Shown one piece after another: positions 1 to 40,687 of a stretch of DNA of 40,687 nucleotides. The first letter of the stretch is position 1; the number at the start of each line of letters is the position of its first letter. A program made the translations under genes and the position numbers. Location: assembly GCA_944386345.1 (NCBI GenBank), contig CALXAR010000008.1:1-40687 (forward strand), in the 5' to 3' direction. Origin of the DNA: an uncultured Clostridia bacterium (GTDB lineage: Bacteria > Bacillota > Clostridia > TANB77 > CAG-465). The notes under the pieces are model-generated. The model did no database searches and was not told the DNA's origin. It saw only the letters and a list, made by a program, of their open reading frames with translations.

Positions 1-1
1 A

Positions 2-607
2 AAATATGAGTTCATAATATTTTTTGATTCAGCATATGTGGCGTTTATTCAAGATAAAGATATACCTCATAGCATATATGAAATAAAAGACGCAAAAAAA
101 GTAGCTATAGAGTTTAAAAGCTACTCTAAAACAGCCGGATTTACTCCAATAAGGCTATCTTATACAGTAGTCCCTAAAGATATAATACTAGAGAATAATG
201 TTTTAGCTAATTCTATATTTAAAAGACTAAAAGACACAAAATATAATGGTCCATCCTTTTTAAGTGAGTATGCAATGTATAATATTTATGAAAATGATGG
301 ATTTAAGGAATTAGAAAAAAATATTAATTATTATTTAGAAAATACTAAAATACTATTTGATTTTTTTAGGTCTAAAGGTCTTATATCTAAAAATAGCTCT
401 TCTGTTAATTCTCCATACGTATGGATAAAAACTCTAAACAATATGTCAAGCTGGGATTTTTTCTACTATCTACTGGAGAAATTTATGATTTTAGGTACAC
501 CTGGTAGCGGATTTGGAGAAAACGGAGAAAATTATTTCAGGTTTACTGGATTTGGAAAAAGAGAAGATATACTAAATGCAATAAATAGATTAAAAAATGA
601 GCTATAA
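2..607 (+). CDS. dapL: LL-diaminopimelate aminotransferase, C-terminal part (5' end outside window)
   Basis: The reading frame is open from base 2, so the gene begins left of the window; the first visible residues are KYEFIIFFDSAYVAF, and the GTG at 38 is an internal valine, not a start. The product is a fold-type I PLP aminotransferase. The SYSKTAGF motif carries the PLP-binding lysine (codon at 128-130), and IEFKSYSKTAGFT, then the YTVVPK stretch and the C-terminal RFTGFG segment, match the LL-DAP aminotransferase family. That enzyme converts tetrahydrodipicolinate directly to LL-diaminopimelate, feeding lysine and peptidoglycan synthesis in the cytosol. It is common in Clostridia. About half of the usual ~400 residues are visible. 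It ends in a hairpin terminator shared with the convergent gene. Family assignment is firm; other fold-I aminotransferases are less likely. Confidence 0.88.
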   Translation, partial: KYEFIIFFDSAYVAFIQDKDIPHSIYEIKDAKKVAIEFKSYSKTAGFTPIRLSYTVVPKDIILENNVLANSIFKRLKDTKYNGPSFLSEYAMYNIYENDGFKELEKNINYYLENTKILFDFFRSKGLISKNSSSVNSPYVWIKTLNNMSSWDFFYYLLEKFMILGTPGSGFGENGENYFRFTGFGKREDILNAINRLKNEL

Positions 608-637
608 AAAAGTATCAAGTTTTTACTTGATACTTTT
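608..637. terminator. Bidirectional rho-independent terminator between dapL and the 161-aa gene
   Basis: A perfect 13-bp stem (608-620 with 625-637) closes a TTTT loop. The A-rich left arm and T-rich right arm give a U tract on either strand, so it can end both convergent transcripts. It lies directly after the dapL stop and overlaps the stop region of the minus-strand gene. Confidence 0.9.
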
Positions 638-638
638 A

Positions 639-1124
639 TTATAGATTGTTGAAATTTTCTAGTATTTTATCTGCAAGCTCATTGTCCATAATAAGTACTA
701 CTAAATCTCCTCTACTTGCTACCTTTACATTTTGTCTATCAACCTCAACGCAAACCCATTTTGCTGGATTAATATTTGTCTCAATTTTTTCTTTTGCAGA
801 TTCTGCATCTTCTTGAGAGTTTAATCTTACAAGTACAACAGAATGAGCTATTGAGCTCATTAATGGCTCAGATGCTAATGCCTCTTTATATTCAATGTCA
901 GTTGTTCCTAAATAGTATTCTACATTTTCAGAAGTAACAACAGTATTTCCTAAATATGGCTTTTGATCATCTGGTATTCCCTCATATAGTCTTGTCATTA
1001 GACTATCAAGTGTACCTTCAATATTTTCCTCTTTTTCACCCTTACTTGTCACATTTATTCCAACAATAACTGCAATTACTAAAATAACAATCACTGCAAT
1101 AGCCAAAAATGTTTTGTTTTTCAT
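639..1124 (-). CDS. Small membrane-anchored protein, DUF4358-like
   Basis: A 161-residue protein of unknown function. I chose the ATG at 1124 because GGAGGTGG lies just upstream; an ATG 30 bases further upstream would place this SD inside the gene. Residues 5-24 form one hydrophobic helix after a lysine-rich start, so the rest (about 25-161) should lie outside the membrane. The soluble part, with YYLGTTDIEYKEAL in the middle and alternating strands and helices, resembles the clostridial DUF4358 family, usually small lipoproteins or anchored proteins. There is no lipobox cysteine here. It is monocistronic, with its own promoter at 1145-1173 and a terminator shared with dapL. The family link is by eye and tentative. 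Confidence 0.6.
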   Translation of the reverse strand: MKNKTFLAIAVIVILVIAVIVGINVTSKGEKEENIEGTLDSLMTRLYEGIPDDQKPYLGNTVVTSENVEYYLGTTDIEYKEALASEPLMSSIAHSVVLVRLNSQEDAESAKEKIETNINPAKWVCVEVDRQNVKVASRGDLVVLIMDNELADKILENFNNL

Positions 1125-1144
1125 ATTCCACCTCCACAACAAAT

Positions 1145-1173
1145 ATTTTATCATACTAGTTATTTTTTGTAAA
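1145..1173 (-). promoter_or_regulatory. Sigma-A promoter for the 161-aa gene
   Basis: Read on the minus strand: TTTACA, 17-bp spacer, TAAAAT, with TGA just before the -10 (extended -10). It ends 21 bases before the start codon and overlaps nothing else. Confidence 0.65.
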
Positions 1174-1199
1174 TATATGTTATATTTAAGTTATAATTG

Positions 1200-1228
1200 T
1201 TGAAAATATTAATATGATGTCATATAAT
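1200..1228 (+). promoter_or_regulatory. Sigma-A promoter for the SGNH hydrolase gene
   Basis: TTGAAA, 17-bp spacer, TATAAT. The -10 ends 29 bases before the ATG at 1258, leaving room for the AAAGAGG SD at 1243-1249. Confidence 0.7.
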
Positions 1229-1257
1229 TTTATATATAATTAAAAGAGGTTTTTTAT

Positions 1258-2040
1258 ATGAGAAATGGTGCAAAAAGCAGCTTAACTCAAGCTAAAATAA
1301 TAAATTTAATAATTAGTATATTATTTATAATATTTTTAGGATATTTAATTTATTTTATACTTATATCTCAAAAATTAGATATAAATATAGATATTACATC
1401 CGATTACAATTTAAATAGCATTAATTTTAAAAAACAAGAAATAATACTAGCAGAGCTCAAAAGCGTAGTAGAGCAAAACTTGCCACCTTCTTTTAATGGT
1501 GACAGTGCTAGAGAATTTTTAAATGCAAGAGCCATGGTAATTGGTGATTCCACCGCAGAAGGACTTACAGCTTATGGGGTCCTAAATTCTTCTAGCGTTG
1601 TTTGGACTAGAGGTAGAACCATTCAAAACATGACTGAAGATTTAAATCCAGTTATACAATATAATCCAAATGTACTTTTTATAGCTTATGGAGCAAATGA
1701 TCTGCTAAGTTGGAATGGTAATGTTAATGGATATATTAACGCTTATACAACCGTCTTAGATTATCTTGCATCTGTGTTACCAAATACTAGAATATGTATA
1801 AATTCTGTTTTACCAGTAAGTAGCGAAGCTAAAGAGAAAAATCCAGCATACAATTATCAAGAGGAATTTAACTCAAGATTAAAAGAGCTATGTAATTCTA
1901 GAGGTGTTACATTTATAGATAACTCATTTATTTTAAATAACAGTCCAGATGGCAGAGTATATGAAAGTGATGGAGTTCATCCTAGACCTTTTTACTATAA
2001 ACAGTGGGCAAGCAATATGATTACTGTATCGGGTATATAA
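1258..2040 (+). CDS. Membrane-anchored SGNH/GDSL-family hydrolase
   Basis: A 260-residue protein with an N-terminal membrane helix (about 14-37) and an extracellular SGNH domain (about 85-260). The blocks are clear: VIGDS with nucleophile Ser98, YGAND with Asn147, and SDGVHP with Asp238 and His241 completing the triad. Such enzymes are esterases or acetylhydrolases on carbohydrates or lipids. Because it sits beyond the membrane and near an MBOAT/DHHW pair that adds O-acyl groups, it could remove acyl groups from a wall polymer, but that is inference. It is monocistronic, with its own promoter (1200-1228) and a shared terminator downstream. The start is supported by an AAAGAGG SD eight bases upstream. 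Confidence 0.8.
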   Translation: MRNGAKSSLTQAKIINLIISILFIIFLGYLIYFILISQKLDINIDITSDYNLNSINFKKQEIILAELKSVVEQNLPPSFNGDSAREFLNARAMVIGDSTAEGLTAYGVLNSSSVVWTRGRTIQNMTEDLNPVIQYNPNVLFIAYGANDLLSWNGNVNGYINAYTTVLDYLASVLPNTRICINSVLPVSSEAKEKNPAYNYQEEFNSRLKELCNSRGVTFIDNSFILNNSPDGRVYESDGVHPRPFYYKQWASNMITVSGI

Positions 2041-2067
2041 ATAGAGAGGAAAAAACTTCCTCTCTAT
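2041..2067. terminator. Bidirectional terminator between SGNH hydrolase and DHHW gene
   Basis: An 11-bp perfect stem (2041-2051 with 2057-2067) with a 5-base loop. It overlaps the stop codon of the minus-strand gene (2064-2066), so both convergent genes end in one hairpin. Confidence 0.8.
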
Positions 2068-3173
2068 TTTAATGCTCCACTCTCATTTATAACTAAAGTA
2101 CTATATAAAAATAATACATCTTGTGTATTATTAAACTCAACATATTTAGATAATAAATCTGTAGAAATATATCTTATGTCAATTAATATTATTTTACTAT
2201 ATGCCTCTGTAAATAAAGGAGCAATACTACTACCAAAAGAATCTCTAAATATGATTAACTCCTTATCGATAGTAGAATTCTCATTTCTTATTTGAATTAT
2301 CGGTGTAGCACCTGATAAAAACAAATCATATTTATCCATTGAAGAATCTGCTTTTGAAATATCATAAACACTTCCTTCTTTATTTGTTTCATAATTAAAC
2401 GTCTTAGCATTATCTATTATACTATTTGTTAAATAATATATGTTATCTGGCTCTACTTTTTTTACTAATTGACCATAGTACGCACCATAAAATCCAGAAT
2501 ATTCTTTTTTCTCAAAATCTAAAGTAATTCTATTTAAAAATCCCATTTCATTTGCAATTTTTTCTGCAACCTTAGTAATATTTTCTTGTTTCCAATGCGT
2601 ATCAGTTCTATAATAATCATTGCTAGAAAGTTCATCAAATATATTTATATATTTAATATTTGAATTAATATTTTCCTTCATAATATTTTCAAGTCTACGA
2701 TAGTCTAATTTTAAATACATTAAATTGCTATCTAAATAATAGTTCTTATCAGGAACAATAGTATAAAAGACTTTTGCTTCATCAGATAAGTATTTTTCAT
2801 AAATATTATTTATTTTATTTGTAATATTCATTACAGAGTTTTCATCTAATGGATACTCCATCTTATATATATTATTATCTATAATAAAAAGCTCATTATT
2901 ATCTTTTTGTCTTAAAATATCAAGCTTTATAAAAGACTTTATACTTCTAAACTCATCTCTTAAGAAAAACTGGTCCATTGCATATTCTTCGACTGTATCT
3001 GATAACTCTCCACTAGATATACTATCTAGGTTAATTTTTGGAAATTGTGCAAGCTTTCTTCTTTCAGATGTAGATACATCACTATCTTTTATTGCTATAT
3101 TTATTATAAAGGTACTAACTATGATTGCAACAAATAGTACAGATACAATAATATCTTTTATTTTATCACTCAT
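2064..3173 (-). CDS. AlgJ/AlgX-like (DHHW family) SGNH protein, MBOAT partner
   Basis: A 369-residue protein with one N-terminal membrane helix (about 8-28) and an extracytoplasmic SGNH-like domain. The DTHW motif (191-194) supplies the Asp/His pair and FRDSFGSS supplies the likely nucleophile Ser312, the arrangement found in alginate acetylation proteins AlgJ and AlgX and in the Firmicute DHHW family. Such proteins take an acyl group passed out by an MBOAT protein and transfer it to an exported polysaccharide. The gene lies 12 bases after the MBOAT gene on the same strand, with an AGGAGGT SD, so the two should be co-expressed. The polymer that is modified is not identifiable from this window. 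Confidence 0.82.
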   Translation of the reverse strand: MSDKIKDIIVSVLFVAIIVSTFIINIAIKDSDVSTSERRKLAQFPKINLDSISSGELSDTVEEYAMDQFFLRDEFRSIKSFIKLDILRQKDNNELFIIDNNIYKMEYPLDENSVMNITNKINNIYEKYLSDEAKVFYTIVPDKNYYLDSNLMYLKLDYRRLENIMKENINSNIKYINIFDELSSNDYYRTDTHWKQENITKVAEKIANEMGFLNRITLDFEKKEYSGFYGAYYGQLVKKVEPDNIYYLTNSIIDNAKTFNYETNKEGSVYDISKADSSMDKYDLFLSGATPIIQIRNENSTIDKELIIFRDSFGSSIAPLFTEAYSKIILIDIRYISTDLLSKYVEFNNTQDVLFLYSTLVINESGALK

Positions 3174-3185
3174 AACTTATACCTC

Positions 3186-4577
3186 CTAAAATCTAAAATA
3201 CAAAAATGGGCTAAATGAGCCATCAACTAAATAACTTACACATATTATTAAAAGTAATGATAATGCTAGTGGTTCAAAAATATTAATTATTCTTGGTATT
3301 TTTTCTTTTAATTTTTTAACAATATTTTTTAAAATTGGTGTTGAAGCTAGAATTGAAATTACAAATATTGATGCATAATTTACTAAATAATACATACTTT
3401 CAGCATTAGTTAATTTATCTACTCCAATTCCAAATAAGCCACCTATATTTTCTAATATCTGCTCTACTCCTTCTCCACTAAATATAACAAAACCAATAAT
3501 TACAACAAACATTACATATATTCTTGATAAAAATGCAGGTATTTTTTCAAGTATTTTTAGTAAACCAAGCTTTTCTATTACAAGTAAAACACCATATAAT
3601 AATCCCCACAAAATAAAATTCCATGCCGCTCCATGCCAAAGACCAGTAAGCATCCATACAATTAAAATATTTCTTAACCATTTTATCTTACCTACTCTAT
3701 TTCCTCCAAGAGGAATATATACATAATCTCTAAACCATGTACCAAGAGTTATGTGCCACCTTCTCCAAAAATCAGTAACACTTCTTGAGATATATGGGTA
3801 ATTGAAGTTCTCTGGAAAATTAAACCCAAACATTTTTCCAAGTCCAATTGCCATGTCTGAATATCCAGAAAAGTCAAAATATATTTGAAGTGTTATTGCA
3901 ACTGCATATATCCAGTAAAATAATACTGTCTTTTCAGAAGCCATATTAAAACTACTTATTAAATCACCCAAAACATCAGCTATTAGTACTTTTTTTGATA
4001 GGCCAATGATAAACCTTCTTACACCATTTGAAAATTTAGAAAAGGTATATTCTCTATCATCTAGTTCTTTTTCAATTGTTGAATATCTTACAATTGGTCC
4101 CGCCATTAATTGAGGAAACAAAGATACATATGTTGCAAGCTTTAAAAAGCTTTTTTGTGGCTTTACTTTATTTTTATATACATCTACTATATAACTTATC
4201 ATTTTAAATGTATAAAAAGAAATTCCTATTGGTAAAGCTAAATTTAAGAGATCAAATTCTCCATTAAAAAGCATATTTACATTTTCAATTATAAAATCAG
4301 TATATTTAAAAAATACTAAAAAAGATAAGCTTATTATAACTGAAGAGATCGTTATTATCTTTTTATGTTCTTTGTGCTTATCCATAAGAATTCCATGTAT
4401 ATATGTAGATAGTATTGAAACTATCATTAAAATGCCAAATTTGGGTTCAGCAAAGAAATAAAAAGCCAAAGATGATAAAAATAATATTATATTTTTAAAT
4501 TTATTTGGAACTATATAATATAGTATTAAAACAATAGGTAAAAAATAAAATATAAATGTTAAACTTGAAAATACCAT
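3186..4577 (-). CDS. MBOAT-family O-acyltransferase (AlgI/DltB-like)
   Basis: A 463-residue polytopic membrane protein with about ten hydrophobic helices. It holds the family signatures: the PIGISFYTF segment (116-124), FPQLMAGPI, DFWRRWH (His275) and GLWHGAAW with the nearly invariant His315. MBOAT proteins of this class move acyl (usually acetyl) groups across the membrane for O-acylation of polysaccharides or, for DltB, D-alanine onto teichoic acid. A DHHW partner rather than dltA/C/D genes follows, so the AlgI/PatA-type role is the better guess. The AGGAGGATATT SD sits just before the ATG. It is the middle gene of a corA-MBOAT-DHHW cluster with gaps of 9 and 12 bases. Confidence 0.9.
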   Translation of the reverse strand: MVFSSLTFIFYFLPIVLILYYIVPNKFKNIILFLSSLAFYFFAEPKFGILMIVSILSTYIHGILMDKHKEHKKIITISSVIISLSFLVFFKYTDFIIENVNMLFNGEFDLLNLALPIGISFYTFKMISYIVDVYKNKVKPQKSFLKLATYVSLFPQLMAGPIVRYSTIEKELDDREYTFSKFSNGVRRFIIGLSKKVLIADVLGDLISSFNMASEKTVLFYWIYAVAITLQIYFDFSGYSDMAIGLGKMFGFNFPENFNYPYISRSVTDFWRRWHITLGTWFRDYVYIPLGGNRVGKIKWLRNILIVWMLTGLWHGAAWNFILWGLLYGVLLVIEKLGLLKILEKIPAFLSRIYVMFVVIIGFVIFSGEGVEQILENIGGLFGIGVDKLTNAESMYYLVNYASIFVISILASTPILKNIVKKLKEKIPRIINIFEPLALSLLLIICVSYLVDGSFSPFLYFRF

Positions 4578-4586
4578 AATATCCTC

Positions 4587-5516
4587 CTAAATCAACTTTT
4601 TCTTTTTAAAAAATACAATACATAATAAAACAACAATAACACTAAAAACAATAACACCTAAATATCCATATTTCCACGTAAGCTCAGGCATATTTTTAAA
4701 ATTCATTCCATACCACCCCGTAACTAAAGTAAGCGGTAAAAAAATTGTTGTTACAACCGTAAAAACTTTCATTATATTATTTAAACTATAATCTAATGAT
4801 GTGGTATATAAATCTTGAATGTGAATAAGTGCATCAAGTAAATATTCAATATCACTAATAAACCTTTCAACTCTTGTTCCAAATATTTCCATATATCTAC
4901 ACTCAAAACTATCAGTTATTATCTCATAGTTTTCTTTAATTAAATCTACAAACCTATTTAATGATTTATAGTATTTTAAATAATATGAGAGTATTCTCTT
5001 AATTTTAAATATATAATTATTCATATCTTTTTGATTAGAGTTATTAATTACTTTATCTTCTAAAGCCAAAATTTTATCTTCATATTTATCAATTAAATCT
5101 TCAGTGCCATCTATCATTCTATTAAAGACTAAAGATATATATCTATCTAATGTAAGATTATTGGCTTCTATTTTTAAAGCCTCTTTTAATATAGACTCTA
5201 CAAATCTATTAGTATCTTCTAATATTATAGCTATAAAAATATTCTTTTTAATTATAAAGACAACTCTATTATCATTTTTCTTGCTCTGTGATAAATTTAT
5301 AAATTCCATGCTAGAAAAACTAAAATCTTCATACACTTCAAATCTATTAGAAAATCTCTTTATCTCATCTTCACACCAGGTAATGCACTCTTGCTTTACA
5401 CCTAGCTTTTCATAATCTCTTTTAAGTTCTTCTAAAGATAGTAATGCTATATTTTTTTTATCGCCATCAATTACTTTCACTTGAACAAATTTATTGTTTT
5501 CAATAGCATAATACAT
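4587..5516 (-). CDS. corA: CorA-family divalent cation (Mg2+) channel
   Basis: A 309-residue protein with the CorA layout: a long mostly helical cytoplasmic N-terminal domain (1-245), then two C-terminal membrane helices (about 250-268 and 284-303) with the YGMNF signature at 269-273 at the pore entry, and a lysine-rich end. CorA pentamers pass Mg2+ (or Co2+/Ni2+). The length is normal. The gene lies only 54 bases after the upstream 403-aa gene, and most of that gap is a terminator hairpin, so corA has almost no room for its own promoter. It leads directly into the MBOAT gene. An AAAGGAAAT sequence acts as a fair SD. Confidence 0.9.
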   Translation of the reverse strand: MYYAIENNKFVQVKVIDGDKKNIALLSLEELKRDYEKLGVKQECITWCEDEIKRFSNRFEVYEDFSFSSMEFINLSQSKKNDNRVVFIIKKNIFIAIILEDTNRFVESILKEALKIEANNLTLDRYISLVFNRMIDGTEDLIDKYEDKILALEDKVINNSNQKDMNNYIFKIKRILSYYLKYYKSLNRFVDLIKENYEIITDSFECRYMEIFGTRVERFISDIEYLLDALIHIQDLYTTSLDYSLNNIMKVFTVVTTIFLPLTLVTGWYGMNFKNMPELTWKYGYLGVIVFSVIVVLLCIVFFKKKKLI

Positions 5517-5536
5517 AATTTTAATTTCCTTTCTTA

Positions 5537-5572
5537 AAAAAGGAGATGATTTTAATTAATCATCTCCTTTTT
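5537..5572 (-). terminator. Strong terminator between the 403-aa gene and corA
   Basis: A perfect 15-bp stem (5537-5551 with 5558-5572) with a 6-base loop, followed on the minus strand by a T run. It begins at the stop codon of the 403-aa gene and ends 20 bases before the corA ATG, so it could also act as an attenuator for corA. Confidence 0.88.
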
Positions 5573-6782
5573 ACTTTAATTTTGATTTAGTAGCTTTTTT
5601 AGTTGTTGTCTTAGAAGATGTAGAACTCTTCTTTTTTGCTACCCTCTTTTTCTGTTGATGATTCTCATCCTCTTTTACTTTATCTTCTGTATTATTATTT
5701 TCACTTTCTTCTAACTCTAAAAGCTGATCATAAATTTTTGCAATAGCTTCTTCTCTAGTCATAGCATAATCATTTTGTATCATTATTTTAGCCTCTTGTA
5801 TTGCACCCGCTTCAATTAGCTTTGTTGTTATATCCCTATGTGCTTTTATAATCTTACTATTAGGCCCTATTTCAACTTCATTTTCTTGAGCTATATTAAC
5901 AATATCTTCAAGTGATAGCTCTTTTAAAGTTGGATCTTCTTTTTCAAAAGACTCATATACAGTACGTACATTAGGATTTTCAAAATAATTATAGCTTAAT
6001 CTATATAAAGCATACGCTGACTTTTTATCTTTTAAACTATTAAATACATATGCATATTTATTATAGCAATCAGCAATATCTCGAGCTGTATATGAAATCA
6101 TCTGTAATTTTTTTATTGCATCAAGACATTTTACAAATTCTTTTCTATCAAAATATAAATCAATTTTTTTAGATCTGGCTTCTCTATTTAAAAAATTCCA
6201 ATAAATTGCTCTATCAAGCGCATCCATTGCCGCTTTACGTCTTTTCTTTTTTAAAAGAATATCAGAATATAGTATATACACAATATCATTTGCATAAGGA
6301 GTATTTCTTACCTCTTTTTCATTTGCAAAAATATTTTCAAATATCATCTTTTCAAAATCAGATGAAAAGCTACAATATAGCACATTTTCATCATCTGTTT
6401 TTGAAATATTCTCAATTCTAGGAATAATCTCCTCTATACTCTTTAAAGCCTCATCCACATCTTCTTTATCTAAGTTGTTTGTAAGCTCATCTATAAGATT
6501 ATCAATTTCTATTTCTTCAGGGCTTTTTTCTTCTTGAGGCTCTTTATTTTCATCTTCTTGAACTATATCACTATCTTCAGTGACATCTTCTGTATTTTCT
6601 TCTACATCATTTTTTATATTTTCTTCATTAATTTCTTTTAATACTGTATTAATTGCTTCGATTGTTGCTAAAGATTCATCTACTATTCTATTTTGAGTAG
6701 CAAGCATCGCATTTAAAAATGCGATATCCTCTTTTCTATCTCCTTTTAAACTTTTTTTAATTAAATCAATTCTCTCTTCCAT
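5571..6782 (-). CDS. Unknown protein with TPR-like helices and lysine-rich tail
   Basis: A 403-residue cytoplasmic protein that I cannot name. It starts with a helical segment (1-55), then has an acidic Glu/Asp-rich linker (about 58-95), a helical middle with repeated Tyr/Ala/Leu pairs resembling degenerate tetratricopeptide repeats (about 150-290), a further helical segment, and a basic tail (last 26 residues, rich in Lys, Ser and Thr, like a histone H1 tail) that could bind nucleic acid. There is no signal peptide or membrane helix. The gene follows spoVT after 119 bases and ends in a strong terminator. No clear promoter or strong SD is visible upstream (AAAGAG only). Confidence 0.75.
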   Translation of the reverse strand: MEERIDLIKKSLKGDRKEDIAFLNAMLATQNRIVDESLATIEAINTVLKEINEENIKNDVEENTEDVTEDSDIVQEDENKEPQEEKSPEEIEIDNLIDELTNNLDKEDVDEALKSIEEIIPRIENISKTDDENVLYCSFSSDFEKMIFENIFANEKEVRNTPYANDIVYILYSDILLKKKRRKAAMDALDRAIYWNFLNREARSKKIDLYFDRKEFVKCLDAIKKLQMISYTARDIADCYNKYAYVFNSLKDKKSAYALYRLSYNYFENPNVRTVYESFEKEDPTLKELSLEDIVNIAQENEVEIGPNSKIIKAHRDITTKLIEAGAIQEAKIMIQNDYAMTREEAIAKIYDQLLELEESENNNTEDKVKEDENHQQKKRVAKKKSSTSSKTTTKKATKSKLK

Positions 6783-6901
6783 TTATCAACACTCTTTCAC
6801 AATATATCTATATATTTAAATTTTAACATAACATAGTAAAAAAAGAAATAATTTGTTTTAAATATAAAATATTTTAGTTTTTTTGTAACATTAGTGTAAA
6901 A

Positions 6902-7444
6902 TTAAGTTTTAATTTTACTTGATAGTAATAAAGAAGAAAATTTTATAAGCTCTAGGTCTCTATCTTTTAAATTAGTTCTTTTATCCTTAGAATATACAAC
7001 AACAGCCCCTGATACACTAGAATCAACGATTATTGGAACTATTGCTTTGGCAAATATACCCTCTTCCATATCAAACATATCAAAAGTTGGACTAGTTTTT
7101 TCTGTAAAAATTCTTCTGTCTTGTAGTATATTTAAAAATCTTTTTGATAGCTTTTTATTTACTAAATACTCGTCTTCTTTTTTTCCACACATTAATACAG
7201 AGCTATTATCAGTTATTAAAACCGAACCATTCTCAATTAGCTCATTTAATATATTTATGAGTATTACACATTCTTTTTCATATTCGGTAATAGCTGAATA
7301 CTTTTTTATTATTACAGAGCTTTCATCATTTAGTATTATTTCAACTTCATCATTTTCTCTAAGTTTTAACTTTCTTCTTATCTCTTTTGGAAGTACAATT
7401 CTTCCCAAATTATCTATTCTTTTTACTATACTGGTATAATTCAT
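6902..7444 (-). CDS. spoVT: Stage V sporulation protein T, AbrB-family regulator
   Basis: A 180-residue transcription regulator. Residues 1-50 form an AbrB swapped-hairpin DNA-binding domain (VKRIDNLGRIVLPKEIRRKL), and 55-178 resemble the GAF-like domain of SpoVT; the total length matches SpoVT (about 178). In Bacillus SpoVT acts in the forespore, tuning sigma-G genes, and affects coat and germination. The start is supported by GAGGTGAT just upstream. Three bases of that SD are in a 9-bp hairpin (7453-7483), which may limit translation. It lies 58 bases after recD2 on the same strand. A sigma-G promoter is expected from the family but I could not identify one. Confidence 0.9.
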   Translation of the reverse strand: MNYTSIVKRIDNLGRIVLPKEIRRKLKLRENDEVEIILNDESSVIIKKYSAITEYEKECVILINILNELIENGSVLITDNSSVLMCGKKEDEYLVNKKLSKRFLNILQDRRIFTEKTSPTFDMFDMEEGIFAKAIVPIIVDSSVSGAVVVYSKDKRTNLKDRDLELIKFSSLLLSSKIKT

Positions 7445-7452
7445 TTAATCAC

Positions 7453-7483
7453 CTCAAACAACTAGCTGTATTTATTGTTTGAG
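7453..7483 (-). promoter_or_regulatory. Hairpin overlapping the spoVT ribosome binding site
   Basis: On the minus strand CTCAAACAA pairs perfectly with TTGTTTGAG (9 bp, 13-base loop), and the last GAG of the stem is the start of the spoVT SD GAGGTGA. There is no T run after the stem, so this is better read as an SD-masking hairpin than a terminator. Confidence 0.5.
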
Positions 7484-7502
7484 AAAAACACTAACTTTAT
7501 AC

Positions 7503-9713
7503 CTATTTTTTTACTTTAATATCATTTATATATAATAATTTCTCAAGCTTTTCTTTAAGACCTGTTTTTCTATTTCTTGAGTCTAAATTATCAACCATAT
7601 AATTTACAACGCTTCTATTCCCAATAATTATAAGCATCTTTTTAGCTCTAGTCATTGCAGTATATAATAAATTTCTTGTAAGTAGTTTTTTATATCCTGT
7701 AAAAATTGGTAGTATTACATAGTCAAATTCTGATCCTTGAGACTTATGAATAGTAATTGCATATGAATGCTCTAATTGATCTAGCTCTTCAAAATCATAT
7801 TCTACTAATCTATCATCATCAAATTTTACATATAGTCTTTCATTTTCTGTATCAATAAAGTCAATATATCCAATGTCTCCATTATATATTCCTTCAAAAA
7901 ATTTGCCATCTATTGAGTATTTCTTATCATAATTATTAATAATCTGCATTACCTTATCATTCTCTCTAAATATTTTAGATTGAAACTCAATTTGCTTTTT
8001 AGATTCTGATTTAGGATTTAATATATCCTGAATCTTCTCATTTAGCTCTATTGTACCAAGCTCTGTTTTTTTTACTGGTGTTAGTACTTGCAAGTCTTTT
8101 AATACATCAAGATTTGAGTATGACTCAAGTCTATAAGATATTAAAGAAGCAATCTCATTAATAGTCTGCTCAATTGTCTTAGTTGAAATAAAAAATAAGT
8201 CAGTATCCTTTGTTTTAAATTCTGGATATAATCCCTCATTTACTCTATGGGCATTCATAACTATATCACTTTTGGCACTCTGTCTATAAATCTGTTTTAA
8301 CTCTACAGTAGGAACGATATCTGACGCAATTATATCCTTTAAAACGCTTCCCGGTCCTACAGATGGCAATTGATTTACATCTCCAACTATTATTAGTTGC
8401 GTTGTAGGCTTTATCCCTTTTACTAGATTATTCATCATCATTATATCAATCATGGATGCCTCGTCTACTATAACCACTTCATCTTCGACTTGTTTTACTT
8501 GGTATTCATAGAAAAGATCTATATCATTGTCATCAATTTTTGAAATTTCTAGTAATCTGTGAAGGGTCTTTGCCTCTTTGCCTGTCGTTTGTGTTATTCT
8601 TTTTGCTGCTCTTCCTGTTGGCGCACATAAGACATAGTTCTTTTTTTGCTCTTCTAATATATCTATTAAGCATTTTATTATTGTTGTTTTTCCAGTTCCT
8701 GGTCCTCCAGTAATAATTGATATCATATTATTTAAACATGTTGATATAGCATTTTTTTGCTCATCTGATAATGTAATTTGATTATCTTTACTTACTTTAT
8801 TTATTAAAGAAGATAAATCTTTTACTTTTATGTTTTGCCTTGTATGCTCAATAATACTTTTTGCCACATCTTCTTCAGCTAAATACATACTTTGTCTAAA
8901 TACAAAATCTTGCATATCTATTTTATCTATGTATAATTTATTTGCAAGAACAAGTCTTGTTATACTCTGTGATATTTCAGCATCATCTACTTCTAAAAGC
9001 TCAATACAGTAATTTAACAAGTTTTCTTTTTCAACACAAGTATGACCAAATTCAGTTATCTTATCAATTGCATACAATATTCCATTATCAAGTCTATCTG
9101 GATTACTTAAAGATATTCCAATTTTTCTTCCAATTGCATCTACAATTTTAAAATTTAAAGACTTAACAAAACCAAGTAAACTATATGGATTTTCTTTTAT
9201 TATCTCGATAGTATCTTTTCCAACAGCTTGATATATTCTATTTGCAATAACTGTAGATATTTGAAATTGACTTAAAAATTCAATAGTATTCCACTTTTCC
9301 CATTCAGTATTAAAAAACTCATTTAGTCTTTCTATTTTTTCTGTATTTAAGCCTTTAACTTCATATAGTCTATCCATTGAAAACCTAATTACATTTACTG
9401 TCTCATCACCAAACATATCAACAATATTTTTGGCTGTTTTTTTTCCAACTCCTGCAATGTTATCTGCTATATATGAAATTAAAGCTGCAGTTGTCTTTGG
9501 CAAAACTTTCTTATATGAAGAAAATTTAAATTGCTCACCATATACTTTGTGTGATACCATTTCCCCTTCAAACTCAATATCATCATCTACTTCAATCTCA
9601 TCTGTTTCACCAACACATGTTATATATCCAGTATTTTGCTTTACTAATAATACTGTCCAATTATTTATCTCATTTTTAAAAATAATTGTTGCAATTTTTC
9701 CTTCTAGTTTCAT
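7503..9713 (-). CDS. recD2: RecD2-type ATP-dependent helicase (YrrC)
   Basis: A 736-residue SF1B DNA helicase of the RecD2 group found in bacteria that use AddAB. An N-terminal beta domain (about 1-75) and helix-hairpin-helix-like segment (GVGKKTAKNI) precede the motor. Walker A is GGPGTGKTT (336-344), CAPTGRAAKRI is motif Ia, and VDEAS (416-420) is Walker B; the GDVNQLPSVGPG motif III, the IYRQ motif IV and the late AITIHKSQGSEF and LYTAMTRAKK motifs are all present. It unwinds DNA 5' to 3' and aids mismatch repair and replication restart. Length is normal. A promoter lies at 9741-9769; GAAAGG serves as the SD. Confidence 0.93.
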   Translation of the reverse strand: MKLEGKIATIIFKNEINNWTVLLVKQNTGYITCVGETDEIEVDDDIEFEGEMVSHKVYGEQFKFSSYKKVLPKTTAALISYIADNIAGVGKKTAKNIVDMFGDETVNVIRFSMDRLYEVKGLNTEKIERLNEFFNTEWEKWNTIEFLSQFQISTVIANRIYQAVGKDTIEIIKENPYSLLGFVKSLNFKIVDAIGRKIGISLSNPDRLDNGILYAIDKITEFGHTCVEKENLLNYCIELLEVDDAEISQSITRLVLANKLYIDKIDMQDFVFRQSMYLAEEDVAKSIIEHTRQNIKVKDLSSLINKVSKDNQITLSDEQKNAISTCLNNMISIITGGPGTGKTTIIKCLIDILEEQKKNYVLCAPTGRAAKRITQTTGKEAKTLHRLLEISKIDDNDIDLFYEYQVKQVEDEVVIVDEASMIDIMMMNNLVKGIKPTTQLIIVGDVNQLPSVGPGSVLKDIIASDIVPTVELKQIYRQSAKSDIVMNAHRVNEGLYPEFKTKDTDLFFISTKTIEQTINEIASLISYRLESYSNLDVLKDLQVLTPVKKTELGTIELNEKIQDILNPKSESKKQIEFQSKIFRENDKVMQIINNYDKKYSIDGKFFEGIYNGDIGYIDFIDTENERLYVKFDDDRLVEYDFEELDQLEHSYAITIHKSQGSEFDYVILPIFTGYKKLLTRNLLYTAMTRAKKMLIIIGNRSVVNYMVDNLDSRNRKTGLKEKLEKLLYINDIKVKK

Positions 9714-9740
9714 ATTTAATATAACCTTTCAAATATTTTA

Positions 9741-9769
9741 ATTATATTATATCATTGTATAAAATTCAA
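9741..9769 (-). promoter_or_regulatory. Sigma-A promoter for recD2
   Basis: Minus strand: TTGAAT, 17-bp spacer, TATAAT. It ends 27 bases before the recD2 ATG. Confidence 0.65.
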
Positions 9770-9800
9770 GTACGTAAGCTAAATTTTATGTATACTAAAT

Positions 9801-9829
9801 TTGACTTTTAGTATTATCTTTGATATAAT
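9801..9829 (+). promoter_or_regulatory. Strong sigma-A promoter for the 188-aa gene
   Basis: TTGACT, 17-bp spacer, TATAAT, with TGA before the -10 (extended -10). One mismatch from consensus in the -35 and none in the -10. It ends 19 bases before the ATG at 9849. Confidence 0.78.
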
Positions 9830-9848
9830 TTCACACTGGAGGTAAAAT

Positions 9849-10415
9849 ATGACAAAATTCTTTGAACAATTAAATAATACTGATAAGGAAAAATATTTAA
9901 AAGATATAAATAGACATATTGATTTAGAAAAATATCCAAAAATAAAAGACTTTATATCTAATACTACACTTTATGTGACAAATATAAAAACAAACCCAAT
10001 AAAAACAAAAGACAAAAAAATAATTACAATATTGGATAATACTCAAAATAAATGGTTTATTCTTTGCATAGATGGAAAAATTTCTTTAATTTCTAAAAAA
10101 AATATTATAATTCATACAGATAATTTTGAATATTCAAAAAGAGATTCATCATTTAATAAAAACTATAAAATAAAAAAAGTTGACTATTTAGTTGAATATA
10201 TTGAAAATATAGGTGCAAACCTATCTTTAAATGTTAGTAACTATAATGATAAAATTGGAAAGAAAAAATGGGAAAATGAGACAACTGAAATATCTCAAAT
10301 GACACTTCACTCTCAAGTAAATAGCAATCTAAACGGATACACATATAACTGCAATGATTTTTCTTTATGCTTAGTTGGGAAAAACTATAACAAAGGTATT
10401 AATATATTAATGTAA
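9849..10415 (+). CDS. Unknown 188-residue cytoplasmic protein
   Basis: I do not recognise this protein. It is rich in Lys, Asn and Ile, with no signal peptide, membrane helix or obvious motif. The first 45 residues look helical; about 45-100 alternate beta strands, including WFILCIDGKISLISKKN; the C-terminal part holds a Trp and two Cys (NCNDFSLCL) that are not spaced like a metal site. It is clearly a real gene: a near-consensus promoter, a TGGAGG SD seven bases before the ATG, and a hairpin terminator right after the stop. It is monocistronic and divergent from recD2. Base and codon use look like its neighbours. Confidence 0.72.
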   Translation: MTKFFEQLNNTDKEKYLKDINRHIDLEKYPKIKDFISNTTLYVTNIKTNPIKTKDKKIITILDNTQNKWFILCIDGKISLISKKNIIIHTDNFEYSKRDSSFNKNYKIKKVDYLVEYIENIGANLSLNVSNYNDKIGKKKWENETTEISQMTLHSQVNSNLNGYTYNCNDFSLCLVGKNYNKGINILM

Positions 10416-10449
10416 AAAAACACTTTAAGCCAAAGCTAAAGTGTTTTTT
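10415..10449. terminator. Bidirectional terminator after the 188-aa gene
   Basis: A 13-bp stem (10415-10427 with 10437-10449) of AAAAAACACTTTA against its complement, with a 9-base loop. A and T runs on the two sides allow termination on both strands; the minus-strand phosphatase gene ends at 10448. Confidence 0.87.
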
Positions 10450-10981
10450 ATTTTAACTCATACATTTTAATTTCTGCGTTTTTATGTCCTTTATCAAATA
10501 TATCTCCATTTTTTAAAAATCCATTAAAATACGTATATATTATGCGACATATGCCATTATGTGTTACAATAAGTAGATTTTTTCCTTTATATTTTTCTTT
10601 TAATTCATCTAAGAATTCATATACTCTACTTTTACATTCTTCTATTGTTTCAGAGTCTTCCATCTTATCTTTTCCTAATGTCCAAAAATCTCTATAATTA
10701 AAGTTTCTAACATCAATTCCTTCTAGTGAATTTGCATTCCTTTCAACTAGCCTTTTATCTAAAATAATCTCTTTTTTTTGACTATTAACAATTTCAGCAG
10801 TTTGTCTGGTCCTAAGCATTGGTGAACAAATAACTAAATCATAGTTTAAATTTTTAACTAGTTTTTCTGCCTCTTTACACTGTTCTATCCCAATAGCATT
10901 TAAAGGAATATCAGTATATGATAAAAGCTTTTTTTCTATATTCCAATCAGTTTGCCCATGTCTTATTACATATATATACAT
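10448..10981 (-). CDS. Histidine phosphatase superfamily (phosphoglycerate mutase-like) protein
   Basis: A 177-residue branch-1 histidine phosphatase. The RHGQTDWN motif (7-14) gives phospho-accepting His8 with Arg7, SPMLRTRQT supplies Arg57, E80 is the likely acid, and VTHNGICR holds the second His141. Substrates in this group vary: cofactor-dependent mutases, alpha-ribazole phosphatase (CobC), PhoE-like broad phosphatases. At 177 residues it is shorter than true GpmA (about 230-250), so a small phosphatase is more likely. No cobalamin genes are nearby, so I do not use the name cobC. It has its own promoter (11009-11037) and a shared terminator. Confidence 0.82.
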   Translation of the reverse strand: MYIYVIRHGQTDWNIEKKLLSYTDIPLNAIGIEQCKEAEKLVKNLNYDLVICSPMLRTRQTAEIVNSQKKEIILDKRLVERNANSLEGIDVRNFNYRDFWTLGKDKMEDSETIEECKSRVYEFLDELKEKYKGKNLLIVTHNGICRIIYTYFNGFLKNGDIFDKGHKNAEIKMYELK

Positions 10982-11008
10982 ACTTAACCTCCATACTACA
11001 TGTAATAT

Positions 11009-11037
11009 ATTTTAGCATATATATAAATTATATTCAA
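11009..11037 (-). promoter_or_regulatory. Sigma-A promoter for the histidine phosphatase gene
   Basis: Minus strand: TTGAAT, 17-bp spacer, TAAAAT with TGC in front (extended -10). A TGGAGGT SD follows before the ATG at 10981. Confidence 0.65.
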
Positions 11038-11097
11038 ACTTTAATATTTATTTTAATAATTTTAAATATAATTAATATACTTTACTAAGGTGATTTA

Positions 11098-11886
11098 ATG
11101 TACTATATAATTACAAGAAAAAAGCTAATTTTTTCTATTTCAATACTACTATTTACATGCATATTTAGTATCTCATGCTTTGCTCTTGCATCGAATAACA
11201 CTTCATGGGGACTATCTTTTTCTACACCTAATGAAACTCCAAGAGGAAATGCAACAAGCGAAGAACTACTAAAATACAACGCATATTTTACAGATTCTTC
11301 AGATACAAAAAAAATATATTTAACTTTTGATGTAGGATATGAAGCTGGATATACTAACTCAATATTAGATACACTAAAAAAGCAAGAAGTTCCCGCAGCA
11401 TTTTTTATCGTTGGTAACTTTTTTGATTCAGATCCCGGTACAGTAAAGAGAATGTGCGATGAAGGTCATATTGTAGCAAATCATACTCTAACTCATCCAG
11501 ATATGTCTAAAATGTCAACATTTGAAGATTTTAAAGCTCAAATTATACCAAATGAAGAAAAGTATAAAGCTATAACAGGGCAGGAAATGAAAAAATACTA
11601 TAGACCGCCACAAGGTATATATAACACTCAAAATCTAGAGGATGCTCAAAATTTAGGATATACTACTGTATTTTGGTCTGTAGCATATGTTGATTGGGAA
11701 CAAAATAATCAGCCAAGTCATGAAAAAGCAATGTCTACCCTTTTAAAAAGAGTCCATAATGGTGCAATAATTCTACTACATTCTACTTCAAAGACTAATA
11801 TGGAGATACTAGATGAACTGATTACAACACTAAAAAATCAAGGCTATACATTTGCTTCTCTTGATGAATTAGGAGAAAACTCTTGA
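11098..11886 (+). CDS. pdaA: PdaA-like polysaccharide deacetylase (spore cortex muramic-delta-lactam synthesis)
   Basis: A 262-residue secreted NodB-fold deacetylase with an N-terminal signal/anchor (about 9-31). The domain (70-260) follows Bacillus PdaA closely: TFDVGYEAGYT with catalytic-type Asp78, NHTLTHPD with metal-ligand His129 and His133, RPPQG (169-173), FWSVAYVDW, and LLH (His228). PdaA removes the N-acetyl group from muramic acid so that the muramic delta-lactam of the spore cortex can form. PdaA proteins replace the second Asp of the NodB TFDDG motif (Asn in B. subtilis); here it is Val. An AAGGTGATTTA SD precedes the ATG. It overlaps the next gene, a SpoVB-like flippase, by 4 bases, supporting a sporulation role. 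Confidence 0.88.
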   Translation: MYYIITRKKLIFSISILLFTCIFSISCFALASNNTSWGLSFSTPNETPRGNATSEELLKYNAYFTDSSDTKKIYLTFDVGYEAGYTNSILDTLKKQEVPAAFFIVGNFFDSDPGTVKRMCDEGHIVANHTLTHPDMSKMSTFEDFKAQIIPNEEKYKAITGQEMKKYYRPPQGIYNTQNLEDAQNLGYTTVFWSVAYVDWEQNNQPSHEKAMSTLLKRVHNGAIILLHSTSKTNMEILDELITTLKNQGYTFASLDELGENS

Positions 11887-13361
11887 TAAGATTTATAAAG
11901 AACTTTGCTCTGCTTAGTATATCTACTGGAATAATTAATATAATAGAAGTTATTACTAACGCATATATCTCTCAGAAAATAGGAACAACTATTTTAGGCT
12001 CGTATTCATTAATAATGAATATGTTTAATTTTTTAGTTACAATATCGCTATTTGGTGTACCACTTGCAATAACAAAAATTGTATCTGAAAAAGATGAACT
12101 AAATGATAATAAATCAATAGTAAAAGCATCTCGTATCGGATATAAGATATGCGCTATAATATCAGTTTTTGTATGTCTTATAACGATTATATTTAAAGAT
12201 GAGATATGCTCTATTTTTTTAAGGAACTTGCCAGATGATAGAATAGTTATTTTACTTGCACTTTCTCTTCCTTTTATGGCAATAAGCTCATGTTTTTGTG
12301 GATATTTTAATGCTTTAAGGAGAGTTAATGAGCCAATTATAACAGAATTTTTAACACACGTAGTTCGTTCTGGTATAATAGTATCTTTAGTATATATAAA
12401 TAGTCCTACTTTTTTATCTTTTGGAATTAGTATATTTATATCAGAGCTTATATCTTTTCTATATTCTTATATAATGTATAAAAAAGATATAAAATTATAT
12501 ACAAATATTAATACAAAAAGCAATACTTCCTCTATTACAAAAAATATATTAAAAATAGCGGCACCTATCTCTTTTACTTCTTTTGTTCGCTCAGGACTAT
12601 CTACTCTTAAGCATACACTAATACCTTTAAGACTGCAGAAATTCGGATTTTCATATGATTATGCCTTATCTAGATATGGATTAATACATGGTATTGCCTT
12701 ACCTTTTGTTTTAATGCCAAGTATATTTATAAACTGCTTCTCATCACTTTTGCTTCCAGAGTATTCAAGATTCTATGCGGCAAAAAATAAAGAAAAAATT
12801 CAAAATATAACTAAAAAGATTTTCAAACTCACACTTGTTGCTTCACTATACATATCTTTTGTTATATACATTGCTTCTGATTTAATTTGCTTTTTAATAT
12901 ATAAAAACACAGAAGTATCTTACTATGTAAAAATACTTACTCCTTTAATATGTGTTATGTATTTAGATTTTATTGTTGACAATATTTTAAGAGGATTAGA
13001 TTTACAACTTGATGTAATGCGAATAAATATAATTGACGTTGTAACCTCTATATTACTTATCTATTTTGGTGTACCATATATGGGAACTTTCGGATATATT
13101 CTTGTAATTTATGTAAGTGAATATTTAAATGGTCTATTTAGTATAAATCTTTTACTTAAAAAAATAAACCTTAACTTTAATTATTTTGACTGGCTATTTA
13201 TTCCTTGCATACTTTTATTTATTTCCTTTTTTATAACAAAACTAATAATACCTAGTGCTCAAAATATTGTTTCTCTATCACTTAGTATTCTAAGCTTATC
13301 TTTAATATTTGCATTTCTTTATGTTGTATATATGAAGTTATCAAAAAAAAATAAGGCGTAA
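11883..13361 (+). CDS. spoVB: SpoVB/MurJ-type lipid-linked oligosaccharide flippase
   Basis: A 492-residue membrane protein with about 14 hydrophobic helices of the MOP (MATE/MurJ/SpoVB) superfamily. The start is TTG at 11883, inside the pdaA stop (TTGA overlap), supported by AGGAG ten bases upstream; no better start exists. The N-terminus (RFIKNFALLSISTGIINIIE, then GTTILGSYSLIM) and the conserved Arg/Gly-rich stretch near ILRGLDLQ match the stage V sporulation protein B group, which flips lipid II or a related precursor for spore cortex. Translational coupling to pdaA fits that role. Close relatives move other polysaccharide units, so spoVB is likely but not proven. It ends inside a terminator shared with the convergent LRR gene. 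Confidence 0.8.
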   Translation: MIRFIKNFALLSISTGIINIIEVITNAYISQKIGTTILGSYSLIMNMFNFLVTISLFGVPLAITKIVSEKDELNDNKSIVKASRIGYKICAIISVFVCLITIIFKDEICSIFLRNLPDDRIVILLALSLPFMAISSCFCGYFNALRRVNEPIITEFLTHVVRSGIIVSLVYINSPTFLSFGISIFISELISFLYSYIMYKKDIKLYTNINTKSNTSSITKNILKIAAPISFTSFVRSGLSTLKHTLIPLRLQKFGFSYDYALSRYGLIHGIALPFVLMPSIFINCFSSLLLPEYSRFYAAKNKEKIQNITKKIFKLTLVASLYISFVIYIASDLICFLIYKNTEVSYYVKILTPLICVMYLDFIVDNILRGLDLQLDVMRINIIDVVTSILLIYFGVPYMGTFGYILVIYVSEYLNGLFSINLLLKKINLNFNYFDWLFIPCILLFISFFITKLIIPSAQNIVSLSLSILSLSLIFAFLYVVYMKLSKKNKA

Positions 13362-13371
13362 GCCTTATTTT
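13348..13371. terminator. Bidirectional terminator inside both convergent gene ends
   Basis: A 10-bp stem, AAAATAAGGC (13348-13357) with its complement (13362-13371), and a GTAA loop. The left arm encodes the last codons of the flippase and the right arm the last codons of the LRR-dockerin protein; the two stop codons are three bases apart within the hairpin. Confidence 0.82.
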
Positions 13372-14228
13372 CCATATCTATAGATATCTAATATTAAAGC
13401 AGCATCATCTGAATTTATTACATTATCCCTATTAATATCACCAATATCTATATCTTCTTTTGATATATTTCCATATCTATATAAGTCTAATGCAATAGCA
13501 GCATCGTCTGAATTTACCATATTATCTTTATTTAGATCACCAGTAAGTTCAACTCCCTTAACATCTGAGCCGCTCCAAACAGAACCAGTATATCCATTTC
13601 TATCACTTGGTATTATTACCTTACCTTCGTAAAATCTAAATATATTCTCATCTACTACTGGAGAATTCTTACCAGTAAATTCAACAGACTCAATATTAGA
13701 AAAGGCAAAAACTCTTTGTCCTATTTCTTTTACTGAATCTGGTATTATAATGTTTTTATTTTCAAAACCAGTACATTTATAAAAAACAGCATCTCCAATT
13801 ATCTCAACACGATTTAGATTAACTCCCTCAAGTGATGTGCATTGATAAAATGCTCTACTTCCTACTTCTTTTACGCTACTAGGCAAATTTACCCTTGTTA
13901 GATAAGTACATCCGCTAAAAGCTTCTTCTCCAATTGAAATAATAGTATTTGGAAAAGAAAGCTCTCCTGCTATTTGAGGCATATCCTTAAAAGCACCATT
14001 TCCAATTCTAGTAACAACATAGCCATTAAGTTCCTCTGGAATAATATTTGTATATACTGCGCTATCATATCCTGTAATTGTACAAGTTTTATCGCCATCA
14101 TCATTAATAATAAACTTAAAGCCATCTGTAAAAGAATCATACTCTTGTGGCTCATCTGCTTTTATAGTATTACTAAATAAAACTATACATGTCAAAATAA
14201 TAAAAATAAAACTAAATATTCTTTTCAT
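13365..14228 (-). CDS. Secreted BspA-type leucine-rich-repeat protein with C-terminal dockerin
   Basis: A 287-residue exported protein. A signal peptide (about 1-24, ending TIKA) is followed by BspA/TpLRR-type repeats (about 62-205) with the typical I-x-x-x-A-F-x-x-C and L-P-x-S-V-x-x-I-G units, and a dockerin type I domain (230-287). Each dockerin half has a calcium loop (D-x-N-x-D-N and D-x-N-x-D-N starts) and a helix ending LYRYGN or IYRYGK. There is no LPXTG or S-layer motif, so surface attachment would be by dockerin-cohesin binding. BspA-type repeats usually bind proteins or host surfaces. It follows the larger LRR-dockerin gene after 11 bases (AGAGGGAT SD), so the two form an operon. 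Confidence 0.85.
   Translation of the reverse strand: MKRIFSFIFIILTCIVLFSNTIKADEPQEYDSFTDGFKFIINDDGDKTCTITGYDSAVYTNIIPEELNGYVVTRIGNGAFKDMPQIAGELSFPNTIISIGEEAFSGCTYLTRVNLPSSVKEVGSRAFYQCTSLEGVNLNRVEIIGDAVFYKCTGFENKNIIIPDSVKEIGQRVFAFSNIESVEFTGKNSPVVDENIFRFYEGKVIIPSDRNGYTGSVWSGSDVKGVELTGDLNKDNMVNSDDAAIALDLYRYGNISKEDIDIGDINRDNVINSDDAALILDIYRYGK
13370..13516 (-). repeat. Two 48-bp dockerin-half modules (copies 1 and 2 of 6)
   Basis: The segments 13370-13417 and 13469-13516 are near-identical at DNA level. On the minus strand they encode NSDDAALILDIYRYG and NSDDAAIALDLYRYG, the two calcium-binding halves of the dockerin. The same module recurs at 14245-14292, 14344-14391, 22333-22380 and 22432-22479. 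Confidence 0.85.
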
Positions 14229-14239
14229 AAAATCCCTCT

Positions 14240-17023
14240 TTATTCTCCATATCTATATATATCTAATATTAATGCTGCATCGTCTGCATTTATTATATTA
14301 TCAAAGTTTAAATCAGCAACCATTTTTTGAACTGATGTAGAATTTCCATATCTATACATATCTAGTGCTACTGCTGCATCATCTGAATTTACTATTCCAT
14401 CAAAATTAGCATCTCCTAAAATATAATTATTATCACTTACTATTACATTTATTTGAGCAACAATATCATTATATTTTGCTGTTACTAAAACTTTACCTTG
14501 ACTTTTGGCTACAATATTTCCATCTACAATACTTGCAACCTCATCATCTGATGAAGTAAATATAATGTCTTCTTCATTTTTATCAAAAGAATCAAACAAA
14601 TAATCTAATTTTACAACGTCTCCAACTTTAACTATATATCCTCGCTTATTAAACTCTAATTTATCTATAGAATATATATTAACTACAACAGTATCACTTA
14701 CATCTTTATATTTTGCAGTAATAGTTGCCTTTCCTACGCCAACAATTTCAAATTCATTATTATTTATTTTTACTACATCAGGATTATCGCTTTCAAATAT
14801 AATATCTTCTTCAGTTGCATCGTCATTGAAATAGTAATCTATATCAAACTCAATAATAGAATTATTTCTATACTCAACATCAATTATATCAGAAACAAAA
14901 TCTAGTTTATTAGGCTTTAATACATTTATTTCGATTGTATCTTCTGCATCTTCATATGTAGCTGTAATTGTTACATTACCTTCTGAGATTGCAGTTATTT
15001 TTCCGTTTTCTACTGTAGCTATATTTGTGTCTGAAGAATTCCAATTTATATCTTCAAAAGTAGCGTTATTAAGCAAATGGTAATTTAAATCAATATCTTG
15101 CATATTTCCAATAACTATATTTAAAACATCTTCATTAAAATTAATTCGATTTTTCTCTTTTAAAACATTTACTGTAATTTGTGCTACAATATCGTTATAA
15201 CTAGCTGTAACTATAGCCTGTCCTTCTGATTTTGCTGTTATAACTCCAGTTGCATCTACTTCAACAATGCTAGTATCACTTGACTTCCATTCTATTGAAG
15301 CTCCATCTTCTAGATTATATTTATAGTCTAATTTTAATGAGTTTCCTTCTTCAATTTCAACTTCATCTTGTAAAAACTCTATGCTATTTATTGTTTCTAG
15401 CTTTGCATATAAAGTAACATTATTCATTATTTTATCTGAAAAACTATATTTTTTTGTATAATCTTGATCATAGTACCATCCATCAAAATTATAATTTTCT
15501 TTTTGAGGAGCAGCAAATTCCTCAACTGATGTACCATAGTTATTTAAACTAATCTCTTTATACTTATTATCTTCTAGTAAAAAAGTTACTTTAGGATGGT
15601 CAACATAAGTTAGCATTTCCTTTCCCTCTATAAGATTTTCAAAACCAACTCTACCTTCTAAATAATAGTATGGCACGTCAGGCTTTATAAAGCTTGCATA
15701 AGTTATAGAAGGAACAGAGCCTTTAAATATTATTGCTTGTGCATTATCAGCTCTATAAAATACACTATCACCTATTTCATGAACATTTGAGCCGATTACT
15801 ATATAACCATCTAGAGATTCACAGTTAAAAAATGCTGCGTCTCCAATTTTTGTAACTGAATCTGGTATAATCAAGTCTCCATCTAAACTAGTAAGATAGT
15901 CAAAAGCCCAACTGCCTATTGTTCTTAAACTATTTCCTAAATATAAGCTCTTAACAGAGTTACAATTAAAAAATGCTCTCTTTCCAATTTCTCTTATGTT
16001 ATTTGAAATATTAATTTCTTCTAAACCAGTACAATTTCCAAAGCAATCATCTGGTATCTCTTCAATTTCTGAGTCAAAGTCAACATTAGTTATACTGTAA
16101 CAATTATAGAATGCTTTATTTCCAATAGAATCAAGTGTAGAAGGAAAATCAATTTTTCCAGATAGACTATTACACTCACAAAAAGCACCTTCTCCTATTG
16201 ATACTAATCCATCAGGTAAGTTTAATGGTCCTAAAAGCTCTTTACAGCCATAAAAGGCATACTCTCGAATTGACTTTACACTACTTGCAATATTTACACA
16301 ATTTCTTCTTGTATCTACACATTTTATAAGTTCAGTCTTATCTTGATTATATAAAAGCCCATCTGAAAATACAAAAAACTTATTTCCGTTCTCTATATTA
16401 ACACGCTCTAAAGATGAAGTATTATATAATGCTAATACTCCTATATCAAAAACTTTCTTAGGAATATTTAAAGTTGTAATTTTTGAAGCATTAAAGAAAG
16501 AATAATCACAAATATATTCAGTCTCATCTCTTAGGGTTACCTCTCCTTTTTTTGCTTCTGGGCAAGATACAAAAAATACATAATCTTTACTATAAATCAT
16601 TCCGTCATCTGAAGAATAAGTAACATTATTTTTATCAATATTTACTTTCTCTAAATTTCTGCAATTTAAAAGTGTATCTGGATATATTACCCCTACACAT
16701 GAAGGAATATTTATTTTTTTTAGATTTTTACCGTTTGCAAAGCACTCTGTATAAAGTCCATATACTGGATATCCAGCTATAGTTGATGGAACATCAAGCT
16801 CAGTTGCATCTCCTCTATAGTCTACAATATACGCTACATAGTTTCCTTTACTTTTTTCTACTATCATATATGAATAATCTCCATAATCTATAGTACTAGA
16901 TGCACTGGCATTTGGATCTATCTCATCTACTTCATCTGTATAATTAGCAGCAAAAGCTGATTTATTGCAAATTAAAATACAAAAAACAAATATTAACATA
17001 AATACTATTTTTCTATTTATCAT
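14240..17023 (-). CDS. Large secreted LRR / InlB-repeat / Ig-like (Big2) protein with C-terminal dockerin
   Basis: A 927-residue exported protein. I start it at the ATG at 17023, seven bases after an AAGGGG SD, rather than six bases upstream. After a signal peptide (about 1-25) come BspA-type leucine-rich repeats (about 75-470), one InlB/Listeria-Bacteroides repeat (about 478-543, with NFDGWYYD), four Ig-like Big2 domains of about 80 residues each (about 545-865, with SSDTSIVEV-type signatures), and a dockerin (870-927). The layout suggests an adhesin or binding protein held away from the cell by the Big2 stalk and attached through its dockerin. The promoter is at 17047-17075; the shorter LRR-dockerin gene follows in the operon. 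Confidence 0.87.
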   Translation of the reverse strand: MINRKIVFMLIFVFCILICNKSAFAANYTDEVDEIDPNASASSTIDYGDYSYMIVEKSKGNYVAYIVDYRGDATELDVPSTIAGYPVYGLYTECFANGKNLKKINIPSCVGVIYPDTLLNCRNLEKVNIDKNNVTYSSDDGMIYSKDYVFFVSCPEAKKGEVTLRDETEYICDYSFFNASKITTLNIPKKVFDIGVLALYNTSSLERVNIENGNKFFVFSDGLLYNQDKTELIKCVDTRRNCVNIASSVKSIREYAFYGCKELLGPLNLPDGLVSIGEGAFCECNSLSGKIDFPSTLDSIGNKAFYNCYSITNVDFDSEIEEIPDDCFGNCTGLEEINISNNIREIGKRAFFNCNSVKSLYLGNSLRTIGSWAFDYLTSLDGDLIIPDSVTKIGDAAFFNCESLDGYIVIGSNVHEIGDSVFYRADNAQAIIFKGSVPSITYASFIKPDVPYYYLEGRVGFENLIEGKEMLTYVDHPKVTFLLEDNKYKEISLNNYGTSVEEFAAPQKENYNFDGWYYDQDYTKKYSFSDKIMNNVTLYAKLETINSIEFLQDEVEIEEGNSLKLDYKYNLEDGASIEWKSSDTSIVEVDATGVITAKSEGQAIVTASYNDIVAQITVNVLKEKNRINFNEDVLNIVIGNMQDIDLNYHLLNNATFEDINWNSSDTNIATVENGKITAISEGNVTITATYEDAEDTIEINVLKPNKLDFVSDIIDVEYRNNSIIEFDIDYYFNDDATEEDIIFESDNPDVVKINNNEFEIVGVGKATITAKYKDVSDTVVVNIYSIDKLEFNKRGYIVKVGDVVKLDYLFDSFDKNEEDIIFTSSDDEVASIVDGNIVAKSQGKVLVTAKYNDIVAQINVIVSDNNYILGDANFDGIVNSDDAAVALDMYRYGNSTSVQKMVADLNFDNIINADDAALILDIYRYGE
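14245..14391 (-). repeat. Two 48-bp dockerin-half modules (copies 3 and 4 of 6)
   Basis: Modules at 14245-14292 and 14344-14391, encoding NADDAALILDIYRYG and NSDDAAVALDMYRYG on the minus strand. They match the copies at 13370-13516 and 22333-22479 with scattered, mostly third-position differences. Confidence 0.85.
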
Positions 17024-17046
17024 ACACATACCCCTTACTAAGATTT

Positions 17047-17075
17047 ATTGTATACTAAAGCAAAATAAATTTCAA
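17047..17075 (-). promoter_or_regulatory. Sigma-A promoter for the LRR-dockerin operon
   Basis: Minus strand: TTGAAA, 17-bp spacer, TACAAT. It lies just after the lepA terminator and ends 23 bases before the chosen start codon. Confidence 0.65.
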
Positions 17076-17096
17076 CAAAAAACTACATATAAAAAA

Positions 17097-17124
17097 ACAG
17101 AGCTACTATATTTTATAGCTCTGT
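17097..17124 (-). terminator. lepA terminator
   Basis: A 9-bp stem, ACAGAGCTA paired with TAGCTCTGT (17097-17105 with 17116-17124), then a run of seven T on the minus strand, 20 bases after the lepA stop. Confidence 0.9.
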
Positions 17125-17144
17125 AATATTTTTTTAATATAAAA

Positions 17145-18950
17145 CTATTCATCTATTTTTAAGACACTAATAAATGCATCTTGTGGTAATTCTACTGTTC
17201 CTACTCTTCTCATTCTCTTTTTACCTTCTTTTTGCTTTTCTAAAAGCTTTCTTTTTCTTGTAATATCACCACCATAGCATTTTGCAAGTACATCTTTTCT
17301 CATTGCTTTTACTGTTTCACGAGCAACAACTTTTCCTCCAATTGCTGCTTGTATTGGCACTTCAAAAAGCTGTCTTGGTATAATTTCTTTTAGTTTTTCT
17401 GCAATCTTTCTTCCTCTTGCTTCAGCGTTTGGTCTATAAACTATAAAAGATAGCGCATCAACAATTTGACCGTTTAATAATATATCTAATTTTACCAAAT
17501 TAGATTTTTGATATTTTGTTACCTCATAATCAAAAGAAGCATATCCTCTAGTTCTTGACTTTAAGCTATTAAAGAAATCATATATAATCTCATTTAGTGG
17601 CAAATTATATTCAAGCATTACACGAGTCTCATCAATATACTTCATATTAATAAACTCTCCTCTTCTTTGCTGACAAAGCTCCATAACATTTCCTACATAT
17701 TCTTTAGGTGTAATTATCTCTGTGTGTGCTATAGGCTCTTCAATATAACTTATCTCTTGAGGAGATGGAAGCTCTGATGGATTATATAGCTCTATTACTT
17801 CTCCACTTGTTTTATGCACTCTATATATAACCGAAGGGGCTGTTGTAATTATATCAAGGTTATATTCTCTTTCTAGTCTTTCAACTATTATTTCCATATG
17901 TAAAAGACCTAAAAAGCCACATCTAAATCCATGACCTAACGCAGATGAAGATTCTAACTCATAATGTAAAGAAGCGTCATTTAACTTAAGCTTATTAATG
18001 GCCTCCTTAAGCTCTTCGTAATCTGAACCATCTGCTGGGAAAATTCCAGAATATACCATAGACTTTACTTCTTTATATCCCTTTAATGGCTCTTGTGCTT
18101 TATTACTAGCTGTTGTAATAGTATCACCAACACGTATATCAGATAAATTTTTAATACTTGCTGCAAGAAATCCAACCTCACCTGCAGTAAGCTCATCTGC
18201 TTTTATATATCCGCCAGGCTTAAAGTATCCAAGATTTACCACTTCATACTCCTTACCGTTAGACATTGTAATTATTTTATCTCCTTTTTTTACTACTCCA
18301 TCTACAACACGCACAAAAGCAATTGCACCCTCATAATTATCATATACAGAATCAAATATAAGACACTTAGTTGGTTTATTGTCATCTCCTTTTGGAGCCG
18401 GTATTTTCTTTACTATTTGCTCTAAAACTTCTTCTACATTTAGCCCAGTTTTAGCAGAAATGCAAGGTATTCCCTCAGTATCAAGACCAATGATATCTTC
18501 AATTTCTTTTTTTACCTCGTCAACTCTTGCATTAGGCAGATCTATTTTATTTATTACAGGAAGTATCTCAAGATCGTTATCAAGTGCAAGATATACATTT
18601 GCTAGAGTTTGAGCCTCAACTCCTTGAGCTGCATCTACAACTAGAACTGCACCTTCACATGCTGCAAGACTTCTTGAAACCTCGTAATTAAAATCAACAT
18701 GTCCTGGTGTATCTATTAAATTTAAAATATATTCTTGTCCATCTTTTGCTGTATATCTCATTCTTACAGCTTGTGACTTAATAGTTATTCCTCTTTCTCT
18801 TTCTATATCCATATTATCAAGTAATTGTTCTTGCATTTTTCTTTGGTCAACAGAACCTGTAAGCTGAAGTAATCTATCTGCAAGAGTAGATTTTCCATGA
18901 TCAATATGTGCTATAATACTAAAATTTCTTATATTCTCTTTTTTTACCAT
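17145..18950 (-). CDS. lepA: Elongation factor 4 (LepA) GTPase
   Basis: A 601-residue translational GTPase at the usual LepA length. Motifs: G1 AHIDHGKST (14-22), G2 [10 protein letters not shown]3 DTPGHVDF, G4 NKIDLP, followed by domains II and III, the EF-G-like domain V and the LepA-specific C-terminal domain with [21 protein letters not shown] and [18 protein letters not shown]. LepA acts on ribosomes under ionic stress and in initiation or ribosome assembly. The start has an AAGGATG SD. It has its own extended -10 promoter (18976-19004) and terminator. In many Firmicutes lepA lies near spoIIP and hemN; those are not here. Confidence 0.97.
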
Positions 18951-18975
18951 ATTTCATCCTTCCATTTAGTTATAA

Positions 18976-19004
18976 ATTATACCAAAAATGTTATATATAT
19001 TCAA
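18976..19004 (-). promoter_or_regulatory. Sigma-A promoter for lepA
   Basis: Minus strand: TTGAAT, 17-bp spacer, TATAAT with TGG in front (extended -10). It faces away from the promoter at 19025-19053, with 20 bp between the two -35 boxes. Confidence 0.72.
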
Positions 19005-19024
19005 TATATTAAAATAAATTTTAA

Positions 19025-19053
19025 TTGTACATATATGCTATATGTGGTATAAT
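19025..19053 (+). promoter_or_regulatory. Sigma-A promoter for the KOW-Smr gene
   Basis: TTGTAC, 17-bp spacer, TATAAT with TGG in front (extended -10). It is followed by TTAGGAGG and the ATG at 19081. Confidence 0.75.
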
Positions 19054-19080
19054 ACTAATGTTGATTTAGGAGGAAATATA

Positions 19081-19521
19081 ATGTATACCATAGGTGACTA
19101 TGTACAAATACAAGACAGCAATATTGCTGGAAAAATAGTAAATATATCTAAGCAAAATGTTGTAATTTTATACAATGATAAATATATAAAAGTTAATAAA
19201 GGCAAAGTAGAAAAAACATTAAATAATAAAAGTAATATAAATAATAGTTTTACTGTAAAAGTAAACCTCTCATCTCCTCCAATTGATGAAATTATGATTA
19301 GACACCAGACTGTAGATGAAGCACTTGATAATTTAGAAAAATTTATAGATAATGCTGTTTGTAATAACGTAAAGATAGTAAAAATAATACATGGAAAAAA
19401 TGGTGGCATACTAAGAAGAGAAGTTCATAAATACTTAGAAAACTCTCCTTATGTAAAAGACCATAGACTTGGAGGATACTATGAGGGTAGCTACGGTGTT
19501 ACAATAGCATTTTTAAAGTGA
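19081..19521 (+). CDS. Stand-alone KOW-Smr protein resembling the MutS2 C-terminus
   Basis: A 146-residue protein equal to the last two domains of MutS2 without the MutS ATPase. I start it at the ATG at 19081 because AGGAGG lies seven bases upstream. Residues 1-45 (IGDYVQIQDSNIAGKIVNIS) form the KOW/SH3-like segment that precedes Smr in MutS2; 60-146 form the Smr domain, with HGKNGGILRREV (104-115) and the closing HRLGGYYEGSYGVTIAFL. The first Smr motif, LDLRG or LDLHG in the family, reads IMIRH here (71-75), so its Asp and Gly are lost. MutS2 Smr acts on nucleic acid or collided ribosomes; activity here is uncertain. Strong promoter, own terminator, divergent from lepA. Confidence 0.85.
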   Translation: MYTIGDYVQIQDSNIAGKIVNISKQNVVILYNDKYIKVNKGKVEKTLNNKSNINNSFTVKVNLSSPPIDEIMIRHQTVDEALDNLEKFIDNAVCNNVKIVKIIHGKNGGILRREVHKYLENSPYVKDHRLGGYYEGSYGVTIAFLK

Positions 19522-19547
19522 TAGTTTAAAACTATCACTATTTTTTT
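19517..19547 (+). terminator. Terminator of the KOW-Smr gene
   Basis: A 9-bp stem (19517-19525 with 19531-19539) overlapping the stop codon, followed by A and seven T. Confidence 0.88.
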
Positions 19548-19555
19548 ACATAAAA

Positions 19556-19584
19556 AAAGAATCCCATAAATATGAGATTTCTTT
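19556..19584 (-). terminator. Minus-strand terminator far downstream of the 369-aa gene
   Basis: On the minus strand an imperfect 13-14 bp stem (one bulge, one mismatch; arms 19556-19568 and 19571-19584) is followed by a run of T. It faces the 369-aa gene, whose stop is about 350 bases upstream, implying a long 3' untranslated region or a separate transcript. Confidence 0.55.
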
Positions 19585-19934
19585 ACATTTTAAGCAGAAT
19601 ATTAATTCTTTTTGCTTTTTATTGTCATACATTCCGTTACAATTCTTCACACGAGTATGGCCATATAGGCGATCTGTGTTACAATTCAAAGCGTTAAAAA
19701 CGTTTGACACGAATTATCTCCATAAAATGGATAAAATGTAGAAATTGTATATCAATCAAATATTACACTATATAAAATAGCATAATCAAACCACTTTATT
19801 TAATTGACATACTAGCAAATTTGAATGTCTTATCCTACTCTATATGCAAATTACTCATTTTATAATAGGATTCTTAGATTCTGTTTCCGTTCAAAATTAA
19901 TCTGTTATAACTGTTATTTTACAACATCGTGCAT
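19585..19934. other. Gene-free stretch of unusual composition
   Basis: I see no open reading frame of note, no tRNA and no known riboswitch here. The bases differ from neighbouring spacers, with clusters such as ACACGAGTATGGCCATATAGGCG. It contains a 10-bp direct repeat GTTACAATTC (19636-19645 and 19678-19687) and the words TTGACA at 19704 and 19814 without a fitting -10. It sits between the stop of the 369-aa gene and a minus-strand terminator, so it may be a long 3' region, a remnant, or a non-coding RNA. Confidence 0.5.
19636..19687 (+). repeat. 10-bp direct repeat GTTACAATTC, 42-bp period
   Basis: Two exact copies at 19636-19645 and 19678-19687. Only two copies are present and the repeat is too short for a CRISPR array; it may be a binding site pair or insertion remnant. 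Confidence 0.5.
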
Positions 19935-21044
19935 CTAGTTTATAACATTAACAGTTACAGATGTTGTAGCTGAACTTCCGTCAGCTCCTATAACAACAGG
20001 TGAAATAACAGTTGCTTCACCTTCAACAGTTGAAACATTTAAATATTCACCTGAGATGCTATAATCTAATCCATCAAGGCCTTCGACAGATTGAACATCT
20101 CCGCTAATTTTGAATTGAACAGTACTACCAGCTACTGCTTCATTACCATCAATAGGTGTGATTGTAACTGGGCTTGTTGTAGGCTCAGCAGGAATTGTTT
20201 CCTCTGAACTATTGTTGTCATTTTCAGGTTGCGTTTGTTCCCCTTGATTATTCTCATCAGGTTGTTCTGGAGTCTCTACCTCCTCGTTGCTAACATCATC
20301 TTGATTTTGTGATTCGTCATCACTTTGATTGTCATCAGGTAAAGTTGTATCTTCCGTTCCAAGCTCTGCATCTAAAGCATTATCCGTATCGATATCTACT
20401 TGAGGTGCATCAGGCTTTTCCTCTTCTACTGGAGTATTATCTACTACACCGGTAATACCCGAATCAGAATCGATTACATCCTTACCCTCTTCCACTTCCT
20501 GTGCTATCTCCTCATCTTGATCAGTACCTTCTCCAAAATTACTTTGGATATTATTGATTGATGAGCCTGTTGATTGCATATTTCCAAGATTTACTCCTGT
20601 AGAACCGGTTCCTACATTTGAGAAACTTGGAATTAACGGATCAGTTACCTTTGAACTGTTCCTTGGTGGATAGTAATTTGTATTACCACCACTACTTGAA
20701 CCATTGTTTGGTTCACCTTCAGTTTCGTCTTGTTGGGTTTCTTCTTCCTGTACGACATCTATGATGTCTTCACCAGTTGTATCTCCAGTATTATCATCAA
20801 GATTTTTTGCATTTTGAGCAAAAATAATCCCAATTATAAAAACTAGAGCGATTATTGCAAAGAAAATAACCTTTGCTAAAGTTGTTACCTCTTTATGAGC
20901 ACAAAGTGCTATAAAAAGGCCAAAAATAAATGTTGCTGCAATAACAGCAAAAACATTATGAGTTAATATCCATAGCAAACCAATCACAGCTACTGTGACT
21001 AGGTTTGAGATATAAACCCGTGGTATTGAATATACCTGCTTCAT
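19935..21044 (-). CDS. Unknown three-helix membrane protein with long acidic linker and Ig-like end
   Basis: A 369-residue protein I cannot name. I start at the ATG at 21044 with AGGAGGG seven bases upstream. Three hydrophobic helices (about 11-70) are followed by an acidic, Gln/Asn/Gly/Ser-rich, low-complexity linker (about 78-285, for example EEEKPDAPQ) and a C-terminal beta-rich domain (about 288-369, TTSPVTITPI to SVTVNVIN) resembling a bacterial Ig-like fold. The linker and domain probably face outward. The gene and flanks look richer in G/C than nearby genes of unknown function, suggesting a different origin. It has a strong promoter, a 22-bp palindrome in a roughly 140-base leader, and no close terminator. 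No homologue is evident in the window. Confidence 0.72.
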   Translation of the reverse strand: MKQVYSIPRVYISNLVTVAVIGLLWILTHNVFAVIAATFIFGLFIALCAHKEVTTLAKVIFFAIIALVFIIGIIFAQNAKNLDDNTGDTTGEDIIDVVQEEETQQDETEGEPNNGSSSGGNTNYYPPRNSSKVTDPLIPSFSNVGTGSTGVNLGNMQSTGSSINNIQSNFGEGTDQDEEIAQEVEEGKDVIDSDSGITGVVDNTPVEEEKPDAPQVDIDTDNALDAELGTEDTTLPDDNQSDDESQNQDDVSNEEVETPEQPDENNQGEQTQPENDNNSSEETIPAEPTTSPVTITPIDGNEAVAGSTVQFKISGDVQSVEGLDGLDYSISGEYLNVSTVEGEATVISPVVIGADGSSATTSVTVNVIN

Positions 21045-21141
21045 AGCAATCCCTCCTATAATTTTTTTCACGAAAACAGAAACTGCTCCAAATTTGCTTT
21101 TAATTACGTAAACTATCCTCCTTATATTTATCAAAGTTACT

Positions 21142-21163
21142 GCATTTGCAAATTTGCTTATGC
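21142..21163. promoter_or_regulatory. 22-bp imperfect palindrome in the leader of the 369-aa gene
   Basis: GCATTTGCAAATTTGCTTATGC; 9 of 11 half-site positions are symmetric, with a perfect core GCAAATTTGC. It lies about 20-40 bases downstream of the predicted transcription start, the right place for a repressor operator. Confidence 0.5.
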
Positions 21164-21187
21164 GTTTTCTAATTTCGATACATACTA

Positions 21188-21216
21188 ATTATAGCACACG
21201 AAACTCTGTTATGCAA
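21188..21216 (-). promoter_or_regulatory. Strong sigma-A promoter for the 369-aa gene
   Basis: Minus strand: TTGCAT, 17-bp spacer, TATAAT with TGC in front (extended -10). Predicted start near 21181, giving a leader of about 135-140 bases. The leader also carries an AAGGAGG (minus strand, about 21115-21121) with no start codon at a usable distance. Confidence 0.75.
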
Positions 21217-21268
21217 CAATTTTCTAATATTTTTGTAAAAATTATGTAATGTTATAGCAAAAAAATAA

Positions 21269-21296
21269 GCTATAGACCAATATTTTGCTCTATAGC
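21269..21296 (-). terminator. Terminator of the kinase-like gene
   Basis: GCTATAGA pairs with TCTATAGC (21269-21276 with 21289-21296), followed on the minus strand by TTATTTTTTT, directly after the stop codon of the 314-aa gene. Confidence 0.88.
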
Positions 21297-22241
21297 CTAC
21301 CTTATTTTCTTAATAATTAGACTTATTTGCTTTTCTCCTATTTTTGAACGTACATTTTTTATATATACTATAAATCTCCTTATTTTTTCTACAAATTGTT
21401 TATCAGAAATCTTCTCTTTCATATCTATAGTAAAATACCAATTAGATTCATCCTCATATATAATTAGCTTAATTTCATTTTGTTTTTCATCAATAAGTAG
21501 CTTAAGTAATCTGCAAATTACAAATATCACATCATTTAATGGTCCACATATATATGAGCCAACTTTAATTTTCTCTTCTATTATTAGATTAATATCATTA
21601 TTTTTTAGATATTCATCTAGTATCTCAAGAATAATTTGCTTAATCTCACTACAGTGCATTATTGACTCGTTAGAAAGACTTGTTACATTTGATATTAACT
21701 GTAGTAGCATATTAGAATTATCAAGTGCAGTAATATTTTTCCCATATAAGCTATCTAGTATCTCCTTTTTTTGCACATCATCTTTTAGGTCATTACTAAG
21801 TAGCTTAATTACATCTTGACTTGCACCTAATACTAAGAGATTAGCTTGTATTTTATGTGATATACTCTCAACAAGATTTCCTACTATTTCTAGTTTATAT
21901 TTTTCAAAATCAATTTTTTGCTCGCCTTCAATTATCTTTATTGTATATACAATTTCTGTCATTAAAGCTTCTATGTTTATGTCTTGATTATTAAAAAATA
22001 TTGGTTTTGTATACTCTTTAAATTTATATAAATGCTCTAGCTCTTCTTTCTCATCAAAAAGATAAATTAATATTTTTATTTTTCCTTTTTCAAGCTCTGT
22101 TAATAACTTATCTATATTATCAAATTGCTCTGTTTTAAATCCTTCTTTTTCTACTTCTTCTACTATATTATTTAATATATTTTTATGCTTAGAATAAATA
22201 GTTATTTTAATATTTTTCTTTACATTATCATATATTATCAT
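21297..22241 (-). CDS. Degenerate histidine-kinase-like protein (pseudokinase-like)
   Basis: A 314-residue soluble protein. Residues 10-105 look like a receiver-type alpha/beta fold (strands KITIYSK and IKILIYLF) without the conserved phospho-acceptor Asp and Lys pattern. Residues 108-145 resemble the dimerisation helix of histidine kinases, with SISHKIQANLLVL placing His129 at the H-box. The last 130 residues resemble a HATPase fold, but the N-box Asn is absent (RLLKLLIDE) and I find no G1 or G2 Gly motifs, so ATP binding is doubtful. It might be a phosphotransferase or scaffold similar in layout to Spo0B. A TAGGAGAT SD supports the start. No partner regulator is adjacent. Assignment is tentative. 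Confidence 0.55.
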   Translation of the reverse strand: MIIYDNVKKNIKITIYSKHKNILNNIVEEVEKEGFKTEQFDNIDKLLTELEKGKIKILIYLFDEKEELEHLYKFKEYTKPIFFNNQDINIEALMTEIVYTIKIIEGEQKIDFEKYKLEIVGNLVESISHKIQANLLVLGASQDVIKLLSNDLKDDVQKKEILDSLYGKNITALDNSNMLLQLISNVTSLSNESIMHCSEIKQIILEILDEYLKNNDINLIIEEKIKVGSYICGPLNDVIFVICRLLKLLIDEKQNEIKLIIYEDESNWYFTIDMKEKISDKQFVEKIRRFIVYIKNVRSKIGEKQISLIIKKIR

Positions 22242-22282
22242 ATAAAATCTCCTACACTTTGATTATATATGATATACAAAAA

Positions 22283-22322
22283 ATAATAAAGTATAATTTA
22301 AAAAATAATTATACTTTATTAT
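22283..22322 (-). terminator. Terminator of the GH25-dockerin gene
   Basis: A perfect 16-bp stem (22283-22298 with 22307-22322) with an 8-base loop and a T6 run on the minus strand, five bases after the stop codon. Confidence 0.9.
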
Positions 22323-22327
22323 AAAAA

Positions 22328-23950
22328 TTATTTTCCATATCTATATATATCCAATATTAAAGCAGCATCATCTGAGTTTATAATTCCATTTTCATCTATA
22401 TCTCCAATTAAAATATCTTCATCTGTTGCATTTCCATATCTATATAAATCTAGTGCAATAGCGGCATCATCTGAATTTACTGCGCCACTATTATCTAAAT
22501 CTCCAATAATTAATCCAAAATGAACTTTTATCTTGCAAACAGCTTGTACTTCTGGATTTGATTTTAATTTGCACACAATGTTACAACTACCGTTACTTAC
22601 AGGGATAACCTTTCCATTTTCATCTACCGTTGCGATATCTTCATTATCAGAAGAATACATTATATCTTCTCCATCTAATACTGCTGTATCTGGTAATACG
22701 CTAGAGATTACAATATATTGTTCTTTTTCTTCACTAAAATTAAGCTCTGTGGTATTTAAAATCAAACTAGTAATAGGTATTTTAGTATAATTTATACTAA
22801 CTTTAGAATCCTCATTAAATTTATACTCTTCATTAATTAAATTACCATCTTTGTCTTCAATTCCGTTATATATATAACCTTCTTTAGCATACTGTGGAAT
22901 ATAGTCTATTGCCCCATTCTTGTTTGCACCTATTATATCAACTACTTGTCCATTATCTATGACTTCTACCTTTACTCTGTCATTCATATACATAATGTCC
23001 ATATCAACATTGCCTTGATCATTGTCTGCTCCATCTACAGAACCCTCAAAAGTATATTGCCACATAATAGGAGAAAGCTTTGTATCTGCTATCGTAATTT
23101 TTTCACTAAAATCAGGTTCATCTTTAGGAGATGCATACCAGTAATTATATGCTAGAGCATTTAATTTATCTAAATCTAAATAATTTGTAAAGAAGTCTCT
23201 ATTTGAATAAATAATTGGTGTATATCCTGCCTCGTATATTTTATTGCAAAAAGCAATTGCAATCTCAGTAACTTTCTTCATTCCAAGATTTGCTCTATCT
23301 GCGCCTTCTATGTCATATGCAATAGGTAGAGTCATATTTTCTTTATATTCTTTTCCATACTCATTTAATGCATTTAAAACATAAATAGCTTCTTGCTCTG
23401 CCTCTTCAGCATTTGTTGCTAAGCAGAAATGATATATTCCAAATGACATATTATTCTCGCTTGCACCCTTTAAATTATTTAAAAACTGTTTATCAAACTG
23501 AAAATCATACTCTTCTTCTTTATCTAATTCTTCGTCATACCACCCAAGTGATGACCTAATCATAGCAAAATCAATTCCCTGATTTTTTACTTTATCCCAT
23601 TCTACTTCACCATTAAAACTTGATACATCAATTCCGACATAATATCCTGATGAGAAGTTACAAGTATCACTCATTGTACCATCTGTTACAGTAACACTAA
23701 ATTCACCAAGCCCTTTAGTAAATATAATTCCATCTTCTGATATATCTGCCACACTTGAATCTGAAATAGTATATTTTAAATTATCTTTACTATCTGTAGT
23801 AATAATCTGTGATATATCAAATTTTTCATATATCTTTAGAGATTTTCTACTCACATCAAAAGATGTTGTAGCATAAATATTTGATTTTAGCTCTAAAGCT
23901 ATAATAGTTCCTAAAAATATAACTAAAATTTTTCTTAAATTACCTTTCAT
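22328..23950 (-). CDS. Secreted GH25 muramidase with Ig-like domains and C-terminal dockerin
   Basis: A 540-residue exported protein. After a signal peptide (about 1-28) come an Ig-like Big2-type segment (about 30-97), a glycoside hydrolase family 25 domain (103-323; GIDVSSF with Asp108, AYDIEG with Asp213 and Glu215, and DMDIM with Asp316 and Asp318), a second Ig-like domain (about 390-478, SSDNEDIATVDENGKV), and a dockerin (483-540). GH25 enzymes cut the MurNAc-GlcNAc bond of peptidoglycan. Dockerins are mostly known on plant-fibre enzymes, so one on a muramidase is notable; the dockerin is nearly identical to those of the LRR proteins at 13.4-17 kb. GGGAG precedes the ATG. Confidence 0.9.
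   Translation of the reverse strand: MKGNLRKILVIFLGTIIALELKSNIYATTSFDVSRKSLKIYEKFDISQIITTDSKDNLKYTISDSSVADISEDGIIFTKGLGEFSVTVTDGTMSDTCNFSSGYYVGIDVSSFNGEVEWDKVKNQGIDFAMIRSSLGWYDEELDKEEEYDFQFDKQFLNNLKGASENNMSFGIYHFCLATNAEEAEQEAIYVLNALNEYGKEYKENMTLPIAYDIEGADRANLGMKKVTEIAIAFCNKIYEAGYTPIIYSNRDFFTNYLDLDKLNALAYNYWYASPKDEPDFSEKITIADTKLSPIMWQYTFEGSVDGADNDQGNVDMDIMYMNDRVKVEVIDNGQVVDIIGANKNGAIDYIPQYAKEGYIYNGIEDKDGNLINEEYKFNEDSKVSINYTKIPITSLILNTTELNFSEEKEQYIVISSVLPDTAVLDGEDIMYSSDNEDIATVDENGKVIPVSNGSCNIVCKLKSNPEVQAVCKIKVHFGLIIGDLDNSGAVNSDDAAIALDLYRYGNATDEDILIGDIDENGIINSDDAALILDIYRYGK
22333..22479 (-). repeat. Two 48-bp dockerin-half modules (copies 5 and 6 of 6)
   Basis: Modules at 22333-22380 and 22432-22479, encoding NSDDAALILDIYRYG and NSDDAAIALDLYRYG on the minus strand. 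Copy 5 is closest to copy 1 (13370) and copy 6 to copy 2 (13469), so whole dockerins, not halves, were copied between genes. Confidence 0.85.
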
Positions 23951-23976
23951 TTCTTTACTCCCTAATTGCAGAAAAA

Positions 23977-24013
23977 GACTAAATTAGTTATACATTATTA
24001 ACTAAATTTAGTC
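23977..24013 (-). terminator. Terminator of uppP
   Basis: A long stem with one bulged base (GACTAAATTAGTTA at 23977-23990 against 23999-24013), followed on the minus strand by five T, after the uppP stop. Confidence 0.82.
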
Positions 24014-24023
24014 CTTTTAATTT

Positions 24024-24881
24024 TTATTTTAATATGCCTGTAAACATACAAGCTAAAACTATTAATCCAAGAATAATTCTATATACACCAAATGCTTGGA
24101 AATCGTTTTTCTTTATATAGCTCATTAAGAATTTTATTGCAATAATTGAAACTATAAATGCAGTGAGTAATCCAACAATTAGTATAACCCACTCAGAGCT
24201 TACCATTACAAAGCCTTCGCCAATAAACTTTAGCATTTTAAATAGGCTTGCACCTACCATAACAGGTATTGCTAAAAAGAATGTAAACTCTGCAGCAACT
24301 CCTCTTGATACTCCAATAAGTATAGCTCCAAGAATTGTAGCACCTGATCTTGATGTACCAGGTATTAATGCAAGTATTTGAAATATTCCAATGATTAGTG
24401 CATCTTTAATTGATATAGATTTTAAATCTTTTACTCTTTCTTCTTTTCCTTTGTTTCTACGCTCAACAATAATAAATAATATACCATAGATAATAAGCAT
24501 TAAAGAAACAGTTATTGCATTATATAAATAAGTATCTAAAAGATCATCAAATAGTAGACCAATTATTCCAGCAGGAACACAAGCAATTAATACTTTTCCC
24601 CATAAAATCCATGTATCTTTATTTGATATAATTTTATTTTTTCCATCTACTTTTTTAAATTCAAATGGAAATAATTTTTTAAAATATAGCACTACAACTG
24701 CCATAATTGCACCAAGTTGTATTATTACAAAGAAAAACTCTTTAAAATTTTCTGATACAGCAAGCTTTATAAATTCATCAACTAAAATCATATGTCCGGT
24801 ACTACTGATTGGTAGCCATTCAGTAATACCTTCAACAATTCCTAAAAATATAACTTTAAGTATTTCAATAAAATCTATCAT
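24024..24881 (-). CDS. uppP: Undecaprenyl-diphosphatase (BacA/UppP)
   Basis: A 285-residue polytopic membrane enzyme at the family's normal length. The first signature, [17 protein letters not shown] (14-30), holds the conserved Glu17, Glu21, Ser26/27 and His30; the second, [12 protein letters not shown], holds the conserved Arg and Ser. UppP dephosphorylates undecaprenyl diphosphate released during wall synthesis, recycling the lipid carrier, and gives bacitracin resistance when abundant. It is the last gene of an operon that starts with a phosphodiester glycosidase and an anchored propeller-like protein (gaps of 18 and 11 bases), and it ends in a terminator. Confidence 0.95.
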
Positions 24882-24892
24882 TTTTATCTCCT

Positions 24893-25948
24893 TTAATTTT
24901 CAAGTAATGTTGTTGTTACAATTTTATTATTTGAAGTCCTTAAATATACCACATCATCTTTTATTGCTTCAAAAGTAACATATTTAGATAGTTTTGCGAC
25001 TCTTTTATATGGATTTTCACCTGTAATATTTAAAATATACGTTGGATAAATTAGATATACATCTCCATACTCATTATATGTTGCTACAATATCAGTATCA
25101 CTTAAGTATATTGTATCAATTATTTGAGAGTTTTGTACAACATATACTTTATCATTTTTAGTTGTATCTAAAAGATATAATTTCTCATCATCATCTGAGC
25201 TTTCAAGATTTGCATTTATACCAATAAGATCAACGTCTGCATAACCAACTAAATAATTAATTGTTGCACCAGATGTGTAAACTCCACCATCAGTATCACC
25301 ATAATATAATCTATCAACATGTTGTAACATTCTAATTGTACTTAATATAGTTCCACTTCTTACTCTTGACATAGAGTTAAATAAGTCGATTTTATATACT
25401 GTATTATTTGTAGACATGCCTGATTTTGTCTCTATATTTATATATATAACACTAAGAAGTGGTGACATTGTAATATCTTTTACTCTAGAGAAGTTTGTTA
25501 CATCTATATCATTATATTCTGTTATTTTCTGTGTATTTATCTCATATGTCTTCATTGTTAATGTTGTATAAGCTCCAGTTGTGTCCTCAACAAAATACAT
25601 TATTGAATTCTTATCATATTGCATATAAAAATAACAAATTGGATATTCTTCAGTAACAACAGAAGCCTCAGAACCATCTTCTATATTATTTATATGAATA
25701 CTACCATCTTCTAGATATGCATAATACTTATTATTATATGAAAATTGTAATTGTGTAGCATTTTCTGGTATAGTTAGAAGTTCTTCACTTTTTATTTCTG
25801 TTTCAGTGCTAGTTCTGTATGTCTCAGCTGTAACATAGCTTGATTGTGATACTTTATATAAGTAACCATCTACAAATTTTAAAGTTCCAAAAGTAATTAA
25901 AGTTCCAACCAGTACACAAACAAATAATTTTACTAAAAACTTTTTCAT
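24893..25948 (-). CDS. Unknown membrane-anchored, beta-propeller-like protein
   Basis: A 351-residue protein with one N-terminal hydrophobic helix (about 4-22) and an extracytoplasmic domain made of short beta-strand repeats, many ending in a Tyr-rich strand ([47 protein letters not shown]), consistent with a six- or seven-blade propeller. No enzyme motif is seen. It lies between the phosphodiester glycosidase gene and uppP on the same strand, with gaps of 18 and 11 bases, so it is probably part of the same envelope function, for example as a binding or sensing partner. That role is inference; I do not recognise the family. Confidence 0.7.
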
Positions 25949-25966
25949 CCTTCTACCCCTTTAAAC

Positions 25967-26944
25967 CTATTTAACAATAAATGCTGTAGGAACATAACGT
26001 TCTCCTGCAAAGTCACTTGGACTATTAACAAGTGCACCATCAAATACCATAGTAGTAGATGCTCCACCATCTAAATTAAATGCATTATATGCTCCATAAT
26101 TTAGCAATATATCTTGTGCATTTTTAAGTGTTGCTCCTAATGTATCTGTTTGTCTTCCGTCAATAACTAAAAATAGCACTGTTCCATCTTGTCTTTGACC
26201 TATACATGTACGTGGATTAACACCCCAACCAGTACCACTACTTATTCTAGGTTGACCATTTACAATTAAAACTGGTCCAAATGAAATTGCACATCTTAAA
26301 TTTAACTGATCAATTTCAGATTTAGTTATGTTGTCTGAAACATATAGCTTATTATCTTGTGTAAATCCACACATACTTACACTTTGACCATAGTCAAATT
26401 CATTATCAAAATACTCTCCACTAACCATAAGAAGACCTGTAGGCATAGCTCCTGTTCCATAAGTATCATTTGCAAGTCCACCTGCATTAATTCCAGCTAC
26501 CGCATCATATTCTTCAACAATCTGAGATGTAGTAGAACCAACAATAGGAACGTTTGGTCCTGTAACTAAATCTACACGTGAAGGGTCATCAATTATCATT
26601 AAATATGCTTTAAATGTATCTGTGCTAACATCAACTACTTCTATTCCTTCTGTACCTTTTTGGTTTTTAGACTCAGAAATTTCTACATCTTCAAGGCTCT
26701 GCTCTTCTGTTTGATTTATTCTTCTATTAGCTTCTAGAATCTCATTTATTTTTTCATCAGATAAAAACCATGTAGCAAAGTATTGATGTGTCATAGTTGT
26801 CATAGCTGTAGTTACTATCATATCTCTTGTTGTAGTAAACATCTCAGTATAATATATCAAATAGATACCTAAGCCTAGTATATATACTAGCTCAAAAACT
26901 AAAACTCCTAATACTTTTCCAAGTTTTTTTAAGAATTTTTTCAT
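25967..26944 (-). CDS. Membrane-anchored phosphodiester glycosidase (NAGPA-domain) protein
   Basis: A 325-residue protein with an N-terminal membrane helix (about 12-32) and a NAGPA/DUF2233-type domain (about 105-325). Typical motifs are AGINAGG, GPVLIVNG, NPRTCIGQRQDGT, LVIDGRQ and NLDGGASTTM. The family contains the human uncovering enzyme that removes GlcNAc from phosphodiester-linked sugars and bacterial proteins such as YngK-like and exopolysaccharide-associated forms; in Gram-positive bacteria it is thought to act on wall teichoic acid or capsule phosphodiesters. It is the first gene of the operon with the propeller-like protein and uppP, with a GAGAGGGAAAG SD and a promoter at 27001-27029. 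Confidence 0.87.
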   Translation of the reverse strand: MKKFLKKLGKVLGVLVFELVYILGLGIYLIYYTEMFTTTRDMIVTTAMTTMTHQYFATWFLSDEKINEILEANRRINQTEEQSLEDVEISESKNQKGTEGIEVVDVSTDTFKAYLMIIDDPSRVDLVTGPNVPIVGSTTSQIVEEYDAVAGINAGGLANDTYGTGAMPTGLLMVSGEYFDNEFDYGQSVSMCGFTQDNKLYVSDNITKSEIDQLNLRCAISFGPVLIVNGQPRISSGTGWGVNPRTCIGQRQDGTVLFLVIDGRQTDTLGATLKNAQDILLNYGAYNAFNLDGGASTTMVFDGALVNSPSDFAGERYVPTAFIVK

Positions 26945-27000
26945 TTCTTTCCCTCTCTTTACAATTTCAAAAAAATATTTTTTTGACTTATTCTTTTTTT

Positions 27001-27029
27001 ATTCTACCAAATAATACTTTATTTTGCAA
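27001..27029 (-). promoter_or_regulatory. Sigma-A promoter for the glycosidase-uppP operon
   Basis: Minus strand: TTGCAA, 17-bp spacer, TAGAAT with TGG in front (extended -10). It ends 56 bases before the ATG at 26944. Confidence 0.6.
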
Positions 27030-27083
27030 CTTATATGAAGTTTTTTTCACCAAAAGTTCACATAAAGCCATTTAAAAAGCAAA

Positions 27084-27124
27084 AGTAGCAGTATTATTTA
27101 CATAAATATTATAATACTGCTACT
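27084..27124 (-). terminator. Terminator of the class A PBP gene
   Basis: A perfect 14-bp stem AGTAGCAGTATTAT (27084-27097) with 27111-27124, loop of 13 bases, five bases after the PBP stop; the following T run on the minus strand is short and interrupted. Confidence 0.82.
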
Positions 27125-27129
27125 AAATA

Positions 27130-29517
27130 TTATTGAGCTACACCATTTCTATAAATTATTATTCCACCATTTCCAGAGCCAGAATGATTTCCATTACATG
27201 TCTCTGATGGTTTCATATATGCCCAGTCAGCAGAAAATACTCCTTGTGATGGTTGATAGCTTCTTGTAATACAAGATCTTCTTGTTGTACTTCTACATGC
27301 AGAAGAAGCAACCTTCCCTGTAACATTACATATGTTTACAAATTCATGAACAGTACATGTATCTGTTGGAATTGAATCCACTGCTACATAATCACTAAGT
27401 ACTCTTGAACCTCTTGGATCTGCTTTACAAGCATCAGTAGCTACCTTTCCAGAATCTCTACAAAGCTCTGCTCTTGTAACAGATGATGGCTGTGACATTA
27501 ATGTTGCAGAAGGCTTATCTGCACATATAGCATTCATAACAGTATTAAATAACTTAGTTGCATCATATGGATATCCTCTACCAATTGTTCTTGCTTGATC
27601 ATATCCAGTCCAACAAGCTATTGTGTAGTATGGTGTAAAGCCACAGAACCATCTATCTTTATCATCATCTGTATTACCAGTCTTACCAGCAGTCTGTATT
27701 GCGCCACCATTTGTTCTAACAGCACCATAAGCAGTTCCTGCTGGATCCTCTGTAACACTTATTAAACAGCTTTGAAGCATAAATGCAGTAGAATCTGACA
27801 TAGCTTGTTTTGGCTCTGTTACTGTATTATCTAATACAACTTCTCCATTTCTATCTACAACAGTTGTATATAATTTTGGTTCTATATAGTATCCCTCATT
27901 TGCAATTGTTGCATAAGCACTAGCAACCTCTAAAGTTGTAAATCCTTGAGTAACACCACCTAGTGCAAGAGATGCAGCTGTCTTATCTGCTTCCACTAAA
28001 GAATGTAAGCCACAATTATATGCAAAATTCCAACAATAGTCTTCATCGTTTACAAGTAAGTTTGCTCTAACAGCAGGAATGTTTTTAGAATCAAGAATTG
28101 CTTCTCTTACTGTTACATAGCCATTATATGAGCCATACCAGTTTACTGGTGTCCATCCTCCAAGTGTCATTTGAGTATCATCAAGTCCAGAACCTGGAGA
28201 TAATAATCCTCTTTCAAATGCAGGTCCATAAGCACCAAATGGTTTCATACAAGAACCTGGTTGTCTATATGTTTGTGTTGCTCTGTTTAGTGTTAATGCA
28301 CCATCTTTTTCTCCTGCGCCACCAATTAATCCTCTTACTTCTCCTGTTGTATGGTCAATTACTACCATAGAACCTTGTATATCATCATAGAATATACTTG
28401 TATCAGTAAAAGCATTATCTATTGCAGATTGAACACTTGGGTCTTGAGTTGTGTATATCTTATATCCATCAGTATATATCATTTTTAAAGCTATACCTCT
28501 AGATACATTCTTTTGCTCCATTAGATCTTCAATAACAGCTTCAACTACAGCATCTACAAAATATGTCTGTGTTCCGCCATACTCTACATCTTTAACCTTA
28601 AATTCAAGTTCATAGTCTACAGCCTCATCATGCTCTTCTTGACTAATCATACCAAGTTCTAGCATTTTATCTAAAACAACATCTTTTCTTTCTAATAATC
28701 TTTGTTTTGCTTCGTCACTTCTATATGCATTTGTTACCTCTGGTGATTGTATCATAGCTGCGATTGCTGCAGACTCAGCAAGATTTAATTCACCAACAGA
28801 CTTTCCAAAGAAATGGTTTGAGGCAACTTCTATACCATATGATCCATCACCATAGTATATTGTATTTACATATGATTCAAAGATTTGGTCCTTATCAAGT
28901 TTTGTTTCAAGAGATATTGCTCTATACCATTCTCTTATTTTTCTTTGCCAAGCAACCTCGTCATCATCAGTAATATTTTTTACCAACTGTTGAGTTAGTG
29001 TACTACCACCATAAGATGATTCTCCACCATTAGCAAGATATGTTACAATTGCACCTAGAGTTCTTTTTATATCAATACCGTGATGTGAAAAGAATCTCTC
29101 GTCTTCTATTGCAACAATTGCATTTACTGTATCTTCTGGTATATCTTCAAATGATACAACAATTCTGTTTTCACTATCATATAACGATGCCATTTCATTA
29201 CCATTCATATCATATACAAATGATGTTTGAGGTAAAAGCTCAAGTTCTTCTAAGCTTATACTATCTGTATCGTCTATTATTCCAGAAATTACACCTAGTA
29301 CTACTCCTGCACCTACTATACATAAAGCAAGTCCTACCAAAAGCACTACTCTAAATATTTTCCAGCCTAATTTTTTATTCTTTTTCTTATTGTTTGGTTC
29401 CTTATTTTTTGAATTATTATCACCTTTTTTTCTTACTTTTTTTATGTCACTACTTGAAGAACCTCTCTTTACTTCTCCTCTAAGTCTAACATTTAAAGGT
29501 TTGTTATTTTTCTCCAT
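27130..29517 (-). CDS. ponA: Class A penicillin-binding protein (PBP1A-like)
   Basis: A 795-residue bifunctional cell-wall synthase. I start at the ATG at 29517, preceded by GGGAGG. A basic cytoplasmic tail (1-50) and one membrane helix (about 52-78) lead to a GT51 glycosyltransferase domain (EDERFFSHHG with catalytic Glu138; GGSTLTQQLVKN) and a transpeptidase domain with SCMK (Ser422, Lys425), SKN (477-479) and KTG (612-614). The tail after the transpeptidase has a cysteine-bearing repeat (LCRDSGKVATDAC and ICNVTGKVASSAC), common in clostridial PBPs. It polymerises and cross-links lipid II at the outer membrane face. It follows mazF by 29 bases on the same strand and has no separate promoter that I can see. 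Confidence 0.94.
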   Translation of the reverse strand: MEKNNKPLNVRLRGEVKRGSSSSDIKKVRKKGDNNSKNKEPNNKKKNKKLGWKIFRVVLLVGLALCIVGAGVVLGVISGIIDDTDSISLEELELLPQTSFVYDMNGNEMASLYDSENRIVVSFEDIPEDTVNAIVAIEDERFFSHHGIDIKRTLGAIVTYLANGGESSYGGSTLTQQLVKNITDDDEVAWQRKIREWYRAISLETKLDKDQIFESYVNTIYYGDGSYGIEVASNHFFGKSVGELNLAESAAIAAMIQSPEVTNAYRSDEAKQRLLERKDVVLDKMLELGMISQEEHDEAVDYELEFKVKDVEYGGTQTYFVDAVVEAVIEDLMEQKNVSRGIALKMIYTDGYKIYTTQDPSVQSAIDNAFTDTSIFYDDIQGSMVVIDHTTGEVRGLIGGAGEKDGALTLNRATQTYRQPGSCMKPFGAYGPAFERGLLSPGSGLDDTQMTLGGWTPVNWYGSYNGYVTVREAILDSKNIPAVRANLLVNDEDYCWNFAYNCGLHSLVEADKTAASLALGGVTQGFTTLEVASAYATIANEGYYIEPKLYTTVVDRNGEVVLDNTVTEPKQAMSDSTAFMLQSCLISVTEDPAGTAYGAVRTNGGAIQTAGKTGNTDDDKDRWFCGFTPYYTIACWTGYDQARTIGRGYPYDATKLFNTVMNAICADKPSATLMSQPSSVTRAELCRDSGKVATDACKADPRGSRVLSDYVAVDSIPTDTCTVHEFVNICNVTGKVASSACRSTTRRSCITRSYQPSQGVFSADWAYMKPSETCNGNHSGSGNGGIIIYRNGVAQ

Positions 29518-29527
29518 TTTATCCTCC

Positions 29528-29580
29528 CGAATATTTAAATTCAAACTTATAGTATACCCATACCACGAATATTTAAATTC
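29528..29580 (+). repeat. 15-bp direct repeat around the mazF stop and PBP ribosome binding site
   Basis: CGAATATTTAAATTC occurs exactly at 29528-29542 and 29566-29580, 38 bp apart. One copy encodes NLNIR near the mazF C-terminus; the other abuts the GGGAGG SD of the PBP gene. The core ATTTAAAT is self-complementary. Confidence 0.65.
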
Positions 29581-29903
29581 TTTTTTATTGCCTCCTTTAC
29601 CTTTTCTAAGTCCTTCTTATCTGCTTTAGTTATTTTAGCAAGAAGTCTAGTTTTATCTAATGTCCTTATCTGCTCAATAAGCGCTATAGACTTTTTTTCA
29701 AGTCCATTAGTATTGTCTAGTGCTATATGAGTTGGTAATTCTTTTTTAGACAAACTAGAAGTAATAGGTATAACTATAGTTGTGGGGCTATATCTATTTC
29801 CCTTATTGTTTTGTACAATAAGAACAGGTCTAATTCCGTCCTGTTCACTTCCAATAGTAGGAGTTAGAATAGCGTAAAATATATCTCCCATTTTTATATT
29901 CAA
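29547..29903 (-). CDS. mazF: MazF/NdoA-type mRNA endoribonuclease toxin, no adjacent antitoxin
   Basis: A 118-residue PemK/MazF-fold protein close to Bacillus NdoA (EndoA). I start it at the TTG at 29903 because the N-terminus then aligns with NdoA (MNIKMGDIFY against MIVKRGDVYF) and AAAGGAGG lies ten bases upstream. Key segments are PTIGSEQDGIRPVLIVQNN, with the active-site Arg, SPTTIVIPITSS with a conserved Thr, and ALIEQIRTLDKTRL. MazF cuts single-stranded mRNA at short motifs. No MazE-type antitoxin gene is present on either side; upstream is a GerS-like gene. The promoter at 29922-29950 abuts the SD. The pbp gene follows by 29 bases. Confidence 0.9.
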   Translation of the reverse strand: MNIKMGDIFYAILTPTIGSEQDGIRPVLIVQNNKGNRYSPTTIVIPITSSLSKKELPTHIALDNTNGLEKKSIALIEQIRTLDKTRLLAKITKADKKDLEKVKEAIKKNLNIRGMGIL

Positions 29904-29921
29904 AAATATTTTACCTCCTTT

Positions 29922-29950
29922 ATTATACACTATTATGTATATTTAGTAAA
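29922..29950 (-). promoter_or_regulatory. Sigma-A promoter directly against the mazF ribosome binding site
   Basis: Minus strand: TTTACT, 17-bp spacer, TATAAT. The -10 is two bases from AAGGAGG, so a normal start point (about 7 bases downstream) would fall within the SD itself and give a very short leader. Confidence 0.6.
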
Positions 29951-29961
29951 TACTTTAGATG

Positions 29962-30609
29962 TTATTTTTTGACGTTAAAAGACTCAAAAATCATTGAGTA
30001 TAGTACTTTTTCACTTAAATTATACATTTTTATTTCAAAAATTTTACAATTTTCTTTTAATACACAAATTTCTATTTTATTTATCTTTTCAATATATTCT
30101 TCTTGAGTAGTTATTTGATATATATATTTATCGTCTTGCTCTATTCTTGTAATTTTCCCGTCAAGCTCATTTAATGATATTCTTTTAATACATTCTACTA
30201 TACTTGAAAACGAAATTGGATTATTTAATATAATATCTTTATTTATATACTCATAACTTAACCCTTCATTTTCTATTTTTGTATTGTTTGAAACAACATT
30301 TATTTTCAAGCTATCATTAATTACTAAATTATATATGTTGTTTTCAAAATCTATGTCTTCATAGACTTCATATGTATTAGAATTTTTATTACTATTTACA
30401 GTAACACTATATTTTGCATCATATGCTAATACATTTAGCATATCCTCAATAGAATTTATTTTTTCTTCAGCTACTTTAGATTTACTATTTATACAAATAT
30501 AATAAAAAGAATAGATAATTATTGTAATAGCAACAATAACACAAACTATAATTAAAATTTTAACTTTAGTATCAAAAGTTATACTAAAGCATTTAAAATT
30601 GTTTTTCAT
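29962..30609 (-). CDS. GerS/YdcC-like (LolA-fold) membrane-anchored protein
   Basis: A 215-residue protein with an N-terminal membrane helix (about 17-37) and an extracytoplasmic domain of mostly beta strands. The end, KVLYSMIFESFNVKK, and the preceding strand pattern resemble Bacillus YdcC (KVLVKVEFSSFEFNKK) and therefore the LolA-like family that includes the clostridial germination lipoprotein GerS. The context agrees: in Bacillus ydcC is followed by alr, ndoAI and mazF (ndoA), and here mazF follows at once. Unlike GerS and YdcC it has no lipobox cysteine, so it is probably anchored by the helix. GGTGAAA serves as SD. Function in germination or sporulation is inference. Confidence 0.6.
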   Translation of the reverse strand: MKNNFKCFSITFDTKVKILIIVCVIVAITIIIYSFYYICINSKSKVAEEKINSIEDMLNVLAYDAKYSVTVNSNKNSNTYEVYEDIDFENNIYNLVINDSLKINVVSNNTKIENEGLSYEYINKDIILNNPISFSSIVECIKRISLNELDGKITRIEQDDKYIYQITTQEEYIEKINKIEICVLKENCKIFEIKMYNLSEKVLYSMIFESFNVKK

Positions 30610-30647
30610 GATTTCACCACTACAATTATATGATAATTATATAAAAA

Positions 30648-30680
30648 AATAACTAACATTGCATCTTAATGTTAGTTATT
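30648..30680 (-). terminator. Terminator of the beta-CASP hydrolase gene
   Basis: A perfect 13-bp stem AATAACTAACATT (30648-30660) with 30668-30680, 7-base loop, followed on the minus strand by a run of T. Confidence 0.92.
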
Positions 30681-30689
30681 AATATTAGT

Positions 30690-32306
30690 TTAAGTTTCCT
30701 CATTTACTCTATCTATAGAATTTTGTACTTCTCTTAGCTTATTAACTATTGTCTGTAGATATTCTGTATCAACATCACTCTTTAAGTTTCTCTTAACATT
30801 ATTTGTCATAGTATCAACTTCTTCCTTAAGTGAAGTCATAAGCTCAAGAATATTATATCTAGTTGCTTTATATGAATTTCTTCCATCAGAAAGTAGATTT
30901 CCATTCATATCATACTGCTCTTGATAATTTGGTATGCAACAATTAATTTTAAAGCCCTGCTCAATATATTCTTCTAATACAGTCTGAGCATCTTTTTCGC
31001 CATGAACTATGAAAATCTGCTCTGGCTTTTTACTCATTGCTCCAATCCAGTTTAAAATTCCATCTCTATCGGCATGCCCTGAAAAAGCATCTAAAGATTT
31101 AATCTCTGCATTTACAGCTATCTCCTCTCCAAATATTTTTACTAATTTATCTCCGTTTAAAATCTTTCTTCCTAAAGTTCCTTCTGCTTGATATCCAACA
31201 AAAAGAATTGTACACTCTGGTCTATATAAATTATGCTTTAGATGGTGCTTAATTCTTCCAACTTCACACATCCCACTAGCAGAAATTATAACTTTAGGAG
31301 TCATATCAGAATTTAATGCTTGTGACTCCTCACTTGTTTCAACAAAATGCAAATTATTAAAACTAATAGGATTATCTCCTTTTAGAAGAAAAGATAAAGC
31401 CTCTTCGTCATAATATTTATATTGTTCTTCAAATATATGTGTAGCATTAACAGCAAGAGGGCTATCTACATATATAGGAATATTTGAAAGCTCTTCTCCT
31501 ATTTCTTTGTCTGTTAGACTTTTATTTATCTCATATAGTATCTCTTGAGTTCTTCCGACAGCAAAAGATGGAATAATAACATTGCCACCTCTTCTTATTG
31601 TATCAAGAAGAATTTGAATAATTTTTGATGTCTGATCTTTTATACTACTATGTAATCTGTCTCCATATGTTGATTCAGTAACAAGAACGTCAGCACTATC
31701 AATATTTACTGGATCATTAATTATTGGTAGATTTAAATTTCCTAAATCACCAGTAAATACAACTTTTTTCTCTTGACCTTCTTCATTTAAATATAACTCA
31801 ACTATTGCAGAGCCTAGCATGTGTCCAGCATCTTTTAGCTCAAAAGAAATATTATCATTTATTTTTATTCTTGTATTATATTCTAAGCCTTTAAAAAGCT
31901 CTATACTATCGATTCCGTCCTGTTGAGTATATATTGGCTCATTTGGAGCTTTACCGGCTCTCATCCTCTTTCTATTTACCCATTCAATTTCTTTTTCTTG
32001 TATATGACCACTATCAGCAAGCATTATCTTACAAAGCTCTCTAGTTGCATTTGTACAATAAATAGGATTTCTGTAGCCATCTTTATATAGCTTTGGTATT
32101 CTTCCACTATGATCAATATGGGCATGAGTTAATATTACAAACTCTACATCTTGTATATTAAAAGGAAAATCTTCATAGTTTAGCATTTGCTCTGTTAAGC
32201 TTCCTTGGAAAAGACCGCAATCAATTAAAAACTTGTGCCCTGCCACTTCAACCATGTGACATGAACCAGTAACAATTTTTGCAGCTCCATAAAAAGTTAT
32301 ATTCAT
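30690..32306 (-). CDS. Beta-CASP metallo-hydrolase with RNA-specificity domain (RNase-like)
   Basis: A 538-residue cytoplasmic metallo-beta-lactamase-fold protein. THAHIDHSG (60-68) is metal motif 2; DAGHMLGSA and FTGDLGN are motifs 3 and 4. The beta-CASP insert (about 210-390) holds VTESTYGD, and the C-terminal part holds ISASGMCEVGRIKHHL and FSGHADRDGI, as in the archaeal-type RNA-processing exonuclease family (CPSF/YSH1-like, RMMBL domain). Residues after about 480 add a short helical tail. It probably cuts or trims RNA. It follows priA by 58 bases; a possible TTGAAA-17-TATCAT promoter lies between them. Confidence 0.87.
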   Translation of the reverse strand: MNITFYGAAKIVTGSCHMVEVAGHKFLIDCGLFQGSLTEQMLNYEDFPFNIQDVEFVILTHAHIDHSGRIPKLYKDGYRNPIYCTNATRELCKIMLADSGHIQEKEIEWVNRKRMRAGKAPNEPIYTQQDGIDSIELFKGLEYNTRIKINDNISFELKDAGHMLGSAIVELYLNEEGQEKKVVFTGDLGNLNLPIINDPVNIDSADVLVTESTYGDRLHSSIKDQTSKIIQILLDTIRRGGNVIIPSFAVGRTQEILYEINKSLTDKEIGEELSNIPIYVDSPLAVNATHIFEEQYKYYDEEALSFLLKGDNPISFNNLHFVETSEESQALNSDMTPKVIISASGMCEVGRIKHHLKHNLYRPECTILFVGYQAEGTLGRKILNGDKLVKIFGEEIAVNAEIKSLDAFSGHADRDGILNWIGAMSKKPEQIFIVHGEKDAQTVLEEYIEQGFKINCCIPNYQEQYDMNGNLLSDGRNSYKATRYNILELMTSLKEEVDTMTNNVKRNLKSDVDTEYLQTIVNKLREVQNSIDRVNEET

Positions 32307-32364
32307 TACACATCAACCTCTCATTTTATAATGATATTATATTATTTAAATTTTTTCAAGCATT

Positions 32365-34608
32365 TTAAATAAATGTAGGATTTTTTGTTATAGATAACAG
32401 AGTATTGCTTTTCTTTTTTGAATTGTATATTTTAATCTTAGCATAAATTTTACTATAAATTTTTGTATTAAGTCTTGTTTTAATCATAACATTAACTCTA
32501 AATCTATTGTTTAGCTTTTGAATATATGGTGATTTAGGAGAAAAAACTCTATATTCATTTTGACTATCAAAGTTTAAAATATTATATAATTTTTCTGCAT
32601 CAATTTTTACATCTTGCAAGTTTGCTCCGCTAACTTCAAATAGCAATATATCTATAAAAGGAGGATATCCAAAAGTTTTTCTGTATTCTATTTCTTTATC
32701 AAAGAAATCTCTATAACTATTATTTTCAACTGCTTTTATAATATAGTTTTCTGTATCACTTGTTTGAATTAACACTCTGCCCTCTTTAGTGCTTCTTCCA
32801 GCTCTTCCTGCGACTTGGAAAATATTTGCAAAAGCTCTCTCAGATGCAGAAAAATCATTCATTGCAAGAAGAGCATCTGTTCCTATTATTCCAACAAGAG
32901 TTACATTTGGCATATCATGTCCCTTACTTATCATTTGTGTTCCAATTAAAACATCAATATTATTATTTTTAAATTCATCTAATATTTTTTGCTGTGAGTC
33001 TCTAGCAACAGTTGTATCTGCATCCATTCTAAGAACAGAAATTCCTGGAAAAATCTCTTTTAGTTCCTCTTCTAATTTTTCTGTTCCTAAATTATAACTT
33101 GAGATCTCTTCAGAACCACATTTAGGACAAATATTAAATTTTCTTTCAACATGTGAACAATAATGGCACAAAAGTAGATTATTGCTTTTATGATATGTCA
33201 TAGCAACATCACAATTTGGGCAATTAAACACATATCCGCACTGCTTACATGTAAGATATGAATTATATCCCCTTTTATTTAAAAATAGCATAGTTTGCTC
33301 TTTGTTTTTTAAATTTTCCTCAATAGCTGCTTTTAGTTTTAATGATATATTGGATGTATTTCCCATAATTCTATCATCTCTTAGATTTACCACATCAATA
33401 ATGGGTAGCTTTGCATTTGCTGCTCTTTTTTTCATCTCAAATAGTTCTACATTTCCATTAATTGCTTTATTGTATGTACTAATCTCTGGAGTTGCACTTC
33501 CAAGAACAAGTACAGCATCAGCCTCTTTACATATATACGCAGCAATGTCTTTTGTTGAATATTTTGGCTTTGTTTGTGAATAGTAACTTGTATCATGCTC
33601 TTCATCTATTATAACTAATCCTAAATTATCTATAGGAGCAAAAATAGCTGATCTTGCACCTATTACTATATTTACTTTTCCCATTTTTATTCTTTTATAT
33701 TCTTCTTTTCTTTGAGAAATAGTCATTTTGCTATGTAAAATTGCAATATCGTTACCAAACCTTGATACAAATCTTTCAACAGTTTGATATGTCAAAGATA
33801 TTTCTGGAACTAAGACAATTGCCTTTCTTCCTTGGTCTAAAACCCTCTCAATTAACTGTAAGTACACCTCAGTCTTTCCACTACCAGTTACGCCATGTAT
33901 TAAACACTGTTTGTATTCTTCATCATAGATATATTTACTTATACCATCAATTACATATTTTTGCTCATCAGTTGGTACAAGAGCTTTTGTTCTTTTGACA
34001 TTTAAATCTTTTAGAAAATCTTTTTCTTTTTCTACTTCAATAATATCTATATATCCATTTTTCTTAGCAGTATTTATTACACTTCTTGAAATAGAGAGTC
34101 CATCTATTATATCGCTTATTAGTACATTATCAGTATACATTAAAAATGATAATAACTGTATTTGTTTTGCACTCTTTATAACGTTTGTTTCAATATCTTG
34201 CATTATCTCATCTGCCGACTTAATTAAAATGACTTTCTTGTCCTTTTTTGTATCAAGACTTTTACTACTATTTTTAGATCTTGTTCCTGGCGGTAGCATT
34301 AGTTTTAATGCATCGTACACATTACAAAAATACACATATGCAATATATTTTGCAAGCTTTAACCTTTTTTCATCTATATATGATACATCATCTAAAATCT
34401 CACTTATTTCCTTTACTTTATATTTTTGTGGCTCATAATCTTCCTCAAGCCTTACAATTATTCCCTCTTCTAAATTCTTTCCTCTACCAAAACTTACTTG
34501 AACTCTTTTTCCAATTTCTACCTGTGGTATTAATTCTTCTGGGACTATATAATCATATACTTTATTTAGTGAATTTACTGATGTATTAATTAATATTTTT
34601 GCTATCAT
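32365..34608 (-). CDS. priA: Primosomal protein N' (PriA helicase)
   Basis: A 747-residue SF2 DNA helicase that restarts stalled replication forks. An N-terminal 3' DNA-binding domain (about 1-100) and winged-helix part (about 125-210) lead to the motor: HGVTGSGKTEV (Walker A), LVPEISL (motif Ia), IDEEHDTSYY (DEEH box), GSATPE (motif III), and GTQMISKGHDMPNV and QVAGRAGR (motifs V and VI). The cysteine pairs CKQCGYVFNCPNC and CHYC...CPKC bind two zinc ions. Length is normal. It has a perfect-consensus sigma-A promoter at 34626-34654 and is separated from the CMP-kinase-like gene by a terminator. Confidence 0.96.
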   Translation of the reverse strand: MIAKILINTSVNSLNKVYDYIVPEELIPQVEIGKRVQVSFGRGKNLEEGIIVRLEEDYEPQKYKVKEISEILDDVSYIDEKRLKLAKYIAYVYFCNVYDALKLMLPPGTRSKNSSKSLDTKKDKKVILIKSADEIMQDIETNVIKSAKQIQLLSFLMYTDNVLISDIIDGLSISRSVINTAKKNGYIDIIEVEKEKDFLKDLNVKRTKALVPTDEQKYVIDGISKYIYDEEYKQCLIHGVTGSGKTEVYLQLIERVLDQGRKAIVLVPEISLTYQTVERFVSRFGNDIAILHSKMTISQRKEEYKRIKMGKVNIVIGARSAIFAPIDNLGLVIIDEEHDTSYYSQTKPKYSTKDIAAYICKEADAVLVLGSATPEISTYNKAINGNVELFEMKKRAANAKLPIIDVVNLRDDRIMGNTSNISLKLKAAIEENLKNKEQTMLFLNKRGYNSYLTCKQCGYVFNCPNCDVAMTYHKSNNLLLCHYCSHVERKFNICPKCGSEEISSYNLGTEKLEEELKEIFPGISVLRMDADTTVARDSQQKILDEFKNNNIDVLIGTQMISKGHDMPNVTLVGIIGTDALLAMNDFSASERAFANIFQVAGRAGRSTKEGRVLIQTSDTENYIIKAVENNSYRDFFDKEIEYRKTFGYPPFIDILLFEVSGANLQDVKIDAEKLYNILNFDSQNEYRVFSPKSPYIQKLNNRFRVNVMIKTRLNTKIYSKIYAKIKIYNSKKKSNTLLSITKNPTFI

Positions 34609-34625
34609 TTCACACCTCTTGTAAT

Positions 34626-34654
34626 ATTATATATTACTAAAAATTAAGTGTCAA
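34626..34654 (-). promoter_or_regulatory. Perfect-consensus sigma-A promoter for priA
   Basis: Minus strand: TTGACA, 17-bp spacer, TATAAT, all 12 core bases at consensus. It ends 17 bases before the priA ATG, with AAGAGGTG as SD between. Confidence 0.88.
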
Positions 34655-34688
34655 GAAGAATGAACAAACGTTTAAATAATAACAAAAA

Positions 34689-34717
34689 AAATACTTAAGT
34701 GAAAAACTTAAGTATTT
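34689..34717 (-). terminator. Terminator of the rpoZ-kinase operon
   Basis: A perfect 12-bp stem AAATACTTAAGT (34689-34700) with 34706-34717, 5-base loop, then a run of T on the minus strand, next to the kinase stop codon. Confidence 0.92.
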
Positions 34718-35281
34718 TTATTCTTTATCTTTTAACCAATTTTTATATTCTTTTAAAATAATATTTGCTACTTCCTCAGGCAATTTATTAGTAGTGTCAA
34801 TTACTAAATCATAATTTGACATATCATCACGTCTAACGTTATATGTTTTTAAATATCTCATATTTTCTTGCTCGTATCTATATTTAATATCTTTCATTGC
34901 CATTTCAATAGATTCATATTTTTCTGTATCTTTTCTTAAAGAATCATTATATGCACGCGTTGCTGCCTCTTTTAAATCAACTTTTAAATAAATTTTAAAA
35001 GACTGTGGCACAGCATAAAACCCAAGTCTTGCATCTATTATTAAATTATCATGTTCTTTAGCATAAATCGAAGCACTCTTTTCGACTTCTCGATCTATTT
35101 CTTCATGAGCATTTAAATATTCTTGGAACTCTACAATTGACATATTCATTTCTTTTGCAAGTTTCCTTACATATTCACCATTTTTATAAACTTCATATCC
35201 CAACTCTTGTTTTAAAAGAGATGTAACAGTACCTTTCCCACTTGCTATATCTCCTGCTATAGTTATAATATGTATATTCAT
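34718..35281 (-). CDS. Cytidylate-kinase-like P-loop nucleoside monophosphate kinase
   Basis: A 187-residue cytosolic kinase. The P-loop is GDIASGKGT (10-18); the next segment, YKNGEYVRKLAKEMNMSI with EEIDREVEKSA, and IIDARLGFYAV match the short archaeal-type CMP kinase or cytidylate-kinase-like family, not guanylate kinase. It would phosphorylate CMP/dCMP or a similar nucleotide using ATP. Its SD (AAGGAG) is made by the last codons of rpoZ, five bases upstream, so translation is coupled. In most Firmicutes gmk sits next to rpoZ and close to priA; here this kinase takes that place, downstream of rpoZ instead of upstream. Whether it replaces gmk or the usual cmk cannot be told from this window. 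Confidence 0.78.
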   Translation of the reverse strand: MNIHIITIAGDIASGKGTVTSLLKQELGYEVYKNGEYVRKLAKEMNMSIVEFQEYLNAHEEIDREVEKSASIYAKEHDNLIIDARLGFYAVPQSFKIYLKVDLKEAATRAYNDSLRKDTEKYESIEMAMKDIKYRYEQENMRYLKTYNVRRDDMSNYDLVIDTTNKLPEEVANIILKEYKNWLKDKE

Positions 35282-35286
35282 AAAAC

Positions 35287-35595
35287 TTACTCCTTATTTG
35301 CTTCTTGTGCTTCCCTAATTTCCTTTTCTAATTCTACCTCTGGTGTTACTGCATATTTTCCATCTATTTTTATATATATTTTTCCATCAGCAATCTCTTT
35401 TGCTGCTCTATCTACTGCATCAAAAACGTATTCTGAGTAATCTTCTTTTCCTTCTTTAATTCTGTCTTTATTTTGATTGAATTTTTCAAGTCTATCTTTT
35501 TCTATTTTTCTTGCTCTTTTTGCTATAGCTAAGACTGATTGATATCTGTTTCCAACTTTAGGAACTATTTCTTTAACGTTTGGTTTAGATAACAT
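35287..35595 (-). CDS. rpoZ: RNA polymerase omega subunit
   Basis: A 102-residue protein with the omega core: VGNRYQSVLAIAKRARKI (14-31) corresponds to the conserved YxxVxxAAKRARQI helix, and AAKEIADGKI (69-78) to the LxEIxxGKI segment. The middle is a little longer and more charged than in Bacillus (about 67 residues), which is common in Clostridia. Omega helps beta-prime fold and join the core enzyme. It is first in a two-gene operon with the CMP-kinase-like gene. A promoter lies at 35628-35656 and AAGGGGG is the SD. The link to priA downstream is the usual Firmicute context. Confidence 0.88.
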   Translation of the reverse strand: MLSKPNVKEIVPKVGNRYQSVLAIAKRARKIEKDRLEKFNQNKDRIKEGKEDYSEYVFDAVDRAAKEIADGKIYIKIDGKYAVTPEVELEKEIREAQEANKE

Positions 35596-35627
35596 TTTTT
35601 ATTTCCCCCTTTTAAACTATAATATAT

Positions 35628-35656
35628 ATTATATAACATTTTTTAACATTTGTAAA
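35628..35656 (-). promoter_or_regulatory. Sigma-A promoter for rpoZ
   Basis: Minus strand: TTTACA, 17-bp spacer, TATAAT, ending 32 bases before the rpoZ ATG. Confidence 0.68.
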
Positions 35657-35680
35657 TACGTTATTTATATAATAAATTCA

Positions 35681-36550
35681 CTAAAACTCACATATTGTTG
35701 TTATACCACATGGTAAAAATTCATTTGAATTTTTTTGCTTTAATCCAATTTCATCAAAAGATATATCCATCTTTCTATCTTTTATTGCGTGTCTTACAAC
35801 ATTAGAAATAATAGTGCCAGAAAGACCACCAGTATATGTATTAATCATCATAAACATTGCATCATCAGATAAAAGACTAGAGCATAGCTCTATTAGCTCA
35901 TAAATGTTCTTTTCTATACTCCATACTTCTCCATTTTTTCCTCTTCCATATGAAGGTGGATCCATTATAATACATTCATATTTATTACCACGTCTAATCT
36001 CTCTTTTAACAAATTTTATTACATCATCAACAAGAAATCTTACGGGTCTCTCTCTAAGTCCGCTTGAAGCTAAATTTTCTTTAGCCCAATTTGTCATACC
36101 TTGTGACGAATCGACATGACAAACACTAGCTCCTGCATAAGCACATGCTACAGTTGCTCCTCCAGTATAAGCAAATAAGTTTAAAACTTTAACTTCTCTT
36201 CCCTTTTTTACCTCTTTTGATATTTTTTCTATCATATAATCCCAATTTACAGATTGCTCCGGAAATAGTCCTGTATGTTTAAATCCCATAGGTTTTAAAT
36301 TAAAAGTCAAGTTCTTATACCTTATACTCCAACTATCATTCATCTTTCGTAATTTTTCCCAGTGTCCTCCTCCAGTAGAGCTGCGAATATATCTTGCATG
36401 AGCTTTTCCCCATAAATTAGGATTTGTTTTATCTTTCCATACAATTTGAGGATCTGGTCTAATTAGAATATAATCTCCCCATCTTTCAAGCTTTTCTCCA
36501 TTTGCCATATCTAGCAGTTCATAATCTTTTAATTCTTTGCTATAACGCAT
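35681..36550 (-). CDS. Class I SAM-dependent methyltransferase (RlmI/RlmK-like)
   Basis: A 289-residue methyltransferase. The SAM-binding motif I is VLNLFAYTGGATV (about 125-137), an acidic residue follows at HVDSS, and DPPSYGRG (about 195-202) is motif IV of the RlmI/RlmK family of 23S rRNA cytosine-C5 or guanine-N7 methyltransferases; the N-terminus carries IRPDPQIVWK and FKHTGLFPEQ, typical of the stand-alone forms of PF10672. Substrate is presumably rRNA but not certain. The start has an AAGGAG SD. It is divergent from ylbJ, with only 30 bases between the two start codons, so the promoters must overlap or lie inside the coding regions. Confidence 0.86.
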   Translation of the reverse strand: MRYSKELKDYELLDMANGEKLERWGDYILIRPDPQIVWKDKTNPNLWGKAHARYIRSSTGGGHWEKLRKMNDSWSIRYKNLTFNLKPMGFKHTGLFPEQSVNWDYMIEKISKEVKKGREVKVLNLFAYTGGATVACAYAGASVCHVDSSQGMTNWAKENLASSGLRERPVRFLVDDVIKFVKREIRRGNKYECIIMDPPSYGRGKNGEVWSIEKNIYELIELCSSLLSDDAMFMMINTYTGGLSGTIISNVVRHAIKDRKMDISFDEIGLKQKNSNEFLPCGITTICEF

Positions 36551-36580
36551 ATTATTTTCTCCTTTTTCATAAAATTTATT

Positions 36581-37642
36581 ATGATTAAACTTAATACCAA
36601 ACTTTTAAAAGTATTTATGTTATTTGTTTGCTTAATTTGTATTTTTACTTTCCAAAAAAGCAACTACATATCAATAAGAAATACAATTGGTATATTTCTT
36701 GATTCCGTAATGCCGTCGCTTTTTCCATTTATCCTCTTTACCAATGTTCTAATATTAAGTGGATTGTCAAAATCTATCATTAGGTATTTTAAAAAATATG
36801 GTAATCTAATATATGTAGGTGTAATAGGATTTTTATGTGGATATCCTATGGGAGCCAAAGCCACGTATAGTCTTTATGCAGAAAATAAAATAACAAAAAA
36901 ACAAGCTACTTTTTTAATGTCTTTTGCAAATAACTGTAATCCAATATTTATATTATCTACAATAGGAATCTGTGTTTTAAATAACTTCCATATTGGACTA
37001 ATACTCTTAATAAGTCATTACATTGCTGCAATTATTATATGTATATTCAATTTTTCACATAATGATATTATACACGAAAATTTACAAAAATCAAATAGTT
37101 TTAAGGAAAAAGAGGATAAAAAGTTACATAAGAGTGGTTTTGAAATAATAGATACATCTATAAAATCTACTTTTATTACTCTAGGTAATATACTTGCCTT
37201 TATTATAATATTTAATTTACTATTTTCTATTGTAGAAATACTACTTACTAAACTAAATCTTCCAAAAGACATTATTTATACATTATCTGGATTATTTGAA
37301 GTAACAAATGGTACTCTACTTATATACCTAAATACAAACTTTGGATTTTCTTTTACTATAATATTGATATCATTTATGCTATCTTTTAGTGGCTTTTCAA
37401 TTATATTTCAAGTATATTCATGTATATATAAAGCAAAAATAAAATTATGGCATATAGTTAAATTTAAATTAATTCAAGGAATTATTTCAGCTTTTATAAC
37501 ATACTTGTTACTAAATATATCTACTCTGCCAAAAATCGATTATTCAAAGCTCATTAAATTTAACTCAGCATCATACTTTATGATTTCTGTTTCTTTACTT
37601 TTTATATTTATATTTGCACTAAAAAAAGTAACTCGAAAATAA
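36581..37642 (+). CDS. ylbJ: YlbJ-like sporulation integral membrane protein
   Basis: A 353-residue membrane protein with about eight hydrophobic helices and no signal peptide. The conserved core FLCGYPMGAKATYSLYAENK and MSFANNCNPIFILSTIG match the YlbJ/nucleoside-recognition (Gate) family of spore-formers; YlbJ is made in the mother cell under sigma-E and is needed for spore cortex. There is no usable SD before the ATG at 36581, nor before the Met13 codon, which is unlike almost every other gene here. A CATATTAT near 36549-36556 resembles a sigma-E -10, but I see no matching -35. The 3' end lies inside a hairpin. Confidence 0.82.
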   Translation: MIKLNTKLLKVFMLFVCLICIFTFQKSNYISIRNTIGIFLDSVMPSLFPFILFTNVLILSGLSKSIIRYFKKYGNLIYVGVIGFLCGYPMGAKATYSLYAENKITKKQATFLMSFANNCNPIFILSTIGICVLNNFHIGLILLISHYIAAIIICIFNFSHNDIIHENLQKSNSFKEKEDKKLHKSGFEIIDTSIKSTFITLGNILAFIIIFNLLFSIVEILLTKLNLPKDIIYTLSGLFEVTNGTLLIYLNTNFGFSFTIILISFMLSFSGFSIIFQVYSCIYKAKIKLWHIVKFKLIQGIISAFITYLLLNISTLPKIDYSKLIKFNSASYFMISVSLLFIFIFALKKVTRK

Positions 37643-37660
37643 CTAAATTTTCAAGTTACT
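37627..37660 (+). terminator. Weak terminator-like hairpin at the end of ylbJ
   Basis: AGTAACT and GAAAAT (37627-37640) pair with ATTTTC and AGTTACT (37647-37660) with one C-A mismatch. It covers the ylbJ stop codon but has no T run after it, so read-through into the 69-aa gene is possible. Confidence 0.5.
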
Positions 37661-37757
37661 CTATATAAATTAAAGAAGGGGGGTAAACTTTAAGTCTACA
37701 CTAATATTATATACAATTTTAAATTTTTTATTCATAAAAAAATAAGGAGGTGATAAA

Positions 37758-37967
37758 ATGGATAAAAATCAGCCTTTTTTTGACCCGTATAATTTTAATA
37801 TGCAACCTAATACTATAAACCAACAAAATATCGATCCTGCAATAGAGCAAATGCCAAATCCAATGATGTATTATGAGCAACAATATATGTACTATAGATA
37901 TTTAACACAAGTCTTAGAATATAAAATAAAATTAAAAGAATATGAAAATTTAAATAAACAAAATTAA
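37758..37967 (+). CDS. Small Tyr/Gln/Met-rich protein, possible spore protein
   Basis: A 69-residue protein of unknown function. The first 40 residues are disordered and rich in Asn, Pro and Gln (QPFFDPYNFNMQPN); the middle is aromatic (MMYYEQQYMYYRYLTQ), and the end is a charged helix (LEYKIKLKEYENLNKQ). Small Tyr/Met/Gln-rich proteins of this type are often spore coat proteins or coat-associated, and it lies just after ylbJ on the same strand, but no family is recognised. It is clearly expressed: AAGGAGGTGAT, a full match to the 16S tail, lies six bases before the ATG, and a bidirectional terminator follows. A weak TTTAAG-17-TACAAT promoter is possible upstream. Confidence 0.75.
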   Translation: MDKNQPFFDPYNFNMQPNTINQQNIDPAIEQMPNPMMYYEQQYMYYRYLTQVLEYKIKLKEYENLNKQN

Positions 37968-37989
37968 AAAGAGCATTGACTGCTCTTTT
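37967..37989. terminator. Bidirectional terminator between the 69-aa gene and the SDR gene
   Basis: AAAAGAGCA (37967-37975) pairs with TGCTCTTTT (37981-37989) with a 5-base loop; A and T runs on the outer sides serve both strands. Confidence 0.85.
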
Positions 37990-37991
37990 AT

Positions 37992-38729
37992 TTATATAAC
38001 CAAGCCACCATTTGGACTTATTACTTGCCCAGTTATATATCTGGCCTCATATGAAGCTAAAAATTTAACTGATGCTGCAACATCTTCTACAGCGCCAATC
38101 TTTCCAAGTGGAATTTCATCTTTTAAAACTCTCATATCATCATCAGATAAAGTACTTAACATGTCAGTAGATATTGCACCAGGTGCAACAACATTTACTG
38201 TTATATTAGAAGGAGCAAGTTCTTTTGCTAGCGCTTTACTCATTCCAATTATTGCAGCTTTTGATGTAGAGTATGCAACTTCAAGAGAAGCTCCAACCAT
38301 TCCCCATATTGAGGAAATATTTATAATTGTTCCGTCTTTTCTTGGAAGCATTGATTTTTTTAGAACTGACTGTGTCATATTAAAAGTACCTAGTATATTT
38401 ACATTAAGCATTCTCTCTAACTCTTCTTGAGAAATATCAATAAAAAGCTTATATTCACTTATTCCTGCATTATTTACTAGAACGTCTATATTACCAAAAG
38501 TTCCTATGACATAATCTACCATTTTATCAACTTCATCTCTTTTTGTAATATCTGCTTGATATATTATTACACTACAACCATCTTTTGCTAACTCTTCACA
38601 AAGCTCTTTTGCTTCTTTTTCAGATGTATTATAATTTACACAAACATTATATCCACTATATGCAAAATCTTTTGCAATAGCTCTACCTATTCCCTTTGCA
38701 GCACCAGTTATAATTATTGTTTTACTCAT
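37992..38729 (-). CDS. Short-chain dehydrogenase/reductase, FabG-like
   Basis: A 245-residue classical SDR. TGAAKGIG (8-15) binds the NADP cofactor, NNAG (86-89) is the structural motif, Ser140 with YSTSK (Tyr153, Lys157) is catalytic, and VAPGAISTDML and GQVISPNGG follow as expected. It could be a 3-oxoacyl-ACP reductase of fatty acid synthesis, but no other fab gene is near. Stand-alone copies in Firmicutes are often YmfI-like, the reductase that acts on the 5-aminopentanonyl group of elongation factor P; I cannot separate these. GAGGGAG is the SD. The gene is monocistronic, with terminators on both sides. Confidence 0.88.
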   Translation of the reverse strand: MSKTIIITGAAKGIGRAIAKDFAYSGYNVCVNYNTSEKEAKELCEELAKDGCSVIIYQADITKRDEVDKMVDYVIGTFGNIDVLVNNAGISEYKLFIDISQEELERMLNVNILGTFNMTQSVLKKSMLPRKDGTIINISSIWGMVGASLEVAYSTSKAAIIGMSKALAKELAPSNITVNVVAPGAISTDMLSTLSDDDMRVLKDEIPLGKIGAVEDVAASVKFLASYEARYITGQVISPNGGLVI

Positions 38730-38783
38730 TTTTCTCCCTCACTTTTTATATACATTATTTATTGTATCATAAAAGAACAAAAA

Positions 38784-38809
38784 AAGTACATACTTTTTAG
38801 TATGTACTT
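38784..38809 (-). terminator. Terminator of the 540-aa gene
   Basis: AAGTACATACT (38784-38794) pairs with 38799-38809 around a TTTT loop, followed on the minus strand by seven T. Confidence 0.93.
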
Positions 38810-38817
38810 AAAATTTG

Positions 38818-40440
38818 TTATCTTTCTTTATCTTCATTTGTTTTTTGCTTATCTTCTTTTACCTGTGCATTTGACTCCCTTTGCGCATAAGACTCAGCTC
38901 TCTCTTCAGGAGACTTAACTTGACTTTTATAGTTTTCAAACATATAATTTCCCACAGCATCCTTTGCTTGTCCAGCTTTTTCTACAATAGTATCTTTTGC
39001 TTGTCCAGCTTTTTCTGCTATTAACTTAGGAGAATAAGAACCTTTTTTAAATAATGCATCTTTAAAACTATTAAATCTTGTTTTTAATGTCTTAATTTTA
39101 TTTGTAGATTTGCTAAAATCAGATACATTTCTTACATCATTATATCTAGCATTAAGTTCGTTTAATTCGTTTTCAACATTTGCTCTATCTGCATCATCTA
39201 GCTCCCCATTTAATCTTTCTTCTAATTTATTTTTCTGTTGAATATACTCGTTATTTAAATCATTAAATTGCTTTTTTATATTATAGTAATCAACATCTTT
39301 TCCCATTGATTGTATGGCCATTATTTTCATATTTTGACCAGCAAGCTCTAAAACTTTATTTCTTGTTTCATTAAATTGTCTTGCCTTTAGAGGATTCAAA
39401 TTATTTCCAGCTACTTTTAACGAACTTTCAAGTAAATTCTTAACTTCTGGATTATTTAACATCTCCATTCTTTGTCTATCTGTAAATTTTTCGTCTTTTG
39501 CAAAATTTCCTAAAACATCACATGCATAATCAAAATTCATAGCTCTATCAGCATCAAATCCAAGTTCAGTTAGGTAATCAAAAGGCTTCTCTGTACCTTC
39601 TCCAGTCTCTGGTGATACCATTTCACCGCCTTGTCCAGGTCCTGCCATTTGTTGAGCAGCTTTAGCAGCCATTGCAGCTTTTGCAAGATTATTTTTCTCT
39701 TCTTCATCTTTATTTTCGTTCTGTTTTTCATTACTATCTTTTTCTACCGCTTCAAAATCTCCTTTTTCTTTCATAAAATCTTCCCTTTGATTTTCAGGAA
39801 CAATTTTCATCACCTTATCGTTAGCCATAACTCTATCTTTTGGATAAATTGTGGTCATTCCATTTACACCATTCATTCTACCTTCATCATGGTTTTTTAT
39901 TGCTGCAGTTAAACTTTTTCTAATTGGAGATTGTGCACCTTTCTCAGGACCTATTTTATCCATTAAATCCTGCCATTGATTTAGTTCTTCTTGTATTTTG
40001 TTTCTTTCATCTTCTTTAAGCTCTGGGTTTTGCAGCTCATTAGAAAATTTTTCAACCTTTTTTTGTGCTTCAGCATATAAATTTTGAATTCTGTCTTCAA
40101 AATTATTAATATCATCATTACGCAAAGTTGTAATTTTTTGTATTTCTTCAGCATTTCCGTCATTCATTTTATCTATTTCCGCTTCAGGTATAACAAAATT
40201 TTCTAACTCTTTTCTTTGTGCAACAGTCAAATCATCATATGATTTAATTGTTTTTCCTTTTTCATTTAATTCACTATTAAGCTTTTCAATATATAACTCT
40301 TGTTTTCTAGCTTCTAAGTTATCATATGCCTTTTTTAAAACATTTTCAATATCGTTTCTATCCTTTTTAGTATTAGCTTTTAAGTCTTCTACTTCTTTTG
40401 AAACATCCCAGATGTTTCCTTGTCCTCCTACTTCTGGCAT
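38818..40440 (-). CDS. Unknown highly charged coiled-coil protein
   Basis: A 540-residue hydrophilic protein that I cannot assign. It has no signal peptide or membrane helix. Residues 10-175 are long Glu/Lys/Asn-rich helices with coiled-coil spacing; about 205-255 is a charged linker; a Met/Ala/Gly/Gln-rich hinge (AKAAQQMAGPGQGG) follows; about 285-360 resemble a small helical domain with a Tyr-Ala-Cys-Asp stretch; about 370-430 is coiled coil again; the tail holds the tandem AEKAGQAKDTI / VEKAGQAKDAV, typical of LEA-like or amphipathic helices that lie on membranes. A 43-aa gene precedes it by 32 bases and probably forms an operon. AGGAGG precedes the ATG, and it ends in a strong terminator. 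Confidence 0.72.
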   Translation of the reverse strand: MPEVGGQGNIWDVSKEVEDLKANTKKDRNDIENVLKKAYDNLEARKQELYIEKLNSELNEKGKTIKSYDDLTVAQRKELENFVIPEAEIDKMNDGNAEEIQKITTLRNDDINNFEDRIQNLYAEAQKKVEKFSNELQNPELKEDERNKIQEELNQWQDLMDKIGPEKGAQSPIRKSLTAAIKNHDEGRMNGVNGMTTIYPKDRVMANDKVMKIVPENQREDFMKEKGDFEAVEKDSNEKQNENKDEEEKNNLAKAAMAAKAAQQMAGPGQGGEMVSPETGEGTEKPFDYLTELGFDADRAMNFDYACDVLGNFAKDEKFTDRQRMEMLNNPEVKNLLESSLKVAGNNLNPLKARQFNETRNKVLELAGQNMKIMAIQSMGKDVDYYNIKKQFNDLNNEYIQQKNKLEERLNGELDDADRANVENELNELNARYNDVRNVSDFSKSTNKIKTLKTRFNSFKDALFKKGSYSPKLIAEKAGQAKDTIVEKAGQAKDAVGNYMFENYKSQVKSPEERAESYAQRESNAQVKEDKQKTNEDKER

Positions 40441-40472
40441 TTTTCATTCCTCCTTACAAAATATTTAACATT

Positions 40473-40604
40473 TTAATATTTATTAACATACTGTTTCAAA
40501 GATTCAATAAAATCTAAATGAGCATCTCTTTCAACCTCAGCGTTAAAATCGTTTATATCATTTTGTAATTTTTCAAATTCAGCTCTTGCCTCTTCTATTG
40601 TCAT
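40473..40604 (-). CDS. 43-residue small protein upstream of the coiled-coil gene
   Basis: A small frame starting at the ATG at 40604 with AGGGGGT nine bases upstream and ending at 40473. The product, starting MTIEEARAEFEKLQNDI and ending ESLKQYVNKY, is acidic and almost entirely helical with heptad-like spacing, so it could form a short coiled coil. It lies 32 bases before the 540-aa gene and in the same direction, and a terminator for an outside gene lies upstream, so it starts this transcription unit. Codon use matches its neighbours. No family is recognised; pairing with the coiled coil of the next gene is inference. Confidence 0.62.
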   Translation of the reverse strand: MTIEEARAEFEKLQNDINDFNAEVERDAHLDFIESLKQYVNKY

Positions 40605-40651
40605 AAAAACAACCCCCTATAACATCTTATAATTAAATAATAAAAAAAAAA

Positions 40652-40680
40652 AAAATAAAGTCAATAAACTTGACTTTATT
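40652..40680 (-). terminator. Terminator of a gene beyond the right edge
   Basis: AAATAAAGTCAA (40652-40663) pairs with TTGACTTTATTT (40669-40680) with a 5-base loop, then a run of T on the minus strand. The gene it ends lies to the right of the window. Confidence 0.88.
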
Positions 40681-40687
40681 TACTATA

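Follow-up and report, generated by a model that had tools for sequence, protein, structure and literature searches.

Long 3′ untranslated regions (UTRs) are able to regulate the genes that they belong to, as has been described for icaR of Staphylococcus aureus (PMC3868564), and regulation by a 3′ UTR has also been suggested for hilD (PMC4027200). On a larger scale, a comparative genomic survey of human microbiomes is reported to have yielded 3161 intergenic structured-RNA candidates (PMC8040213). Here, we analyzed a gene, designated X, that is followed by a structured 3′ region in a window of 40,687 nucleotides (the whole stretch of DNA under study) from a low-GC genome of 1.29 Mb. This genome is referred to as G000; other G numbers denote species of the same genus and L numbers denote loci of these relatives.

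Architecture of the X protein

Gene X (19935-21044, minus strand) encodes 369 amino acids, begins with ATG preceded by the ribosome-binding site GGAGGG and was, as an earlier note on this DNA had stated, the single gene in its segment. The same note had described three helices, an acidic low-complexity linker and an Ig-like end, all of which were borne out by structure prediction and by matches to solved structures. In the AlphaFold model, three predicted membrane helices (residues 7-28, 31-49 and 55-81) occupy residues 7-81 (20802-21026, minus strand). Their topology was assigned by eye from the placement of K and R residues, and on a positive-inside reading of this placement the C-terminus would lie outside the cell. 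Between the helices and the Ig-like domain, AlphaFold predicted long disordered or low-confidence acidic stretches, in which one small conserved block could be recognized (residues 173-201; 20442-20528, minus strand), with a helix plus a beta hairpin and the pattern ...GKD..D...GITGVVDN.P. The C-terminal part, residues 288-369, had been singled out earlier for structure prediction. It contains an Ig-like domain at residues 293-369 (19938-20168, minus strand; pLDDT ∼93), which is an Ig-type beta-sandwich and the most conserved part of X. Solved Ig domains matched this cap with Z up to 8.6 and rmsd of 1.9-2.2 Å over 78-81 residues. The protein ends ...VTVNVIN.

Sequence searches added little to the structural assignment. 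X had at most weak, sub-threshold matches in Pfam and none in NCBIfam or PHROGs, and none of 11 X-family members matched Big_2 (PF02368) at E⩽0.1. Neither a signal peptide nor LPXTG was seen by eye, and the features of a sortase-anchored wall adhesin were not found. A PDB sequence search with the Ig domain returned noise and no informative match, and a literature search for a matching protein architecture returned nothing close. The orthologue in G024 (L099:501-2324) is larger, with 607 amino acids and three Ig-like repeats at its end.

The neighborhood of X contains several envelope genes (GH25, BacA, PBP1A-like and phosphodiester glycosidase), which fits a cell-surface role of X and proves nothing. 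Two large genes flank the region: 14240-17029 (minus strand) encodes a BspA-type LRR/Big_2 protein with a weak dockerin match, and 22328-23950 (minus strand) encodes a GH25 lysozyme with Big_2 repeats.

Descent and composition of the locus

X orthologues were identified between the genes Kin and Smr, always in the same orientation, in 13 species counting G000 (12 others in the genus). The order Kin, X, Smr, with Smr convergent, was observed in G001, G002, G005, G008, G009, G010, G013, G014, G016, G020 and G022. LepA lies beyond Smr in nine of these 11 relatives; its place is taken by a different gene in G001 and G014. The assembly of G024 has X, Smr and LepA on one contig and Kin on another. 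In the other half of the genus, X was absent at the Kin-Smr junction. The spacing between Smr and Kin without X was 40 bp in G012 and 145-420 bp in G006, G007 and G017, several other X-less species had different genes in the interval, and Kin and Smr were on separate contigs in G019, G021, G023 and G027. In the Kin tree the 13 carriers formed one side of a branch with support of 100/100, and the same was true of the Smr tree (99/96), each implying one change. Orthologues of X were 24-48% identical, and no member of the X family was detected outside the genus when 36 genomes of the taxonomic family, sister genera included, were searched with a profile. No transposase or integrase ORF was found near X and flanking repeats were at chance level with none convincing, in agreement with what had been noticed before. 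A phage origin was considered and rejected, as there was neither a PHROG match nor a viral-contig relative.

Several observations concern the neighboring genes themselves. Kin (21297-22241, minus strand), previously called kinase-like, is present in 27 of the 28 species. At its N-terminus, Kin is similar to response-regulator receivers, Spo0F among them (PDB profile, best natural E-values of 3.5e-7 to 1e-4), and the remainder looks histidine-kinase-like by eye; Kin matched no family in Pfam or NCBIfam. In the sister species G017 and G018 (L116 and L117), a stop codon plus a frame change splits the KOW-Smr gene.

The earlier note had also regarded the segment as GC-richer than its neighbors and different in codon usage. 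The first claim held for the coding sequence (37.6% GC, compared with a median of 27.8% and a maximum of 34.7% for the other genes in the window) and failed for the flanks; the second was confirmed, X being the most atypical gene in the window (codon log-likelihood z −5.3). As 35.3% GC is predicted for X from its amino acids alone, most of the excess follows from amino-acid composition. GC3 was 19.6% versus 13.2% expected from the amino acids, and reached 23% in the linker versus 11.5% in the Ig domain; the excess thus lies mainly in the linker, not in the Ig domain or the flanks. Since it is confined to the coding sequence, the ‘island’ corresponds to the CDS rather than to 19540-21296. The composition is shared by the relatives, in which X had 31-40% GC versus 27-29% for its neighbors. 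Codon usage deviated in 10 of the 12 X copies measured at this place, G000 included (z −3.3 to −14.9), the copies of G008 and G013 being those without deviation. The shift partly tracked ribosomal-protein genes (r 0.27-0.53, P 0.017-0.11, five species): AAC, TTC, TAC and GAC were enriched in several species as in those genes, and AAG and GAG were enriched in X, opposite to the ribosomal-gene trend. Avoidance of A-runs was rejected as the cause of the AAG/GAG bias; it was unsupported in G000 and partial elsewhere, with nothing beyond codon usage in X. The best reading of these data is that X has long had its odd composition, which stems from acidic linker residues and a codon bias partly like that of ribosomal-protein genes. 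Such a lasting odd composition need not signal recent transfer.

On the basis of gene order, trees and composition, X is best read as vertically inherited and clade-specific, and recent acquisition is unsupported. The suggestion of acquired DNA, taken as a recent event, was contradicted by the same place in 13 species, by the composition kept in 10 of 12 copies and by the one change in the trees. Of the marks of a genomic island, deviating composition was present but common to the orthologues, and neither patchy presence nor mobile genes were observed. The comparison with relatives, in which an empty site had been expected to favor acquisition and the same place and composition to refute it, gave a divided answer: X was present with its composition within the clade and not across the whole genus, and sister species without X do occur, one with 40 bp in the interval. 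As the sister half lacks X at the junction and the sister genera lack the family, a single old gain at the base of the clade, or loss in the sister clade, is possible. The gain would have been a single horizontal event from an unsampled donor, bringing the promoter and the 3′ RNA along, and we consider it rather unlikely, as we do the idea that the composition of such a donor is still visible in X. The X-less junctions, the failure to find the family in sister genera and the odd codon usage speak for such a gain. However, composition should have ameliorated over a divergence that left orthologues 24-48% identical, two species keep X without anomaly, mobile genes, repeats and a viral relative were not found, and the junction carries other genes in relatives, which makes it a generally variable spot. 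One such gene, in G011 (L110:3873-5192), is reverse transcriptase-like and of the group II intron type by eye, showing that the Kin-Smr junction takes mobile DNA in other lineages. With vertical inheritance as the preferred reading, what had been suspected to be foreign DNA becomes an inherited trait of a clade.

Expression signals and the structured 3′ RNA

The flanks of X were described before as gene-free with signals of their own. Protein genes were indeed absent, but the flanks hold a conserved promoter and leader on one side and a conserved structured RNA on the other; the expression signals were confirmed as an extended −10 promoter, a leader and a terminator. The promoter (21188-21216, minus strand; aligned in eight species) has a −35 element TTGCAT (21211-21216), a 17-nt spacer and an extended −10 element TGTGC-TATAAT (−10 at 21188-21193). 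Common to all eight leaders in the alignment are TTACATAA, TTGCA, a ∼17-nt spacer and TGTG.TATAAT, followed by a palindrome. In G000 the palindrome is GCAAATTTGC (21142-21163, minus strand) and in relatives GGCAAACTTGCC, GACAAATTTGTC and AGCAGAATTGCT. It lies ∼30 nt after the −10 element, and its symmetry is kept in the eight leaders while the sequence varies, which makes it a candidate operator or small hairpin.

The gap between X and Smr measures 366-561 nt across species and ends in a terminator in eight aligned species. The whole 3′ RNA unit (motif, hairpin H1, junction and terminator) spans ∼246 nt at 19552-19797 (minus strand). It begins with the motif AAAGTGGTTTGA (19786-19797, minus strand), 137 nt after the X stop codon, and continues directly with H1 (19762-19786, minus strand), whose pairing is kept while its sequence changes. 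The structured core (19624-19744, minus strand; model R1) is a four-way junction in which a closing stem P1 surrounds H2, H3 and P2, and the unit is closed by an intrinsic terminator (19552-19584, minus strand) conserved in eight species. Minimum-energy folds of the 3′ RNA broadly agreed across eight species. Compared with shuffles, the core gave z from −1.2 in G000, which is weak alone, to −4.5 in G002; the stretch between the X stop and the motif gave no structure signal by the same comparison.

Two covariance models were built, R1 from G000, G005 and G010 and R2 from G002 and G020 alone. R1 matched G016 (E 7e-4) and G001 (0.017) at the corresponding place, and R2 matched G001 (0.0016), G014 (0.011) and G016 (0.028). 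Two models from disjoint species both found the matching place, together covering G016, G001 and G014; neither found the other's founder sequences, and the junction was unrecognized by the models in G008, G009, G013, G022 and G024. An R1 scan of the genus located the RNA at the X locus only, in five species. In the two alignments (five and four sequences), 16 pairs had changed on both sides versus 7.3 in shuffled controls (0/500) and 10 pairs versus 2.8 (0/500), with far lower counts in sliding controls; because the alignments were fitted to the models and hold few sequences, these numbers lean towards structure. No Rfam 15 family exceeded the gathering threshold in the window or at the 3′ element in the relatives' loci scanned. 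Comparative sequence evidence shows a conserved structured RNA of roughly 250 nt downstream of X that is absent from Rfam 15. If this part holds, it would represent a new structured RNA family tied to surface-protein genes.

Two further ideas on the function of the element were considered and not adopted. Pairing of the X RNA with its own 5′ leader was stronger than in shuffles in G000 and G005, borderline in G010 and G020 and absent in G001, G014, G016 and G002 (the G016 leader as tested included upstream DNA), a pattern without consistent conservation across the species tested. The motif as the Shine-Dalgarno sequence of a small ORF was dismissed by eye, as start codon and frame are not conserved.

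The paralogue X′ and the 12-nt motif

A second copy with the same architecture, X′, was found at an unlinked locus in at least 10 species, where its neighbors encode a radical SAM protein and DapF and a gene for valyl-tRNA synthetase is close by. The G000 genome had neither X′ nor a match to that radical SAM protein, which could reflect loss or an assembly gap. X′ has its own equivalent of the 3′ RNA, likewise opening with the motif AAAGTGGTTTGA; beyond motif and hairpin, the two RNAs fold differently. In most species the motif lies 125-166 nt behind the X stop (a variant form in G024 lies at 210 nt), and the distance from the X′ stop is 120-152 nt at loci with the exact form; only 0.2% of shuffled X′ gaps contain it. 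In most of the 23 loci the motif runs straight into a hairpin (mean z −2.6). Exact copies are close to unique in the genomes examined: the 12-mer is found once in G000, at X, and the longer 15-mer TAAAAAGTGGTTTGA just twice in G005, at X and at X′. A loose search with two mismatches gave background levels, and exact copies alone are informative.

The motif also changes in step at the two loci. In G014 both loci carry AAAGGAGTCTTG, of which the genome has exactly two copies and the sister species G001 none; G001 has AAAGTGGTTTGA at both loci, and its X gap is 93% identical to that of G014. In G002 both loci carry GGGGTTTAA. Agreement between X and X′ within genomes exceeded permutation for the motif (P 0.013) and was borderline for the upstream flank (0.048), with no excess for the downstream flank (0.55). 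This permutation takes species to be independent although they are related, so that more weight falls on the two in-step changes than on the test. For gene conversion to explain them, a tract of ∼12 nt would be required. A common trans-acting partner is the simpler reading; none was identified in the loci compared.

Other features of these loci were also recorded. In G009 both X and X′ are frameshifted in the linker, away from long homopolymers (L096:8235-9444 and L102:7216-8383), and pseudogenes, phase variation and assembly errors are candidate explanations. A small-RNA-like gene converges on X′ (L106:7186-7420, reverse strand relative to X′; also L100-L105 and L178-L181) and consists of a promoter, a tRNA-like part, a hairpin, a near-invariant UAAUCCUUUUUAAUAAUUUUUUU and a UUCG-capped terminator. 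The tRNA-like part has a D-arm GCUC/GAGC with GG and a T-arm GGUUCGAAUCC with a compensated CAG/CUG variant. This RNA was found in 11 species, with a single copy that in every case lies next to X′ (z −2.1 to −4.6); it was unrecognized by ARAGORN and Rfam, and a literature search for a matching tRNA-like RNA returned nothing close. It was rejected as partner of the motif, since G001 and G014 have different motifs and yet share an identical body of this RNA. No unique complement of the motif was present in the loci compared.

Taken together, X is probably a clade-specific, vertically inherited surface-protein gene that forms its own transcription unit with a regulatory 3′ RNA. The three N-terminal helices would anchor the protein in the cytoplasmic membrane, the acidic disordered linker of roughly 200 residues may span the cell wall as a putative stalk, and the conserved Ig-like domain would be displayed outside as a putative binding end. 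The X transcript would run through the 3′ RNA, which may control X through stability, translation or processing or may be released as a small RNA, and control could proceed through a factor that recognizes the motif in trans at both loci. We tentatively propose that surface Ig protein and structured 3′ RNA form a duplicated module whose motifs change together through one trans-acting partner with drifting specificity. That the whole amounts to an undescribed, RNA-based control of surface-protein paralogues is likewise a speculative reading.

Two other explanations of the 3′ element have to be weighed. It might be a small RNA gene in its own right, with a separate promoter, that stands behind X by chance and outside its mRNA, a possibility that deserves attention even though we do not favor it: the structure is strong, the terminator is its own and a −35/−10-like pair can be read by eye across motif and H1 in some species. 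However, the spacing of this promoter is inconsistent across species (by eye), and the order of motif, hairpin and RNA recurs behind X as well as X′ at a similar distance from the stop (120-166 nt), which is what a 3′ UTR would show. The 12-mer could instead act at the DNA level, as a site for a recombinase, nuclease or DNA-binding protein, the same protein reading both copies. Change in step at unlinked loci and near-uniqueness in the genomes examined would be expected of such a site as well, but in most cases an RNA-type hairpin comes after the motif, varying in sequence and not in pairing, and no inversion or insertion was seen at either locus; we regard a DNA site as improbable. Under the preferred reading of a regulatory 3′ RNA with a trans-acting partner, the two-locus change offers a rare natural experiment for finding that partner via sister species.

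Compared with described systems, X resembles Big_2-type surface proteins, including the LRR/Big_2 and GH25/Big_2 proteins of the window, in having an Ig-like fold in an envelope protein of a low-GC, Gram-positive-type genome. It differs from them in lacking a Pfam Big match and, by eye, a signal peptide and LPXTG, in its three-helix N-terminal anchor and in carrying its Ig domain at the extreme C-terminus. Its RNA shares with the regulatory 3′ UTRs of icaR and hilD a long 3′ region behind the coding sequence with its own terminator, whereas a conserved multi-helix structure and a motif common to two paralogous genes set it apart from both, and 5′-3′ pairing like that of icaR was not consistent across the species tested. 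As far as the published account of the microbiome survey (PMC8040213) goes, its candidates rest on the same type of evidence as the X 3′ RNA, which stands apart from the Rfam 15 families and could already be included in that candidate list.
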